NCBI GenBank assembly: GCA_028277945.1
Contig: JANQFH010000013.1
Coordinates: forward strand, 1 to 64,000
DNA from: Oligoflexia bacterium
Lineage (GTDB): Bacteria > Bdellovibrionota_G > JANQFH01
Direction of reading: 5' to 3'
Length of the DNA: 64,000 bases
Below, one piece after another: positions 1 to 64,000 of the stretch (position 1 is its first letter; every line of letters starts with the position of its first letter). The notes under the pieces were generated by a model, which was not told the origin of the DNA, did not search any database, and saw nothing but the letters and a program-made list of their open reading frames with translations. A program made the translations under genes and the position numbers.

Positions 1-287
<287 letters not shown>

Positions 288-352
288 CCTAATGCGCTCT
301 AGCCGATGGCGGGGGCCTCCACAGAAGCGCTCTGAACGGTTGACGTGAAGCA

Positions 353-429
353 GGGTCTGTAGCTCAGTTGGTGAGAGCGCACCCCTGATAAGGGTGAGGT
401 CGCTGGTTCGACTCCAGCCAGACCCACCA
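353..429 (+). tRNA. tRNA-Ile (GAT)
   Basis: This is a complete cloverleaf in the 16S-23S spacer. The acceptor stem pairs GGGTCTG (353-359) with CAGACCC (419-425). The anticodon loop CTGATAA carries GAT, and the T-loop GGTTCGA is present. The discriminator is A426 and the 3' CCA is encoded at 427-429. A spacer tRNA-Ile followed by tRNA-Ala is the usual arrangement in proteobacterial rrn operons. Confidence 0.97.
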
Positions 430-452
430 GGGAGTGGGCGAGCGCGCCTGCG

Positions 453-528
453 GGGGCCATAGCTCAGATGGGAGAGCGCCTGCCTTGCACGCAGGAGGTC
501 GGGAGTTCGAGCCTCCCTGGCTCCACCA
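453..528 (+). tRNA. tRNA-Ala (TGC)
   Basis: This is the second spacer tRNA, 23 bases after tRNA-Ile. The acceptor stem pairs GGGGCCA (453-459) with TGGCTCC, with one G-T pair. The anticodon loop TTGCACG region carries TGC. The CCA at 526-528 is encoded and forms the first bases of a short tandem repeat that continues downstream. Confidence 0.97.
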
Positions 529-561
529 TCTGAGGGTTCGCGGCCATCTGAGGGTTCGTGG
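526..561 (+). repeat. 18-bp tandem duplication after tRNA-Ala
   Basis: Two adjacent 18-base units (526-543 and 544-561) start with CCATCTGAGGGTTCG and differ at one base near the end. The first unit begins with the encoded CCA of tRNA-Ala, so the duplication copied the tRNA 3' end into the spacer. Confidence 0.85.
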
Positions 562-568
562 GGTGTGC

Positions 569-601
569 AGCCCGCACGGTGTTTGCGGCATCGTGCGGGC
601 T
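569..601 (+). other. Strong hairpin in the 16S-23S spacer
   Basis: Perfect 10-base arms AGCCCGCACG (569-578) and CGTGCGGGCT (592-601) flank a 13-base loop. It could be a transcript-processing or structural element. It looks like a weak terminator, but only TTTG follows, and antitermination of rrn transcription would be expected to override it. Confidence 0.6.
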
Positions 602-621
602 TTGCATCTGCGGAGTTTTGA

Positions 622-633
622 AGTTCTTTAACA
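622..633 (+). promoter_or_regulatory. boxA-like antitermination element
   Basis: The stretch AGTTCTTTAACA matches the boxA consensus TGYTCTTTAAMA closely. It sits about 100 bases upstream of 23S, where boxA is normally found in the spacer. BoxA recruits NusB/NusE to make rRNA transcription resistant to termination. The assignment rests on sequence match and position only. Confidence 0.7.
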
Positions 634-1761
634 ATCGGAAGAGATCGTAAGAGCGTCTGCGGCGAGCGCGAGCTTGCGTGGACGCGTGAGGTCTGAGGCC
701 ATGTGCCCTAGCGTGTTTGGGGTTATATGGTCAAGTGACGAAGCGCGGACGGTGGATGCCTAGGCGGTCGGAGGCGATGAAGGACGTGGTAGCCTGCGAA
801 AAGCCTCGGGGAGCTGGCAAACAAGCCTTGATCCGGGGATATCCGAATGGGGAAACCCACCTACCGAGTGTAGGGATCTGGCCCTGAATACATAGGGGTT
901 AGAGGCGAACCTGGGGAACTGAACCATCTCAGTACCCAGAGGAGAAGAAATCAACCGAGATTCCCTGAGTAGCGGCGAGCGAACGGGGAGCAGCCCAGAA
1001 GTCACGCAGGGGCTAGTCGAAGCGTTTGGAACGACGCGCCACAGCAGGTGAGAGCCCTGTAGACGAAAGCCCGGGTGTGATGAAGACGAGTAGGGCGGGA
1101 CACGTGCGATCCTGTCTGAACAAGGGGGGCCCATCCTCCAAGGCTAAATACTCCCGACCGACCGATAGTGAACCAGTACCGTGAGGGAAAGGCGAAAAGA
1201 ACCCCGTTGAGGGGAGTGAAAGAGAACCTGAAACCGTTCGCGTACAAGCAGTCGGAGCCTGTCTTGAGGCGGGTGACGGCGTACCTTTTGTATAATGGGT
1301 CAGCGACTTACCTCTCAGTGGCAAGCTTAACCGGATAGGGGAGGCGTAGCGAAAGCGAGTCTGAACAGGGCGCCAGTCGCTGGGAGTAGACCCGAAACCG
1401 GGCGATCTACCCATGGCCAGGGTGAAGGTGGGGTAACACCCACTGGAGGCCCGCACCGGGAGCTGTTGAAAAAGCTTCGGATGAGCGGTGGGTAGGAGTG
1501 AAAGGCTAATCAAGCCCGGAGATAGCTGGTTCTCCCCGAAAGCTATTTAGGTAGCGCCTCGTGACTCACTCTTGGGGGTAGAGCACTGTGTCGGCTCGGG
1601 GGCCATCCCGGCTTACCAACCCGATGCAAACTCCGAATACCGAGAAGTGCGATCACGGGAGACAGACAGCGGGTGCTAAGGTCCGTTGTCGAGAGGGCAA
1701 CAACCCAGACCGCCAGCTAAGGTCCCCAAATCATGGCTTAGTGGGAAACGATGTGGGAAGG

Positions 1762-1801
<40 letters not shown>

Positions 1802-1883
1802 GAAAGAAAGCGTAATAGCTCACTGGTCGAGTCGGCCTGCGCGGAAGATGTAGCGGGGCTCAAGCCATGTACCGAAGCTGCGG

Positions 1884-2361
1884 GTGTGAGAGGACAGAGT
1901 ACAGGCGACAGATGACAGAGCGTCACGGCCCTCATGTGCGGACCGATCCAAGGATTTGAGGATCTGGAGGTCTTCAAGCGTGCCGATCGAGTCTCGCTCG
2001 AGATTCACCGGGCCAGCTTAAGTTTTCCACGCCATGAGCAATACGGCGGCTTAGGCGATCAAATGCGCCGAGCCAGCAAAGGGATCTGCGCCAACCTTGC
2101 CGAAGGGTATGGCAAACAGCGCATCTCCGCAGCCGAGTTCAAACGCTATCTTCAGATGGCGCTTGGCTCAGCGGATGAAATGCGCGTCTGGTTGCGTTAC
2201 TGTCTCGCTCTTGGCTACATTGACGAAGCGATGTGGCGCTCGTGGCGAGACGAGTATCAAGCCATTGCGCGAATGCTGACTGGTTTGCATCACAGTTGGC
2301 GTTAGGCGAGCCGTTGTGCAGACATTCTGTTTTCAGTCTTCTGTTCTCTGTCCTCTGACAC
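1884..2361 (+). other. 23S rRNA intervening sequence (IVS) in helix 45
   Basis: The arms GTGTGAGAGGACAGAGTACAG (two stretches within 1884-1904) and the matching 3' arm at 2341-2361 pair over about 21 bases with only two mismatches, closing an insert inside helix 45. The flanks are normal 23S: 'accgaagctgcg' before and 'ggtaggggagcgtt' after. Helix 45 is a known IVS site, and RNase III cleavage of the stem is the documented excision route in other bacteria. The insert carries an ORF at 1934-2305 that fills most of its loop. Confidence 0.92.
1934..2305 (+). CDS. Four-helix-bundle protein encoded in the 23S intervening sequence (IVP / S23 family)
   Basis: This 123-residue protein has the signature of the 23S rRNA IVS-encoded four-helix-bundle family. 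It has an N-terminal FEDLEVFKRADRVSLEIH-type helix (residues 8-25), a central DQMRRASKGICANLAEGYGK segment (about 43-62) that matches the family core, and a C-terminal helical region. It lies wholly inside the IVS of helix 45, the classical location for this family in Leptospira, Coxiella and others. The biochemical role is unsettled in the literature; homologues form ring-shaped pentamers. ATG start at 1934; no convincing Shine-Dalgarno sequence precedes it. If the IVS is excised quickly, expression may be low or need translation from unprocessed precursor. The reading frame is intact, which argues for selection. Confidence 0.9.
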   Translation: MCGPIQGFEDLEVFKRADRVSLEIHRASLSFPRHEQYGGLGDQMRRASKGICANLAEGYGKQRISAAEFKRYLQMALGSADEMRVWLRYCLALGYIDEAMWRSWRDEYQAIARMLTGLHHSWR

Positions 2362-2990
2362 GGTAGGGGAGCGTTCCGTAGGCCGTTGAAGGTTGGTTGT
2401 GAGGCCAGCTGGAGGTATCGGAAGTGCGAATGCTGACATGAGTAACGATCAAGGGGGTGAGAGTCCCCCTCGCCGAAAGCCCAAGGTTTCCTGCGCAACG
2501 TTCATCGGCGCAGGGTGAGTCGGCCCCTAAGGCGAGGCCGCGAGGCGTAGTCGATGGGAAGCCGGTTAAGATTCCGGCACCACGCAGCACTGCGAAGGGG
2601 GGACGGAGAAGGCTAGGTCAGCCGGCGGACGGTGTCCGGTTCAAGCGTGTAGGGAGGCTCCTGAGGCAAATCCCGGGGGTTAATCCTGAGGCGTGATGAG
2701 GAGTCTCCACGGAGGCGAAGTGATTGATGCCCGGCTTCCAAGAAAAGCCTCTAAGCGTCAGGTGCTGGGTGACCGTACCCCAAACCGACACAGGTGGGCG
2801 GGGTGAGAATCCCCAGGCGCGTGAGAGAACTCGGGTGAAGGAACTAGGCAAAATGGTACCGTAACTTCGGGAGAAGGTACGCCCCTAAGTAGGTGAAGCG
2901 GTGCGCCCGTGGAGCCGAGGGGGGTTGCAGTGACCAGGCCGCTGCGACTGTTTAGTAAAAACACAGCACTCTGCCAACGCGTAAGCGGAC

Positions 2991-3025
<35 letters not shown>

Positions 3026-3058
3026 TAAGTGATGGGGTTATCTTCGGAGAAGCGCTTG

Positions 3059-3133
<75 letters not shown>

Positions 3134-3406
3134 GCCTGCATGAAAGGTGTAACGATTGCCACACTGTCTCGGCCAGAGACTCAGCGAAATTGTGGTTCCG
3201 GTGAAGACGCCGGATACCCGCTACGGGACGGAAAGACCCCGTGCACCTTTACTACAACTTAGCATTGAATTTTGGTGCTGCATGCGTAGCATAGGTGGGA
3301 GACTATGAAACTTCGATTTCGGTCGGAGTGGAGTCATCAGTGAAATACCACCCTTGTAGTATTAGACTTCTAACTGAAGCCCGTTATCCGGGTTCAGGAC
3401 AATGTT

Positions 3407-3456
<50 letters not shown>

Positions 3457-3596
3457 TACAAAGGTTACCTCAGCCTGATTGGAAACCAGGCTTAGAGTGC
3501 AAAGGCATAAGGTAGCTTGACTGCGAGACCGACAGGTCGAGCAGGAGCGAAAGCTGGTCTTAGTGACCCGGTGGCTCCGCGTGGAAGGGCCATCGA

Positions 3597-3628
<32 letters not shown>

Positions 3629-3670
3629 ACTTATCTCCCCCAAGAGTCCACATCGACGGGGAGGTTTGGT

Positions 3671-3721
<51 letters not shown>

Positions 3722-3820
3722 TGGCTGTTCGCCAATTAAAGCGGTACGCGAGCTGGGTTTAGAACGTCGTGAGACAGTTCGGTCCCTATCTGCTGTGGGC
3801 GTGAGGATATTTGCGAGGAG

Positions 3821-3851
<31 letters not shown>

Positions 3852-3910
3852 AGACCGCTAGTGTTCCAGTTGTCTCGCCAGAGGCATAGCTGGGTAGCCA
3901 TGTCTGGAAT

Positions 3911-3943
<33 letters not shown>

Positions 3944-4182
3944 AGCCTCAAGATTAGATATCCCTCTCTCTTCGGAGAGCTGTAGACCCCTTGTAGACTA
4001 CGAGGTTGATAGGCCGGGTGTGTAAGCTCAGTAATGAGTTCAGCTAACCGGTACTAATCGGTCGTGAGGCTTAGTTTTGGTGAATGACTTTCGCATTTGG
4101 ACGGTTTTGTGGTTGGCAAAGACCAACAAAAAAATAAACTCGGGTAGTCCCATAAGACCTTTGCGGGCTCTCGAATAAAATT

Positions 4183-4296
4183 GAGGTATCTATAGCGGCG
4201 GGGCCACACCTGATCCCATTCCGAACTCAGCAGTTAAGCCCGCCAGCGCCCATGGTACTGCCGGACATCTTCGGTGGGAGAGTCGGACGATGCCTC
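4183..4296 (+). rRNA. rrf: 5S ribosomal RNA
   Basis: The closing stem pairs GAGGTATC (4183-4190) with GATGCCTC (4289-4296). Between them lie the conserved 5S blocks 'cccattccgaactcag' and 'agttaagcccgccagcg'. It completes the 16S-tRNA-tRNA-23S-5S order. The mature ends may be a base or two inside the stem given here. Confidence 0.95.
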
Positions 4297-4307
4297 ATTA
4301 AATAAAG

Positions 4308-4341
4308 AGCCCCCACTTCTACAAGGGAGTGGGGGCTTTTT
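4308..4341 (+). terminator. Rho-independent terminator of the rrn operon
   Basis: Arms AGCCCCCACT (4308-4317) and AGTGGGGGCT (4329-4338) form a GC-rich stem followed directly by a run of T. It lies 11 bases after 5S and is a textbook intrinsic terminator for the rRNA transcript. Confidence 0.95.
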
Positions 4342-4390
4342 GATCCTTACGTTGCCGCCAGGAATAATTCAAGTTAAGCTCCCTTCTCTT

Positions 4391-5797
4391 ATGACTGAGA
4401 AAAAACTGCTGTATCAGGTGCGTGTTATCGCTGTCTGCGAGGGAGCCTACCGAGGTGTATATCAGGTGCCACTACATCTGGCATTGGTACTTGCTTTGAT
4501 GAAGCAAGGGATAAGCTGGAATTTAGCCTTTGCTACAGTAGTGGTTTGGATCAACGCTATACCACAATTTTTTAATTTTGGTCTTGAATTAGCAGGCGGC
4601 ATGATTGCCCAGCGCTTAAGTACGCTGGGCTCATTTTTATCGCTTGCTATTGGTTTTGCGCTGCGAACTTTTGCTGTTGTTGTTCTTGCTGCGGCTTACT
4701 TGGCACCAACAAAGATGGCCATATTAGCGCTTGGAGCGGTCGGTTTGCTCATCAGTGAGGCGGGAAGAGCTTTTCTCTCCGGATCTTTTGAGGACGCCTA
4801 TAGACAGACTGCAAAGCATCTAGTTCAGAACGATGAAGATCAACAGAGGGCATTGACCGCCCTTATTGCTCACTATGATGTCAGCAGTATGAATTCGTTG
4901 CACATATCAAAAGGAACCATCGGTTTGATCGCTACTGCATTGCTCCTCATGCAACTAAAATGGATGCATCCATTGGCATTTCCCATATCTGTTACAGCCT
5001 TCGCAATTGGAATTTTGTTGCAATTTCTTGCGGTCTTTTTCTCTCTGCACTGGTACCGGTGGGCAAAGGACGTACTGAAATTCTCACGCAAGCAAGAAGA
5101 ACTTGGCAGTTTACGTGGCCAACTGCTGGTTTTTCTAAAGAGCCCGGATCTTTTTTGGAGTCTCTCCGTCGGTGGAAGTATATACTTGTTCTTTTCTGTT
5201 GTTGCCCTTGGTGGGTTAAGCTTATCACGAGTTGATGCTGCGAACATCAGCCTCTTAGATCCAACGACGGTTTCCTGGCTGTTCATCTTTAACATCCTGG
5301 CTATAAGCTTTGTTGTTCACTGGGCACAGTGGCTTGGTAATCAACTGCTCGGTCGAAATCGACAGACACGCTCGACACGTATGAACTTTCTCAACTTGCT
5401 TTGGGGGCCGGTATCTGTATCTATTTCAAGCCTGTTGATTACGCTGATGTACGTTCATGGCGATTGGACAATTTTGGCTACTCCAGTGTGTTTGCTCATG
5501 TCTCTGTTGATAGGACCTCTAAGGACATGGCAATTTTGGATGCGGGTTCCTCTTGCTAATCAAGCTGAATCTCATCCTAGAAATCAACCCTATTTTGGCC
5601 AAAGCCACGTCTTTTACTATTCTCTATTAGCGGCCGGTTACCAACTAGGAATACTGTTTGCGATTCTGCTGTCAGGTACTTACTTTACACAAGGTGACGA
5701 TCTGAACGTCTGGAACGTCTTTCTTTTTACCGTCATAACTCTCGCCATCTGGAAGGCGTTGCAGAGTTTGCGGCGAAGCGCCATAGACCGAAAATGA
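4391..5797 (+). CDS. Multi-pass inner-membrane protein, MFS-transporter-like
   Basis: The 468-residue product is strongly hydrophobic, with about ten to twelve predicted membrane segments spread over its whole length, short basic loops and no signal peptide or soluble domain. The first loops contain a stretch around residues 100-140 (LLISEAGRAFLSGSFEDAYR) that resembles the early cytoplasmic loop of major facilitator transporters, where a 'SG..EA..' pattern is common. A transporter of unknown substrate is the best reading; the family match is weak and inferred from topology. The start is ATG 4391, because longer in-frame starts would begin inside 5S or the terminator. The Shine-Dalgarno sequence is poor. 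The gene stands alone between the rrn terminator and a promoter-bearing gap. Confidence 0.7.
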   Translation: MTEKKLLYQVRVIAVCEGAYRGVYQVPLHLALVLALMKQGISWNLAFATVVVWINAIPQFFNFGLELAGGMIAQRLSTLGSFLSLAIGFALRTFAVVVLAAAYLAPTKMAILALGAVGLLISEAGRAFLSGSFEDAYRQTAKHLVQNDEDQQRALTALIAHYDVSSMNSLHISKGTIGLIATALLLMQLKWMHPLAFPISVTAFAIGILLQFLAVFFSLHWYRWAKDVLKFSRKQEELGSLRGQLLVFLKSPDLFWSLSVGGSIYLFFSVVALGGLSLSRVDAANISLLDPTTVSWLFIFNILAISFVVHWAQWLGNQLLGRNRQTRSTRMNFLNLLWGPVSVSISSLLITLMYVHGDWTILATPVCLLMSLLIGPLRTWQFWMRVPLANQAESHPRNQPYFGQSHVFYYSLLAAGYQLGILFAILLSGTYFTQGDDLNVWNVFLFTVITLAIWKALQSLRRSAIDRK

Positions 5798-6001
5798 AAA
5801 TCAGCTACTATGATAACTCCTGTTCTTATTAAGACTCGAGACGCGCCAATATCTCAGAGGCTTCCTGTTGTAACCATGGGCTTCCGTCGTGTTTAGCCAT
5901 CTCTTGCACATGTATCTGCAATTATCGAAAAGAAAAGACATTGTTAACTAATTGTTATTATTTATATTTGCAAGGATTGGGAAAATTCACAGATTGTGCG
6001 G
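5798..6001. other. Intergenic stretch with a possible gene remnant
   Basis: This gap holds no full gene. On the minus strand, 5829-5921 encodes 30 residues without a start, ending ...KHDGSPWLQQEASEILARLES before TAA. The amino-acid composition looks protein-like, as if it were the C-terminal tail of a decayed gene, but it is too short to assign. The right part of the gap is AT-rich and leads into the promoter at 6002-6029. Confidence 0.3.
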
Positions 6002-6029
6002 TTGCGTAAAAAAATGACTATGATATAAC
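6002..6029 (+). promoter_or_regulatory. Sigma-70-type promoter of the HExxH protein gene
   Basis: TTGCGT (6002-6007) and TATAAC (6024-6029) are separated by 16 bases, and transcription would start near 6036. The same hexamer pair with the same spacing occurs upstream of nuoA, which strengthens both calls. A short hairpin, ATCCTT (6039-6044) with AAGGAT (6051-6056), would cover the ribosome binding site of the following gene. Confidence 0.55.
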
Positions 6030-6064
6030 GCGTCAATCATCCTTCTTCAAAAGGATCTAGCGTT

Positions 6065-8227
6065 ATGACCCAACAACAGAGGCTCACCATCTCACCTCTC
6101 CTCATTAGCTTATTTATGCTTCTCAAGGTTCTCCTCCAGACAGACCCAGTCTTGGCACAGGTTCGCTATAGTGAAGCCGAGGCCGTACTGAAGCTGACGC
6201 AGATCATTAATTATCAAGCCGAAGATGCGAAGAAAGAGGGCACGACGGATGAAAGCATTTGGCCTGGCTTTGATCTGAGTCAACATCCCATTATCGTTAC
6301 ATTACCCAATGGTAAACTCATTGCTTTTAACCTTTGGACGGTTGATAGACGCTGGCGTGAGTACAAGATCAACGGAGGACGTCTTGAGGTACAAGGCATA
6401 CCGGTCTACTTCTATGAGAAACCTGAGGGTCAAAGCGAGCGGCGATTTTTCAAACGAGCGGTTGCGGAGGTTTTCCCCCCCATGGACCCCCGAGGCAATA
6501 GCGAACGAATGCGTGAATTTAGCGATGCCGCGCTTTTCATTTTCTACCATGAACAGGTTCATAAGCACCAATTCCGTAACTTTGAAATAGCACCTGGGCG
6601 TCGCCGAAGACGAGCTATAGCTGCTGGCATTGAGGCGTCATGGGAGCCGTCAAATTACAGAGATTATCAAAACCCCGAAGTATTGCGTTTGAACCGATTC
6701 GAAGCACATCTCGCTTTGGAATATTTGAGGTTCGGTGAAGAAGAGGTGTTATGGGATCTACTCGCAGTAGATCAAGAACGCAACAAGCTTATGAGCTCTG
6801 GAACGTTGAAGAGAGAAGACGATAAACAGGTTATGGAGGGTGCAGCACATTTTACCACACTCTCTTTTTTCCAAGAATATCCGTTGTTGACAGATTTTAA
6901 TCCCGCACTCTTTTGGCAGGACGAGGCTTATGACGAATTGGATCTGTTTGACTTTGCTAAAGCAATTCAAAAGGCGGGTGAGGCACACCATCACCTGTTT
7001 GGCTCTGCGTTAGCATTTGGCCTACACTGGTTGGAAGTAGAGGGCTGGAAAGAGGCCTGCCGTAGTGAGGCAAATGCCTCGCTGCGTTCTATAATTTACA
7101 AACAAAAGCAGTGGCAAGACGATTTTCGGGGTTCTGGATTAAATGAAAGAGCATACCGCTTAGCACAGGTTGAGTTGGAGTACGATGAAGATGGTAACTT
7201 GCTAGAGCAAGCCAAGACCGCCATTGCGCCCTATAAAGAAACCGTCACGCAAATTGAAGAGGCGTATGCGCAACAGGAGGGGATAGAGATCAAACTGATC
7301 ATCGAGGATCCCAGTTACCCTCGTGGTTTAAGGTATAATCCGGGTAGCGTTACGGTTGACTTGAAGAGAGAAGGAGGCGTTGAGGAAGTCAAACTTCCAT
7401 TCATGTTTTCAGTGGCAGGCAGAGGCAGATACCACGCCATGATAGAAACAGGTAGACTCGGTTCAAATACGGGACTATCGGTGGAATTTAACAACACTCC
7501 GCAGCTTTTTATGGGTGGTGGCAAATTGGGTTCCCCACGTTACTACACATTCAAGATACCGCGAGATACCAACTTTAAATTTTCAGACGGAGACATTGTA
7601 GAATCTGGCTCCGTAGAAAAACTAGTGGAAAGAGTGAATAAGATAAATGAGGAAGATGAGAGAACGGGGACAATCTCTTTGGGAGGAGAGGGCTCGATAA
7701 TTCAACTGAACGCTCCTCGTGTAAGATTAAGCACTCATGAGGAGGAGCGAGATGACCTCGCCATAGAAGTCTTACTACCCGAATATGCCGTGCTGGAAAC
7801 CCGCAATTTGAGTGGAGAAGAGGTTGAATCATGGCTCAAAAGTCGTTTTCCTGAGCCTGAGGGAACACCTGAGAAAAACAGTATCATAAAGCTTTTAATG
7901 AAAGAGTTTAAAAAAGTAAAATTACCGCGTCCTATTGCTGAAAATAGTCAGTTTTTACTCTTGGCTCGGGGCCGCGAGCTAAACATTGCGCTCACGCACC
8001 CACCTTCTGATAAACTGCCTCCAGAGGTAGAGCTTAGCGTCTTTGAAGAATCAAGAGAGTATGCTGACTTAGCGGACCATGTTGAAAAACTCGTTGAGTT
8101 TGCTCGTGCTCTTGTTGTTAACGGCAGTATCTATACCGCCGATTTCAGCAAGGTTATCCATGGTTCGCGTGGCATCTCCCCAGGTGAGCGCACCCATCTC
8201 TGGAGTGTTCATCTACAATTACCCTGA
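6065..8227 (+). CDS. Secreted protein with an HExxH zinc-protease motif, family unknown
   Basis: This 720-residue protein starts with an N-terminal signal peptide (hydrophobic about residues 10-31, cleavage near VLAQ-VRY). An HEQVH motif at residues 162-166 follows a hydrophobic helix (FSDAALFIFY), the normal setting of a gluzincin active site. About 90 residues later, VMEGAAHF (E258) supplies a plausible third zinc ligand, as in EG-A-H/Y glutamate helices. The C-terminal half (about 400-700) looks beta-rich and may bind substrate or the envelope. A periplasmic or exported metallopeptidase is inferred; no named family is recognised. The ribosome binding site AAGGAT lies in a small hairpin. 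The gene stands next to a small secreted protein on the same strand, with an 80-base gap. Confidence 0.72.
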   Translation: MTQQQRLTISPLLISLFMLLKVLLQTDPVLAQVRYSEAEAVLKLTQIINYQAEDAKKEGTTDESIWPGFDLSQHPIIVTLPNGKLIAFNLWTVDRRWREYKINGGRLEVQGIPVYFYEKPEGQSERRFFKRAVAEVFPPMDPRGNSERMREFSDAALFIFYHEQVHKHQFRNFEIAPGRRRRRAIAAGIEASWEPSNYRDYQNPEVLRLNRFEAHLALEYLRFGEEEVLWDLLAVDQERNKLMSSGTLKREDDKQVMEGAAHFTTLSFFQEYPLLTDFNPALFWQDEAYDELDLFDFAKAIQKAGEAHHHLFGSALAFGLHWLEVEGWKEACRSEANASLRSIIYKQKQWQDDFRGSGLNERAYRLAQVELEYDEDGNLLEQAKTAIAPYKETVTQIEEAYAQQEGIEIKLIIEDPSYPRGLRYNPGSVTVDLKREGGVEEVKLPFMFSVAGRGRYHAMIETGRLGSNTGLSVEFNNTPQLFMGGGKLGSPRYYTFKIPRDTNFKFSDGDIVESGSVEKLVERVNKINEEDERTGTISLGGEGSIIQLNAPRVRLSTHEEERDDLAIEVLLPEYAVLETRNLSGEEVESWLKSRFPEPEGTPEKNSIIKLLMKEFKKVKLPRPIAENSQFLLLARGRELNIALTHPPSDKLPPEVELSVFEESREYADLADHVEKLVEFARALVVNGSIYTADFSKVIHGSRGISPGERTHLWSVHLQLP

Positions 8228-8307
8228 GAAGCATCAGCCAACCCTTTCTCCTTGCGAAAAATTCCCTTTGATTTAAAATAGCTAGCAGAACATTCAAGGA
8301 GGGGAAG

Positions 8308-8637
8308 ATGGCTGTTAGGCGGGCAGGCAGTTGGAGTTGTGTGTTTTTGGTAATGATGGCGGTAGTAGCATCGACAGGCAGTGCGCAGAGCGACGAGACG
8401 ACATTTTCACCGGTTCATTTGCAGCAAATTGCCGATACCGACTTTTATACCCTGGTGTATAAAGAAGGCAATGAGTGCAAACGTCTCATGATCACGCCAT
8501 CGTTTCAGGTGATCGACATAGATCAAACCATGCCGGTCATTGTGACGGATGATGGTGCCATTCAACTAATTGGCGAGCCAAGAGTGCATTTTACAACCGC
8601 CACGGCTGAAGAGCTAAGAGCACAAAAGTGCCGCTAA
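8308..8637 (+). CDS. Small secreted protein, function unknown
   Basis: The 109-residue product has a signal peptide (residues 1-26, cleavage after GSAQ or nearby), leaving about 80 mature residues. The mature part has two cysteines, one in NECKRL and one in the C-terminal QKCR, that could form a disulfide. A very good ribosome binding site (AAGGAGGGG) precedes the ATG by about 4 bases. No family is recognised. It ends 13 bases from the convergent membrane-protein gene, with no clear terminator between them. Confidence 0.65.
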   Translation: MAVRRAGSWSCVFLVMMAVVASTGSAQSDETTFSPVHLQQIADTDFYTLVYKEGNECKRLMITPSFQVIDIDQTMPVIVTDDGAIQLIGEPRVHFTTATAEELRAQKCR

Positions 8638-8650
8638 AGACCAGGTGGAA

Positions 8651-9190
8651 TCAGCGCTGACAGCATTTGGCCAGCACCAGGCCGCCTAAAAACCAGGCTA
8701 TTAGCAGGTCTGCAATGGTTACAGCCGTATAGCCAACACTGAATTTCCACCAATTCCAGTAAGGTATGTGGCAGAGAAGACTTGCAACCAGGACAATGCC
8801 AACCACAAAGCCAACTCGCTGCCAGTAATTTAGACCACTAGTTTTTAACAACAGCAAACCTATAAGCAGGGCCGCAATAATATTGTTGGCTAGTGTACTT
8901 ACCATCTCAACAGCTATGTTCCTGTTGATACCCTCTGGCACAATGGAGATAAAGGCAAACGGACCTTCCTCTAGGCGTTCCTTTGTGGTTTCTGTAGGAG
9001 AGGGGAAGAGGTAGATGCCAGGTTTCTTAAAAAAGCTCTTAAGTCCATTGGCGGCAGTCTCTACCGCTTGTGGATCGTCCAATGTTTCAAAGGTGGCGTT
9101 GTGCCAGGGTAGCACCATCCACGAGACCGCCCCCCAAGCAAAGAGCACCAAGCCAGCCAGCAAAGATCCAAGCAGTAATTTTTTAGCCAT
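8651..9190 (-). CDS. Small membrane protein with four predicted TM segments, function unknown
   Basis: This is a 179-residue protein. The first TM (residues about 3-25) ends in a WMVLPWHNATF motif, followed by a soluble loop of about 70 residues and three further hydrophobic segments (about 88-110, 119-140 and 150-172). The LPWH-F pattern after the first TM is seen in small conserved hypothetical membrane proteins. The start at 9190 is preferred over 9205 because GGGGAGG lies at the correct distance upstream of it. No function can be proposed. Confidence 0.65.
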   Translation of the reverse strand: MAKKLLLGSLLAGLVLFAWGAVSWMVLPWHNATFETLDDPQAVETAANGLKSFFKKPGIYLFPSPTETTKERLEEGPFAFISIVPEGINRNIAVEMVSTLANNIIAALLIGLLLLKTSGLNYWQRVGFVVGIVLVASLLCHIPYWNWWKFSVGYTAVTIADLLIAWFLGGLVLAKCCQR

Positions 9191-9338
9191 CTCTAACCTC
9201 CCCACTAAGATGAGCCCAAATAACAGGGCTGGATACTATACTGTTACTTTAAAAAACAGAGGCCTGGTGTCAACTACTTACCAATTTGCTTTATTTCCAG
9301 CGCAGCTTAGCCCATACTGGTTTCGAAGGTAATCTAAA

Positions 9339-10496
9339 GTGCTACCTGCATTTGCAACCACAGAAGCCACAAAGGCCTATTTTAAACAACACCCAAGCCT
9401 GCAACCCCGTGCTCTCGGTAGCACTGGCCTGGTTGTCAGCCAAGCTGGCTTTGGCACCTATCGAGTGAATGTGGGGGTTATGCAACACCGTGCTGCGCTC
9501 AAAAAGGCGCTGCTCTCAGGTATCAACCTCATCGATACCAGTACCAACTATACTCATGGTGGTGCAGAAAAACTGGTGGGCTCGGTGCTACGAGAACTGA
9601 CTACCAGTGGCGAGCTCCAGCGTGAATCAGTGGTGGTGGTCTCCAAGGTGGGCTACATCCAAGGTCAAAACTATGAGCGTAGTCAAAGGCGTCAGCAACT
9701 AGGCCACCCTTACAGCGATCTTGTTGCCTATGCCCCTGGCTTGGAGCATTGTATCCATCCAGAGTATATCGAAGAGCAGATCGGCCAGAGCCTCAAGAGA
9801 CTCGATCTTGAAACCGTTGACCTCTATCTCTTGCACAATCCTGAGTACTATTTGAGTTGGGCCCAGAAAAGTGACATCGCCTTGGAGGAGGCGCGCAAAG
9901 AGTATGAGCGTCGTATTGAGCTCGGCTTTCGCCATCTTGAAGAGGAGGTGGAACGTGGCCGTATACACTACTATGGTATTAGCTCTAACAGCTTTCCTTA
10001 CGGCAATCAGGAGTATGAGTTTTCCTCATTGCAACGATTTTGGCAGATCGCTGAGGCCATAAAGAGCGCACATCACTTTCGTGCTATCCAACTACCCATG
10101 AACCTGCTCGAGTGTGGTGCTGCTACCGAGGAAAACCAAAGTGATGGCAAAAGCGTGCTGCAGTTTGCCCAAGACAAAAGCCTGGCTGTGCTTATCAACC
10201 GGCCACTTAACGCCATTGCCAACGACCAACTCTACCGCCTTGCAGAGAGCGAAACCAAGGTAGCACGCCTAAAGCTAAAGGTTGTTCAAGCCGTGCCAGA
10301 ATTGGCACAGGCAGAAACATTGAGTCGTATGGCCATCCGTGCCCTAAGAGCCACTGCTGGTGTGAGTTCAGTCCTGGTCGGCATGCGTCGTCAGGAGTAT
10401 GTCGAGGATGTATTAGCCGAGCTGCAGCAAAATTGTGCCCTCAACATGACCCAAAAAAAATGGCAGGCTCTACAAAAGGTACGGCCTTACTTTTAG
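9339..10496 (+). CDS. Aldo/keto reductase family protein
   Basis: The 385-residue product has the TIM-barrel features of NADPH-dependent aldo/keto reductases: ALGSTGLVVSQAGFGT at the N-terminus, LIDTSTNYTHGGAE with the catalytic Asp and Tyr, VVVVSKVGY with the Lys, and LYLLHNPEYYL with the His. The C-terminal ALRATAGVSSVLVGMR resembles the cofactor-binding end of the family. It is longer than the usual 300-340 residues because of an insert around 200-260. The start is GTG 9339, chosen as the first start in frame; no strong ribosome binding site is visible. The last codons (KVRPYF) and the stop lie inside a 26-bp perfect palindrome. Substrate unknown. Confidence 0.88.
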   Translation: MLPAFATTEATKAYFKQHPSLQPRALGSTGLVVSQAGFGTYRVNVGVMQHRAALKKALLSGINLIDTSTNYTHGGAEKLVGSVLRELTTSGELQRESVVVVSKVGYIQGQNYERSQRRQQLGHPYSDLVAYAPGLEHCIHPEYIEEQIGQSLKRLDLETVDLYLLHNPEYYLSWAQKSDIALEEARKEYERRIELGFRHLEEEVERGRIHYYGISSNSFPYGNQEYEFSSLQRFWQIAEAIKSAHHFRAIQLPMNLLECGAATEENQSDGKSVLQFAQDKSLAVLINRPLNAIANDQLYRLAESETKVARLKLKVVQAVPELAQAETLSRMAIRALRATAGVSSVLVGMRRQEYVEDVLAELQQNCALNMTQKKWQALQKVRPYF

Positions 10497-10528
10497 GGAT
10501 ATTCCCTAAAAGTAAGGCCGTACCTTTT
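10474..10528. terminator. 26-bp perfect palindrome between converging genes, likely bidirectional terminator
   Basis: Arms at 10474-10499 and 10503-10528 are perfect reverse complements with a 3-base loop (TAT). Each arm begins with AAAA outside, so both transcripts would end with stem-TTTT. The left arm includes the last codons and stop of the aldo/keto reductase; the right arm ends six bases before tRNA-Thr, which is read from the other strand. Bidirectional termination is the simplest role. Confidence 0.75.
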
Positions 10529-10533
10529 AGGGA

Positions 10534-10606
10534 AGCCGAGAATCGGATTCGAACCGACGACCTGCGCATTACGAATGCGCTGCTCTACCAGCTGAGCTAT
10601 CTCGGC
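10534..10606 (-). tRNA. tRNA-Thr (CGT)
   Basis: On the minus strand the acceptor stem pairs GCCGAGA with TCTCGGC. The D-arm (AGCTCAGCTGGTAGAGC), anticodon loop TTCGTAA (anticodon CGT) and T-arm GGTTCGAATCC are all canonical. The discriminator is T and no CCA is encoded, unlike the two spacer tRNAs. The palindrome lies directly downstream. Confidence 0.96.
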
Positions 10607-10703
10607 TTTGTTTGGGTGTCTCGTGGGATAACAAAGCCCTCCTAGCAAGTCAACACCGCCTGGAGTTGATCGCGCCACAACCCTTCTATATATTTAAACG
10701 AGG

Positions 10704-10958
10704 ATGAAAAAGGTGACCATCTATACGACCGAGCGCTGCTCCTTCTGCGTTGCTGCCAAAAAACTCTTAGATTCCAAAGGCATTCCATTTGAAGAGGTTA
10801 ATCTCAGCAACAACCTAGAGCGTCTGCAGGCGCTCAAAAAGCGTTCAGGACTGCAGACCGTGCCACAAATCTTCTTTGATGAAGAACTCATCGGAGGCTA
10901 CCAAGAGCTGGTGGCTCTCGAAGAAAAGGAGGGGTTGCTCAGCAAACTCCATGCTTAA
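10704..10958 (+). CDS. grxC: Glutaredoxin (GrxC type)
   Basis: This 84-residue protein of one thioredoxin-fold domain has the dithiol active site C12-S-F-C15. It also has the cis-proline loop TVPQIF (about 53-58) and the glutathione-binding IGGYQEL segment (about 63-69). Glutaredoxins reduce disulfides and glutathionylated proteins with glutathione. The length and spacing match the GrxC class; the serine in place of proline in the usual CPYC centre is a common variant. A GAGG ribosome binding site lies very close to the ATG. It is followed by the pilin-like cluster after an 18-base gap. Confidence 0.92.
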   Translation: MKKVTIYTTERCSFCVAAKKLLDSKGIPFEEVNLSNNLERLQALKKRSGLQTVPQIFFDEELIGGYQELVALEEKEGLLSKLHA

Positions 10959-10976
10959 GCTCAGGGAGATAGTCTC

Positions 10977-11474
10977 ATGATTCGAGTGAAACAGCTGATA
11001 GGCAGGCTGCGGCTCTTGTTCCTCAACCTCGGCCTACCAAAATGCAGACAGCGGCTGCGCGAGACAGGGCTAAGGCTGCGTCGAAGGATGGCCAACACCG
11101 AGCGATCGCAGATCATGCGGCTGTTACCACGACTCTTACTGCTACTACTGTTTATCGCCGTGGTGATTAAGATGATGATGGATTCTCGTACCGACCCAGC
11201 TCTGCAGCAGGTGAACAAGCAGCCAACAATAGCAACAGAGACAGAGAGCCGAGTGCAGGCAGAGAGGTCGCAGCCACCGACCTGGCAGAGTGTTGCAGCA
11301 GAACAATTGCCACAAAGGCAACCTCCTGCCAAACCTATTGGCCGGCAGCTATCCCATAAACCTCTGGACGCAGAAACCCAACAGAAGCTGCAGCAACGCC
11401 TGGATGCGGGTAATCGCGCTATGCGCCAGCAGTTTGGCACACTAGATTCAGAAAACGAGACTCATGGACGCTAA
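10977..11474 (+). CDS. Single-pass membrane protein preceding the PilX-like gene
   Basis: This is a 165-residue protein with a very basic N-terminus (residues 1-44, rich in Arg and Leu), one TM segment (about residues 45-61, LLPRLLLLLLFIAVVIKMMM) and a Gln/Ala/Pro-rich, probably disordered tail. It overlaps the next gene by 11 bases, so the two are likely co-translated. No family is recognised. The topology suggests an inner-membrane anchor with a periplasmic flexible arm, perhaps an accessory to the PilX-like protein encoded next; this is inference from position only. Confidence 0.6.
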   Translation: MIRVKQLIGRLRLLFLNLGLPKCRQRLRETGLRLRRRMANTERSQIMRLLPRLLLLLLFIAVVIKMMMDSRTDPALQQVNKQPTIATETESRVQAERSQPPTWQSVAAEQLPQRQPPAKPIGRQLSHKPLDAETQQKLQQRLDAGNRAMRQQFGTLDSENETHGR

Positions 11475-13461
11475 AAGAAAATCAAGACTAGCTAGGATCG
11501 TTGGCTGGGAGCCGCAGGCTGGCTTTGTCTTAGTTTTGGTTATGGTTAGCTTGATCATCTTGATTGCTATTGGCGTTTTGGCGCTCTCAACTACCAGGCG
11601 AGAGATGAGGAGTTCAGCAGATTTCGCGGCAAAGACTAAGGCACTCTACGAAGCTGAGGGTGCTCTCCAACGTAGTGTGCACAGCGCCGTTAAAGGCTAT
11701 ATCGACAACGAAGACCCACGCTTTATTGCCTTTGATCCCTTAGACCCGCAAGGGGTCTTTCAACAGTACGTTGATGACCCCTCTGCAGGCCTCAGCCGCT
11801 ACTTAAAGAGCAACGTTGACCAAGAGGGTGTTGTGAGAAGCTATCTACTCGAAGGCAAAGGAATTGGCACAGTGGATTATAAGGTGCTTATCCGTGACGT
11901 CGAGAAATTGGACAGCGTCATCCCCGTAGAGGCGAGTCGCGACGATATTGCCAAAACACTGCGTTTTGGACGAAAGTTGACTGTGGAGAGCGAGGCAACC
12001 CATCGACGAGGCGCAAAGACCACGGTTAGCCAGCAGTTGATACTCTCCTACCTGCCAAACGTCATTTTTAAATACGGTATGTTGACTAACCGTCTTAAGG
12101 AGTGCCAGTTTTGCCATATGCATATCCGTGGTGACATTGGCCAAGTCAGTGGCGAGCCGTTCCAACCCATTTCACCCCACGTAACCAAAGCCATGATTCA
12201 AGGCAACTTCTATCTGAAGGGCGACTTTGCCCTTGATAAACATCCCGCCCATCCACAGATATTCGCTCTTGACGGATATATTGTCGAACAGACTGTCGAT
12301 CAAGACATTATGCCGACTAACTGGCCGTCGCTACTATCTCACATCGATCCGCAAAAACCGCGTATTGCCGGTTTCTATATAGACATGGCCGAGCGAGCAC
12401 ATTTAAAGGGCAATTCTGTTCTTGAAGATGGCGAGATCCTCATGCAACAAAAACAACCCGATCGTTTCTACCCGATGCCAAAAATTAGGAGCGTCGTCCA
12501 GGGCAATGTCATCGCCCAAGGTAGCAAGGACAAGCCATTGCGCATTCGTGGACCTGTAGTGATTCAAGGAGATCTCATCATTCGTGGCTACATTACCGGA
12601 CAGGGTAGCCTTTACGTCGAAAGAAACATCTACGTGATTGGCGATGTCCGCTACCTGAACCGTCCAACTACAAAGGAATGGGACAACGTCTATGCCTCAG
12701 AGCTGAAGCGTCGCCAAGCCGAGGGTGGCAATGCAACGTTTCGCTTTGATAAGCTTGGGCTCTTTGCCGGGGGTAATGTCATTATTGGCAATTTGGCGCA
12801 TGAGGTGGTCTTTCGTTATGTCCGGTACTTTCTTAACTATGAGAGTAGTGGTCGGTTTACTGCCATTGACCAAAGAGAGGACTACGATCCTCTCGGCGTC
12901 TATGCCATGGATGGCGGCTCTGGCCTGCGACAGGCAACGATTCGCGCTTTCCGCTATAATGACCGTTTTGAGGACGGTAGTGATTATGATGGTGATGGTA
13001 AGAAGGAGTGGGGTGAGGGCATGCAGTGGCTAGTGCGTCAGGGTGTAACCGTTACTTCTACCGGACTTCTTCCTCAGGGCGCTGTCGATGGTGACTTTGC
13101 TGGCGGCTGGATCAGTCAGAAGCAATTTAACCGACTTGCAACCGAGAATGCCGTCACCGCAAGGCAGCAGATCAACCAGGTTTCCACTATTGATGCTACC
13201 ATTTACACCGATGGTGCCTTTACTGGCTATAAACCAAGCAATGATAGCGGTGCCAGTGAGGAAGCGGAATACCCCCTGTTTGTAGACCGTGACGCGGATG
13301 GTTTGACCTTCAATGGAGCGGTCATTGCCCGCGACATCGATGTGCTCGCCCCAGGGGGTTGGTATGTGCGTTATGATAATCGCAACTATGTAGGAGAGGG
13401 ATCCACGCTTAACTTTGAGCCGTCGAGAGTTGTAGAGTTGCGTGGTTGGCGAGAAGAGTAG
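11464..13461 (+). CDS. PilX-like large pilin-type protein with a beta-solenoid-like segment
   Basis: The 665-residue protein has a PilX N-terminal region: GFVLVLVMVSLIILIAIGVL (about 21-40) followed by the amphipathic STTRREMRSSADFAAKTKAL and YEAEGAL. Such N-termini are typical of minor pilins of type IV pilus systems, which are inserted by the inner-membrane platform. Around residues 340-400, repeated hydrophobic-glycine strands (VVQGNVIAQG, VVIQGDLIIRG, LYVERNIYVIGDV) look like a polymer-forming or right-handed beta-solenoid segment, followed by LGLFAGGNVIIGN. The same order recurs in the 970-residue protein at 22808. DYDGDGKKEWGEG looks like a calcium-binding loop. It ends 3 bases before the zinc-ribbon gene, in one operon. 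Role: surface or pilus-tip component, inferred. Confidence 0.75.
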   Translation: MDAKRKSRLARIVGWEPQAGFVLVLVMVSLIILIAIGVLALSTTRREMRSSADFAAKTKALYEAEGALQRSVHSAVKGYIDNEDPRFIAFDPLDPQGVFQQYVDDPSAGLSRYLKSNVDQEGVVRSYLLEGKGIGTVDYKVLIRDVEKLDSVIPVEASRDDIAKTLRFGRKLTVESEATHRRGAKTTVSQQLILSYLPNVIFKYGMLTNRLKECQFCHMHIRGDIGQVSGEPFQPISPHVTKAMIQGNFYLKGDFALDKHPAHPQIFALDGYIVEQTVDQDIMPTNWPSLLSHIDPQKPRIAGFYIDMAERAHLKGNSVLEDGEILMQQKQPDRFYPMPKIRSVVQGNVIAQGSKDKPLRIRGPVVIQGDLIIRGYITGQGSLYVERNIYVIGDVRYLNRPTTKEWDNVYASELKRRQAEGGNATFRFDKLGLFAGGNVIIGNLAHEVVFRYVRYFLNYESSGRFTAIDQREDYDPLGVYAMDGGSGLRQATIRAFRYNDRFEDGSDYDGDGKKEWGEGMQWLVRQGVTVTSTGLLPQGAVDGDFAGGWISQKQFNRLATENAVTARQQINQVSTIDATIYTDGAFTGYKPSNDSGASEEAEYPLFVDRDADGLTFNGAVIARDIDVLAPGGWYVRYDNRNYVGEGSTLNFEPSRVVELRGWREE

Positions 13462-13464
13462 GCT

Positions 13465-14487
13465 ATGATTGTTCAATGTCAAAATTGCGGCAGTAAATTT
13501 CAAGTAAAAGATGAAGATATTTCGTCTGCGGGGACCGACGTACGTTGCTCTAAATGTCAGACTGTTTTCAAGGTTTATGACAAAGAATCTTCTAACATTA
13601 AAGTAAAACTTGTAAAATCAGAAAGCTCTCTGGAGGCGCTGTTAGGCAGTACTGAGGCATCTGCACCGCCATCGGATTCTGCCTTAGAACATGAGCTCTT
13701 TGGTGATCTTGAAGAGGATTTCAATCAACAGGAGGAGCCAGAATCGAGCGATGTTGAAGAGCTCGTTCTCGAAGAGGACGTCGCAGAGGAGGCGCTCTTG
13801 GCCGAAGAGATTCAAGAGGAAGCAACGACAACCGATCCCTCCACAGCAAACCGGGTAGAGGCCGTCTCTGAGCAGCCCGAGCCTATAGCTCCACCGGCTC
13901 CTGCCACTTTCCAGCCAGTTGCTGGCAAAGGCACCGTCAGCCTTGGCCTACCCATGGACACGGCTACCGATGAAGAGCGGCAAACCCATCACGCGACTAA
14001 CCTGTTTCACTATGTCATCCTGCCTTTGTTGTTCCTGGCAACTATTGTCATAACACTCTATTTTCGCGGGGTTGATGTCTGGAAGTTTGGTGAGTTGAAG
14101 CTCTTTTTGAGTCAAGGCTTTGCTACCAAGTCAACAGGCGTGGTTTTAGTTAACTTTCATGGATTTCACCTAGACCGTGTGCGCGGTGAACCTCTCTTCG
14201 TCATTGAGGGGAGACTATTCAACAAGGATACTCGTGTACAAGAGTTGCCGCGTCTGCGGGCTACTATGAGCTATGAGGCGGGCGAACAAGAGACATTTGA
14301 GTTTCCATGTTGCCTGCAACTGCCTCTGAAACGACTGCGAACCACAGAATCGATGAGCGAAATCAATATGCTCTATCGTGAAAAGCTCGACCCAACTCGG
14401 CTCGATCCAGACAACGCAGCTTCTTTTCTGATGATCCTACCTCTAGAAGAGGCTCCAAGAGAATACACTGTCGAAATCGTCCGCTAA
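13465..14487 (+). CDS. MJ0042-type zinc-ribbon membrane protein with DUF3426-like C-terminus
   Basis: The first 40 residues form an MJ0042-type zinc ribbon with C5-x2-C8 and C28-x2-C31 (CQNC...CSKC). A long acidic, Pro/Glu-rich linker (about 60-160) leads to one TM helix (about 181-200). The C-terminal part (about 215-340), containing VNFHGFHLDRVRGEPLFVIE and GRLFNKD, resembles the DUF3426 beta-domain often paired with this zinc ribbon. The protein would sit in the inner membrane with the zinc ribbon in the cytoplasm. Function is unknown; related proteins are common in Deltaproteobacteria. Its stop overlaps the next start (TAATG). A second zinc-ribbon protein is encoded at 47687. Confidence 0.75.
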   Translation: MIVQCQNCGSKFQVKDEDISSAGTDVRCSKCQTVFKVYDKESSNIKVKLVKSESSLEALLGSTEASAPPSDSALEHELFGDLEEDFNQQEEPESSDVEELVLEEDVAEEALLAEEIQEEATTTDPSTANRVEAVSEQPEPIAPPAPATFQPVAGKGTVSLGLPMDTATDEERQTHHATNLFHYVILPLLFLATIVITLYFRGVDVWKFGELKLFLSQGFATKSTGVVLVNFHGFHLDRVRGEPLFVIEGRLFNKDTRVQELPRLRATMSYEAGEQETFEFPCCLQLPLKRLRTTESMSEINMLYREKLDPTRLDPDNAASFLMILPLEEAPREYTVEIVR

Positions 14488-15236
14488 TGAACTTGCAGGA
14501 TACAGAAGCGCTTCTGCAATCGTCACGGCACGTGCCGCAAAGTGGCCTCAGCTTCTATCTTGCGGACCTTCTTAAGAGACTTAACAGCTCGGAAACTCTT
14601 CTGTTTATTGCGCACCTATGTGAAGGCACGGTGCAGCGGCTAGAGTTGTTCGAAAGGGTTCTTCTCGCCTTTTTGCGGCAAGAAGACTTTGCTGATCTTA
14701 TCGGCTATGAGCGGGTCAGTGCCATTTACCAGCTCGCTGCAGAGAAAAACAACATCTATCTTCAGGCGTTGATTCGTCGTAGCGAGTTAAAAGAGAAGCA
14801 ACCGCTTCTGTCATCCGAAGAGGAGCCTCGTCTGGTGCAACAGCTGGAGTTGTTGACATTAGGAGAACGTCGTGAATTTGCCAAGGGTATAGACCCACAG
14901 AAGTTACAGATGCTACTCTACGACACGGATGTTATCGTTGTTGCTAACCTCCTGCAAAACCGGCGGGTCTTTGAAGAGAGTGTTCTCAAAATCAGCACAC
15001 GCCGGCCGCAAAGTGCAGCTGTGCTAAAACAGGTTTTTTGCAGTGACCGTTGGATCAGCCGCTACCCAGTAAAAAAGGCGCTGGCCTTCAATCCTTACAC
15101 GCCAAAACATATTGCTCTCGGCCTAGTAAACTTTCTCAAGCCGGCAGAGTGGAAATTTGCCTTGGCAAACTATAGAGAGAGCCTAGCGAATGAATTCATA
15201 GAGCGTGCCGAGCAACTGCTTAAGAAGAGTCGCTAG
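14487..15236 (+). CDS. Hypothetical helical protein
   Basis: This is a 249-residue, largely alpha-helical cytoplasmic protein without signal peptide or membrane segment. The second half (about 150-240) has RRPQSAAVLKQVFCSDRW and RYPVKKALAFNPYTP, a pattern seen in HEAT-like or leucine-rich-repeat-variant proteins in which a helix pair is followed by 'L..NP.TP'. That resemblance is loose. It is translationally coupled to the zinc-ribbon gene (1-base overlap). It also overlaps the convergent tatA gene by 17 bases at its 3' end. No function is proposed. Confidence 0.6.
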   Translation: MNLQDTEALLQSSRHVPQSGLSFYLADLLKRLNSSETLLFIAHLCEGTVQRLELFERVLLAFLRQEDFADLIGYERVSAIYQLAAEKNNIYLQALIRRSELKEKQPLLSSEEEPRLVQQLELLTLGERREFAKGIDPQKLQMLLYDTDVIVVANLLQNRRVFEESVLKISTRRPQSAAVLKQVFCSDRWISRYPVKKALAFNPYTPKHIALGLVNFLKPAEWKFALANYRESLANEFIERAEQLLKKSR

Positions 15237-15441
15237 ATTTGTCTGAAGAGAGCGGCTTGGATGCGTCGTTGTTATGATTGTCATTTTTGTCTTGCACGGC
15301 TCGCTTAAAGTTACCAATAGCCTTGCCAATGGCACTGCCTACCTGGGGTAGCTTGCCGGCACCAAAAAGGATAAGCACGATAACCAAGATAATTACCAGC
15401 TCTGTGGTTCCTAGGTTGCCAATAAATGCATAATCGACCAT
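15220..15441 (-). CDS. tatA: Twin-arginine translocase subunit TatA/E
   Basis: The 73-residue protein has one N-terminal TM helix (about residues 12-28, LGTTELVIILVIVLILFG), the conserved FGAGKLPQVGSAIGKAI hinge and amphipathic helix, and a short charged, Ser/Asp-rich tail. TatA oligomers form the protein-conducting element of the Tat pathway, which exports folded proteins across the inner membrane. TatB and TatC are not next to it. It is read leftward and diverges from ruvX after 65 bases. Confidence 0.9.
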   Translation of the reverse strand: MVDYAFIGNLGTTELVIILVIVLILFGAGKLPQVGSAIGKAIGNFKRAVQDKNDNHNNDASKPLSSDKSSDSS

Positions 15442-15506
15442 GGTCTCGTGTATAGCATATCTCTTTGTAACTTAACAATACTCTTGAAAAGTCGTAGTAT
15501 GAGCTC

Positions 15507-15935
15507 ATGCCTGGCAGGATACTGGCGCTGGATTATGGGCACCGCCGCATTGGCCTGGCTTTAAGTGACCCACACAGGGAGCTCGCCTCGCCTTTGCCCC
15601 CCTTGCTGCGACAGGGGGACTATTTGGGTCGCCTGAAGCAGCTGATTGCCGATCGGCAGGTAGATGAGCTCCTACTGGGATTACCCATTGGCCTCAATGG
15701 TCAAGAGGGAAGGGCGGCAAAAAACGTGCGTCAGTTCGGTTGCCGCCTGGAGGCTGAGACTGGATTACCACTCACCTACTTTGACGAACGCTTTACAACC
15801 TCCGAGGCTGAAGGGATGATGATTCAAGCGGGTGCTAAACGTTCTAAACGCAAGTCTTGGATCGATTCCGTAGCCGCCTCACTTTTGCTAGAGAGCTATC
15901 TAAGCTCTCTGAATCAGCAGCAAGATAACAAATGA
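15507..15935 (+). CDS. ruvX: Pre-16S rRNA nuclease / Holliday junction resolvase-like protein RuvX (YqgF)
   Basis: The 142-residue protein has the RNase H-like fold signature of YqgF. It has ILALDYGHRRIGLALSD with the first catalytic Asp at the N-terminus, LLLGLPIGLNGQEG in the middle, YFDERFTTSEA with the second acidic residue, and DSVAASLLLESYL with the third. The family acts in 16S rRNA 5' maturation. The stop overlaps the start of mltG by 4 bases (ATGA), so the two are coupled. Confidence 0.93.
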   Translation: MPGRILALDYGHRRIGLALSDPHRELASPLPPLLRQGDYLGRLKQLIADRQVDELLLGLPIGLNGQEGRAAKNVRQFGCRLEAETGLPLTYFDERFTTSEAEGMMIQAGAKRSKRKSWIDSVAASLLLESYLSSLNQQQDNK

Positions 15936-16951
15936 AACCAACGATAAAATTTAACTCCCGTTTTTCTTACCTCTTCTTGGGTAGCCTATTGTTACTCTTA
16001 CTCATCGTCTATCTATCTTCTTTTTTTTATCACTTGCCTCCGGTCGGTTCAGCAGAAGGTGTGACGTTGACCATTCCCAAGGGAACGAGTCTACGTGGTG
16101 TTAGTAGGCTTTTAGCAGACCAGCAGGTGATCCGCAGCGCCTACAAGTTTACAGTTTTGGGCAAGGTTTTAGGCCAGGAGGATGCCATCCACTGGGGTGA
16201 GTATTTCTTTGCGCAACCTACCCATCCTATCGCTGTGTTAACAAAACTCACGAGCGGTGAGTTGAAAACCTATCGCATCACCTTTCCAGAGGGCTTTACT
16301 GTTAAGCAGATGGCGGAAACGCTAAAGGGGAGTGGGTTTCTGTCACTGCAGCAGTTTCGCGAATACGCCCTCTCCAAAGCCGCGGCCGATGATTACGGTC
16401 TCCCTGGCCCTACGCTAGAAGGATATCTCTACCCAACAACCTATCATTGGTCACGGTTTATGACGGTCAAACAGATCTGTACGGAGATGGTGGCGCAATT
16501 CAAATCCTTGCTTACACCAGCCTACCAAGCGCGTGCCAAAGCACTCGGGATGAACCTGCGTGAATGGGTTACTCTAGCTTCCATTATTGAGAAAGAGACG
16601 GCCATAGATTCAGAACGGCCTCTGATCGCTGCGGTTTTCCACAATCGTCTCAAACAAAAAATGCGTCTGCAGGCAGACCCTACGGTGATTTATGGTATTG
16701 CAGATTACGCTGGCAACATCACCAAAAAGCATCTGCAGACCTACACTCCCTACAACACCTATATCATTCGTGGACTACCGCCTGGCCCCATAGCCAACCC
16801 AGGGAAAGCATCGATGCACGCGGCGCTCTACCCAGCGGAGGTCGACTATCTCTACTTTGTAGCGGACCAACAAGGTGCACATCTATTTAGCCGTACCTAT
16901 GAGGAACATCGAAAAAAGGTCTTTGAGTACCAGATTAACCGACGCCAGTAG
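15932..16951 (+). CDS. mltG: Endolytic murein transglycosylase MltG (YceG)
   Basis: This 339-residue protein has an N-terminal TM anchor (about 10-29) and then the LysM-like region. The catalytic YceG domain carries LASIIEKETAIDSERPLIA, with the active-site Glu in EKE, and VFHNRL and LQADPTVIYG. MltG cleaves nascent peptidoglycan strands in the periplasm and helps set glycan chain length. Length and motif order match the family. It is coupled to ruvX and converges on rimO with a 17-base overlap. Confidence 0.94.
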   Translation: MKPTIKFNSRFSYLFLGSLLLLLLIVYLSSFFYHLPPVGSAEGVTLTIPKGTSLRGVSRLLADQQVIRSAYKFTVLGKVLGQEDAIHWGEYFFAQPTHPIAVLTKLTSGELKTYRITFPEGFTVKQMAETLKGSGFLSLQQFREYALSKAAADDYGLPGPTLEGYLYPTTYHWSRFMTVKQICTEMVAQFKSLLTPAYQARAKALGMNLREWVTLASIIEKETAIDSERPLIAAVFHNRLKQKMRLQADPTVIYGIADYAGNITKKHLQTYTPYNTYIIRGLPPGPIANPGKASMHAALYPAEVDYLYFVADQQGAHLFSRTYEEHRKKVFEYQINRRQ

Positions 16952-18302
16952 TGGTTGCCAAAAAGTCATAGGGGCCAACACCGTCAATGCGCACTGGCAC
17001 GATGCTGCCCAGCTCTAGCGGTGAATCCGAGCAGACTACGGTCTTACCGTCTATTTCAGGCGCTTGTGAGGTTAGGCGGCCGCAATAGACAAATTCACTG
17101 GTGGTTTCTTGGTTGGCTGGAGCCTGCTGTTCTATGAGTGCAGACTGCTTGCTACCTAAAAGAGCACGATGGTTCTCAAGTGAGATGCGCTGCTGCAGTT
17201 GCATGAGTTTTTGTCGTCGTCGTGTTTTTACCCGCTCACTGATCTGCGGGGCCATGGTTGCCGCTGAGGTGTCGGGTTCACGGCTATAAGCAAAGACGCC
17301 AAGCCGATCGAATCGTTCTGACTCGACAAAATCACTGAGCCGCGCAAAAGCAGCGCCACTCTCTCCTGGAAAACCAACAATCAGAGTGGTTCGCAAAGTC
17401 AAGCCACGGACTTCGTCGCGTAGCCGCTTGATTAAGCGACGGATGGCATGGCTGCGGGTATTACGCCGCATTAACTTGAGTAGGGTGTCATCGATATGTT
17501 GGAGCGGCATGTCGATGTAGGGCAGTAATTTGCTGTCACTGTCTAGCAAACGAATAAGGCGATCATTAAAACCATGGGGATAGGCGTAGTGCAATCGTAA
17601 CCACTGCAAACCGTCAATGTGCACCAGTTGTTGTAGCAGGTCTTCAAGACATTGACGTGGCCGCAAGTCGCAGCCATAAGCGGTAAGGTCTTGGGCGACT
17701 AGGTTGATCTCGACAACACCTGTAGCAACCAGTTGTTCTACCTCTTGGACCAGCGAGTCTATACGACGACTACGCATACGGCCGCGCAATTTTGGGATGA
17801 TGCAAAAACTGCAAGTACGGTTACAGCCTTCGCTGACCTTAACATAAGCGGTATGCCGTAGAGTCGCCTGCATCCTTGGTGTTGTGTGATCATAGAGAAA
17901 GTCAGGGTCACTGATACGGGCACGATCGCTAAAGGCGTCGATCGGACTCTCGTTCAACTGGTGTAAGTAACTGGTAATTTTAGAGAAATTCCCTGTACCC
18001 AAAAAGAGATCGACCTCTGGCATGTCTTTGGCAAGCTGACCACCATAGCGTTGTGATAGACAACCCGTGACAATAACCCGTTGCACTTTGCCGGCTTTCT
18101 TTAGCTCTACCATCTCGGCAACGGTATCAAGCGACTCCTCTACGGCTGACTGGAGAAAACCGCAGGTATTGATGACAACAACGTTAGAATCCTCTGCCTG
18201 TGGTCGATAATTCCACCCCTCCTGCTGCAACAGACCAAGAATATTTTCGGAATCGACGAGGTTTTTGGGACAACCAAGGCTGATGAGATGAACGTTCCTC
18301 AT
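16935..18302 (-). CDS. rimO: Ribosomal protein S12 methylthiotransferase RimO
   Basis: The 455-residue protein has the three domains of a radical SAM methylthiotransferase. The N-terminal UPF0004 domain (VHLISLGCPKNLVDSENILG) has conserved cysteines. The radical SAM core has CNRTCSFCIIPKLRGRMRSR (C-x3-C-x2-C for the 4Fe-4S cluster), and the C-terminal TRAM domain ends near LATTTGVG. The CPKNLVDSE signature separates RimO from MiaB. It modifies Asp in S12 in the cytoplasm. The start is ATG 18302, placed by the family N-terminus; an in-frame start further upstream would run through the OmpA gene. That gene's TGA lies 1 base before this ATG. Confidence 0.95.
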   Translation of the reverse strand: MRNVHLISLGCPKNLVDSENILGLLQQEGWNYRPQAEDSNVVVINTCGFLQSAVEESLDTVAEMVELKKAGKVQRVIVTGCLSQRYGGQLAKDMPEVDLFLGTGNFSKITSYLHQLNESPIDAFSDRARISDPDFLYDHTTPRMQATLRHTAYVKVSEGCNRTCSFCIIPKLRGRMRSRRIDSLVQEVEQLVATGVVEINLVAQDLTAYGCDLRPRQCLEDLLQQLVHIDGLQWLRLHYAYPHGFNDRLIRLLDSDSKLLPYIDMPLQHIDDTLLKLMRRNTRSHAIRRLIKRLRDEVRGLTLRTTLIVGFPGESGAAFARLSDFVESERFDRLGVFAYSREPDTSAATMAPQISERVKTRRRQKLMQLQQRISLENHRALLGSKQSALIEQQAPANQETTSEFVYCGRLTSQAPEIDGKTVVCSDSPLELGSIVPVRIDGVGPYDFLATTTGVG

Positions 18303-18303
18303 C

Positions 18304-19128
18304 TCATTTACTTTCAGCTGGAGAGATTTGCGGAAGTGGTAGGAGCACAATCTCAATACGACGATTCTTCCTTCGTCCCTCGCTACTCTTGTTGCTAGCA
18401 ATCGGATGGTGGTGCGATAGGGCAACGGCTGCAAGTAATTTTGGGTTAACACCTTGCTGTTCAAGGTAACGTACCACCTCGGTTGCCCGCCGTGCAGAGA
18501 TCTCCCAATTTGTTGGGTACTGCTGCCGTACGCTCGGAGATACGGCGCTATCGTCACTATGGCCCTCTACCTGAATACGCTTATCTGTGATCTTTTTTAG
18601 GATAGTGGCCACTTTGTCGAGGATTCTCTTGCCTGTGTCGTTGACTTGAACAGACCCCGCTGGAAAGAGTATACGATCGATAAGCATGACTTGGAGACGA
18701 TCGCGCATTTTTTGGATGGTCACCTTGCCTTCAGTGACCTCCTGTTTGAGGCTGTGGACGAGATCTTCGTAGGTCTGTGATGCTAATTCAAGTGCTTTTT
18801 CACGTTTTCCAGCTTGCTTCTGCACTTCAAGTATGTCGCCACGAAGCTCTAAGAGCTGATCGCTCAGCATGCTGTTTTTATCAACGAGCAATTGGTTGGC
18901 ATTACGTAAACGGTCATTCTGTTGTTGTAGTTGTGACAGTCGTTCCTGCAAGAGCTGCTTTTCGTTTTGTAGTTCAGCATTCCGTTTACGCTCGGTTTGT
19001 ATGGCGGCATCACTCTGCTGCTGTTGGCTGCGAACCAGTTCATAGTCGCCTTTGCTAACACAGCCCAAAACCAGCGGGAGTAGCAAAACCAACCGTCCAG
19101 ACCGGTGGGTTATAGGTAAATGACTCAT
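18304..19128 (-). CDS. OmpA-family lipoprotein with coiled coil
   Basis: The 274-residue protein starts with a lipoprotein signal (VLLLPLVLGC, lipobox LVLGC near residue 23). A long coiled coil of Gln, Glu, Leu and Asn follows (about 30-120), and the C-terminal OmpA/MotB-like domain has VEGHSDDS and RRKNRRIEI. Such domains bind peptidoglycan, so the protein probably links the outer membrane to the wall with a coiled-coil stalk. The start at 19128 is chosen because it gives the best signal peptide. It is in one unit with rimO, the two ORFs being separated by one base. Confidence 0.8.
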   Translation of the reverse strand: MSHLPITHRSGRLVLLLPLVLGCVSKGDYELVRSQQQQSDAAIQTERKRNAELQNEKQLLQERLSQLQQQNDRLRNANQLLVDKNSMLSDQLLELRGDILEVQKQAGKREKALELASQTYEDLVHSLKQEVTEGKVTIQKMRDRLQVMLIDRILFPAGSVQVNDTGKRILDKVATILKKITDKRIQVEGHSDDSAVSPSVRQQYPTNWEISARRATEVVRYLEQQGVNPKLLAAVALSHHHPIASNKSSEGRRKNRRIEIVLLPLPQISPAESK

Positions 19129-19255
19129 CTTTTCAGCAAGTTCGACGTTGCAGTATAGGAAAGCGCGCACGGGGGGTCAAGTATGCAAGGCTGGCAGCAG
19201 CAAACCCTTTCCGGTCATTCCTGCATTTGTTATAGTAAGTTAGCCATTGCTAGCG

Positions 19256-20809
19256 ATGCTTGTGGAGGATGTGTTGGCTGACTTACCTGATGGCGCAAAC
19301 CAGGCCGGCCAGGAAGATAAACCTGAGCAGGAGCTAAAAGACGCCAAGGAGTTTATTCCCCGGCAACCACGCGTGCCGGTGACGGTAATCATCCAAGGAG
19401 AGGCGGCAACCGCCCTACCACTGGTGTTTTCACGCGACATCAGTGCTGGCGGTATTTCCTTAGAGACCAGTGAGGCTTTACCTCCAGGGAGCCCTGTTAA
19501 ACAGGGAGCCATGATGGCAGTGAGCTTTACACTCCCCTTTGGCAGGCAGACCATCCGCAGTGACGCCAAAGTCGTCTGGGTTGACCACGAGGCAACCAAT
19601 CTCCAGGGCGAGCCCATCTCACTGATTGGTCTCGAATTCGTCAATCCCGAGCCGTACATTACTGAGGAGTTCAACCGCTATCGTCAGCGTGTGGTGGCTC
19701 AAGCAGGGCTGCGGCAACAAGACAGTGCTGTTGCGGAACGCGTAGAGGTTCCTGCCGATGATGATCCAGAAGTAGACCTGGCAGCGGCCTCAGAAGAAAA
19801 ACCATCCGCTGTTGCCGCGCCAACTCCTAAGCCGAGCGAATTGCCATCCGTTGCAGAGAGGAGCTCTGGAGATGAATCACACCCACAGGTCGAATTCCTA
19901 CCCGTTAAGCACTACTATGAGAACATCACCGCCAAGGTTAAGCATGCTAACGATCCAACCGCCTGTACTCTGTTTGATCATCCTCTACCACCGTGGGAGG
20001 CCCGTGCCTTCCTAGCTCAGGATGAGTACTGGTCACGTGCTGCCAAACCACTCATTGCCGGAGTCGCAGCACTCTCCTTAAAGTGCCGTCGAGAGTATTC
20101 CCAACTCAAAGAGCTCTACGATCGTGAAATACATATTATGGATGAGGCCTCAGCCGCCTATCACACCAACAAGACACTGCTGGCGAAACTTGAGCCACGT
20201 CTTGAGGACCTGCTACAGAAAGTGCGGCAGGCTAACGACAGCGAGCGTCGGCAACAGGTTGAGAGCAGTACTCAGCAGATTAGAGAGAGCATCACGGCTC
20301 TGGAGGAGTTAGTGAATTCCTCGCGAGCTATCTTGGAAATAGCGAGTTCTGAGCTTAAAGGTGGGTATAAAGATCAGGCCTACAAGAAAGCCCCAGTCAA
20401 AAAGCGGGCTAAAGCTCCGGCTAAGAAGGTGCAGAAGACCAAAAAGGAGAGTGGTCCTGTTAAGAGGGCTATTATTATCACTCTGCTCTTCTTCACAGTA
20501 GGCTTCTTTGCCTATCGACTCAGCGGTGTATTCAAAAGCGAAACCCCCAAGCCTTATAGTAGCCGTGCCATAGAAGAGATTTTACCTCTTAATCGAGTAC
20601 GGAAATGGAACAACTGGGTATTTGCAAGCATCGATGGTGAGGTGTGGAGAAAGATGGCTAAAGATCAGCGCCAACAAAAGGCAGAAGAGCTATTTTCCCA
20701 GATTCAACAAGAAGGTTTCCAATTTCTCGAAGTGAAAGAAGGCAACAGCGGTAAGACCCTAATCATGACCTTGAAAACCGGTAAAGGCGTCAGTCTCCGT
20801 ACCTACTAG
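19256..20809 (+). CDS. PilZ-domain protein with C-terminal TM helix and small terminal domain
   Basis: This is a 517-residue protein. An N-terminal PilZ domain (about 34-130) has DISAGGISLE (D61-x-S-x-x-G66), while the upstream Arg motif is RQPRVP, spaced RxxR rather than RxxxR. An acidic linker and then a helical coiled-coil region (about 260-370) follow. A Lys/Ala/Pro-rich basic patch (377-403) precedes one TM helix (about 405-425). The C-terminal domain (about 440-517) contains WRKMAKDQRQQK and FLEVKEGNSGKTLI. The protein at 36313 has the same order of parts. A c-di-GMP-responsive membrane protein is inferred; the altered Arg motif makes binding uncertain. The start is ATG 19256, with TTG 19247 possible. 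It converges on the acylphosphatase gene. Confidence 0.7.
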   Translation: MLVEDVLADLPDGANQAGQEDKPEQELKDAKEFIPRQPRVPVTVIIQGEAATALPLVFSRDISAGGISLETSEALPPGSPVKQGAMMAVSFTLPFGRQTIRSDAKVVWVDHEATNLQGEPISLIGLEFVNPEPYITEEFNRYRQRVVAQAGLRQQDSAVAERVEVPADDDPEVDLAAASEEKPSAVAAPTPKPSELPSVAERSSGDESHPQVEFLPVKHYYENITAKVKHANDPTACTLFDHPLPPWEARAFLAQDEYWSRAAKPLIAGVAALSLKCRREYSQLKELYDREIHIMDEASAAYHTNKTLLAKLEPRLEDLLQKVRQANDSERRQQVESSTQQIRESITALEELVNSSRAILEIASSELKGGYKDQAYKKAPVKKRAKAPAKKVQKTKKESGPVKRAIIITLLFFTVGFFAYRLSGVFKSETPKPYSSRAIEEILPLNRVRKWNNWVFASIDGEVWRKMAKDQRQQKAEELFSQIQQEGFQFLEVKEGNSGKTLIMTLKTGKGVSLRTY

Positions 20810-21111
20810 CGGATAGAGAAGCCGGCACGGAAGTCTGGGTTAATATCCTCGCACCACTCAACTTCAACACCATCGACCCTAGCAGCATCAGGACCTTGAT
20901 GGCACCAGTCAATGAGAACCTGCAAGGACTTGCGTTCACCACTGGCTTGGATTTCAACGTCGCCACTGGCGAGATTCCTCACCCAACCGTTGAGGTTTAG
21001 GGCAGTTCCCTGCTCCTGCGTGGTAGCACGGAAGAAGACCCCCTGGACCCGCCCACGAATAACAATACGTACATTTTGCAAGTTTTGCTTCATGAATGGC
21101 ACGGCTCGCAC
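20806..21111 (-). CDS. acyP: Acylphosphatase
   Basis: The 101-residue protein has the acylphosphatase signature RIVIRGRVQGVFFRATTQEQG, in two overlapping parts, with the catalytic Arg in GVFFR. The second motif, GWVRNLASGDVEIQASG, carries the catalytic Asn. It hydrolyses acyl phosphates in the cytoplasm. The GTG start at 21111 is kept because GAGG lies 7 bases upstream; ATG 21093 is the alternative and lacks a ribosome binding site. It ends 4 bases into the end of the convergent PilZ gene. Confidence 0.9.
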   Translation of the reverse strand: MRAVPFMKQNLQNVRIVIRGRVQGVFFRATTQEQGTALNLNGWVRNLASGDVEIQASGERKSLQVLIDWCHQGPDAARVDGVEVEWCEDINPDFRAGFSIR

Positions 21112-21153
21112 AGTCGAGCCTCATATAATGACTTTACCTTACCATCGAAGAAT

Positions 21154-21174
21154 CCCCGGAGCCTCGCTCCGGGG
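21154..21174 (-). terminator. GC-rich hairpin after the FG-GAP gene
   Basis: Arms CCCCGGAGC and GCTCCGGGG flank a 3-base loop, starting 5 bases after the stop codon of the leftward gene. The T-run is weak on that strand, so it is a likely but imperfect intrinsic terminator. It could serve as a transcript-end hairpin. Confidence 0.55.
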
Positions 21175-21178
21175 TTCT

Positions 21179-22759
21179 TCAAAAACCTGCGGCCTCTTTC
21201 GACCATCTGTTTAAATTAACTAAAACTTGCACTTTCAGATGCCAATCCCAGTCACGATACCAAAAGATAAGATCATCCAAGCCATCCCCGTTAAGGTCGT
21301 CAATAAGAAACCACTCTGAGACCTGCACTTTCTGCCGAAATCGGCCACTCTGTGGAAAAAACTCTTGAGGTTTTTGTAGAATGACCTCAAGACGATCGCT
21401 GTCTCTACCGTAGAGCGCATCGGGCAGGCCATCACCGTTAAAATCTCCCTGCAGTGATGGCAGAAAACCTCTTGGAGTAAGACCACGAAGGTTAAACTTG
21501 AAGCTGATATCGCGTTTAAAATCAGGCTTGTCAGTAAAGCTACCATCTGCACCGGAGAGATGGAAATGGAAGCGCACATCCACAGAGCGGTTGATCAGGG
21601 CGCGTACGATTCCCCACAAGCCGGTCTGTACAGAAGCGGTAACTACATCTGGCCTACCGTTACCATTGACATCGATTAGAAGCGCTCCTGACGCTTTACC
21701 TCCGGGAGAAGCAATGTCATAGACCTGCTCGCCCTCTGCACGACGAATAATGACCCGGTTGAGCGTATTCAAAGCGGCCACCGAACCAACAAGACGGTTG
21801 ACGACAATGTCAGTGTAGGCATCATCGCTAATCGGCTTTAACATGGTAATGGCGTAGCTACCCGGCTCCGCCCGATCTTTCTCGGTCATCACGCCTAGTT
21901 GACGTACCAAAGGCTTGTTGCTGCTGTCTCTCTTGAAGCTGCCATCCGCTCTCTGCTCTAAGATGGTTATTTCATCCTGCCAACTCAAACAGAGATCTTG
22001 TTTACCATCACCATTATAATCGCAACTTGAGATCTCTGGTATCCAGCTGATGCCGCGAGCGGCATAACGAAAACCAAGCGGTTGATTGATGGCAGGTGTT
22101 CGCAGGAAGTGACGTAGAGGTAGATTTAGATCGACAGTAGTTGCCTTTGGTGCGAAGAGGTTGCTTATAAAATGTAAGGTCATCACATCCTCTTGGTTCA
22201 TTGCTGGATAGATGAGATCTTTGCTGCCATCACCATCAAAGTCTTGCGTGAGATGGAGGTAGGGCAAATATCCTGGTTGCGCGGTAAAGGCAAAAGGCTT
22301 GTCTAAGGGAATGATCTGAAACGGTGCTTGCTGTCCAGTAGCCCCGGTACCTCCGCCGGTAGTCCTACCGCTACCATAGAAGTGCTGCATGATCTTTGTC
22401 TTAAAGAAAAAGACCAGTGCCTGCTGTCCACTCTGTGTGCACTCACCCACGATGTCAAAGGCAATGGGTTGCTCCTGCGAGCTATAGACAAACACACGCA
22501 CCTTATCAAAGTAGAGGTTGGTCTCCTCTTGCCTCAAACCATAGAGAGTTAACCGCACGCCATAGTCTGGGTAGCTGCCGGTACGCTCCACCACCACAAG
22601 CTCTTTCCAACGATCTTGACGCAGACAGGTTGTATGCACCTGTCGTACTCGATCTTTCATCTCCAAGGTATGTGGCGCAAAAAAGACCTGGGCTACTAAC
22701 GATGGTAACGGCATTGCCAGGAGGCTCAATAGAAACAGAATAAACGTACGCAGAGGCAT
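21179..22759 (-). CDS. Secreted FG-GAP/VCBS-repeat protein
   Basis: This 526-residue protein has a signal peptide (residues 1-24, LLSLLAMPLPSLVA). It carries at least five FG-GAP-type calcium loops in the mature part: DFDGDGSKDLIY, DYNGDGKQDLCLS, DVNGNGRPDVVTA, DFNGDGLPDALYG and DLNGDGLDDLIFW. These repeats build beta-propellers of the integrin-alpha type and are usual in exported or surface proteins. The start is ATG 22759, since the longer TTG start would lack a proper signal peptide. It follows the 970-residue PilX-like gene with a 48-base gap and is probably transcribed with it. Role: surface interaction or adhesion, inferred. Confidence 0.78.
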   Translation of the reverse strand: MPLRTFILFLLSLLAMPLPSLVAQVFFAPHTLEMKDRVRQVHTTCLRQDRWKELVVVERTGSYPDYGVRLTLYGLRQEETNLYFDKVRVFVYSSQEQPIAFDIVGECTQSGQQALVFFFKTKIMQHFYGSGRTTGGGTGATGQQAPFQIIPLDKPFAFTAQPGYLPYLHLTQDFDGDGSKDLIYPAMNQEDVMTLHFISNLFAPKATTVDLNLPLRHFLRTPAINQPLGFRYAARGISWIPEISSCDYNGDGKQDLCLSWQDEITILEQRADGSFKRDSSNKPLVRQLGVMTEKDRAEPGSYAITMLKPISDDAYTDIVVNRLVGSVAALNTLNRVIIRRAEGEQVYDIASPGGKASGALLIDVNGNGRPDVVTASVQTGLWGIVRALINRSVDVRFHFHLSGADGSFTDKPDFKRDISFKFNLRGLTPRGFLPSLQGDFNGDGLPDALYGRDSDRLEVILQKPQEFFPQSGRFRQKVQVSEWFLIDDLNGDGLDDLIFWYRDWDWHLKVQVLVNLNRWSKEAAGF

Positions 22760-22807
22760 ACCAAAGGATCTTAATACGACTACTATTGCTGACAACAGAA
22801 AAAGGCG

Positions 22808-25720
22808 TTAACGCACTTCGAACTTGCTAAATTGAACGCGGCGTTGTTCCGGAGATACCGGATAATTGAGATTGTTGTGATAGACATAGATTCCGCCTTG
22901 ACTCATCATGACGATATTGCCATGGGCGCCATCACGGAAGGTAATGCCATTGCCATCACAGTCATAGTAACCTGGTCCCATGGGATTACCGCCGCCATCA
23001 AAGGGACATCCTGCAGCAAGGTCCATGTCGTTGCGGTCTAAAAAGGGCGTGGCTGGATCGCCAAGGTTCGGCTTTGGCTCAGCATCAGGCTGCCAAAACC
23101 GCGGTTGCATGCGGCCACCCCAACCGGTAATGACTCCCGCTGCAGCTACACGTGCTTCAATAATACTCGTCTTAGAGAGGTAGGAGAGGTGGTTTGCACC
23201 ATCAGAGAGGTCTGGATCTCCAGTTGCTGTTTGCAGGGGAAAGCCAGTGGTCGTATCATAGGTGTTCGCTTGGATGGGTGGGGCACAGTTATTGGTGGTA
23301 AAGGGAAATCCCGGACAGTTACCACTACTGTTGTTGGGAGTCTTATCAAAAAATAGGTTATGAAACCCCTGAGGTGAAATGTAAGAGTTCACTCCGGCCA
23401 TGCTTGCAGGCATGGTGCCCCAATTAGGCTCGTTGAGCAAAAAGCCACCATTGTGTTGCTGCTGCGCAGTACACTGCTCAGCACTCATGAGGCAGGCAAC
23501 GGTTGTGGCGGTTCTGCCATAGCCATCCCGGCCAAAGCCAGGGGTTTCGACGGGTCCTCCTGGTATCTGGATGTCGAAGTCATTACGATGGCGAACAAAG
23601 CCAAAGGCCGGTAGTTCATTAGGGTCAACGCCAGGGTCACGAAACCAGTTGAACTTGTAACGTCTGGCAAGCATGGGAACCACCACAGCAGGTCCCAGAC
23701 TATGACCCGCGTTCTCGGGCCAGAGCCCTGGGGCATTGGTATCTTCTGGGATCAAATCGTAGGGTGGGCTTTTGATTGGTACTGGCGGAAAGGTAGCCGT
23801 GTTGGCAGCACTGGAGTGACCAATTTGCAAGGTATTCTTGTAGTTAGGGCCGTAAAGTGAGGGATCACTGCGCTTCTCTAATGCTTGAAAGTCATGCCCA
23901 TAGTCCGTAGCCGCATTCGGGCCCAATCCATCCAAAGGTGTAACCGGCAGATAGGTATGGGTTTGTGAAGCTGAGACCACGGTGGAAAAGAAACTGGCAA
24001 CATGGGCGTTGGTAATGTTGCCGACGACGACGTTCTTCATAGAGAGTAGACCAAAACGATCCCCTGTCGGCAGAGCCGCTGCATAGTTGAAAGGTGGACT
24101 TGCAGTAATATCTGCCATCTCTCGCTCTGCATTGGCAGGCTTATTGTTGACCGTGATATTGCCGTGAATATAGGTATTACCACGGACAATCAAATCTCCC
24201 TGGCCACTGATGTTAAGATCACCAGCGGTATGCAGGTCACCATCCACGTAAACGAGACCACTGATAGTACAGTTCGTCGCTGCTGTGCCAATGTCTGGAT
24301 CGCCACCCGTAATCACAACGGAGCGGTCCTCACGAGCATCTGCAGTCAAGTTACTGGTGATGACATTGGTTGCATTAAAGTTGTCTTGGACGTTGGTGGA
24401 AATGAGAATGGGATTACCACCGGCAGTACAGTCGAGCTGGCCGGTCGTTCCAAGCGTGGCGTTGTAGGTCGCAAGTTTGTTGGTGAGGTCCACTTCATCA
24501 AATTCGCCTCCGGCACCAACCACCACAGGCAGTCCAACACCTGAACCAAAGACCGCCTCATAGTTACCCTTATCGTCGGGCGTGGCAAAGGGGTAGGCGG
24601 CATCAGCGATAGTAGCCAGGTCATCGGTGATACCTATGTTTGAAAGCACCTCTTTGACACGCATACCGCCAAAAAGGCTGGCATCTACAGTATCCAAAAA
24701 GGCATGGCCAAGGTTGTGGACATGGCCATTGTAAGCGTAGCGGGTTCCAAGGTAGTAGTGCTTGGCCAGAGTTGCTGGAGCTTCATAGCCATACAGGTTC
24801 GTTTTTAGATGTTCTTCTGGCATCATCAGCCGTGCCTGGCCAGCAATGTTGCCACCCAACATAAAGTTAAAGCCATCAATGAGAATACTCTGTACCGCTA
24901 ATTGGATATTCTCATCCTGTTGGCTGACAAAAACAACGATCTCGCCATCAATAATCGCTTTACGTCCGCCGCTATCTTCGGAAGTAGACTGTAGTTGAAG
25001 TCGATAGCCCAATACCGGTGGTCCCGCAAGATCGCCAAAATGGTAGTTATCTGGAGCATTACAACTGCCGGTGGTTTCATCATCCCAAGTTTGGTTGGCA
25101 TTGTAGTAAGCAAGACAAGCGTCCGTGACTAAGCGGGTCTGATTGTCACTATTACAATCAGCGTGGTCAAAACCCTTGACTGGATCAGCACACTCAGCCA
25201 ATACAGCTGCGTTGACCAGATTGACTTCATAGTTGTAGGTCCCTTTGTGGTCGCGATCTAGACAGACAGGCGTATCGTTAATGCTGGTACCAAAGAGGGT
25301 CATGCCTGCGGGTGGCGGTCCATCCGTTACATTGCTCTCATCGCAGCTGGAATCAAAGAGGTCTAGGATGTCTTGGGCATAGGCGGTAAGCACAGGATAA
25401 ATATTGTCGGGGGTGGCATTTTGCATGATACGGTATTGAGCATTAGAAATCGGCCAAACATTGGGAGGATTGGCTAGCTTACTAAAACGGCGATAGAGCT
25501 CTGTTTTTGCTCGCTCTAAACCAACGGCTGCTACTTCAACACTCTTTTTCTTTCCGCGGATGACACCGGTCACCCTTTGAAAGGTTCCGGTAGATCTGAG
25601 TGCCACAACACCAAGAATTCCGAGAATCAGCAAAGCTAACACAGTGATGACAATCACTGAGCCATGGCGGCTAGCAAAAGTAGAGCGGAGTGAGCGGCAA
25701 GATAGGTGGTAGAGTGACAA
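22808..25720 (-). CDS. Large PilX-like pilin-type protein (970 residues)
   Basis: The N-terminus has a PilX-like hydrophobic helix (VIVITVLALLILGILGVVAL, about 22-41) followed by STGTFQRVTG and KKKSVEVAAVGLERAK. The rest is a large Asp/Asn/Pro-rich extracellular-type region. Around residues 480-520, short strands such as LVYVDGDLHTAG, LIVRGNTYIHGNI and VVVGNIT resemble a polymer-forming beta-solenoid. The order of this segment and a following LLSMKNVVVGN matches the protein at 11464. Many cysteines in the distal part suggest disulfides in the exported domain. The start is TTG 25720; a weak AAGGGG lies about 13 bases upstream, so start confidence is moderate. Likely a minor-pilin or tip adhesin, inferred. 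Confidence 0.7.
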   Translation of the reverse strand: MSLYHLSCRSLRSTFASRHGSVIVITVLALLILGILGVVALRSTGTFQRVTGVIRGKKKSVEVAAVGLERAKTELYRRFSKLANPPNVWPISNAQYRIMQNATPDNIYPVLTAYAQDILDLFDSSCDESNVTDGPPPAGMTLFGTSINDTPVCLDRDHKGTYNYEVNLVNAAVLAECADPVKGFDHADCNSDNQTRLVTDACLAYYNANQTWDDETTGSCNAPDNYHFGDLAGPPVLGYRLQLQSTSEDSGGRKAIIDGEIVVFVSQQDENIQLAVQSILIDGFNFMLGGNIAGQARLMMPEEHLKTNLYGYEAPATLAKHYYLGTRYAYNGHVHNLGHAFLDTVDASLFGGMRVKEVLSNIGITDDLATIADAAYPFATPDDKGNYEAVFGSGVGLPVVVGAGGEFDEVDLTNKLATYNATLGTTGQLDCTAGGNPILISTNVQDNFNATNVITSNLTADAREDRSVVITGGDPDIGTAATNCTISGLVYVDGDLHTAGDLNISGQGDLIVRGNTYIHGNITVNNKPANAEREMADITASPPFNYAAALPTGDRFGLLSMKNVVVGNITNAHVASFFSTVVSASQTHTYLPVTPLDGLGPNAATDYGHDFQALEKRSDPSLYGPNYKNTLQIGHSSAANTATFPPVPIKSPPYDLIPEDTNAPGLWPENAGHSLGPAVVVPMLARRYKFNWFRDPGVDPNELPAFGFVRHRNDFDIQIPGGPVETPGFGRDGYGRTATTVACLMSAEQCTAQQQHNGGFLLNEPNWGTMPASMAGVNSYISPQGFHNLFFDKTPNNSSGNCPGFPFTTNNCAPPIQANTYDTTTGFPLQTATGDPDLSDGANHLSYLSKTSIIEARVAAAGVITGWGGRMQPRFWQPDAEPKPNLGDPATPFLDRNDMDLAAGCPFDGGGNPMGPGYYDCDGNGITFRDGAHGNIVMMSQGGIYVYHNNLNYPVSPEQRRVQFSKFEVR

Positions 25721-25897
25721 ACGCAGCAGATCCCCTTAAAAGATACCAACTCTCATGAGCAAGCAGTGATTGTGCCAGAAGTAGTAGGTTTACATTACTA
25801 TTTTTATATATTAATCTCAAGCAGTTATATGTTGCAAGCGAGCTGTGTCAAAGGTGTGGTGGTGCCAAGTGACAACCAAAGTTGCGGCAAACCATGT

Positions 25898-25919
25898 GGC
25901 AAACGTAAACTTTTTTTCC
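25898..25919 (+). promoter_or_regulatory. Copy 1 of a GGCAAA-CGTWAACTTT motif
   Basis: The stretch GGCAAACGTAAACTTTTTTT lies between the divergent 970-residue PilX-like gene and the PilW-like gene. It resembles two other intergenic copies, at 29639-29664 and 32330-32366. A shared operator is possible. Confidence 0.35.
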
Positions 25920-25925
25920 ATGTGC

Positions 25926-25931
25926 TATAAT
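25926..25931 (+). promoter_or_regulatory. -10 element TATAAT of the PilW-like gene
   Basis: TATAAT lies 6 bases before the ATG at 25938, so transcription from it would start at or next to the start codon and give a leaderless mRNA. No good -35 hexamer is visible at the usual spacing, and no ribosome binding site precedes the ATG. Confidence 0.4.
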
Positions 25932-25937
25932 TTAAGC

Positions 25938-27104
25938 ATGAAAGGCAGGTATGGTTACACGCTTCCAGAGGTCCTGGTAGGCACCATAGCCCTGCTGATC
26001 ATCATTGCTGGTGTCTATCTGTTCTTGAGCCGCAATACAGAGACGCTGTTTCGTAGCGAAGCCAAACGCCGTCTTAACCAAAAGATACAGACGGTGCAAC
26101 AGGCGCTCACGCGCGAGCTCAACTCCATTGGCATCAACCCGAAAAAGACGCCGTTTGAGCTGCTTATCGACCCTGGCATCGATCCGGGCGATACCTACAT
26201 CGACACGCTGTTTAAAGACTGCAGTACGCTGCCGTTGTATGACCCTCTAGAGGTCAAGAGCCAAATCTGCTTTGGGATTACCGATGCGCGCTACTACAAA
26301 TTGGGCTTTGCCACCGATAGCAACGGTGATGGCTTGGTGAGTGGTGATGAGGCCAAGGCGCTGCTATTGCGAAACCGAACTACCTCTGTGGTACACGATC
26401 CTCGGCTACAAGATGGTAGTGATAGCACTCCCCCAGATTACCTTAGCGGTACTATTGTCGATATCTCGAACATGAGCCCTGCACCCGCAGGCATTGTTTT
26501 CGATCCAGCAGGGGATGGTTCCGTCACTTTGCCAAATCTTCCCAGCTTACCAAGGCTGTGTGAGCTTGTCGGGGGCTCTACCTTTTCTACCCAGTATGAT
26601 CTAATCCTTCGCACTTATGATGGCACTCCTGACCGTTTGCTTGCCAACAACATCCTCTGTTTTGGGGTAGCCTATTTTCGTCCTTATACTGAGTATGAAT
26701 CCTGTCTTGCCTGTACCGCGCTCAATGGTGGTCTTGAAACCCCTGTGGCTAAACCCGCAGCCTGCAGCACCATGGCTGTGGACGAACCACTGCCGTTTGA
26801 TTACTTTCGCAGTCAAAATCCTCTGCTCAGTCAACAAGAGGCGGACAATGGCTTGGTGTTTTTACAGTTTCCAACCAACATAAACTGGGCCCTCAACCCC
26901 GATGAGGCCTATAACACCTACTTAATAAAGCTCGCACTGCTGCTGGAAGATAGCAAACTCAAGCGTGGCTACGTTAATCCACTGACCAATCGTCCCTATG
27001 AGACGGCGTTGCTCGAGATTGATTTCTATATTCCTGAGGCCAACCTACCTTGCAATGCAAATCTCGGCAGCTGTACTTTCAACAATGCTCAGTGCGACAA
27101 GTGA
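25938..27104 (+). CDS. PilW-like type IV prepilin protein
   Basis: The 388-residue protein has a short basic leader (MKGRYG) and a cleavage site for prepilin peptidase, G6-Y7, followed by YTLPEVLVGTIALLIIIAGV. It has Glu at mature position 5, as required in type IV pilins, and the first 30 residues form the hydrophobic helix. The rest is a globular domain with DSNGDG (a calcium-type loop) and several cysteines near the C-terminus. Large prepilin-like proteins of this form act as minor pilins (PilW type) that prime assembly or sit at the tip. The start is ATG 25938, which places the leader correctly; earlier in-frame starts would make an unusually long leader. It diverges from the large PilX-like gene. 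Confidence 0.75.
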   Translation: MKGRYGYTLPEVLVGTIALLIIIAGVYLFLSRNTETLFRSEAKRRLNQKIQTVQQALTRELNSIGINPKKTPFELLIDPGIDPGDTYIDTLFKDCSTLPLYDPLEVKSQICFGITDARYYKLGFATDSNGDGLVSGDEAKALLLRNRTTSVVHDPRLQDGSDSTPPDYLSGTIVDISNMSPAPAGIVFDPAGDGSVTLPNLPSLPRLCELVGGSTFSTQYDLILRTYDGTPDRLLANNILCFGVAYFRPYTEYESCLACTALNGGLETPVAKPAACSTMAVDEPLPFDYFRSQNPLLSQQEADNGLVFLQFPTNINWALNPDEAYNTYLIKLALLLEDSKLKRGYVNPLTNRPYETALLEIDFYIPEANLPCNANLGSCTFNNAQCDK

Positions 27105-27109
27105 GCTAT

Positions 27110-27144
27110 AAAAAAACGGGCTCTCCATGATCTGGAGAGCCCGT
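27110..27144 (-). terminator. Rho-independent terminator of the 788-residue lipoprotein gene
   Basis: A 12-bp stem (27116-27127 with 27133-27144) and a run of A on the plus strand at 27110-27116 give, on the minus strand, a stem followed by a T-run. It also lies after the PilW-like gene on the plus strand and could act in both directions, though the T-run favours the minus strand. Confidence 0.85.
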
Positions 27145-27168
27145 TCTACGAGAAACTTTTATCCCTTT

Positions 27169-29535
27169 TTAAGGTATAGGAGCAGAAGAGTGAGTAAACA
27201 ACCCTGGCATACCGGCATTGATACCATATTTTGGGTCATTGCCAGCGTGCGATAGGGCACCAATGACCCACCGTTTGGTCACGCCATCGGGTGCAAGTTC
27301 AAGAATAGGCAGAGAATACATATACTGCCAGGTACCTTTTCCCGTCGTCGGATCGGATATTTCCAAATCATCATGTTGTGCCGCCATCACCGTGGATATA
27401 CTACCAGCCTGGAGGATAGCCATATCGCTCTGCTCACCTGCCTCACCACTATGTGAGGTATGAGATAGAGAAAACTCGGCTGTGGATAGATCGCTGAGAT
27501 CTGGCACATGCATATGGAAGTTGTCTGCGGTGGTATTAGGAGCGTCACCCGTCATTACACCGGCAGAGAAATTATCGATCCAGACAAAGCTGCCAGAGCT
27601 ATCTCGGCCCCAAAAGTTGGTGCCGTTTGCCACCCCAACACCCGCCTCATAACTTGAAGCCGTAAGGAAGAGATCATAACCATTGTCCACACCATCAAAG
27701 GTGCCTGCAGCATAGAACGGTTTAACTGACTTGAGGATCTCATTGACAGAGAAGATGAGATCTGTGGTTCTCGCATCGATGCGACTGCTGATGCCAGGGA
27801 AAATGCCCTCTATGTTTGGCTCAAGCACCAGGCGACGATAGTTGCCACCGGCCTCGGCTGGCATGTTCCAAAACAGCGCTACCATGGAATCATCGGTGCT
27901 GTCTGCAGGAAAGAGATCTGATTTTGAGCGTACTAAGACTTCGTTTTCGCCGTCACCGTTTAGGTCAAACTGTTCAATCTCTTCGCCGTAGATGGCCACA
28001 CTGTTAGCATAATGCTGATTTGGGTTTGCACAGTAGAGAGGATCATCGCAGATCGCTGTAGGATAATCTTCGATGATTCCATTACAAACCACATCCACAC
28101 TGCCATCACCAGGAATAACCGTACCATTGCACTTCTTAAATACCAGCTGGCTAACGACCTTCCAGCCAGGCAATAACTCACAACCTAAAGAGGGGGCGGA
28201 GATAGACGGATCAATGGTAACCACTTCAAGTCCCATCTTGGCACCTGGTACTCCACTGTAGAGCTCGCCAATGGTAATCTGCTCTGGCATGGCTTTGACG
28301 GCTACGCTGGTATCGGCATCGAGGTTGAGGCCAACAGAATCTTGAGCAGCATTGTAGGTTTTACCATCGTAGTAATCCGCACCAAAGATCGCACACACGG
28401 TGCCATCGGCTACGCCATCGGCGCCATCAGGAATAAAATCACCGTCGACATCTTTGCCCTGATTATCAGCGCCCGTGACTGCATAGACCTTGCTGGAGGC
28501 AAAGGGATTGCCATCGGTAATCACAGCATCGGCGCTTGCCATATTATCAAAATTAATAAAGGTTACTGAGGTCGCTTCACTCACGGTATTTAAAGGGTCT
28601 AAGCCAAAATTGCTGACGTTGTGGTAAATCGAAGGACCAACCGAATCAAAGTCAGCAGACAAATTTTCAAAATTAGTATAGGTGTATCCATTCGCTGATG
28701 GCGAAGAGCCGTCGATACTTGTATTGCGATAGATACCAAGCCCAATACCCCAAGGATCCAAACCATTTGCCGCCACAGCATCGTGGTTACAGGCGTCCTC
28801 ACCCATGCCGCTACTGCCATCTTTCAATACTGCTTGAAAGGTATAGAGTTCCCGTGTGTCCATGCTGTTTAGGAAGCCAAGCGTTTTCATGTTGTCGCTA
28901 ATTTTTGCATTGAGATCAGGCTGCAGTGATGGGTTAAAATAAAGGGAGATGAGCAAACAGAGAATTCTTTCAGGAATTGAAGCCGTACCCCCATCGGTGG
29001 AGAGAGCAAACGACGCCCTACCGTCCAGAGAACTACTGATGGCACTGCCTGACGACGGTGTTCCCCCAGAGCCCCCTGATTTTGGCCCTACAACAGCGTG
29101 GGAGAGGGGTGAGCCGTTGTTTTTACTGGCAATGGTAGCCGTAAACTCAACAACCCCTTGAGGTGTGTTGTAGGCCGTAGTCTTTGAACTGCCATCGCGA
29201 TAAAAGGCGGTGACGTTGTATGGGACGTTGTCCTGCTCATTAAAAAAACCACCTACCTCTACATCAATATTAAACGCCGATTTAGCATCGATGAGCTGTG
29301 CTGGCATGAGCTTCGGCCTAAGTGGCATGGTCTCGATACTAGCACCACTGCTGTCACCGCTTGCCGCAGGCGAGCCTGATGTCTCCCGATCCCCAACGGT
29401 GGTAGAATCTGCGCTACCACCCACGGCAAGAAGCGTCTCAGGAGAGCTCTCTTCAGGTCCTTGGCCACTGGACAGACAAGCGGTCAGAGTGACACTCAAA
29501 AACAGTGTTAGAAAAAAGTGTCGTTGCATTTTCAT
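27169..29535 (-). CDS. Large lipoprotein, paralogue of the neighbouring 810-residue lipoprotein
   Basis: This 788-residue protein has a lipoprotein signal (lipobox LTAC, about residues 18-21). It has Ser/Gly/Asp-rich linkers and short Ca-binding-type loops such as DVDGDFIPDGADG and DLNGDGENEVLVRS. Paired Cys regions (CELLPGWKVVSQLVF) have counterparts in the next lipoprotein, CEAQPGYDVVSSEVFF. The order of these blocks and NQHYANSVAIYGEE with NPYKDQTVSIYGIG show that the two genes are tandem paralogues. It is anchored in the outer membrane and probably exposed; function unknown. The start ATG 29535 has GGGAG 8 bases upstream. The 262-base region upstream holds an AT-rich promoter-like stretch and copy 2 of the GTTAACTTT motif. 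Confidence 0.68.
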   Translation of the reverse strand: MKMQRHFFLTLFLSVTLTACLSSGQGPEESSPETLLAVGGSADSTTVGDRETSGSPAASGDSSGASIETMPLRPKLMPAQLIDAKSAFNIDVEVGGFFNEQDNVPYNVTAFYRDGSSKTTAYNTPQGVVEFTATIASKNNGSPLSHAVVGPKSGGSGGTPSSGSAISSSLDGRASFALSTDGGTASIPERILCLLISLYFNPSLQPDLNAKISDNMKTLGFLNSMDTRELYTFQAVLKDGSSGMGEDACNHDAVAANGLDPWGIGLGIYRNTSIDGSSPSANGYTYTNFENLSADFDSVGPSIYHNVSNFGLDPLNTVSEATSVTFINFDNMASADAVITDGNPFASSKVYAVTGADNQGKDVDGDFIPDGADGVADGTVCAIFGADYYDGKTYNAAQDSVGLNLDADTSVAVKAMPEQITIGELYSGVPGAKMGLEVVTIDPSISAPSLGCELLPGWKVVSQLVFKKCNGTVIPGDGSVDVVCNGIIEDYPTAICDDPLYCANPNQHYANSVAIYGEEIEQFDLNGDGENEVLVRSKSDLFPADSTDDSMVALFWNMPAEAGGNYRRLVLEPNIEGIFPGISSRIDARTTDLIFSVNEILKSVKPFYAAGTFDGVDNGYDLFLTASSYEAGVGVANGTNFWGRDSSGSFVWIDNFSAGVMTGDAPNTTADNFHMHVPDLSDLSTAEFSLSHTSHSGEAGEQSDMAILQAGSISTVMAAQHDDLEISDPTTGKGTWQYMYSLPILELAPDGVTKRWVIGALSHAGNDPKYGINAGMPGLFTHSSAPIP

Positions 29536-29638
29536 AACCTTCACTCCCATCATTGCAGTTGCTAAGTTCATGTCCTGAGGAATAAGCAAATTTCATTCCA
29601 CTTATAACTATATGGTATAAAAAGATATTTTGAATTTT

Positions 29639-29664
29639 TTGGGCAAAGCGTTAACTTTAGTTCT
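29639..29664 (-). promoter_or_regulatory. Copy 2 of the GGCAAAG-CGTTAACTTT motif
   Basis: The stretch GGGCAAAGCGTTAACTTTAG lies about 105-125 bases before the start of the 788-residue lipoprotein gene. The block CGTTAACTTTAGTT matches 13 of 14 bases of copy 3, which lies at nearly the same distance before the 810-residue paralogue. A shared operator or promoter element is inferred. Confidence 0.4.
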
Positions 29665-29723
29665 GAAATTCTCAGAACCTTTGTTTCCAGATTTCTGTGG
29701 GGTCTAGATTGAGAGACCAGCAC

Positions 29724-29758
29724 AAAAAAGAGGCCGGGCTACAATTCTATAGCCCGGC
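29724..29758 (-). terminator. Rho-independent terminator of the 810-residue lipoprotein gene
   Basis: The stem GCCGGGCTA (29733-29741) pairs with TAGCCCGGC (29750-29758), and an A-run at 29724-29729 gives a T-run on the minus strand after the stem. It lies 40 bases after the stop of the leftward lipoprotein gene. Confidence 0.85.
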
Positions 29759-29797
29759 TTCACACCTACTAAAACGGTTTGACTAAAAGATAAGCTG

Positions 29798-32230
29798 TTA
29801 GGGTTGCTTCATCACCATGGTCTGTTGCCCAGAGTTCAACCCAAATATCGGATCCACTCTTGCTGCCAAGCCAACCGCAGGATGAAAGAGATCGACCCCA
29901 AGGGTGACGTCAAACTTAGTCAAGGGGATGGTTTGGAACTCACTCCACGACATCCCCGGACCAAAGACAGCTTGATCCTGAGATCCGACCACAGAGACCA
30001 CGCTGCCACTTTGAAATAAACCAAGATCATTGGCCTTGGCTGGATCTCCTGAAAAAGTCGGTATAGAACACTCAAGCTTCCAGGTTGCTGGATCGGTTGA
30101 AGGCGTAAAGATGTTGAGGTTAGCTCCACCTGCCACAACCGATTCGTTCTGCAGAGCCGTACCCGTATTAACCACCGACCACTGCCCGTTAAAAGGTGGA
30201 GGGGCTGTGGGTGGCTTATACCCATACAGCGTCACATTCTTGGCTGCTGCACCACCAGGAGCAGCATGGGAGATAGCGATAAAGTCACGGAAAAAACCAT
30301 CCAGCGGATCCAATGCAGGGGTGTAGATACCAATATCTACTAGAGTTTGCAGGAAGAGGTTGGCAAACTGCTTGATTTCCGTAAGCGTGGCATCGCCTTC
30401 ACCACTAATTCCAGGGAAAATCGCATTGGCATCGCGGTAGACAAAGTAATCAAATTTTCCACTAATCGGTAAACCAGCAGGGGCTTGTGTCGCCTGTTTA
30501 CGCTCGAACAAGACAATCTGCTCGTCTGTGGCATCGAGCACGCCGTTAGGATTGAGAACATCGTCTTCAGCACTGTAGACCAAGAGATCTTTGTCGCCGT
30601 CGCGATCAAAATCAACAAACTCGCCAATTCCGTAAATACTCACAGTCTGGTCTTTGTAAGGGTTACTAGACTCACACGCCGTAGAATCACCACCGCACTT
30701 AGCCGGCGGGAGTTTCGGACTCAAACCAGCAAACGGAGCTAACTGACAGTTCCCGGCACCATCCAGCTGGTCGCAACGGAAAAAGACCTCGCTAGAAACC
30801 ACATCGTAACCTGGCTGGGCTTCACAACCTGTGGTTGTGAGGTTTTTACTGCTGTTTAGCGTCGTCACCAGAGCTCCAGTTACAAGTTCCGAGGTTAGGG
30901 CACCCGGAGTATAGCGACCAAAGGAGATGACCTCGGGTGCACACTCCTCAGCCGTCTGTGGATCGGTGTGCAGGTTGGTGCTCTTAACACCAATGGCTTC
31001 ATTGCGAATGCTACCAGGGCTCGACATGAGATACTCCCGCTCTAACTCACAGAGGAGAAGATCTGGAATACCGTCGGCATCGGGGTTGCCATCAGGTCCA
31101 CCAACACCACCCGGGCCATAGATATCGTAGCCGAGAACGTTGTTGTTTGTTGGCAGAACCATGCCATTAGCAGAAAAGGGCGAGGCGTTGGCAACTACCG
31201 CATCACCGCCGTTAAGAGCGTCGACGTTACCAAAGGCGAGATCACGCGCATCGGTGACAAAACCCACCGCGTTTGGATTCTGGATGTTGTAGAAGATTGC
31301 TGGCAGTGGTTGCCCAAAGGGATCAACCGGGTTGACCAGCGAGAGTTCAAGGTAAGAAATATCGTTACCGGTTACAGCCATATCGGCATCGCGATGGACA
31401 AAGAGATCGATGCCAATGCCAAGCGGGTCATTGGCAACGGCAACAAGAGCATCTTGATTACAGATGTTATCAAAACTTGGGGTACCACTAGTTGGGTCCG
31501 GGCCAGACTGCACAGCGACATTGTGGACGTCCATACGGCGAATATCCAAGCTGGCGTCAAAGCCGGCACTATCCTTAGCACGAATATTGGCGCCTACCTC
31601 CATATCCAGCTGCGGAATGGCAGTTTGGTTTTGGCTGATACCAAAGGCGGTAATCAGACAAAGTCTTTTAGAAGGAACGGGCGTTGGTCCTGAACCACCA
31701 CTCTTAAAAAAAGTCGCACCAAGAGATCCTGAATCCACTTCTGCATCGCGAGACGATGATCCTTGTTGTGGCACGTAGCCATAACCTCGGGTAATGATCT
31801 GTCCATTGTTGAAGAGTGGTATGTCGATCTGCAGCTCTTGAGCACCTGTGTGCGACATAGGCATGGTAGTATGGACGACGCTACCACCCACATATTCAAA
31901 GGTTGCTGCAAATTTAACTCCGGCCTTTTTCACAAAGACATTGGGAATAGTGAATGTCACCTTGGCATCAGGAGATTGCGACTGCAAATAACTGACAATC
32001 TCCTCAGAGACTGGCAGGGCGATCGGAGCAGGGTATTCATACAATTCTAGGTCAGCATCTGCAATCGCCGCTGTTGGTGAGATCGTCCGTTGCGGCAATC
32101 CATCAGAGTCCTCTCCGAACGCTAGTTGTTGGAAGGGTTGATTAGATTGGTCTTGCTCTCCGTCTATGGTGGAGCAGCCAACTAGAAAGATTAGCAGTGG
32201 CAAGAGCCAAAGGATATGTTTCCGAGCCAC
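29798..32230 (-). CDS. Large lipoprotein, paralogue of the 788-residue lipoprotein
   Basis: The 810-residue protein has a lipoprotein signal (LPLLIFLVGC, lipobox LVGC at about 16-19). Long Asp/Asn/Pro-rich stretches include DFDRDGDKDLLVY and PDGNPDADGIPDLLLC, calcium-loop-like motifs. Sequence blocks match the neighbouring lipoprotein over much of the length (see the entry at 27169), so the pair arose by tandem duplication. GTG start at 32230 with GAGGAGGG about 7 bases upstream. It is probably exposed at the cell surface. No known domain family is recognised beyond weak FG-GAP-like loops. Each gene has its own terminator and its own upstream motif, so they are separate transcription units. 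Confidence 0.68.
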   Translation of the reverse strand: MARKHILWLLPLLIFLVGCSTIDGEQDQSNQPFQQLAFGEDSDGLPQRTISPTAAIADADLELYEYPAPIALPVSEEIVSYLQSQSPDAKVTFTIPNVFVKKAGVKFAATFEYVGGSVVHTTMPMSHTGAQELQIDIPLFNNGQIITRGYGYVPQQGSSSRDAEVDSGSLGATFFKSGGSGPTPVPSKRLCLITAFGISQNQTAIPQLDMEVGANIRAKDSAGFDASLDIRRMDVHNVAVQSGPDPTSGTPSFDNICNQDALVAVANDPLGIGIDLFVHRDADMAVTGNDISYLELSLVNPVDPFGQPLPAIFYNIQNPNAVGFVTDARDLAFGNVDALNGGDAVVANASPFSANGMVLPTNNNVLGYDIYGPGGVGGPDGNPDADGIPDLLLCELEREYLMSSPGSIRNEAIGVKSTNLHTDPQTAEECAPEVISFGRYTPGALTSELVTGALVTTLNSSKNLTTTGCEAQPGYDVVSSEVFFRCDQLDGAGNCQLAPFAGLSPKLPPAKCGGDSTACESSNPYKDQTVSIYGIGEFVDFDRDGDKDLLVYSAEDDVLNPNGVLDATDEQIVLFERKQATQAPAGLPISGKFDYFVYRDANAIFPGISGEGDATLTEIKQFANLFLQTLVDIGIYTPALDPLDGFFRDFIAISHAAPGGAAAKNVTLYGYKPPTAPPPFNGQWSVVNTGTALQNESVVAGGANLNIFTPSTDPATWKLECSIPTFSGDPAKANDLGLFQSGSVVSVVGSQDQAVFGPGMSWSEFQTIPLTKFDVTLGVDLFHPAVGLAARVDPIFGLNSGQQTMVMKQP

Positions 32231-32511
32231 GGGATTCCCTCCTCATGTCACCTTCCACCTCCAGTCCGTTCTTTATGCTACTTGCATGCCAAACTTAACT
32301 TACTGGTTTTAAAGGCTATATTTTTCATTTTGGCAAAGTGTATGATAAAATCGTTAACTTTTGTTGCGAATTTTTGGTCTAAACCGATCGCAGATAGATT
32401 TACAAGTCTCATATTTTCAAATAGTTAAACTTTCAAAGCGAAACTGTCGTAACCAGCTGCAGGTGTGGTAACTTTTTTCTCACCTTTTGCTAAAGTAATG
32501 GCACTGAAAGT
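32231..32511. other. Divergent intergenic region between the lipoprotein gene and deoB
   Basis: This stretch holds the ribosome binding site and AT-rich upstream region of the 810-residue lipoprotein gene and copy 3 of the GTTAACTTT motif at 32330-32366. The part next to deoB is also AT-rich. No gene and no clear terminator were found. Confidence 0.5.
32330..32366 (-). promoter_or_regulatory. Copy 3 of the GGCAAAG / CGTTAACTTT motif
   Basis: TTGGCAAAGTG and CGTTAACTTTTGTT are present as in copy 2, but separated by about 12 extra bases. The second block lies about 122 bases before the start of the 810-residue lipoprotein gene. Confidence 0.4.
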
Positions 32512-33720
32512 ATGAAATCTCCCTTTAAACGGGCACTGTTACTGGTGATGGATGGTGTCGGCATTGGCGAATTGCCCGATGCCGCTGATTTTGGCGACCA
32601 AGGTGCTCATACTCTTGGCCACGTTGCCAACCATCAAAGTGGGTTGCAGCTGCCAAACTTTGCAACTCTCGGCCTTGGCAACATTGAGCCCATAGAGGGG
32701 GTGCCGGCAGACCCAAAACCGCGTGGTTGCTATGGCAAGATGGCGGAGACGGGGCTCGGCAAAGACTCCACAGCCGGACATTGGGAGCTCTGTGGCGTAC
32801 TTCCTGAAAAACCTTTTCGCACCTATCCAGATGGTTTTCCAAATGAAATCATGCGTAGCTTTTGTGAGCGCACTGGCCTCAAAGGTTATCTCGGCAATCG
32901 GCCGGCATCAGGTACCGGTATCATTGCTGAGCTTGGCGAGGAACACATGAAAACCGGCCACCCCATTGTCTACACCTCTGCAGATCCCGTCTTTCAAATA
33001 GCCGCTCACGAGGAGGTTATCCCTCTCTCAGAGCTCTACAGGCTCTGTGAACTCGCGCTGGAATTGACCGAACCCATCGGCATTGGTAGGGCCATTGCCA
33101 GGCCATTTCGTGGCCTGCCTGGCGATTTTGTGCGCACAGCGGCACGCAAAGACTTTAGTGTTGTCCCACCCGTGGGAAACCTCCTTGATAAGCTTGTTGA
33201 TCAAGGAAGCGCGGTTTACGGGGTGGGTAAGGTAGACAATCTCTTTGCTGGCAGAGGCTTTACCAAGTGTGAGCATACACGCAACAACCAGCATGGTGTC
33301 GAGACAATCTTCGAATTTTTGGCTGCTACTGAGAAGCGAGAGCAGAGCAGCTTGATCTTTGCCAACTTGGTTGATTTTGATACCACCTATGGCCACCGTA
33401 ACGACCCCGAAGGATTTGCCACAGCACTCATGCAGCTCGATGCACAAATACCAAAACTCGCACAACAGCTACAACAGGACGATCTGTTGATCATAACGGC
33501 AGATCATGGCAATGATCCGACCCATCCTGGCAGCGACCATACCCGTGAGTATGTGCCGCTGTTGGTAACAACAGCGGCTATCTGGTCACAGAAAAACAAA
33601 GGCGTTGATCTTGGTCTCCGTAATAGTTTTGCCGATGTTGGTGCGACACTCGCTGAATTTTTTGCAGTGACACCGCTCAAACACGGTAAGAGTTTCTTCT
33701 CACTGCTGAGAGCATCTTGA
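32512..33720 (+). CDS. deoB: Phosphopentomutase
   Basis: This 402-residue enzyme of the alkaline-phosphatase-like superfamily has the N-terminal KRALLLVMDGVGIGELPDA, with metal-binding Asp, and STAGHWELCG, with the phosphorylated Thr. The C-terminal HGNDPTHPGSDHTREYVPLL carries the second metal site. DeoB interconverts ribose-1- and ribose-5-phosphate (and deoxy forms) in nucleoside catabolism. Length matches the family. It is followed by the YdcF-like gene, whose alternative TTG start would overlap the deoB stop. Confidence 0.95.
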   Translation: MKSPFKRALLLVMDGVGIGELPDAADFGDQGAHTLGHVANHQSGLQLPNFATLGLGNIEPIEGVPADPKPRGCYGKMAETGLGKDSTAGHWELCGVLPEKPFRTYPDGFPNEIMRSFCERTGLKGYLGNRPASGTGIIAELGEEHMKTGHPIVYTSADPVFQIAAHEEVIPLSELYRLCELALELTEPIGIGRAIARPFRGLPGDFVRTAARKDFSVVPPVGNLLDKLVDQGSAVYGVGKVDNLFAGRGFTKCEHTRNNQHGVETIFEFLAATEKREQSSLIFANLVDFDTTYGHRNDPEGFATALMQLDAQIPKLAQQLQQDDLLIITADHGNDPTHPGSDHTREYVPLLVTTAAIWSQKNKGVDLGLRNSFADVGATLAEFFAVTPLKHGKSFFSLLRAS

Positions 33721-33740
33721 CAAAGACTCCTCGTTGGCAC

Positions 33741-34412
33741 ATGAAAACAACGCCTTGGCGTCGTCTTCTACGACGACATAATAAGGCAGCCTTGCTGCTG
33801 GTGGCTTTTATCACCCTGATCGTGTTGGCCGTCAGTAGTCCAAAACTATTGGCATCCCTCGGTAACTACCTTGTTCTCGAACAGTTTGACGGTAGAGCAG
33901 CTTGGGCAGTAGTCCTTGCTGGCGAGTTTCCCAATCGTACTATGGAGGCAGCTCAGCTCTATCGCGAAGGTCGGATTGATAACATTTTACTCACCCGCCA
34001 ACTGGAATCCGCCGGACTAAAAAAACTAAAGGAGTCGGGCATCAAGGCGGCAACTCAGCAACAACGTAGCCATGAGTTGCTGTTGCAACTCGGTATTCCC
34101 AATCAACAGATTTATCGGCTGCATGATCCAGCAAATAGCACCAAGGCAGAGGCAATCTTAATAAAACAGTGGTTACAAACCCTCCAGCCGTCTACGAAAA
34201 GACCGAAGACTCTGTTGTTAGTCACCTCGAAGACGCACACCAAGCGCGCGAACAAAATCTTTGCTCATATTTTAGGTCGACAGATAAACCTGGCAGTTAA
34301 ACCCTCAAGGTATGATGACTTCCTGCCATCGTCTTGGTGGAAGCAGCGCCACACTATCACAGAGGTAATTCTCGAGTATGAAAAACTACTGGCTTGGCTA
34401 CTCTGGCACTAA
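33741..34412 (+). CDS. YdcF/SanA-like DUF218 membrane protein
   Basis: This is a 223-residue protein. The N-terminal TM helix (about 15-37) is followed by a DUF218 domain with WAVVLAGEFPNRTMEAAQLYREGRID, NILLTRQ, NSTKAEAILI and LLLVTSKTHTKRANKIF. These features match the YdcF/ElyC/SanA group, implicated in envelope maintenance; the biochemical role is not known. The start is either ATG 33741 or TTG 33717, which overlaps the deoB stop; ATG is given here. Its 3' end overlaps the next gene by 35 bases, so the two are coupled. Confidence 0.8.
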   Translation: MKTTPWRRLLRRHNKAALLLVAFITLIVLAVSSPKLLASLGNYLVLEQFDGRAAWAVVLAGEFPNRTMEAAQLYREGRIDNILLTRQLESAGLKKLKESGIKAATQQQRSHELLLQLGIPNQQIYRLHDPANSTKAEAILIKQWLQTLQPSTKRPKTLLLVTSKTHTKRANKIFAHILGRQINLAVKPSRYDDFLPSSWWKQRHTITEVILEYEKLLAWLLWH

Positions 34413-35304
34413 AGTCCGTTGTCAGCGGCAGCTCCTGCTATTAGCCTGTTTTACCCTGGTTGGCTGTCAGCTTCTCAAACCCCTACCTCCATGGCAGAGA
34501 CATCTGCGTCAGGCTACAGAGCTGAGCCAAAGCAGGCTAAAACACTTTGACTATTTGGAAAAAAAGTCTCGGTTAACAAATTCCACCGCGGCTTCTAGAG
34601 AGATCAGCTACTACATTGCATCTTCTATGCAACAAGCAGGCATGCTGCCAGCAGCTGCAAAGGAGAGTTTCTTCTGCCATCTGCAATCAGAGGAAAAGCA
34701 AGAGCACCCAACCGTTTGTGCATGGTTTGCCGGTAGCGACTGGCAACCCCTACAGCTTGAAAACCAGCCTGAGCCAGAAAGGCCAGGAAGTTGGCATGGC
34801 TCCTGGCTCGTCATCTCAGTGGATCAGGCGCAAGACCCTTTTGCCCTGGCTACCTTCCTCACCCTCATCGAAGGCCTGCCGAAACTGCGCGAATTGCCTG
34901 TAGCTATACTGTTGCTGGCCTATGGCGACCATTCAAGCCTAGGTGAAAGCAACCCGGTAGATTACAGCCATAAGCGCTTAAGCAAAGTTCTCGTCACCAC
35001 CGGCATGGCTACCGACAAAATCTACGCCACTTTACATCTACGTGGTGAGAGGGTTAGCCTTAGTCGCCGTGCTTTGCGGTTGCTGTTAGCAGAACAGACG
35101 TTGCCAACTGCCAAAGCCAACATCAAGAGTAGGGCTGTTACTGTAAAGCACCTGCCAGCAGCAGATGGTAGGCATCATAGGGTGGACATCCTTTACCATC
35201 AGGGCAGTGAGGGACGGCTCTATGACCCCGAGCAGGGGAGGCGGTTCTTAAAACCTCTCTGGCAGTTGATAGAGACGCTTTTACACCTGTTCGAAAGCGC
35301 GTAG
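34378..35304 (+). CDS. Lipoprotein, possibly a degenerate M28-peptidase-like domain
   Basis: The 308-residue protein has a lipoprotein-type signal with lipobox LVGC at about residues 27-30. Residues 50-80 (HFDYLEKKSRLTNSTAA, REISYYIASSMQQAG) resemble the N-terminal helices of M28 aminopeptidases, and VAILLLAYGDHSSLGES around 175-190 looks like the region where that family has its metal-binding Asp-Glu pair. The Glu pair is not conserved, so an inactive or very divergent relative is all that can be suggested; confidence in the family is low. It overlaps the YdcF-like gene by 35 bases and converges on rpsT. Confidence 0.6.
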   Translation: MKNYWLGYSGTKVRCQRQLLLLACFTLVGCQLLKPLPPWQRHLRQATELSQSRLKHFDYLEKKSRLTNSTAASREISYYIASSMQQAGMLPAAAKESFFCHLQSEEKQEHPTVCAWFAGSDWQPLQLENQPEPERPGSWHGSWLVISVDQAQDPFALATFLTLIEGLPKLRELPVAILLLAYGDHSSLGESNPVDYSHKRLSKVLVTTGMATDKIYATLHLRGERVSLSRRALRLLLAEQTLPTAKANIKSRAVTVKHLPAADGRHHRVDILYHQGSEGRLYDPEQGRRFLKPLWQLIETLLHLFESA

Positions 35305-35317
35305 AGGCCTTAAGCGC

Positions 35318-35587
35318 TCAGCTGGCACCAGCCCTGTGCAGTTGTTGGTGCAGACGGGAAATGGTGGTTGCAGCGCGATTCTTATGGAGGATGCCCTTTC
35401 TCGCCACCCGATGAATGATACCAACGGTTTCTTGAAGTTGGGTCTGCGCCTTATCGGTTTTGCCTTGACTCAGGAGAGCTGTAAATTTCTTACGGCTGGT
35501 GCGAATCAAGCCACGATAGTGGCGTGAGCGCAGGGTTCGTTTGCCTGTCTGCCTTACTCTTTTTCTCGCCGATTTTGAGTGCGCCAT
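35318..35587 (-). CDS. rpsT: 30S ribosomal protein S20
   Basis: This 89-residue basic protein has the S20 signature: MAHSKSARKRVRQTGKRTLR at the N-terminus, then SRKKFTALLSQG, and the C-terminal GILHKNRAATTISRLHQQL. It binds 16S rRNA in the 30S subunit. The start is ATG 35587, placed by the family N-terminus. It is read leftward and alone. The region upstream to the prepilin gene at 35705 is short and AT-poor. Confidence 0.96.
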   Translation of the reverse strand: MAHSKSARKRVRQTGKRTLRSRHYRGLIRTSRKKFTALLSQGKTDKAQTQLQETVGIIHRVARKGILHKNRAATTISRLHQQLHRAGAS

Positions 35588-35704
35588 TGCCGTTAACCCC
35601 AAACCTCGTTTAGGTTTCTCAGCACCTAGAGAGGCTAGGGCTATATACAACTTTCTGCTTGGGTGTCAAGGACAACACCCCTATAGTTTGATTGGGTAAA
35701 GAAG

Positions 35705-36313
35705 ATGCGATCCGTAGAGCAGCAACACCAGAGCAAGCGCTCCCGGGAGCTAGGACTAAGCCGGCTTGAGCTTGTTGCCCTTACTACCATGCTCATCTGC
35801 CTGCTGAGTATTCTCTATTCGCTCTACATCCAGAAGCGTCAAAGTGTCCAGACCTCTCTAGCCATTATGAACCTTGGCTCGCTTTACCAAAAACAGGTAT
35901 TGCAATATTTCAGCGCCAGACGTTTCCTCTACTCACTGACTCGACCTGTTTCCCGTCCTGACTTCTTCGCTGCCAAGCCGCCTCGTGGCAGAGCGGAACA
36001 ACTGGTCGGTTATCCTGGAGGAAGTTCCACAGAGAAGCAAACAAATGCACCTCGTTTTGTCGCCTGGGATAGGATTGGCTTCCCCCTTAACGAACCAAGC
36101 TACTTCATTTATCGCGTTGAACCTGAACCTGCCTTTAATGAGTTAGCCAGGCCCACTGAAAAACCAGGACAGCCGTACCATTTTCATGCCATAGCCATTG
36201 GCGATACCAATGGCAATTCAAGATACAGTGTATTGCTGCGTGGCGGTTACGTTGATGAGCAGGGTTTTTTTAGAGGCATGTCACAGACCTTAGTTGCTGA
36301 CTACATGGAGTGA
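35705..36313 (+). CDS. Type IV prepilin-like protein
   Basis: The 202-residue protein has a basic leader of 17 residues ending RELG, then the mature start LSRLELVALTTMLICLLSIL with Glu at mature position 5, which fits the prepilin-peptidase site G17-L18. After the hydrophobic helix comes a globular domain with FYLSLTR-like aromatic stretches and an IAIGDTNGNSRYSVLL loop near the C-terminus. The role of a minor or pseudopilin is inferred; it differs from the PilW-like protein at 25938. GAAG ribosome binding site before the ATG. The stop overlaps the start of the next PilZ gene (TGATG), so the two are translationally coupled. Confidence 0.72.
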   Translation: MRSVEQQHQSKRSRELGLSRLELVALTTMLICLLSILYSLYIQKRQSVQTSLAIMNLGSLYQKQVLQYFSARRFLYSLTRPVSRPDFFAAKPPRGRAEQLVGYPGGSSTEKQTNAPRFVAWDRIGFPLNEPSYFIYRVEPEPAFNELARPTEKPGQPYHFHAIAIGDTNGNSRYSVLLRGGYVDEQGFFRGMSQTLVADYME

Positions 36314-38205
36314 TGGTGGCCCTTTTTAAAAAAACTGATGACTCCATTCGTATTCCGGCAAGCATCGCGGTGCAAACCGGTGAGCACGAAACCAGCTGCC
36401 TCTTTTTCACGCAGAATATCTCCATGACCGGTATGTACCTGGAAAGCGAATCTCTGCTGCCAGAAGAGCAGATACGCGTTGGTGATGAAATCAAAGTCTT
36501 TTTCTACTTACCAAGCGGCAAAGGGACTGCTTTAGCAGCTAAGGCCAAAGTAGTTCGCCGTGAACAGCTAACCAATATCAACGGTGAATCCGTACACGCC
36601 ATTGCCATCACCTTTGTGGACATGGAGAGCGGTGACCGTGAAAACCTACGTCTGTTTATTGCCGACTATGAAACAGAGCTTGAGAATGCCGTTCTTAGCG
36701 ATCTTTCTGACAAAGAAACAGAGGAGCCAACCGATCCAGAAACGATCTTAGCGACGTTGGCCGACCAAGCAGGAGAGCTGGTTTTTGAAACTACAACTAT
36801 TGATGACTATAAAGAACTCTACTGTCGCGTTGAAGAAATCGACCAGAAGCTAGATCGAGGCAAAAAGGCGTCAATTGCGCCTATGGAGCTTTTACTTATT
36901 GAGGTCATAGAAAAATTTCGCCCGCAGGAACGACAGCAGTTGGATCACTTGATAGGGATTAGAAAACCCAATTTAAAAGAGAAGATCTATTTAAACCTGT
37001 TCTTTCTGCGCATAAAACTACTCACAGAATACGCGCTGCTAAACTCCGCCTTAGAACGGGTTGAGATTGGCGGCAAAGAGAAGCGGGCGTTATCCGCATA
37101 TCTCACCTCTGCCTGCTATGAGGCCGATCTGTCCAATGAGGCCGCACACCTTGTTGGGCAAAAACTCATATCTGAAGAAAATTGGCGGGATTTTAAACTG
37201 GTAAACGCACTTCGACGCGCTTTGGACCAAGCCATCCAACAGCTGCAACAGCTGCTCCAGTCGCACCAAATAGTTGCTGGCGACGCTCTAGAGCTAGAAA
37301 AGAGCCAAGTTATTACGCGATTGAACCTCGAAGAGTGCCTTGCCGAGGTTAAGGATATCATTCCTGATCCAGAAGAAGAGAAAGACGATTTTCCATCAGG
37401 AGCAACAGGCAATGACATACGTGAACTGTGGGACAAAATATTCAGTGTTTCTGAAGGCGAGATAAAGGAAAAACTCTTTTTTGCATTCGCACTGCGCCGA
37501 AAAGTTCGCCACAGTTATCTGCAGTGCCGTGATCTTGGTGAAAGCATCATAAATCATCGTGCTGAGGTTACTGCCATCTTTCGTGAAGACACTAAGATGA
37601 TTAAAGAGACAGTCGCTAAACTGATGGCGATGAACGTCGAAATGCCAAATACGCCACAGGCAGAGAGCGCTGACTTAATTACCCGTCTACTTGAGGCGCT
37701 GGCGTTGGAGTTCGGTAAGTTAGTGCGGACGATTCCACGAAGGATGTTGACCACCGAGGAAGTCGATACCGTACGCTTTCGTCACACGACCTTCCGTCGT
37801 CATCAACCGTCAAAACTGGACACGCTAAGGAGATTTTCTCGCGCACACGGTGTTTGGGTGAGTATGACCCTCATGCTGCTGATAACCTTACTGTATCATA
37901 TGGTTAACTATTACCATGCACGTGACCAAGTGCTACCCATCAGGCTCGTTGGTACGCTAAAGGTCGATCATGCGTTCAAGGTAGGCAATGACTGTCTCTA
38001 TGTCACCGTGCAAAAAAAGGCGTGGCAGAGGCTGCTAGCAAAAAAACGTCAATCTGTACTGAATAGAATGGCGAAGATTGCCCACGACGAGAGTGTGGAA
38101 CGCTTCAAGTTGATCGATGAAAAAAACAACTTGCTAGCCCTAAGTTTCATCGATCATGAAGGTAAAACTTTTATTACCCACCTGACAGGCAAGCCAAAAT
38201 TGTGA
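36313..38205 (+). CDS. PilZ-domain protein with C-terminal TM helix and small terminal domain
   Basis: The 630-residue protein begins with a PilZ domain (about 11-118) with NISMTGMYLES (N35-x-S-x-x-G40). The Arg motif that normally contacts c-di-GMP is missing; only R13 is nearby. The centre (about 130-500) is helical. The TM segment (about 514-533, VWVSMTLMLLITLLYHMVNY) is followed by a C-terminal domain of about 90 residues with WQRLLAKKRQSVLNRMAKIA and LLALSFIDHEGKTFI. The same order, PilZ, helical, TM, small domain, occurs in the protein at 19256. It is coupled to the preceding prepilin gene, which suggests a link to pilus or secretion function. c-di-GMP binding is uncertain. Confidence 0.7.
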   Translation: MVALFKKTDDSIRIPASIAVQTGEHETSCLFFTQNISMTGMYLESESLLPEEQIRVGDEIKVFFYLPSGKGTALAAKAKVVRREQLTNINGESVHAIAITFVDMESGDRENLRLFIADYETELENAVLSDLSDKETEEPTDPETILATLADQAGELVFETTTIDDYKELYCRVEEIDQKLDRGKKASIAPMELLLIEVIEKFRPQERQQLDHLIGIRKPNLKEKIYLNLFFLRIKLLTEYALLNSALERVEIGGKEKRALSAYLTSACYEADLSNEAAHLVGQKLISEENWRDFKLVNALRRALDQAIQQLQQLLQSHQIVAGDALELEKSQVITRLNLEECLAEVKDIIPDPEEEKDDFPSGATGNDIRELWDKIFSVSEGEIKEKLFFAFALRRKVRHSYLQCRDLGESIINHRAEVTAIFREDTKMIKETVAKLMAMNVEMPNTPQAESADLITRLLEALALEFGKLVRTIPRRMLTTEEVDTVRFRHTTFRRHQPSKLDTLRRFSRAHGVWVSMTLMLLITLLYHMVNYYHARDQVLPIRLVGTLKVDHAFKVGNDCLYVTVQKKAWQRLLAKKRQSVLNRMAKIAHDESVERFKLIDEKNNLLALSFIDHEGKTFITHLTGKPKL

Positions 38206-38217
38206 TAGCGTTGTTCC

Positions 38218-39075
38218 ATGGCAACAGTTGCCGTGATTCAGCTAAAGAGCGGTGCTGATCTACAAGAGAATGTCGAACGGGCTCTGTACTGGATTGGACG
38301 GGCAGCAGAGAGAGGTGCGCTGCTCGCAGCACTGCCTGAAAACTGTCTTTGCATGGCACCGCCAGGCAAAGAGAACGAGGTCTGTATCGCTTTGGACGGC
38401 ATTGAGATAGAGACTTTTCGCCAAGCCGCTAACCAATACAACATGGAAATCCTGCTTGGTTCCATCCCCGAGGCAGTGCCTGGCGATGTGCAGCAAGATG
38501 GCAAGATCTACAATACGTCGCTACTCATCTATCCCATCTCACCGGGAAAACAGCGGGCACCCACTGCAGCCGTCTATCGCAAGATTCATCTATTTGATGC
38601 AATTCTACCAACCGGTCAGTCTTATTGCGAATCTGCCGCCATTCTGCCGGGAGATTCACCCGTGGTTGCCCACAGCCGTCTTGGCAGAATCGGCATGTCG
38701 ATCTGCTACGATCTGCGCTTTCCTGAGCTCTACCGCCGCCTGGTGCATCAAGGTGCCGAGATCCTTGCGGTCCCTGCAGCCTTTACTGCAGAGACTGGGA
38801 AGGTTCATTGGTTTCCGTTACTTAAGGCCCGTGCCATAGAAAACCTCGCCTATGTGATCGCCCCAGCTCAGAGCGGCTGGCATCACAGTCAACGACAGAC
38901 TTTTGGCCATAGTCTTATCTTGGATCCCTGGGGAGAGGTCTTGGCCAAGCTGGATGCAGACGAAGAGGGCATCCTCTTTGCCGATGTTCACCGAGACTAC
39001 TTGCATCACCTGCGTCGCCGCTTTCCCGTGTTGGAACACAGAAAGCTCTTTACATCCGGGCAAGGTATTCACTAA
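38218..39075 (+). CDS. Nitrilase-superfamily amidase
   Basis: This 285-residue carbon-nitrogen hydrolase has the Glu-Lys-Cys triad: E41 in LPENC, K122 in YRKIHLFD and C163 in MSICYDLRFPEL. The rest matches the NIT1/omega-amidase-like branch, which hydrolyses deaminated glutathione or omega-amides. The exact substrate is not decided by sequence. It is in one strand group with dksA and galU. The start is ATG 38218 with weak upstream purines; it follows the PilZ gene by 12 bases. Confidence 0.9.
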   Translation: MATVAVIQLKSGADLQENVERALYWIGRAAERGALLAALPENCLCMAPPGKENEVCIALDGIEIETFRQAANQYNMEILLGSIPEAVPGDVQQDGKIYNTSLLIYPISPGKQRAPTAAVYRKIHLFDAILPTGQSYCESAAILPGDSPVVAHSRLGRIGMSICYDLRFPELYRRLVHQGAEILAVPAAFTAETGKVHWFPLLKARAIENLAYVIAPAQSGWHHSQRQTFGHSLILDPWGEVLAKLDADEEGILFADVHRDYLHHLRRRFPVLEHRKLFTSGQGIH

Positions 39076-39130
39076 GATCTACTGACTCAACCCAGCGAAG
39101 CGTGAAAGACTCTCTAGGAAGGAGGCTGAG

Positions 39131-39496
39131 GTGAACAAACGGAAACTGGAAAAATTTCGGACTATTCTCACGCAGAAAATGGAATCTCTCATCCGCGAGG
39201 CCAACCAAGCCATTGGTGGAATGACCGAAAATAAGGAGAATTACGCGGATCCCACCGATCTTGCCTCCTATGAATCAGATCAAAATTTTTTACTTCGTAT
39301 TGGTGACCGTAAACGCAAACTCATCTTGAAAATCCGTGGTGTGCTCGACAAGATTGACGATGGTAGCTTTGGCACCTGTGAAATATGTGGTGAACCTATC
39401 CCAGAACAGCGTCTTTTGGCCCGTCCGGAAACCACCCAGTGCATCGAGTGTAAAACTGAGATGGAGGAGCAAGAGAAACGGGCGAAGGGAGCCTAG
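39131..39496 (+). CDS. dksA: DksA/TraR-family zinc-finger transcription factor
   Basis: The 121-residue protein has the N-terminal coiled coil with DPTDLAS (the DxxDxA tip motif that enters the RNA polymerase secondary channel) and the C-terminal zinc finger CEICGEPIPEQR...CIECK (C-x2-C and C-x2-C). DksA works with ppGpp to redirect transcription in starvation. GTG start with AAGGAGG 6 bases upstream. It is shorter than E. coli DksA (151 residues), mostly at the N-terminus, but the key motifs are complete. Confidence 0.93.
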   Translation: MNKRKLEKFRTILTQKMESLIREANQAIGGMTENKENYADPTDLASYESDQNFLLRIGDRKRKLILKIRGVLDKIDDGSFGTCEICGEPIPEQRLLARPETTQCIECKTEMEEQEKRAKGA

Positions 39497-39526
39497 CTTG
39501 CTTCTCTTGATAAGTTAGGCCTGGGT

Positions 39527-40396
39527 TTGCCTGCTTGCTTACATAAGGCGATTATTCCAGCTGCCGGCCTTGGCACCCGTTTTCTTCCCGTTACCAAAGC
39601 CGTTCCTAAAGAGCTACTGCCAGTGGGTAGCTTGCCGGCCATCCATTACGTTATTGCTGAGGCCAAGAGCTGTGGTATCGACACGATTGTCATTGTCACG
39701 GCAGAAAACAAGCAGCCACTGCAAGAGTATCTTACTCCCGCGACCAAACTCCAACAGCTGTTGCAACGCTCTGGAAAGGGAGAGCTGTTAGCACCTAGCG
39801 AGCAGCTCCTTGAGGGTATGCAAATGCGCTTTACACTCCAAAGTGAGGCTAGGGGTCTTGGACATGCCGTTCTCTTGGGTGGCAACTTATTGGATCGAGA
39901 GCCTTATGCCGTACTCCTGCCCGATGACCTACTTATGGATAATGGGGAAAATTTAAAAGCGATGCTTGAGCTATTTAAAGAAACGGAGAAATCTGTTGTT
40001 GCGCTTGAAAAGGTAGCAAAACAAGATGTTGCTGCATACGGCATTGCTGCAGCAAATCTAATCTCAAGTAATAATAGAGAATATTATGAGATTCATGATC
40101 TTGTAGAGAAGCCCGCGGTTGATCAGGCACCGTCCGATCTGGCTGTTGTAGGCCGCTATCTTCTTACCCATGAATCCATTGCCATCTTAAAGACCTTACG
40201 CCCAGGTAAAAACCAGGAGATCCAGCTGACCGACGCCCTGAAGGTGTTAGCCAAACAAGGCAAGCTTGTTGGCCATCATCTCACCGGTAAACGCCTTGAT
40301 GTCGGCACACCAAAGGGGCTACTCGCAGCCAATCTGTTTATGGCTAAGGAGAATGGTGAGCTTAACAGAGAGCTGCTAGTTGAGTTACAGCAATGA
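39527..40396 (+). CDS. galU: UTP-glucose-1-phosphate uridylyltransferase
   Basis: The 289-residue protein has the nucleotidyltransferase start KAIIPAAGLGTRFLPVTKAV and the EKPA motif (VEKPAVDQAP), both typical of GalU. It makes UDP-glucose for envelope polysaccharides. No strong ribosome binding site is visible and the start is a TTG at 39527, so the exact N-terminus is uncertain. Its stop overlaps the following ATG by 4 bases (ATGA). Confidence 0.9.
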   Translation: MPACLHKAIIPAAGLGTRFLPVTKAVPKELLPVGSLPAIHYVIAEAKSCGIDTIVIVTAENKQPLQEYLTPATKLQQLLQRSGKGELLAPSEQLLEGMQMRFTLQSEARGLGHAVLLGGNLLDREPYAVLLPDDLLMDNGENLKAMLELFKETEKSVVALEKVAKQDVAAYGIAAANLISSNNREYYEIHDLVEKPAVDQAPSDLAVVGRYLLTHESIAILKTLRPGKNQEIQLTDALKVLAKQGKLVGHHLTGKRLDVGTPKGLLAANLFMAKENGELNRELLVELQQ

Positions 40397-41256
40397 ATGT
40401 GAGGTGGTTTTCTCGATCATGCAGCGGCGTTATCTCTTCTTGGTTAGCGCTCTTCTACCTGTTGCCGCCTTCTTATCTCTTTGATGAAGATTTGCGCCAA
40501 AAGCAAAAGGTACGCACGCTGCAGGTTCATCAACAGACCACCATCTACCACCCTAGCTTACCTAAGGGCGAGATAGTCTTTCGGGAGGTCACTTACATCG
40601 ACAATCACGCACCACAAAAAAAAGATAACAAACTCGTCTCTATAGGACGTTTCCGTCAAGAGTCGTTTTATCCACAAGCCGTGCTGCCACCACTACCAAT
40701 AGGCAAGCAGCAGAGAGCGGCATTTGTGAAACGTACCCTTATTGGCAAAGGTGATAGGTTGCTCTACGCTGATGCAAAGAAAAGCGAGCCACAGCTGCCC
40801 AATGCAGAGATGTTGTTGCTATTCTATCTCTATCGCGATGTTGCAACACTTATGCAGGTACTAGGCAGCCATGGTTATGACACTTCTATAAGAAAACTCG
40901 CTAGTCTTGGAGAGCGTATTGTCTACCAGTTGGGCAACCCAGAAAAAGGGGACGTTCTCTGGTTTGATAAGCAGTTGATGCATCCCCTAGGGTTTACCTA
41001 TGCTAAAGGCAAGTTTTCCGTAAGATGGGATGGGGCAGAAGCCAAGAGCACTGAGGCATTTTATCCTCGCGAAATCAGCTTTTATAACGGTGAGCAACTT
41101 GTTGAGAAACGCCGCATCACCGCCATTAAGATCAACGTTTCCTTAACAGAGAGCCTCTTTGACATTGCTACCATAACCTCCAGGGCGGCTGTAGAAAATG
41201 AATCTACAACGCGATTATCTCAGCTTATTGAGAAAGTCCGTCGTGAATACCGCTAG
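40393..41256 (+). CDS. Secreted protein, function unknown
   Basis: The 287-residue protein has a signal peptide or N-terminal hydrophobic segment (about 6-28). The mature part has alternating strand-like patches and Lys-rich turns (YPREISFYNGEQLVEKRRI). No known domain was recognised; conserved hypothetical proteins of this sort are seen beside GalU in some Deltaproteobacteria, but this is not firm. It is translationally coupled to galU. The stop codon lies inside a 15-bp inverted repeat (41253-41267 with 41293-41307). Confidence 0.6.
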   Translation: MNVRWFSRSCSGVISSWLALFYLLPPSYLFDEDLRQKQKVRTLQVHQQTTIYHPSLPKGEIVFREVTYIDNHAPQKKDNKLVSIGRFRQESFYPQAVLPPLPIGKQQRAAFVKRTLIGKGDRLLYADAKKSEPQLPNAEMLLLFYLYRDVATLMQVLGSHGYDTSIRKLASLGERIVYQLGNPEKGDVLWFDKQLMHPLGFTYAKGKFSVRWDGAEAKSTEAFYPREISFYNGEQLVEKRRITAIKINVSLTESLFDIATITSRAAVENESTTRLSQLIEKVRREYR

Positions 41257-41307
41257 AACTCATTTCATAGGCGCATCACCCGCTGTCCGGTTTGAAATGA
41301 GTTCTAG
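41253..41307. repeat. 15-bp perfect inverted repeat spanning the stop codon
   Basis: The arms CTAGAACTCATTTCA (41253-41267) and TGAAATGAGTTCTAG (41293-41307) are perfect reverse complements 25 bases apart. The left arm contains the TAG stop of the upstream gene. No T-run follows, so a classical terminator is not clear; a protein-binding site or an RNA hairpin is possible. Confidence 0.7.
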
Positions 41308-41322
41308 TCAAGAGTAATAGCC

Positions 41323-43788
41323 ATGCCAGCCAATGTTGTTGCGCAGATTCTCCTGCAAGGTCCCGTATATAGCCACCTAGATTACCTGTTGCCGCAGCAA
41401 GACTATGCGCAAGCCAGAGGAAACGATCTAATTGGTCGGCGAGCCATTGTCCCGCTGGGTAAGCGTCGAGTCAGTGGTTTTGTCGTCGGTCTGCGTCCGG
41501 CTGTAGAGAAACAGAGTCCTAGGTCGCTGAAACCGATTATTAGCCTAGTTGACGAGAAGCCTTTGCTGCATGCAGAGCTGTGGCACTTCATCAAAGCCGT
41601 TGCCAATTATTACCTGGTGGAACCTGGGGAGGTTCTAGCTACGGCCCTGCCACCGACCTCTGGCTATCGAGAGCGTCGTCGCCTACGGTTAACGGAATTC
41701 GGCAAGGGCACTACCGTCATCGATCCCCTGGAGAGGCGTGTCCTATCGCTGCTGGAACAGAGATCTAGCGTCACTCCCACTTGGCTAGCAAAGAAGGCAG
41801 ATGTTCCTCAGGGAACTATCAAGGCATTGCTCTGTCGCGGCCTATTAGAAGAGGTTAGCAGCCATGGCTTTGGCCAGGGTACACAAATCAAAAAGGTAGC
41901 GGCCTATCAATTGGGAGAGCTGCCCATAGAATCTGCACGACTGACCTTGAACGTGCAAAAGAAGCTCCGCAAAGTCTGCAATATCTTACAGAGAGGCGAA
42001 GCCCTCACCAAAGCAGAAATCTTACAACAGGTAGCAGATGCGGGCTACGCACTGCATAGAGCAGTGACCCTCGGGATTATCACAAAGACAACGCGAACGG
42101 TGTTTCGTGAAGCACAGGTAGAAGACAGCGGCGAGCGAGACACGCCACCGCTGCTGACTCCTGACCAAACTCAAGCATTGGCGGCGATGTTGCCAACCCT
42201 TGATACCCATCAGTTTCAACCCTTTCTGCTTCATGGCGTTACCGGCAGTGGTAAAACCGAGGTCTATATGCGTCTGATTGCCCGTGCTCTTGAGAAAGAA
42301 CGCGGCGTGATCGTTCTCGTACCAGAGATTGCCTTGACACCACAGCTGTTACAACGGCTACGTAGCCGATTCGGCAACCAAATTTGCGTGCTACACTCCA
42401 ATCTTAGTACTGGCGAACGTATGGATCAGTGGCGTGCCCTCGCAGATGGAGAACGGCTGGTGGTTGTGGGGGCTCGTTCAGCGGTTTTTGCACCGGTAAA
42501 AAACCTCGGACTGATTGTTGTCGATGAAGAACATGACCACTCTTACAAACAGGATGAGCGGCTCACCTATCATGGTAGAGATATGGCCATACTGCGTGCC
42601 AAACTCAACCAAGCCACTATTGTACTCGGCTCGGCCACGCCAGATGTGGAAAGCTATCATCGGGCAGGTGCTGGTGACATACAACTACTGACCATGCCCC
42701 AGAGGATTGCCGGCATGCACATTCCTGAAGCCAATGTGGTCGATATGCGGCAGCAACCGGCAAAGTTTGGCCGGCCACCGTTGATCTCGGCGCCACTCAT
42801 CCAAGGCCTCCATCAAACGCTCAGCAAAGGGGAGAGTGCCATTCTCTTTCTCAACCGCCGTGGTTTTACCCCCATGTTACTCTGCCCGCACTGCGGACAA
42901 TCACCCCAGTGCAACAACTGCTCCATCACCTTGACCTATCACCGCCAGGAGAGAGCGCTGCTGTGCCATTACTGTGGTTACCAAAGAAAACGCGATCGCT
43001 TCTGTCAGCTCTGTGGTCGTGAGCCGCTCATTGATTTAGGCATGGGGACCGAAAAACTTGCTGAGGAGCTCGAAACCATCTTTCCAGATTGCCGCATTGC
43101 CCGTATGGACCGTGATACCACTCGGGCCCATGCGGCTCACGGCAAGATCATTCGTGATCTGCAGCGTGGTGACATCGACATCTTGGTGGGTACGCAGATG
43201 GTGACTAAGGGGCTAGACATTGCCCGTGTCACCCTTGTAGGCATCCTTGCAGCAGATCAGGGGTTGAACTTTGCTGATTTTCGTGCGTGCGAGCGTACCT
43301 TTCAATTGATTACTCAAGTGGCTGGTAGAACGGGCAGGGGAGAGCAGCGCGGCTATGTGATTCTACAGACCTTTAATCCCGACCACTACGCCCTGCACTT
43401 TGCCTGTAGCGAGGACTATACCGGCTTTTTCGCCAAAGAGATCGTCCAACGCCAGGAGGCCCACTACCCACCATTTTGCAAGCTGATACGGCTAAAGTTT
43501 ACCGCTGTAGATGGCAAGGCCCTTGCTAAGACACTGAGTTCAAAGCCGGTAGAGCGTAAACTCGAGGCTCTAACAGAAGAGCTAGGTGCCTCCTTAGTGG
43601 GTCCGGCAGCCGCACCCATCAAACGTCTCTACGGTAAGTTTCGTTGGCATGCGCTCATCAAACAAAAGCTCAAAGGAGCCGAGCAGCAACGGCTACGCGC
43701 CAAGGAGCATCTGTTTGAGCTGAAGCATCTACTAGAGAAGACAGATGTGGACATGAAGTGGGATATCGATCCCGTGCAGTTTCTCTAG
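41323..43788 (+). CDS. priA: Primosomal protein N' (replication restart helicase PriA)
   Basis: This 821-residue protein has the PriA layout. The N-terminal DNA-binding domain comes first. The helicase core has Walker A GVTGSGKTEVYM (about 305), the DEEH box (VVDEEHDHSYKQ) and RGRDMAI-like motifs. A zinc-binding region has eight cysteines (CPHCG...CNNC...CHYCG...CQLCG), and GGYVILQTFNPDHYAL lies in the second helicase domain. PriA restarts stalled replication forks. Length is normal. Confidence 0.95.
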   Translation: MPANVVAQILLQGPVYSHLDYLLPQQDYAQARGNDLIGRRAIVPLGKRRVSGFVVGLRPAVEKQSPRSLKPIISLVDEKPLLHAELWHFIKAVANYYLVEPGEVLATALPPTSGYRERRRLRLTEFGKGTTVIDPLERRVLSLLEQRSSVTPTWLAKKADVPQGTIKALLCRGLLEEVSSHGFGQGTQIKKVAAYQLGELPIESARLTLNVQKKLRKVCNILQRGEALTKAEILQQVADAGYALHRAVTLGIITKTTRTVFREAQVEDSGERDTPPLLTPDQTQALAAMLPTLDTHQFQPFLLHGVTGSGKTEVYMRLIARALEKERGVIVLVPEIALTPQLLQRLRSRFGNQICVLHSNLSTGERMDQWRALADGERLVVVGARSAVFAPVKNLGLIVVDEEHDHSYKQDERLTYHGRDMAILRAKLNQATIVLGSATPDVESYHRAGAGDIQLLTMPQRIAGMHIPEANVVDMRQQPAKFGRPPLISAPLIQGLHQTLSKGESAILFLNRRGFTPMLLCPHCGQSPQCNNCSITLTYHRQERALLCHYCGYQRKRDRFCQLCGREPLIDLGMGTEKLAEELETIFPDCRIARMDRDTTRAHAAHGKIIRDLQRGDIDILVGTQMVTKGLDIARVTLVGILAADQGLNFADFRACERTFQLITQVAGRTGRGEQRGYVILQTFNPDHYALHFACSEDYTGFFAKEIVQRQEAHYPPFCKLIRLKFTAVDGKALAKTLSSKPVERKLEALTEELGASLVGPAAAPIKRLYGKFRWHALIKQKLKGAEQQRLRAKEHLFELKHLLEKTDVDMKWDIDPVQFL

Positions 43789-43792
43789 CACA

Positions 43793-44965
43793 TCACTTTG
43801 CCGGAAAGTAGAGTAAGTAGGGTGCTCCTTCACCAATACGCGTTAACACCAGCAGGTCATCAGGCCCTTCACCTTCACTGCTCAAGCTGGCTATAGAGAA
43901 GACTTGCGCTATACGGCTGTGAGTAGCAATTTCTTTCGTAGGTTTATCCCAACGCTTGTAGCTTTTGCCATCTCTATCATACTGCCGCAGCTGTAAGCAT
44001 TGCTCGCCCTCTACCTCTACAGGACCAGCTACTAAGATGGAGTCTCCCTTAAGCGTCATGGCGGCGTTGCGAGCATCGGAAAATTCCGTGTCGACAATCC
44101 CTTCGTTGTCCTCTGGGCCAAAGGAGGTATCTCGTTCGAAGCCATCAGAACCTTGCAACCATCTGGACAAGAAACCATTCGAGCTCAACTCAGGATCCTG
44201 TTTAGGCGCGTCGGCTGCCAACACAACCAGTCCCGCGACCGATTGCTCTGCTACAGCAAGGCCATAACTGCTAGACCGCTGATTCCGTGGCTTCCATACC
44301 CAATCAATCTCATCCTTGAGTTTTCCATCCGTAGATAAGTGTATAACGTTAAAATAGTTTTGCCTTACAACGATGGTAGGGTCGGACTCAAGGCCAAACT
44401 CTTCCCATCCCTTGTTCACGGCAATCACCGACCCATCAGCCCTCTCCAGTAGGTCGCGAGTATCAACAAGAGGACCAGCCTCCTTATACTTGAACACACC
44501 AAAACTCTTATCTATTCCATATCCTTGATCTAATCTATCTATGCGTAGAAAATGTGCCGCGACTCCGCCGCCCAAAACAGTGTTGGACCTTACACTTACA
44601 ATGAAACCATCCTCGTTTCGTCTGGGTAAAATCTGCATAATGTTCTCGAATCCGGCAATCTTGGACAGATAGACTTCTACCTCATTGACACTGTCGCTAA
44701 TTGGTTCCAGCTCACCATTGTTGATTTTAAAATCTTGCCACCAAAAAAAAGTGTTCTCTTCATGGATCTCTGCTGTACTCCACCCTACAACTCTTATGTG
44801 CTTTGCAGCCCCTTCTCCACGCACCACCATGGAATAGGTAAGGGCATCTGCGTTTGGGAAATAGGAATCCAGGCCTAGCTTGACGAAGTCATCGGCTGCA
44901 GCCACTGCTAAGCTAGAAACCAACAAACACCACAGGGCTGTCACCGACGTCACTAACTTTCTCAT
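43793..44965 (-). CDS. Secreted protein with a delta-60-like repeat region
   Basis: The 390-residue protein has a signal peptide (about 1-22, VAAA-DDF). The last third (about 295-350) has DTSFGPEDNEGIV, ILVAGPVEVEG and LRQYDRDGKS, which match the delta-60 repeat pattern (D..FG..G, ILVAG, RY..DG) seen in secreted proteins of Deltaproteobacteria. Few repeats are recognisable, so the family call is tentative. The start is ATG 44965, supported by AAGGAGG 5 bases upstream. Function unknown, likely periplasmic or outer-surface. It is read leftward and ends 4 bases from priA. Confidence 0.65.
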   Translation of the reverse strand: MRKLVTSVTALWCLLVSSLAVAAADDFVKLGLDSYFPNADALTYSMVVRGEGAAKHIRVVGWSTAEIHEENTFFWWQDFKINNGELEPISDSVNEVEVYLSKIAGFENIMQILPRRNEDGFIVSVRSNTVLGGGVAAHFLRIDRLDQGYGIDKSFGVFKYKEAGPLVDTRDLLERADGSVIAVNKGWEEFGLESDPTIVVRQNYFNVIHLSTDGKLKDEIDWVWKPRNQRSSSYGLAVAEQSVAGLVVLAADAPKQDPELSSNGFLSRWLQGSDGFERDTSFGPEDNEGIVDTEFSDARNAAMTLKGDSILVAGPVEVEGEQCLQLRQYDRDGKSYKRWDKPTKEIATHSRIAQVFSIASLSSEGEGPDDLLVLTRIGEGAPYLLYFPAK

Positions 44966-45068
44966 ATGGGCCTCCTTGACACGGCTAATGGCACTTGAGT
45001 GCAATTGATGTACTGCGTAGCACATAGAGAAAATGCGGTCAAGCAAGCAGGGTTTTATTTATAGATAA

Positions 45069-45572
45069 CTAGGAGTTGAAGGCAATCAGTAAGTTACGAG
45101 CCTGAAAGAAAGCAAAGATCAGTCCTGCAGAGAGCGCAAGGAGCAAAAGTACCCTAAAGGTTAGCTGTAGAGTCTCAACTCTTTGACCCATTTGGCCATG
45201 TTTCATAGGTAGCCAAAGAGGTTGGCTATCTTTAGAGGAACTAGGCCGCTGCATCAAACGATGGATGAGCGATCGTTCCTGGTTACTACGAATTTGAAAA
45301 CGAACCGCGGTCTCCAAATAGACCGATCCCGGGGTTGAGATACTGCGTATGACTTTGCCATGAAGGCGTTTGTGTCGTCCGCGTACCCCAGGAAAGTGCA
45401 GCTCAACCTCCATCTCTGGGGAAAAACGCATACGACTGCGAAACAGCCCACCATTCTTGCTGAGGTTGATAAGATAGCCACTGATGCGGCGTTTGCCAAA
45501 ATGGCACTCTATCTCCCACTGGCGTTCTGCCCTTTCAAAAAGGCGCGATGGATGCGATGGCTCTCGTCTCAT
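45069..45572 (-). CDS. Short PilZ-domain protein with C-terminal TM helix
   Basis: This is a 167-residue protein. The PilZ domain (about 10-100) has the full c-di-GMP signature: RLFER (R10-x3-R14) and NLSKNGG (N36-x-S-x-x-G41). A C-terminal TM helix (about 139-157) tethers it to the membrane. Of the three PilZ proteins here it is the only one with both binding motifs intact, so it is the best candidate for actual c-di-GMP binding. It lies divergently from the UvrD/PcrA helicase gene. Confidence 0.8.
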   Translation of the reverse strand: MRREPSHPSRLFERAERQWEIECHFGKRRISGYLINLSKNGGLFRSRMRFSPEMEVELHFPGVRGRHKRLHGKVIRSISTPGSVYLETAVRFQIRSNQERSLIHRLMQRPSSSKDSQPLWLPMKHGQMGQRVETLQLTFRVLLLLALSAGLIFAFFQARNLLIAFNS

Positions 45573-45708
45573 GGCCCTGCTCTTAAAGCTCTATACGGAC
45601 AAAATGGCAAGTTTTATACCAGAAGCTGAAAAAGCTTTTAACTATCTGAAATAACTGGTATATAAATTCTTCTGGGCCAATGGCGGTGTCCATGAGAAAA
45701 CGCAAATT

Positions 45709-47685
45709 ATGCGTAGCGCGATGCAAGAAGAGTTTGTCGACTCCCTCCACCTGAACCAAGAGCAGCTGGCAGCCCTGCAAGACCCAGCCAGCGCGATTTT
45801 GGTGGTTGCTGGGGCGGGTACTGGCAAGACGCGGGTGCTGACCTGTCGCATTGCCCATCTTATTGCCCAGCAACAGGTCCCTCCAGAGGCGATTCTTGCT
45901 GTAACCTTCTCTAATAAGGCCGCCCGAGAGATGGCCGAACGGGTGGCTGCTTTGCTCCCCTTTGGATTACAGCCTTATTCCATTGGTACCTTCCACGCCA
46001 TCTGTGGACGTCTGTTAAGAGAGTTTGGTGAGGAGATCGGCATAGATCCGCGCTTTACGATTTTTGCTGCTGACGATCAGAAACAGCTCATGAAGCGGCT
46101 GCTCAAAGAGATGCAGCTCGATACCTCTCGTTATTCCGCCACCGTACTGTTGTGGGAGATGGAGCAGTGTAAAAACAACGCACAGAACGCCGAGGAATTT
46201 GCCAGCGATCCCATACATAAAAGCCTGTTTCGTGCCTACCGTGAGGCTCTCATACAGAATAACGCCCAGGACTTTGGCGATCTGCTCTATAACAGCGTCC
46301 GCCTACTAAAAGAGTGTGCCTCTGTACGTCACGAACTCCAACAACGGTACCAACAGATTCTCGTTGATGAGTATCAAGATATAAACCAGGTTCAAAAGGA
46401 GTTCATCACTCTGCTGAAGGGAGAGGATAATTCCATCTTTGTGGTTGGCGATGAAGATCAAAGCATCTATGGCTGGCGTGGCGCGGATATCAACTATATT
46501 CTGCAATTTGATCGAGATTTTAAAAACACCTCCATTCACAAACTAGAAGAAAACTATCGCTCGAGCCAAATTATCTTAGACGTCGCCAACGCGGTTATTG
46601 CTCATAACACAGGTCGTCGTGGTAAAAATCTATGGACGAGAAATTCTCATGGCAAGCCGGTCAACTACCTGCACTTTCCCACAGAAAAGGCTGAAGCAGA
46701 GTTTGTCATTCTACAGGCAATGCAAGCCTGCAGAAACGCAGGAGTCGACTCAGGTGAGACAGCAGCCATTTTTTATCGTACCAATGCACAGTCCAGAGTC
46801 TTCGAAGAGGCTGCCATGCGGCACGGCATACCCTACCAAATTGTCGGCGGCCTGCGTTTCTATGAGAGAATGGAGATCAAAGATACTCTAGCGTTCCTGC
46901 GTTTTGTTTATAATCCTGCAGACTCTGTGAGTTTTACGCGAATCGTCAAAGCTTTACCGTGTGGTATTGGCAACAAAACTCTCGAGAAGGTTTTTAAACA
47001 GGCAGCTAGCGAAAACGGCGATATTCTTGCAGCGCTTAGATCGATCTCAACATTGTCTCGTAATGCCAGTAAAAAGGTGCAGCAACTAGCAGAACTCCTC
47101 GCCAGACTTTACGCTATAATGGCAGGCGACTTGCCGCTAGCCAATCGTGTTGAACAGCTCTTGTTAGAGAGCGGTTATCTCGAGAACCTACGCCAGCAGG
47201 GCACCGAAGAGGCACAGAATCGCATTGATAACATCTATGAACTCTTAAACTCCGTTGAAGACTTTGCAAAGGCAAACCCCCAAGCAGGGCTGGCGGACTT
47301 TCTCCAACATGTGTCGCTGTTGACCGATGTCGATGAGATGCGTGGTGATAGGCAGGAAATCATACTAATGACTCTGCACGCCTCTAAAGGCTTAGAGTTT
47401 GATACGGTCTGTCTTACGGGTATGGAAGAGGGAATCTTTCCGCATAGCCGTTCCATGGATACACTCGATGAAATCGAAGAGGAAAGACGTCTCTGCTACG
47501 TCGGCATGACCCGAGCCAAAAGAGAGCTTTTTCTTTCCAGTTGTGCTAGCAGAAAGATCTACCACAACGTGCAGTACAATCCGGTGTCGCGTTTTCTTCA
47601 AGAGGTGCCAGAAGAACTCTTACAGATAGCCTATCCAGGTTTCCCACCGGGTATAAGGCCGTCTCTTGCTGCCGAGGATTGGTAG
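45709..47685 (+). CDS. UvrD/PcrA-type superfamily 1 DNA helicase
   Basis: The 658-residue protein has all SF1 helicase motifs: Walker A VVAGAGTGKTRVL, TFSNKAAREM, VDEYQDIN, GDEDQSIYGWRGA, TLHASKGLEF and LCYVGMTRAKREL. The length is like PcrA/UvrD or Rep. These enzymes unwind DNA 3'-5' in repair and replication. PcrA versus UvrD cannot be separated by eye. The start is ATG 45709, with 45721 possible; upstream is the divergent short PilZ gene. Its stop lies one base before the zinc-ribbon/TPR gene. Confidence 0.9.
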   Translation: MRSAMQEEFVDSLHLNQEQLAALQDPASAILVVAGAGTGKTRVLTCRIAHLIAQQQVPPEAILAVTFSNKAAREMAERVAALLPFGLQPYSIGTFHAICGRLLREFGEEIGIDPRFTIFAADDQKQLMKRLLKEMQLDTSRYSATVLLWEMEQCKNNAQNAEEFASDPIHKSLFRAYREALIQNNAQDFGDLLYNSVRLLKECASVRHELQQRYQQILVDEYQDINQVQKEFITLLKGEDNSIFVVGDEDQSIYGWRGADINYILQFDRDFKNTSIHKLEENYRSSQIILDVANAVIAHNTGRRGKNLWTRNSHGKPVNYLHFPTEKAEAEFVILQAMQACRNAGVDSGETAAIFYRTNAQSRVFEEAAMRHGIPYQIVGGLRFYERMEIKDTLAFLRFVYNPADSVSFTRIVKALPCGIGNKTLEKVFKQAASENGDILAALRSISTLSRNASKKVQQLAELLARLYAIMAGDLPLANRVEQLLLESGYLENLRQQGTEEAQNRIDNIYELLNSVEDFAKANPQAGLADFLQHVSLLTDVDEMRGDRQEIILMTLHASKGLEFDTVCLTGMEEGIFPHSRSMDTLDEIEEERRLCYVGMTRAKRELFLSSCASRKIYHNVQYNPVSRFLQEVPEELLQIAYPGFPPGIRPSLAAEDW

Positions 47686-47686
47686 T

Positions 47687-48901
47687 ATGAAAGTCAAATG
47701 TGCAGAGTGCGGCAAGCGCTACCGAATCAAGGACTCCTTAGTCTCTCCACAGGGTATTAAAATCCGCTGTCCAAATTGCAACTCTGTCTTCCCTGTTTAT
47801 GCAGATACTGTTGAAGACTTTTCAGATCAGTCAGGAACGACTGAAGATACCAGCAAGATTGCCACGGAAACAACGTCTTACACAGAAAGCAGTAATGAGG
47901 CGGCAGTCGAAGAGAAGTTGGAAGCTACCCATGTTCATGAAGAAACACCCACTCCGAGTGAACGCACAGAGACGGCTATGCGGCCAGACCAAGCAGTGGA
48001 GAGAGAGAGTGAAATCTCCTTTCCAGGAGAGATCTCTCAGATTGATTTCGAGTCGGAGGCCTCGTTTGAAGAAGACCTTCTCTCACGTGGCGAAGAGAGC
48101 ATCAGTCCCCGACTTGCCGCTACTGTCATCAATCCGGAACCACATCCTAGAAAGAGGCAGAGCAGCCGGCGTAAGCGAGAAACCACAACGTCCTACCCAC
48201 CACAACGGCAACCACGCACATCGAGTAGACAAGTATGGCCAGGTTTTTTTCTTGGCATCCTTTTGACGCTGCTTATTGTCATGATGTTCGATTATCTGAC
48301 CGGATCACAAATCCGTAGCAGCCTGACCAACTATCTTTTTCCTAAACCACAGGTAGTCAAACCACAACCCAAGGTTGTGGTTGCACAACCAAAGCCGACA
48401 CCAGAGCCAGAAACTCCGGTAACCACCCCAGAGCCATCCCCGCAACCACCCAAACCACAAACCAAACCCAAGCCAAAGCCCAAACCAACCATCAAGAAAA
48501 AGGCTGCGGCCAAAAAACCGCCGCAAGTTTCAAAGAGAGCCAAGCTCAAGGCACTGCTTACGGAAGGAGAACAGTACTACGAACGTGAGCTCTACACCAA
48601 GGCGTTGGATCGGTTTCAACAAGCACAGAAACTCGCCGGCAAGGAGGATACAACTGTCCTCACTAAAATAGGCTATGTCTGGTTCAAACTCTATCGTCTT
48701 GATGAAGCTTATAACAATTTCAACCGAGCTGTAGAGCTGGAACCCAATCAGGCGGAGGCTCATAAAGGTCTTGCCATGGTCTATGACCAGCTAGGCGACC
48801 TGGAGAAAGCAGCACGAGAGTATTCACTCTATCTGCAGCTCAAGCCCAATGCTGAAGACGCCGCAAAGATACGACAGAACTTAAGGTCGCTTCAAGAATA
48901 G
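47687..48901 (+). CDS. MJ0042-type zinc-ribbon, TM and TPR-repeat protein
   Basis: The 404-residue protein starts with a zinc ribbon, C5-x2-C8 and C28-x2-C31, like the protein at 13465. A long acidic Ser/Glu/Thr-rich linker (about 50-180) leads to a TM helix (about 184-203). A Pro/Lys-rich low-complexity spacer (about 215-285) then leads to three TPR-type units (about 286-400), including LYTKALDRFQQAQKLAG, DEAYNNFNRAVELEPN and LEKAAREYSLYLQLKPN. The TPR domain would face the periplasm, and such proteins scaffold complexes. Start ATG 47687, one base after the helicase stop. Function unknown. Confidence 0.75.
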   Translation: MKVKCAECGKRYRIKDSLVSPQGIKIRCPNCNSVFPVYADTVEDFSDQSGTTEDTSKIATETTSYTESSNEAAVEEKLEATHVHEETPTPSERTETAMRPDQAVERESEISFPGEISQIDFESEASFEEDLLSRGEESISPRLAATVINPEPHPRKRQSSRRKRETTTSYPPQRQPRTSSRQVWPGFFLGILLTLLIVMMFDYLTGSQIRSSLTNYLFPKPQVVKPQPKVVVAQPKPTPEPETPVTTPEPSPQPPKPQTKPKPKPKPTIKKKAAAKKPPQVSKRAKLKALLTEGEQYYERELYTKALDRFQQAQKLAGKEDTTVLTKIGYVWFKLYRLDEAYNNFNRAVELEPNQAEAHKGLAMVYDQLGDLEKAAREYSLYLQLKPNAEDAAKIRQNLRSLQE

Positions 48902-48914
48902 CTGGTAGGGCCAT

Positions 48915-49982
48915 ATGCAAACCGAAAAGAGCACCAGGGTAAAAAACAAACTCCTTGAGATGGGTGTCCAACCGCCATTGACGCTTGCAGCACTGCCACA
49001 GGACGCCTCCAACCGTAGCTACTACCGCATGCATGATAGCCACAACCACAGCTGGGTGATCATGGATTTTGAACCTGGACCCCACTCTCTCGCTGAGGAA
49101 AAGACCCCAGGAGACCGAGGAAGCTTTGATGAGCTGCCATTTGTGAATATGCAGCGTTGGCTCAAGAAGCACCATGTTCGTGTACCTGAGATCTATATCA
49201 TTGCCGATGACTTTCTGATTCTGGAAGACCTAGGAGATAATACAGCACACCAATGGCTGAGCCACCAAAAGGCAACGACAGCTGAGATGATGACATTCTA
49301 TCAACATGCCCTTGATGAGCTGGTCAAAATCCATGCCTCGGCAACAAGTCTGTCCAAGGCGTGTATTGGCACCACACGCCAATTTGACCGAGAGACCTAC
49401 AACTGGGAGTTTGACCATTTTATCGACTATGGTATTGAGTGGCTTCTCGGCTCTCGTCAGGATGCACGGCATCTTCGTCACTATCTATTTTCAATAACGG
49501 AAAAGCTCTGTCAATTTTCCATCTGTCTCAACCACCGCGACTATCACAGCAAAAATTTGATCATCGACCCGCAGGGAGCAGTTCGCGTCATCGACTTTCA
49601 GGATGCGATTATGGCGCCTTGCCATTATGATCTTGCCTCGCTGTTCTTTGACTCCTACTTTGATCTTAGCGACAGTATGATTGGTGATTTGCTACATTAC
49701 TATCTAGAGAACGTGAATGCAGACTTTGTTCATGACGACTTTGAGCTCTTTAACGTAGAACTACGGATGATGGCCCTGCAGCGCAATCTCAAGGCTGCTG
49801 GGAGATTCGTCTACCTCTTCGCAAAAAAGGGCAGGGCCACCTATCTACCCTATGTCATTCCAACCATGAAAAAGGTAAAACAACACCTTAAACACCTTGG
49901 CGCCAATACAGAGTTCACAGCAAGTATTCCCTTTGCCAAGATAGAGCAAAAGATAAACACACTCATGGAGCAAGGAGCATGA
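48915..49982 (+). CDS. AmgK-like sugar kinase / aminoglycoside phosphotransferase-family protein
   Basis: The 355-residue protein has the APH-fold signatures LNHRDYHSKNLIID (catalytic Asp region) and VRVIDFQDAIMAP (metal-binding Asp), preceded by FLILEDLGDNTAH in the nucleotide-binding lobe. AmgK phosphorylates the anomeric position of MurNAc or GlcNAc in cell-wall recycling; the neighbouring nucleotidyltransferase fits that pathway. Specificity is inferred from the pairing, not read from the sequence. It overlaps the next gene by 4 bases (ATGA). Confidence 0.78.
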   Translation: MQTEKSTRVKNKLLEMGVQPPLTLAALPQDASNRSYYRMHDSHNHSWVIMDFEPGPHSLAEEKTPGDRGSFDELPFVNMQRWLKKHHVRVPEIYIIADDFLILEDLGDNTAHQWLSHQKATTAEMMTFYQHALDELVKIHASATSLSKACIGTTRQFDRETYNWEFDHFIDYGIEWLLGSRQDARHLRHYLFSITEKLCQFSICLNHRDYHSKNLIIDPQGAVRVIDFQDAIMAPCHYDLASLFFDSYFDLSDSMIGDLLHYYLENVNADFVHDDFELFNVELRMMALQRNLKAAGRFVYLFAKKGRATYLPYVIPTMKKVKQHLKHLGANTEFTASIPFAKIEQKINTLMEQGA

Positions 49983-50953
49983 GCATGCCCTTTCCACGCG
50001 AAGCGATGATCCTTGCGGCCGGCCTTGGTGAACGTCTTGCACCGGTAACCGAACTGCTGCCAAAACCACTGCTGCCCTTGGCAAACGTGCCGATCATTGA
50101 GCGTCTTATCCGTAAACTGCAACCTTTAGGGGTGGAGAAGGTTATCGTCAACCTGCACCACCTCGGAGATAAAATCCATAACCATCTCGGAGATGGCAGT
50201 CGTTTTGGCTTACAGTTGATCTACTCCTTAGAAGAAAAGCTGTTGGGAACTGCAGGTGGTATTGCCAAGATGTTACCGTCGATTGAGGGAAATCATTTTA
50301 TCTGTATGAATGGAGACTTCTTGCAGCTGGCTAATCTACAAAAAGCATGGCAAGCCTTTCAACATAGCCGTAGTGCGGCCACCATGATACTTACCTCGCA
50401 GCTAGAAGAGCAGCAAGAGAGTGCTATTGGTTTTGTTGCCTCTCCTAGCTCAGATGATTTTGGCAGAATTGTCAGCCTGCTTGACTATTCCAGCCCAACC
50501 ACTACAACCTCTATGGGTAACTTTACCGGCACCCACTTTTTCAACCGTAACTTTCTTGCTGATTTTTTCCGACAAAATCCCCACAGCTACTGCATTATCC
50601 GCGAGGGTTACCTGAACTGGCTACAACAGGCCGAACCCATCTCCGCCTACATCGAAGCCGCACCGCTTTTGGATATAGGCACCAAAGAGCGCTATCTTGC
50701 GGCCAATCGAGCCGTGCTCGAACGTGAAGCACCTGAGCAGACCGCTAGCGTAGAGGCCACCATCGTCCCACCTGTGGTCATCGGTAAAGACGTGCAGATC
50801 GATAGCAGTGCTAAGATTGGCCCTTTTGTCAGCATTGGTGATTGTTCTACCATCAAGGCAAATGCCACCGTGGCCAACAGCATCCTCCTACCTGGAGCTA
50901 GCATAGAGGCAGGGGAGAGTCTGTTGGACAAAATCGTCACAAGCCACCTATGA
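49979..50953 (+). CDS. NDP-sugar nucleotidyltransferase (MurU-like) with C-terminal hexapeptide segment
   Basis: The 324-residue protein begins with the nucleotidyltransferase motif ILAAGLGERLAPVTELLPKP. The C-terminal part (about 250-324) has VIGKDVQIDSSAKIGPFVSIG, in short segments, a left-handed beta-helix like those in GDP-mannose and UDP-sugar pyrophosphorylases. Paired with the AmgK-like kinase it would make UDP-MurNAc or a related nucleotide sugar. Classical MurU is shorter and lacks the beta-helix, so GDP-mannose-type activity remains an alternative. It converges on purN. Confidence 0.78.
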   Translation: MSMPFPREAMILAAGLGERLAPVTELLPKPLLPLANVPIIERLIRKLQPLGVEKVIVNLHHLGDKIHNHLGDGSRFGLQLIYSLEEKLLGTAGGIAKMLPSIEGNHFICMNGDFLQLANLQKAWQAFQHSRSAATMILTSQLEEQQESAIGFVASPSSDDFGRIVSLLDYSSPTTTTSMGNFTGTHFFNRNFLADFFRQNPHSYCIIREGYLNWLQQAEPISAYIEAAPLLDIGTKERYLAANRAVLEREAPEQTASVEATIVPPVVIGKDVQIDSSAKIGPFVSIGDCSTIKANATVANSILLPGASIEAGESLLDKIVTSHL

Positions 50954-51586
50954 TTAGGGGTTAGAACATTTGATGATGACTCGCCTGCCATCCATCTGCA
51001 GCCGACCTTCGGCAAAGAGCTGAATGGCTTTAGGTAGAATCTCATGTTCGGCTGCGTGGATGCGTTGTTCAAGCTCAGCCACGCTATCCTCCGACAGCAC
51101 TTCAACAACCCTTTGTAGGATGATTGGCCCACTGTCCACACCCGTATCGACAAAGTGCACAGTACAACCTGTGTAGCGTACTCCATGCTGCCACGCTTTT
51201 TCAATGGCGTGCAAACCAGGAAAGCTCGGGAGTAGGGCTGGATGCAGGTTGATGATACGACCGGTAAAGTTTTCAACAAAATCTTTTCCGAGAATGCGCA
51301 TAAAACCGGCAAGGACAATCAAACCGACATTGGCAGCTTCAAGTTGGGTACGCAGTGCTGCATCGTAGGCAGTACGACCCTTATATTGGCGGGGATTCAA
51401 CCACTGCGCGGCTATGCCAGCTTGGCGTGCCCGCTCTAGTGCAAACGCCTGCTCCTGATCAGAGATAACCAAAACAACCTCTGCAGCCAGCTTGCCATCC
51501 TGGCAGGCATCGAGGATCGCCTGCAGGTTGGTACCCTGACCGGAGGCCAGTACTGCAAGCCGCAACTTAGTGCTTTCTTCTGCCAT
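50954..51586 (-). CDS. purN: Phosphoribosylglycinamide formyltransferase
   Basis: This 210-residue protein has the GART motifs: LAVLASGQGTNLQAILDA at the N-terminus, IINLHPALLPSFPG with catalytic Asn and His, and FVDTGVDSGPIILQR with catalytic Asp. It uses formyl-tetrahydrofolate in purine synthesis. The start is ATG 51586 (GTG 51589 also possible), with AAGG just upstream. It lies downstream of nuoN on the same strand with a 40-base gap, so it may be read through from the nuo operon. Confidence 0.95.
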   Translation of the reverse strand: MAEESTKLRLAVLASGQGTNLQAILDACQDGKLAAEVVLVISDQEQAFALERARQAGIAAQWLNPRQYKGRTAYDAALRTQLEAANVGLIVLAGFMRILGKDFVENFTGRIINLHPALLPSFPGLHAIEKAWQHGVRYTGCTVHFVDTGVDSGPIILQRVVEVLSEDSVAELEQRIHAAEHEILPKAIQLFAEGRLQMDGRRVIIKCSNP

Positions 51587-51626
51587 CACCTTAGCAAAGT
51601 TACATGAGTCACTACACTAGCTGTGC

Positions 51627-53060
51627 TCACAGCACGCCCGTCATGCGATAGAGGATTGCCGGCATTAGCCCAAAGAGTAGTGTAAACAGAGTTGTAATCA
51701 ATAGCACCAGACCGGTCGGCCAGGGCACAACGGCTACGCTACTCTCCGATGTTGTCTCTTTCATATACATACTGATAACCGGCCGTGAATAGTAGTAGAT
51801 CGAAATGAGGCTGTTGATAATACCAGCTACGGCAAGATCAATGTGGTTAGAAGCCAATGCCGCACTGAAGAGATAGAACTTGCCCATAAAACCAGCGACA
51901 GGGGGAATGCCTGCCAAGGACACCATAAACAGCGCAAACGCCAGAGCCACCATGGGCTGAGCCTTGGCCAAACCGTGCAGCCGCTTGTAGTAAAAAGGAG
52001 CCTCTTCTTTGGCATCAAGACAGCTCAGCACAGTAAAAGCCCCCAGGCTGGCAAAGCCATAAACAACGACATAAAACAGCACCGCCCGAGCCGCAAGGTC
52101 GCCACCATCTCCTGAAGCCGATAACAACGCAATGAAAGTGTAAGCGACATGGGCAATGCTCGAGTAAGCCAGCATGCGCTTCACGCTCTTTTGTACGATG
52201 GCCGCAAGGTTGGCCACGGTCATAGATACAATAACCAGGGGTTTTAGGGTTTGCGTCCATGCAACAGAGGAGAAGAGGGCAAACTCATAAACCAATACTA
52301 ACAGCACGGCAAAGATTGCCATCTTTACAGCAGAGGCCATAAATCCGGTCACCACTGCAGGTGCACCTTCATAGACATCTGGTAGCCAGGCGTGAAAAGG
52401 AAACAGCGCTGCTTTAAATGCAAGCGATGCCAACAAAAAGACGCAGCCGATCAAATAAAAACCACCGCCATGGGGTTGCAGCCCATCAAAAGTCAAAGTA
52501 CCACTAGCACCGTAGAGATAGGCAGAGCCCATGAGAAACAGACCGGCTGAAAACGCTCCAAGGATAAAGTACTTAAATCCCGCCTCTCGTGAACGACTCT
52601 GGTGCTTACGAAAGGCGCATAGCACATAGAGAGGTAAAGAGAGCAGCTCCATACCCAGAAACAGCGTCAAAAAATGGCGACTCATCACCATCTGTATCGC
52701 TCCCAAAGCAGCAAACAGTGCCAAGGCAAAAAACTCCGTACCGTACTTGCCTGCCTGGCGCGCTAACGGTAGGGCGCTCAGCATGGAAAGCAGCAGCATG
52801 GCAAGAATAAAGCTCTGCGCCAAGGCACCACGCTGGCTCCAAGTTAAGGCTCCTTCAAAGTAGACTCGTGATAGGGAAATATCAGAGCTTAGGGTAGCCA
52901 TCAGGGCAATGCAAAGGGCTAACGAGGTTGCTACAATCGAGAAGCCAGCAGAAAAACCCGGCTTATTCGGCAGCACCAAAATGGCTAAGGCAACCAATAG
53001 CAGGATAAAGGCTGGTAACAGCGGCATCCATCCTTGCATTTGATTCAACAGTTCGATCAT
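51627..53060 (-). CDS. nuoN: NADH-quinone oxidoreductase subunit N
   Basis: This 477-residue protein of about 14 TM segments belongs to the Mrp-antiporter-like group. It has the conserved GMELLSLPLYVL, with the membrane Glu, and LAFKAALFPFHAWLPDVYEGAP. It is the membrane-arm proton-pumping subunit at the inner end of complex I, last gene of the leftward nuo operon. The start overlaps the nuoM stop by 4 bases. Confidence 0.95.
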   Translation of the reverse strand: MIELLNQMQGWMPLLPAFILLLVALAILVLPNKPGFSAGFSIVATSLALCIALMATLSSDISLSRVYFEGALTWSQRGALAQSFILAMLLLSMLSALPLARQAGKYGTEFFALALFAALGAIQMVMSRHFLTLFLGMELLSLPLYVLCAFRKHQSRSREAGFKYFILGAFSAGLFLMGSAYLYGASGTLTFDGLQPHGGGFYLIGCVFLLASLAFKAALFPFHAWLPDVYEGAPAVVTGFMASAVKMAIFAVLLVLVYEFALFSSVAWTQTLKPLVIVSMTVANLAAIVQKSVKRMLAYSSIAHVAYTFIALLSASGDGGDLAARAVLFYVVVYGFASLGAFTVLSCLDAKEEAPFYYKRLHGLAKAQPMVALAFALFMVSLAGIPPVAGFMGKFYLFSAALASNHIDLAVAGIINSLISIYYYSRPVISMYMKETTSESSVAVVPWPTGLVLLITTLFTLLFGLMPAILYRMTGVL

Positions 53061-54586
53061 CGTGTTTGCTCAGCAACGTAAACCTTCTCTTCTAACGATT
53101 GCAGAATTAGGTTAGCAGAGGGTTCAGTAAAACGCAGGAATGGCCCCGGTAAAATACCCATGAGTATCATCAGCAGCACCAATGGCACGAGTACCAGCAG
53201 CTCACCAAACTTGAGGTCATGAAAGAACCCTTCCAAACCCTGTTTAAGTGGGCCAAAGAAGATACGGCGGTACATCCACAGCAGATAGGCAGCACCGAGG
53301 ATAATACCAACGATACTGAGACTCGCCAGCAGGATACCATGCTCATTGAGTTGGCTCTTGAACAGTCCGAGAAGAATTAAAAACTCACCAATGAAGTTGT
53401 TCAATCCTGGTAAGCCGATAGAGGAGAGCGCGGTGATCATAAAGATCGTGGCAAACTTCGGTGTTATTGCCGCCAGTCCACCAAAGTCATCGATATGACG
53501 CTTGTTGCTGCGATGATAAAGCATGCCTATTAAAAAGAAAAGCGCGCCCGTAGTGATACCGTGATTCAGCATTTGATAGATACTGCCTTGGATGCCTGCC
53601 ATGGTGACAGAGAGGATACCAAGAGCAACAAAACCCATATGGCTGATACTGGAATAGGCGATGAGTTTTTTGGCGTGCTTTTGCATCAAACAGAGCAAGC
53701 TAGCATAGATAATGCCAATAATGGCTAAAGGCGACAGGAAGTTTAGCAAAGAGACAAAGACTTCTGGAAATACAGGCAACGCAAAGCGCAGCAATCCATA
53801 GCTACCAAGCTTAAGCAAGATGGCAGCAAGTACAACACTGCCCTCGGTAGGGGCTTCAACGTGAGCTACCGGCAGCCAGGAGTGTACGGGGAAGAGAGGA
53901 AACTTCACCGCAAATGCCAGGAAAAAGGCGAGAAACATCCACAGCTGCATCGTGGCAGTTAGGTGCACTTGATAGAGAGATGGTATCGACAGATCACCGC
54001 CCACCTCTCTCTGTACGAGAAAGAGTTGGATCAAAGCCAGCAACATCGGCAGCGAACCAAATACCGTAAAGAGTAGAAATTTCACTGCCGCACGAATACG
54101 CTCTTTAGCACCAAAGACACCAATAATAAGTGCCATGGGCAGTAGTAGTGCTTCCCAAAAAATGTAGAAGAAGAGCAAATCAAAGGCTAAAAAAGCCCCT
54201 AACAGGGTTGTTTGTAGTGATAGAAAGGAAAAACTAAACAGCAACGGTCGCTTTGGAGGGTGCACCACGCTGTAGATAGCCGCCAACAGAAATATGAGTT
54301 CCGTAAGCAGCAAAAAGGGGTAGTTGAGGCGATCCACACCAAGCTGTAGGGTAAGGCCAATCTCTTCTAGCCAAGATATCTCAAAGAGCAGTAGCGGCGA
54401 TCCATCTTCTGGAAACCGCCACTGTAGCAGCGCTAGCAGGAGCAGTAGCTCCGTAATGCTAACGAAGACAGACAGCCATAAGGGCGAGGCAAAACCTCGG
54501 CGTGCTAGCGGTATAAACACTAAACCGACTAGCAGCGGTAAAAAAACTACTAGAGGCAGTAAGCTATCTACAGTTAATGTCGCCAT
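53057..54586 (-). CDS. nuoM: NADH-quinone oxidoreductase subunit M
   Basis: The 509-residue membrane protein has FYIFWEALLLPMALIIG, with the key Glu, and VKFPLFPVHSWLPVAHVEAP, with the pumping Lys and His residues. It is a middle antiporter-like subunit of the membrane arm. The start is ATG 54586, with TTG 54598 the longer option; it overlaps the end of nuoL by 13 bases. Confidence 0.95.
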   Translation of the reverse strand: MATLTVDSLLPLVVFLPLLVGLVFIPLARRGFASPLWLSVFVSITELLLLLALLQWRFPEDGSPLLLFEISWLEEIGLTLQLGVDRLNYPFLLLTELIFLLAAIYSVVHPPKRPLLFSFSFLSLQTTLLGAFLAFDLLFFYIFWEALLLPMALIIGVFGAKERIRAAVKFLLFTVFGSLPMLLALIQLFLVQREVGGDLSIPSLYQVHLTATMQLWMFLAFFLAFAVKFPLFPVHSWLPVAHVEAPTEGSVVLAAILLKLGSYGLLRFALPVFPEVFVSLLNFLSPLAIIGIIYASLLCLMQKHAKKLIAYSSISHMGFVALGILSVTMAGIQGSIYQMLNHGITTGALFFLIGMLYHRSNKRHIDDFGGLAAITPKFATIFMITALSSIGLPGLNNFIGEFLILLGLFKSQLNEHGILLASLSIVGIILGAAYLLWMYRRIFFGPLKQGLEGFFHDLKFGELLVLVPLVLLMILMGILPGPFLRFTEPSANLILQSLEEKVYVAEQTR

Positions 54587-56436
54587 ACCACAAACCAAAG
54601 GACAAAGAGTACACCCAAATACATGGTCACCATATAGGCCTTAACATTTGTACGTTGAATCAAGCTGCAGACATAGGCAAACCTTCGTGTACTTACATCA
54701 ATGAGACGCAAAGCGCCTTCAACCAGCCCACCTTCAAAAAGCTGCGTGAATTTAGCTGCAGTCAAAGTCAAGCGTTTGCCGACAAAGGATGTGACAAGTG
54801 CATCGAGATAAAAGCCATCTTCACCCAAGCGCTGCAACCAGGTAAAGCGACTCGATCTCTTAGTCGGCTTCTCCCTAAAAATGATCCACCCTAAGAGGAG
54901 CGCTAAGGTTATCACTCCGATCTCTACTAAGGTTGGCAGCAGCGCGTGCCCACCCTCCTGATTAGCCACAGCCGCAATACCAAGAAACGAAAAGCCGCCC
55001 ACGAGGCTAAGAACTGCCAGCACGGCCATAGGTAGGATCATCACTAAGGGCGACTCATGCAGATGTTGCAGGTCGTCCTTAGGTATCTTCGGCGTACCGA
55101 GAAATACCTTAATAAAGAGGCGCAGGATATAGAGCGTGGTCAACATGGCGGTCAGTAGCCCAACAAGCCAATAGAAGTAATGGCCACCGACATAGCAGTG
55201 ATGCAAAATCGCACCTTTACTGTACCAACCGCTAGTAACATAAGGAAAACCAATAAGCGCTGCAGCGCCGGCAATAAAACAGAGTGTCGTTGGAATCATA
55301 TAGTTCTTGAGGCCACCAATGCGATCAATATGCTGCTCACCCTTAAGCGTATGGATCACCGAACCAGCACCAAGAAATAGCAGCGCTTTATAAAAACCAT
55401 GGCTGATAAGGTGAAACATGCCAGCACCCATGGCACCAATACCTAATGCAAGAAACATGTAACCCAGTTGGCTTACCGTTGAGTAGGCGAGGATGCGTTT
55501 TATATCTTTCTGACCAAGAGCTGCGCAGGCGGCAAAGAAGGCTGTCAACAAACCCACAGCAGCAATGATTTCCATGGTCCACGGCGCCAGCGCAAAGAGA
55601 AAACCGAGCCGCACAACCATGTAGATCCCGGCTGTTACCATCGTGGCTGCATGAATAAGGGCTGAGACCGGAGTTGGTCCGGCCATGGCGTCTGGCAACC
55701 AGACAAGCAGTGGGAATTGAGCTGACTTGCCAACAGCACCGAGAAAGAGCAAAAGCGTGGCAATGGTGATCAGAAAACTAGGTTCTGTGACCATCTGTTT
55801 GAGCGCCACACTGGAGTTGCCAACAGGGTTTACATCCAACAGACCAAACTGTGTCAGTAGTAGCAGCATACCAAGAATAAAACCGGCATCGCCAACACGA
55901 TTCACTAGAAAGGCCTTTTTGCCGGCAATGGCGTTGACGTCTTTGTCAAACCAGAAGCCAATAAGTAGATAAGAACAGAGCCCAACCCCTTCCCAGCCAA
56001 CAAAAAGCGTGACTAAATTGTTAGAGAGTACCAGTAACAGCATGAAGAAGACGAAGAGATTGAGGTAGACAAAGTAGCGCTGTTGATGCCGATCGTGTTC
56101 CATGTAGCCAACTGAGTAGATGTGGATGAGGCCACCAACTCCAGTAATCAACAACACCATCAATTGGGTTATTTCATCCCAGTAGAGCGATACAGAGATT
56201 GCCGCCCCAGGCATGTCCTTTTCAAGACCATAGGGCAGCCAATTTTCGACAAGCAAGTAGTAGAGGCTGTCCGTGCGCAACAAGCCAACAAATGCCGCGA
56301 TCACAAACGCAAACAGCACCGCCAACACAGCAATGCTTGCAACCAGACGTTGCGTTAGTCGTTTGCCGAAAAATGCATTGACAACACTACCAACTAGAGG
56401 GCTGAGGAGAATATATAAGAGCAGTGGTTCAGACAT
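54574..56436 (-). CDS. nuoL: NADH-quinone oxidoreductase subunit L
   Basis: The 620-residue antiporter-like subunit has FVGWEGVGLCSYLLIGFW and KSAQFPLLVWLPDAMAGPTP motifs and the long C-terminal region that includes the lateral helix. It sits at the distal end of the membrane arm. The start is ATG 56436, 2 bases after the nuoK stop; TTG 56442 is the longer alternative. Confidence 0.95.
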   Translation of the reverse strand: MSEPLLLYILLSPLVGSVVNAFFGKRLTQRLVASIAVLAVLFAFVIAAFVGLLRTDSLYYLLVENWLPYGLEKDMPGAAISVSLYWDEITQLMVLLITGVGGLIHIYSVGYMEHDRHQQRYFVYLNLFVFFMLLLVLSNNLVTLFVGWEGVGLCSYLLIGFWFDKDVNAIAGKKAFLVNRVGDAGFILGMLLLLTQFGLLDVNPVGNSSVALKQMVTEPSFLITIATLLLFLGAVGKSAQFPLLVWLPDAMAGPTPVSALIHAATMVTAGIYMVVRLGFLFALAPWTMEIIAAVGLLTAFFAACAALGQKDIKRILAYSTVSQLGYMFLALGIGAMGAGMFHLISHGFYKALLFLGAGSVIHTLKGEQHIDRIGGLKNYMIPTTLCFIAGAAALIGFPYVTSGWYSKGAILHHCYVGGHYFYWLVGLLTAMLTTLYILRLFIKVFLGTPKIPKDDLQHLHESPLVMILPMAVLAVLSLVGGFSFLGIAAVANQEGGHALLPTLVEIGVITLALLLGWIIFREKPTKRSSRFTWLQRLGEDGFYLDALVTSFVGKRLTLTAAKFTQLFEGGLVEGALRLIDVSTRRFAYVCSLIQRTNVKAYMVTMYLGVLFVLWFVVWRH

Positions 56437-56438
56437 AG

Positions 56439-56741
56439 TCAATCTCGCAATTCGCGCAAATCGGTGATGTCACTAAGCTGAATGTTCTTGTTGTGTTTGA
56501 ATATCTGTAGCATCAAGGCAAAGCCGATGGCTGCTTCGGCTGCGGCAATGGCAATGACAAAGAAAACCATGATCTGTCCATGCATATTGCCCCAGAGGCG
56601 TGAAAAACTCACAAGAGTGATGTTGACACCGTTGAGAACCACCTCAATACACATAAAGAGGCTGATGGCATCCTTACGAAAGAGTATGCCGAGAGCCCCG
56701 ATCAAAAAGACGACCATTCCTGTTACTAGAAAAAAGTTCAC
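56439..56741 (-). CDS. nuoK: NADH-quinone oxidoreductase subunit K
   Basis: This 100-residue, three-TM protein has the conserved FMCIEVVLNGVNITLV (two membrane Glu region) and FFVIAIAAAEAAIGFAL. GTG start overlapping the nuoJ stop (GTGA), so the genes are coupled. Confidence 0.95.
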   Translation of the reverse strand: MNFFLVTGMVVFLIGALGILFRKDAISLFMCIEVVLNGVNITLVSFSRLWGNMHGQIMVFFVIAIAAAEAAIGFALMLQIFKHNKNIQLSDITDLRELRD

Positions 56742-57250
56742 CTGCTCTTCTTCCTCGTCAAATAGACGACCCCGACAATGACAGCAACAAGCACCACTGA
56801 GATGATTTCAAATGCAAAGGCGTACTGTTGTAGCAACAAGCTGCCAAAGCCACGAATCGTGCCAAAGTCGTCAGCCACGCTCGTCGACATTATGTCGGCA
56901 GCCGGACCAAACAGCAAACTCAGTGGCAATAACCCCGCCACAAACATGAGCAGAAACAGAGCAACAAGAATGATTTTTTGGCGACGACGCCATAGAGAGC
57001 TTTCAACTCCGAGCAACATGAGGATGTAGATAAAAAGCACGAGAATACCGCCCGCGTAGATGAGTACTTGGGCTGCGGCAATAAAGGTGGCTTTTAGTAG
57101 AACAAAGAGCACCGCAGCAGTCAGTAGGCTGGTTATGAGGCATAGGGCAGCAAAAATTGGTGAACGGGCTGAGACCACCACAATACTCAAAACCACCGTT
57201 AGACTCATGGCGCTATATGTCAGAATGTCTAGAAACAGTTGTGGTGACAT
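56738..57250 (-). CDS. nuoJ: NADH-quinone oxidoreductase subunit J
   Basis: This 170-residue, five-TM protein has QVLIYAGGILVLFIYILML, the conserved segment of NuoJ. It lies between nuoH and nuoK. The gap to nuoH is 15 bases, leaving no room for nuoI, which usually sits here. Confidence 0.94.
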   Translation of the reverse strand: MSPQLFLDILTYSAMSLTVVLSIVVVSARSPIFAALCLITSLLTAAVLFVLLKATFIAAAQVLIYAGGILVLFIYILMLLGVESSLWRRRQKIILVALFLLMFVAGLLPLSLLFGPAADIMSTSVADDFGTIRGFGSLLLQQYAFAFEIISVVLVAVIVGVVYLTRKKSR

Positions 57251-57265
57251 CTCAAACCGCCTTCA

Positions 57266-58354
57266 TCATCCCTTCATTGTCCAGATCATATAGACCGCAA
57301 CGACCGCAAGATTGATTAAAGAAACTGGTAGCAGCTTTGTCCAACCAAAGCTCATCAACTGATCGTAACGAAAGCGTGGCAATGTCCAGCGTACCCAGAT
57401 GAAAACGAACAAAAAGAGGGCAATCTTTGCCACCAGCCAGAGAGAGGGAATAAACCAGAGGACTCCATAAAAATCCCAGCCAGTCAAATGTGCCAGATCG
57501 TTCCAAGTGTACCAAGGCAGAAGCTCCCAACCACCAAAGAAGAGCAGAGCGCTCAACGCCGAGCCGAGAATCATGTGAGCGTACTCCACCATATAAAAGG
57601 TGGCAAACTTCATACTGCTGTATTCAATATGAAAGCCAATAATCTCCGTCTCGCCCTCGGGAAGATCAAAAGGTAGGCGGTTTGTCTCTGCAAAGATGCA
57701 GATAAAAAATACCCAAAAGCCGATATGAGCAGGAAAGACGAACCAGATACTCTCCTGAGCAGCAACAATGTCGCCAAGCTTTGCCGAGCCTGCGAGCATA
57801 ACGATACCTATTACAGACAGGCCCAGCGGTATCTCATAGCTGATCGCCTGTGCTGAAGATCGTAAGCCACCCATTAAGGTGTACTTATTGCTCGACGCCC
57901 ACCCGCCAATGAGAATGCCGTAAACCGCCAAGCTGGCAACTGCGAGAAGGTAAATCACACCAATATCGACATCGGCAATGAGGATCGGCATCGCCATACC
58001 GTCAGCAGCCTGATAGAAACCAAAGGGAATGACAGCCATCGCCATAAATGTCGGGAGAAAGGAAAAGGCCGGGCCAAGGAGAAAGAGCAATTTCACCGCT
58101 CGTTTTGGTGCTAAATCTTCCTTAAAGATAAGCTTGATGCCATCGGCAAGCACCTGGAGTAAACCAAAAGGGCCGACTCGATTTGGCCCTAGACGTCCCT
58201 GAATCCACGCAGAGATCTTCCGTTCAAAATAGACCATACCCGGCAACGCCAAACCGAGAAGGGCTGCAAGCACTACGCCTATGCGTAACAACGCTGAGAT
58301 CACCTGTTGCAGCAGCGTCGCATCTGCTACCAGCCATGTTGACAATGTGCTCAT
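57266..58354 (-). CDS. nuoH: NADH-quinone oxidoreductase subunit H
   Basis: The 362-residue membrane protein has ERKISAWIQGRLGPNRVGP near the start and AETNRLPFDLPEGETE, the highly conserved loop near the quinone site. It overlaps nuoG by 4 bases. Confidence 0.96.
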   Translation of the reverse strand: MSTLSTWLVADATLLQQVISALLRIGVVLAALLGLALPGMVYFERKISAWIQGRLGPNRVGPFGLLQVLADGIKLIFKEDLAPKRAVKLLFLLGPAFSFLPTFMAMAVIPFGFYQAADGMAMPILIADVDIGVIYLLAVASLAVYGILIGGWASSNKYTLMGGLRSSAQAISYEIPLGLSVIGIVMLAGSAKLGDIVAAQESIWFVFPAHIGFWVFFICIFAETNRLPFDLPEGETEIIGFHIEYSSMKFATFYMVEYAHMILGSALSALLFFGGWELLPWYTWNDLAHLTGWDFYGVLWFIPSLWLVAKIALFLFVFIWVRWTLPRFRYDQLMSFGWTKLLPVSLINLAVVAVYMIWTMKG

Positions 58355-59751
58355 CGATGCTCCAGCAACGGCAGAAGTTTACCAATAAACTCTTCGCAAG
58401 TGTGTGCCTGCACGGGTGCCTCTAAAAAGGTGTCAAACGACTGCACCACTCCGGCAAAGTTGGTATAGCTGCCATGGATTTCGCCGTGGGCGACACCCGG
58501 CGCCACGTAAAGGGTATTAGCAATAAAAGGCTCCATGTAAGCTCCAAGATAGATAAGCTCATCTATATTTAAGTCTTTTGAAGGAGTTACACCAAAACTC
58601 AAAGCTAATTTAAAAGACTGTTTTAGTTTATTAGGTTCATGAAAACGGCCTTTGAAAATATCCCGTAAGCCTCTTGCATTAGGCCCAAAATCCCAACGCC
58701 GCAGGAGATGATCGCCGCCCTCTTTAAATGGCGGTCCACTGATCGTTGCCGCCGACAGCGAGCCATCGACAAAATCGGCAATGGCTTGAATGTCCTCGTT
58801 GCAGAGCCAATTGGAAACCAGCACAAGGATATCCGTAGCAGCCTCTTGCTGCAGACGCCGTGCCACACTGACAAAAAAGCTCGCCGCATCTATTGGCTCT
58901 CCTCGGTGCCAGAACCCTTCGATACGTCTCCTATTAGTATGATATTTGCTAAAGTAGCTACGACCCTCATCACACATCCAATAGCTGTTGACCTCTTTAT
59001 TAAAGCGAGGCACAACCCTCTGTACCACGTTGTCTTTAATATCGATCTTTGTATTACAACCACGTGGGCAGAGAGGGCAGATGGATTCACGTTTCTCAAG
59101 ATTCCAAACTCTCTCGGCAAAGCGAAAGTTTGTTGGTGACAGAGCTCCCACTGGACAAATATCGGCAGTATTGAGCTGGTAGTCACTCTCGAGGTCTTTC
59201 CCAGGAGCCGTGGCGATCTCTGCACTGTTGCCACGTTGGTGTACATAGAGCTCTTCTTTACCATCGACATCGCGTAGAAACTGCACACAACGCAAACAGA
59301 CGATACAGCGGTCTTTCTCCAACATGAGTTTGTCGCTTAACCGTACTGTCGCCGGAGTACGCTTTTTCTCAACGAAGTCTGTATGCGATCTGCCGTATTT
59401 AAAGGCGTAGTTTTGCAAGTCACACTCTCCAGCCTTATCACAAACGGGACAGTCCAATGGATGGTTGGCCAGTAAAAATTCGAGCGTCCATTTACGCGCC
59501 TCTACGGCAAGCTCACTCTTTGTTCGCACTACCATACCATCACGAACTGGCGTGTTACAGGCGATCTGCGGATGTGGCATACCTTCAACTTCGACAAAAC
59601 AGATGCGGCAGTTGCCAGCCACCGCCAGAGCAGGATGGTAGCAGTAATGAGGGATTTCAATACCGTGCTCCTTGGCAAGATCAATCAAGTTTACACCGGG
59701 TGCGGTCTTGATCTCCTTATCGTCAATCTTTACGCTAATCTCTGGGTTCAT
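58351..59751 (-). CDS. nuoG: NADH-quinone oxidoreductase subunit G, short form
   Basis: The 466-residue protein has the N-terminal 2Fe-2S ferredoxin domain (CYHPALAVAGNCRIC). It also has the HPLDCPVCDKAGECDLQ segment with the His-ligated cluster, a 4Fe-4S domain (CIVCLRCVQF) and the CPLCPRGC...CDEGRS cluster that begins the molybdopterin-type domain. The rest of that domain is very short, ending after about 180 residues. Typical NuoG has 680-900 residues, so most of the redox-inert C-terminal part is missing. The stop overlaps the nuoH start, so this is not a local frameshift scar. Confidence 0.92.
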   Translation of the reverse strand: MNPEISVKIDDKEIKTAPGVNLIDLAKEHGIEIPHYCYHPALAVAGNCRICFVEVEGMPHPQIACNTPVRDGMVVRTKSELAVEARKWTLEFLLANHPLDCPVCDKAGECDLQNYAFKYGRSHTDFVEKKRTPATVRLSDKLMLEKDRCIVCLRCVQFLRDVDGKEELYVHQRGNSAEIATAPGKDLESDYQLNTADICPVGALSPTNFRFAERVWNLEKRESICPLCPRGCNTKIDIKDNVVQRVVPRFNKEVNSYWMCDEGRSYFSKYHTNRRRIEGFWHRGEPIDAASFFVSVARRLQQEAATDILVLVSNWLCNEDIQAIADFVDGSLSAATISGPPFKEGGDHLLRRWDFGPNARGLRDIFKGRFHEPNKLKQSFKLALSFGVTPSKDLNIDELIYLGAYMEPFIANTLYVAPGVAHGEIHGSYTNFAGVVQSFDTFLEAPVQAHTCEEFIGKLLPLLEHR

Positions 59752-60995
59752 TGGATACCTTTTTCAAATTCATGCCGAAATTTGCTGACAAAACTGCGCA
59801 CGGGCAACGCTGCGGCATCACCAAGAGCACAGATGGTACGACGCTCGATCTGATCACACATGGTAATGAGCAAATCGATATCTTCACGACGACCACGACC
59901 CTTGAGCAGTCGTCGTAAAATGTCTTGCATCCACTTTACGCCTTCACGACAAGGAGTGCACTGGCCACACGATTCATGCGCATAGAAACGGGTGATGACA
60001 TAAAGCGCTTCTACCATCGACACGGTTTCGTCCATAATAATGACTGCCGCCGTACCAAACATCGAACCTGCTGCAGCAAGGCTATCGAAATCCATGGAAA
60101 TATCACACTCAGCAGCCGTTAACACAGGACAGGAGGAGCCACCGGGAATCACCGCTTTCAACGCTTTATCATTGGGAATGCCGCCACCATGTTCGAAGAT
60201 GAGTTCCTTGAGATTGATACCCATGGGCAATTCATAGACACCAGGACGTTTGACTCTGCCGCTCAGGCAGTAGAGTTTTGGGCCTTTGGCCTTATCGTTG
60301 CCAATAGAACGAAACCACTTGACTCCACGGTCCAAAATAAACGGTACCAAACAGAGGGTCTCAACGTTATTGACGTTTGTTGGCGAGCGCCACAGGCCGT
60401 GGGTGGCAGGGAAGGGTGGTTTTAGTCGCGGGTAACCACGCTTACCCTCTAACGACTCCAACAGCGCGGTTTCTTCGCCACAGATATAGGCACCTGCACC
60501 GCGATGTAAGTAGAGCTCAAAACTAAACTTCGATCCAAGAATATTATTGCCAAGAAAACCCTTTTCATAGGCTTGGGCTATGGCCTTTTCTATAATTGGT
60601 GTGATCTCAGTAAACTCGCCACGTAAGTAGATGAAACCAATGTTCATCGACATGGCAAAGCCGCTAATAACCATAGACTCAATAATCAGATGGGGATCCC
60701 AAGTCAAAAGAGCTCGATCTTTGAAGGTTCCAGGTTCTGACTCATCCGCATTACAGACAAGATAACGATTACCAGGGCGTTCTTCCACCGAGGGCACAAA
60801 GCTCCATTTCATGCCGGTTGGAAAACCAGCGCCACCAAGGCCTCTTAGACCGGCATCTTTTACTGTCTGGATAATTTCCTCAGGTGCGCGCTGCTTGAGT
60901 GTGCTTTTCAACACACGGTAACCGCCATCGGCCATGTAGGTATCTACATCGCGGTACTGAGAATCATTGAAGTGGCGGCTAAGAACAGGCTCCAT
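59748..60995 (-). CDS. nuoF: NADH-quinone oxidoreductase subunit F
   Basis: The 415-residue protein has the NADH site GLRGLGGAGFPTGMKW, the FMN-binding GAGAYICGEETALLESLEG and the 4Fe-4S motif ESCGQCTPCREG. It takes electrons from NADH. The start is ATG 60995, overlapping the nuoE stop by one base. It is part of the tight nuo operon. Confidence 0.96.
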   Translation of the reverse strand: MEPVLSRHFNDSQYRDVDTYMADGGYRVLKSTLKQRAPEEIIQTVKDAGLRGLGGAGFPTGMKWSFVPSVEERPGNRYLVCNADESEPGTFKDRALLTWDPHLIIESMVISGFAMSMNIGFIYLRGEFTEITPIIEKAIAQAYEKGFLGNNILGSKFSFELYLHRGAGAYICGEETALLESLEGKRGYPRLKPPFPATHGLWRSPTNVNNVETLCLVPFILDRGVKWFRSIGNDKAKGPKLYCLSGRVKRPGVYELPMGINLKELIFEHGGGIPNDKALKAVIPGGSSCPVLTAAECDISMDFDSLAAAGSMFGTAAVIIMDETVSMVEALYVITRFYAHESCGQCTPCREGVKWMQDILRRLLKGRGRREDIDLLITMCDQIERRTICALGDAAALPVRSFVSKFRHEFEKGIQ

Positions 60996-61492
60996 CAAGA
61001 CTTCTCCAACAGTCGGGTTAGATCCTCTGGAAGGTTGTCAGCATCAACCTTCTCAAACAGCTTCTCGTCGACCATCATCACTGGGGCTTTATCACACGCG
61101 GCTAGACACTCGGCCTCAAGCAGCAAGAAACGGCCATCTGTAGAACTCTGCCCTGGCTCAGTCTGCAACCGTTCTATAAGATTTTTCTTCAGACGCTCAC
61201 TACCACAGAGGTAGCAGGAAAGGTTCCTGCAGATGATCACTTCATGCTTAGCCCTCTTTTTAAAGCGAAACATGTCATAGAAGTTAGCTGTGCCATAGAC
61301 ATGGCTAGGTGTGGTATCAAGAAGTTCGGCCACGAGGTCCACGACTTCCGGGCTGATATGGTCAAACTCTTCTTGAGCAATATGCAGCACAGGAATCAGC
61401 GCTGCAACCTTTTCAGGATAGTGCGAAATGAGCTCCTCTACCTGCTGCATAGCTTTGCGGCTGAACCGTAGTTTATTCTTCTGCGTTCCCAT
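60995..61492 (-). CDS. nuoE: NADH-quinone oxidoreductase subunit E
   Basis: This 165-residue thioredoxin-like protein holds a 2Fe-2S cluster, with ligands in ICRNLSCYLCG and AECLAACDKAP. The rest includes HVYGTANFYDMF, typical of NuoE. It forms the peripheral NADH-oxidising tip with NuoF. Its gene overlaps nuoC by 20 bases. Confidence 0.95.
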   Translation of the reverse strand: MGTQKNKLRFSRKAMQQVEELISHYPEKVAALIPVLHIAQEEFDHISPEVVDLVAELLDTTPSHVYGTANFYDMFRFKKRAKHEVIICRNLSCYLCGSERLKKNLIERLQTEPGQSSTDGRFLLLEAECLAACDKAPVMMVDEKLFEKVDADNLPEDLTRLLEKS

Positions 61493-62021
61493 CTCGACTC
61501 TGTTGCTTTCTCATTTTCTTGAGTGAAGATTTGCGTGGCCACTCAGGTGGGCCGTGCAACGGAAAGTCTTTGCGCAGTGGATAGCCTTCCATCGTTTCTG
61601 TCATCAGAATACGTTGCAGCGAAGGATGGCCGCGAAACTGGATACCAAACATGTCATAGGTCTCACGCTCTAACCACAACGCCCCTTGCCATATCGATGA
61701 GATACTGGGTAATTCTGGCAGGTTACCTGAGGTGTCCTCTCCTGGTAGCGGCACCTTGATACGAAGTTTGCTACCATGTCTATCAGAGCCTAGGTGGTAT
61801 ACGACCTCGAAACGGTGTGGTTGCGACCGATCATGGTCGACCGCAGTAATGTCAATAAGATGCTGAAAGGCTAGCTCCTCATCATCGCGCACGCAGTGAA
61901 TCACGTCCATCAACGCATCAGGGGGTGTGGTAACACTAACCTCGTCACGAAAAAGATCCGTAGCAACCAACTGATTCCCACATAGCTGCGTAATCTTATT
62001 AAGCAATGCCTTTGCCAACAT
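61473..62021 (-). CDS. nuoC: NADH-quinone oxidoreductase subunit C
   Basis: The 182-residue protein has WLERETYDMFGIQFRGHP and LRKDFPLHG, the hallmark of the 30-kDa subunit. It is not fused to NuoD. The start is ATG 62021. The 53-base gap to nuoA, where nuoB is expected, has no coding content for that subunit. No good ribosome binding site was seen. Confidence 0.94.
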   Translation of the reverse strand: MLAKALLNKITQLCGNQLVATDLFRDEVSVTTPPDALMDVIHCVRDDEELAFQHLIDITAVDHDRSQPHRFEVVYHLGSDRHGSKLRIKVPLPGEDTSGNLPELPSISSIWQGALWLERETYDMFGIQFRGHPSLQRILMTETMEGYPLRKDFPLHGPPEWPRKSSLKKMRKQQSRDGNAEE

Positions 62022-62074
62022 GCTAGTGTAGTGCCCTACAAATGTTTTGTAAATTCGTTCTGTGGAGCAACGTA

Positions 62075-62449
62075 CTAGTCCCAATCAAAGGCTTGACGCC
62101 GATAACAGTAGACCAGGCCAAAAAGAAGAACCAAGAGGAAGATACCAATGAAGACAATCGCTGAAGCGCTGTTTCCTGAGGCTATTTCATGGCGAAAACG
62201 TACAGCCCAAGGAATAAAAAAAGCGGCTTCAACGTCAAAGATGATGAAGATGAGTGCCACCGTAGCGTATTTGATTGGCACTTGCTCGCCTTGACCTGTT
62301 GGTGCTATCACCGTGTCGACACCACACTCATAGGTGGTTGCCTTTTCTGCGAGTGGCCGCTGCGGGCCAAAAAAACGCGATAACAACAGAAGCGTTGCCG
62401 CCACCCCGACCAACACCAGAAACAGTAATAATATCGGGACGTAACTCAT
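62075..62449 (-). CDS. nuoA: NADH-quinone oxidoreductase subunit A
   Basis: This 124-residue, three-TM protein has TYECGVD, with the conserved Cys loop, and IFIIFDVEAAFFIPWAV. It is the first gene of the leftward operon, with a sigma-70-like promoter upstream. Confidence 0.96.
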   Translation of the reverse strand: MSYVPILLLFLVLVGVAATLLLLSRFFGPQRPLAEKATTYECGVDTVIAPTGQGEQVPIKYATVALIFIIFDVEAAFFIPWAVRFRHEIASGNSASAIVFIGIFLLVLLFGLVYCYRRQAFDWD

Positions 62450-62589
62450 CTGACGGTATTCCCCAAGAAAAGTCAGACCAAGTTATAAGGGTTTGCCGCG
62501 CAAGCGCAAGAAAAAACAACCCCTTGCCGCCGTAGGGTTTTGCCTCGGCAACACTTGTTTGTTACAATTTTTTTAAGCGGTTATCACGC
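62450..62589. other. Divergent promoter region between nuoA and the kinase gene
   Basis: This 140-base region separates nuoA (leftward) from the Ser/Thr kinase gene (rightward). It contains the nuo promoter at 62482-62509 and an AT-rich stretch near 62560-62575. No clear kinase promoter was found. Confidence 0.5.
62482..62509 (-). promoter_or_regulatory. Sigma-70-type promoter of the nuo operon
   Basis: On the minus strand TTGCGC (62509-62504) and TATAAC (62487-62482) are separated by 16 bases, and about 32 bases lie between the -10 and the nuoA ATG. The same hexamers and spacing occur upstream of the gene at 6065. Confidence 0.6.
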
Positions 62590-64000
62590 ATGCAACAACC
62601 CTTTACACCAGAACTCTTTGCAGACACCCATGTGCTACTCGACTGGATTGCCACGGGCGGGATGGCGGAGATCTACGCTGCCGCTAACAAGAAGGCACTG
62701 AGTCAGGATCGCATCTACGCCATCAAGAAGCTTCTACCGCGTTATAGCTCCAACCAACAGCTGGTAACGATGCTAATTGCGGAAGCAAAGATCTGCACCT
62801 TGCTCAAACACCCCAATATAGTGCATGTCTTTGACCTGGGTGTTGCTGGTAGCGACTTCTACATAGCCATGGAGTTTGTCCATGGCAAGAGCCTGGCACA
62901 ACTGCTGTTGCATTTAAAACAGAAGAGGGAACGTATCCCTATGGCAATTGCCCTGGATATTCTTGAGCAGTTTGGGCGTGGCCTTGACTATGCCCATAAG
63001 GCAAGCGACGCAAGCAATCGTCCCCTCAACTTGGTCCACCGTGATGTAACTCCCGGTAACGTACTGTTAAGCTATTCAGGCACCGTCTACCTCACAGACT
63101 TTGGCATTGCCACGGTCGCGCAACACAAGATGCAGGACCAAACCCCGCCTCTAGGCAAACTCGCCTATATGGCGCCCGAACAGCTGCGTAACCAATCGAT
63201 TGACTACCGTGCTGATATCTACGCAGCGGCACTGCTCTTCTATGAAATGATCACCGGCACGACACCCTATACTGCTGAAAACGCTGTCGAGCTGCAACAG
63301 AAGATTCTCACAGAAGAACCCCGACCCGTTCGTCAGCACCTAAGAGATTTCAGCAAGCAGGCTGACGCACTCATTATGGCTGCTCTCGCCAAAGAAATTG
63401 GCCATCGTCCAGTAAATATTAAAGCGTTTATTACAAATCTAAAAGCAACGATATCTACAACATCTTCAGAGAATTGCCATAATTTTCTAATGTCTTTATT
63501 TAAAAAAGAAAAGGAAGAGGAGGAGCAGCGTTTGCAAAAAGCACTAACGCTAGCGCCAAAACTGGTACAGGCTGCAGAACAATCACCATCGGCTGTGCTC
63601 GCTTCAACCCAGGATGCTACCAACATCGAAAGCACGGTCCTTATTCCTCAGGACAACGAAGAGATGGCAACCGCCTTTATGCCGCAACCCATAGCGGATT
63701 CCACAACAGCAGCCCATGACGATGAGGTTACAGACGTCAAACAAAAGGCGGCCACCGTACCCACAGCCAGCCAGGCAGCTACAGCCAATGAGTTGGTTGA
63801 TGAGCTTATGCAGCTATCACAGCCAGAGTTTGGACTTGACCCCAACTCGGGCGAAACAGAGGTTGGGCACGTTGAAGAAGACGATACCCTGTATGGTGGA
63901 AAAACACCGCCTCCGATCAAACATGATCGTCTTAAAGGAAAGGTTATTGGTAAAGTCAATTTGGCAAGCCAGGAGGCAGCAAGAGAGCAGTTTCTTGAAG
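62590..64000 (+). CDS. Ser/Thr protein kinase (partial, runs off the window)
   Basis: The first 470 codons are visible. The kinase domain has an early Gly-rich loop (ATGGMAEIYAA), catalytic Lys K46 (YAIKKL), Glu E65, HRDVTPGNVLL (D152), DFGIA (D170) and MAPEQL. HRDVTP instead of HRDLKP is a variant often seen in Deltaproteobacteria-type kinases. After about residue 300 comes a linker of Glu/Lys and Ala/Thr-rich low-complexity sequence; no TM helix is seen before the window ends. It is probably a cytoplasmic or membrane-tethered regulator of unknown target. ATG start at 62590. Confidence 0.92.
   Translation, partial: MQQPFTPELFADTHVLLDWIATGGMAEIYAAANKKALSQDRIYAIKKLLPRYSSNQQLVTMLIAEAKICTLLKHPNIVHVFDLGVAGSDFYIAMEFVHGKSLAQLLLHLKQKRERIPMAIALDILEQFGRGLDYAHKASDASNRPLNLVHRDVTPGNVLLSYSGTVYLTDFGIATVAQHKMQDQTPPLGKLAYMAPEQLRNQSIDYRADIYAAALLFYEMITGTTPYTAENAVELQQKILTEEPRPVRQHLRDFSKQADALIMAALAKEIGHRPVNIKAFITNLKATISTTSSENCHNFLMSLFKKEKEEEEQRLQKALTLAPKLVQAAEQSPSAVLASTQDATNIESTVLIPQDNEEMATAFMPQPIADSTTAAHDDEVTDVKQKAATVPTASQAATANELVDELMQLSQPEFGLDPNSGETEVGHVEEDDTLYGGKTPPPIKHDRLKGKVIGKVNLASQEAAREQFLE

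Follow-up and report, generated by a model that had tools for sequence, protein, structure and literature searches.

In the Oligoflexia bacterium studied here (G000; GCA_028277945.1), one canonical, proton-pumping NADH:quinone oxidoreductase (complex I) is very probably encoded at two separate loci, and the 14-subunit enzyme is, by its predicted genes, encoded as 13 polypeptides. One locus lies in the window, the 64,000-nucleotide stretch of contig C63 that was analyzed; the other, on contig C10, carries a single gene for a fused NuoB-NuoD chain, hereafter nuoBD, together with nuoI. All 14 core subunits (A to N) are encoded, 11 in the window and B, D and I on C10. The FMN and iron-sulfur ligands, including those of cluster N2, and the quinone-site histidine and tyrosine are present as judged from motifs and alignment to Thermus Nqo4 and Nqo6. 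The assembly is a fragmented draft of 2.86 Mb in 92 contigs, with 95.6% completeness and 0.08% contamination, and a further nuo gene could conceivably lie in one of its gaps.

The window locus is an uninterrupted minus-strand run of 11 genes, nuoA-C-E-F-G-H-J-K-L-M-N, reading from position 62449 down to 51627. Profile searches match their products to the NuoA, C, E, F, G, H, J, K, L, M and N families; NuoA, NuoE, NuoG and NuoJ score under the curated cut-offs, with no better family for any of them. The first gene, nuoA (62075..62449; 124 aa; NF005922, E 6e-23), is separated by 53 bases from nuoC (61473..62021), given a NuoC start at the ATG at 62021; the 182-aa NuoC is a separate protein, unfused to D, and exceeds the TIGR01961 cut-off. 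It overlaps by 20 bases with nuoE (60995..61492; 165 aa), which has the N1a ligand motif. Then follow nuoF (59748..60998; 416 aa), with FMN/NADH and N3 motifs and a TIGR01959 score above cut-off, and nuoG (58351..59751), encoding a short form of 466 aa that matches positions 1-328 of the 606 in TIGR01973, below cut-off. Directly next to nuoH (57266..58354; 362 aa) is nuoJ (56738..57250; 170 aa), at a gap of only 15 bases (57251-57265), and the nuoI slot between them is empty. The run is completed by nuoK (56439..56741; 100 aa), nuoL (54574..56442; 622 aa; TIGR01974 above cut-off), nuoM (53057..54598; 513 aa by the longest frame; TIGR01972 above cut-off), which overlaps the end of nuoL, and nuoN (51627..53060; 477 aa). 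Most of the other junctions are 4-base stop/start overlaps, and there is no space in the operon for nuoB, nuoD or nuoI. An assembly-wide profile search gave no match to NuoB, NuoD or NuoI in the window, with full matches on contig C10 only. Since the operon is interior to a contig of 114,760 bases, the empty slots are not contig-edge effects. The first-pass annotation had described this order, the coordinates of the run and the empty B, D and I slots at the A-C, C-E and H-J junctions, and our analysis agrees with it on each. Downstream of nuoN, a sugar-kinase-like and nucleotidyltransferase gene pair resembling amgK-murU (window 48915-50953) adjoins a purN-like gene, all as judged by eye from the translations.

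Whole-genome search of the draft assembly returned one match each for NuoB (E 9e-67) and NuoD (E 5e-170), and for NuoI one full-score match (E 2e-37) plus one weak, ferredoxin-like match. The three main matches fall within 2.2 kb in the interior of C10 (514,312 bases). On the minus strand of this contig, folE (GTP cyclohydrolase I; L005:10329-9772) ends 24 bases upstream of nuoBD (L005:9747-8032), one open frame of 571 codons from a GTG start (578 codons from stop to stop), and the end of nuoBD overlaps by 4 bases (ATGA) with nuoI (L005:8035-7469). Given this spacing, folE, nuoBD and nuoI are likely a transcription unit. The 571-aa product has a NuoB domain at residues 12-153 and a NuoD domain at 189-571, and a profile search of the frame found no NuoC domain. 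The folE neighbor is not conserved in two genomes of the same phylum with a corresponding fusion (G002 and G004), in both of which nuoBD is preceded by a metallo-beta-lactamase-like gene (so named from its translation by eye); we therefore treat the adjacency of folE and nuoBD as incidental. Genome search found a single NuoH and a single NuoF, so there is no second complex I, and hence no second full nuo operon, in this genome. The first-pass annotation had offered, as its first option, that B, D and I are encoded elsewhere and had proposed a genome search, which located each of them once, sharing one locus on a contig other than that of the window operon. The fusion of B to D and the recurrence of the split in other genomes lay beyond what that annotation could see.

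Aligned to Thermus thermophilus Nqo6, nuoBD has the N2 ligands C38, C39, C104 and C133; aligned to Nqo4, it has the quinone-site residues H200 (Nqo4 H38) and Y249 (Nqo4 Y87), and its D301 falls at Nqo4 D139. We take H38, Y87 and D139 to be the reference sites in Nqo4. Both CxxCxxCxxxCP motifs are present in NuoI. NuoG retains all of the N1b, N4, N5 and N7 ligand motifs, while its C-terminal molybdopterin-type domain is much reduced and mostly missing, and its 466 aa compare with a median of 787 in a set of 71 NuoG frames, some truncated at the end of a locus. The clean overlaps with neighboring genes and a recognisable C-terminal sequence make it look like a compact form, not a broken gene, and with this short NuoG scoring under the curated cut-off the NADH module is atypical. 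AlphaFold2 modeling of nuoBD from an 84-row alignment predicted two well-folded domains (mean pLDDT 86.8, pTM 0.87), and the D domain of the model superposes on 49-kDa/NuoD chains with TM-scores, normalised by target length, of 0.94-0.96 where the chains are best trimmed. The linker is of low confidence (blocks of 57-73 over residues about 151-200), and its detail should not be over-read, some NuoD N-terminal residues being misplaced in the alignment used.

Products of the two loci would assemble into one enzyme. The window operon would supply the membrane arm (A, H, J, K, L, M and N), the NADH module (E, F and G) and NuoC, and the folE-nuoBD-nuoI locus the core of the quinone module, namely the fused NuoB-NuoD chain and NuoI with clusters N6a/N6b. 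Electrons would then pass from NADH to FMN, through the F, E and G clusters to I, on to the B domain and finally, as is usual for complex I, to quinone where B and D meet. The fusion would place cluster N2 together with the quinone pocket in one polypeptide and would fix the B:D stoichiometry. Two other enzyme types were considered: an alternative electron-input module was rejected because NuoE, NuoF and NuoG are all present, and with those three genes in the window the locus does not correspond to an 11-subunit complex I-like enzyme without the NADH module.

Five genomes, each of its own family, were compared in the phylum of the studied bacterium. Fusions of B and D were found in G002 (583 aa) and G004 (585 aa), which are 64% and 62% identical to nuoBD of G000, respectively, and collinear with it through the linker; in both, the order is nuoBD-nuoG-nuoI. 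The other locus of G002 reads nuoA-C-E-F-H-J-K-L-M with no G between F and H, and its contig ends in nuoM. Only an 11-subunit-type nuo set was found in G003, and G001 had no match. Among the 385 genomes searched, 301 of which had a B or D match, four (G000, G002, G004 and G154) have B and D in one uninterrupted frame, and these are also the only cases among the loci read in detail; the counts of fusions and split loci are lower bounds, as only the best-scoring loci were read in this way. The nuoBD of G154, a member of another phylum, encodes 573 aa and is solitary. Elsewhere in that genome, a locus (L183:6338-9689) has nuoC-E-F-H only, with no J to N after it, which suggests that its complex I genes are widely scattered.

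In G036, G051, G035 and G230, B and D are separate genes with no intervening C, in loci of the type B-D-I or B-D-I-G. The window operon is matched in gene set and order by that of G051, again from another phylum, which has the A-C-E-F-G-H-J-K-L-M-N run plus a separate, unfused B-D-I locus. In G035 and G230 the order is the non-canonical B-D-I-G, and the other locus of G035 reads A-C-E-F-H-J at a contig end. G036 also has an ordinary A-B-C-D-E-F locus, and its B-D-I locus may be extra. Candidate fusions were rejected in G230, where a stop lies between separate B and D genes, and in G024, G025 and G047, considered as BCD fusions, where B, C and D are in separate frames. A scan of named genomes found only ordinary A-B-C-D operons and no further fusions among the best 80 matches.

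The comparison also brought up other rearrangements of nuo genes. G004 (L040:7686-11050) and G003 (L042:7026-10269) each have a second nuoB, divergent (about 52% identity to the B domain) and part of a suf operon, with an Rrf2-family regulator on one side and sufB-sufC on the other. In G002 and G003, the nuo loci of 11-subunit type (L041 and L043) have an empty nuoB slot, and the suf-operon nuoB may belong to such loci. In G154, a detached nuoB adjoins an A-type Fe-S carrier gene of the Pfam family Fe-S_biosyn (L195:954-1968); taken with the suf cases, this gives a hint of an association between Fe-S assembly genes and isolated copies of nuoB. Complex I genes are divided differently again in Acidobacteria metagenome-assembled genomes (L103 and L114), where an A-B-C-D-E-F-H-J-K-L-M-N run has empty nuoG and nuoI slots.

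How the two loci arose is less certain than what they encode. In a NuoD tree of 138 rows, G000, G002 and G004 form a clade (support 99), and in the NuoH tree G000 and G002 are sisters (99), so that both loci look vertically inherited within the phylum. G154, G036 and G051 are placed near the phylum clade in the NuoD tree, close to Bacteroidota- and Ignavibacteriota-type sequences, and G035 and G230 are a separate pair (99). With the NuoD of split loci in two places in the tree, the layout either arose at least twice or was transferred. NuoF trees were poorly resolved. It is close to an even chance that the same enzyme came by its two loci through stepwise relocation or horizontal transfer of B, D and I, or of a BD-I cassette, a history that fits the occurrence of split B-D-I loci in several phyla, with the G035/G230 pair apart from the others; an approximately unbiased test of NuoG placing G000, G002 and G004 in one clade (p-AU 0.27), by which that grouping is neither favored nor rejected, gives no decision on duplication. 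Relocation or transfer accounts less readily for gene order. The two loci of G000 are exact complements of the canonical order, and those of G002 (B-D-G-I and A-C-E-F-H-J-K-L-M), read together, keep it as well, as complementary loss predicts. The position of nuoG also differs: G000 and G051 have it in the main operon, G002, G004 and G035 at the BD locus. These mirror-image loci with differing nuoG placement fit duplication of a whole operon with complementary loss, which we regard as a possible origin at somewhat below even probability: an ancestral nuoA-N operon would have been duplicated, complementary genes would have been lost from each copy, and B would have been joined to D when nuoC was deleted from between them. 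A broader reading, which we put forward tentatively, is that in phyla with little sampling complex I has repeatedly been divided at one boundary, with a membrane/NADH operon on one side and a 'quinone core' operon, B-D-(G)-I, on the other, by duplication of the whole operon and complementary loss; in the phylum of G000, loss of nuoC from the second copy would have given rise to a class of BD fusion not previously described.

Whatever their origin, the fusion could be nominal if nuoBD were translated mainly as two proteins, with an internal start at the ATG of codon 189. This in-frame ATG does stand at the start of the NuoD domain; nevertheless, it is not preceded by a clear Shine-Dalgarno sequence, and both reading frame and linker have been conserved in three families (62-64% identity) as well as in G154, making two separate products improbable. 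It is more doubtful still that the window operon belongs to a different enzyme, in which the NADH module and membrane arm are joined by another connector replacing B, D and I, as the first-pass annotation had offered as its second option. The genes for these subunits are indeed missing from the operon itself; however, complementary NuoB, NuoD and NuoI, canonical and complete in all checked ligands, are encoded exactly once in the genome with no other complex I to serve, so no alternative connector is needed. The operon has also kept NuoC, NuoG, NuoH and NuoJ, several of which contact the quinone module in known structures. Finally, although the genome is a draft of many contigs, an assembly or binning artefact that broke up a normal A-N operon, with the BD frame and short gaps as errors, is barely conceivable, as the window operon runs through overlapping genes without a gap, both loci lie inside long contigs, and the fusion recurs in the independent genomes of two other families and the unfused split in another phylum.

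A single complex I from two loci, with B and D fused, can be compared with several known arrangements. Thermus thermophilus complex I (Nqo1-14) is the best solved match and has the same N2 and quinone-site ligands; the D domain of nuoBD aligns to Nqo4 residues 8-409 and the B domain to Nqo6 residues 13-161, yet these are separate chains in Thermus and one chain here. No PDB chain covers both domains among the matches listed. As in nuoBD, the E. coli-type NuoCD (NF008728) fuses two quinone-module subunits at the N-terminus of NuoD, but the partner is C instead of B; nuoBD scores 439 bits against this family's cut-off of 840, over the D part only, and with NuoC as a separate reading frame is not a member. 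NuoBCD (NF009808) likewise has an N-terminal B domain and a C-terminal D domain in one complex I chain. In contrast, nuoBD has no C domain, NuoC being encoded by a separate gene in the other operon, and at 691 bits against a cut-off of 1156 it falls outside this family too. A 2025 survey reported fused BCD in four classes of Thermodesulfobacteriota, listed NuoD as fused only 'with subunit(s) C or with both B and C' in 1,374 species, and noted that split and single clusters occur side by side in most complex I clades (PMC12361115). The split into B-D-I or B-D-I-G is shared by G051, G035, G036 and G230, in unfused form. Our literature search, which took in few subscription papers, found no report of NuoBD or of the partition into A-C-E-F-(G)-H-J-K-L-M-N and B-D-(G)-I. 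Relative to the accessible literature, in which CD and BCD are the only fusions named, a chain joining B to D without C and the repeated occurrence of the two-locus partition are new.

A genome of this kind may seem to lack essential complex I subunits while encoding all of them, and the enzyme would be called partial by annotation pipelines that expect all 14 genes in a single cluster or recognise no fusions other than CD and BCD. The mirror-image loci provide a case in which duplication of an operon with complementary loss can be tested. As a natural NuoB-NuoD fusion that unites N2 and the quinone pocket in a single chain, NuoBD would be a useful constraint on the assembly order of complex I, and it might serve as a construct for expressing the quinone-reducing core.
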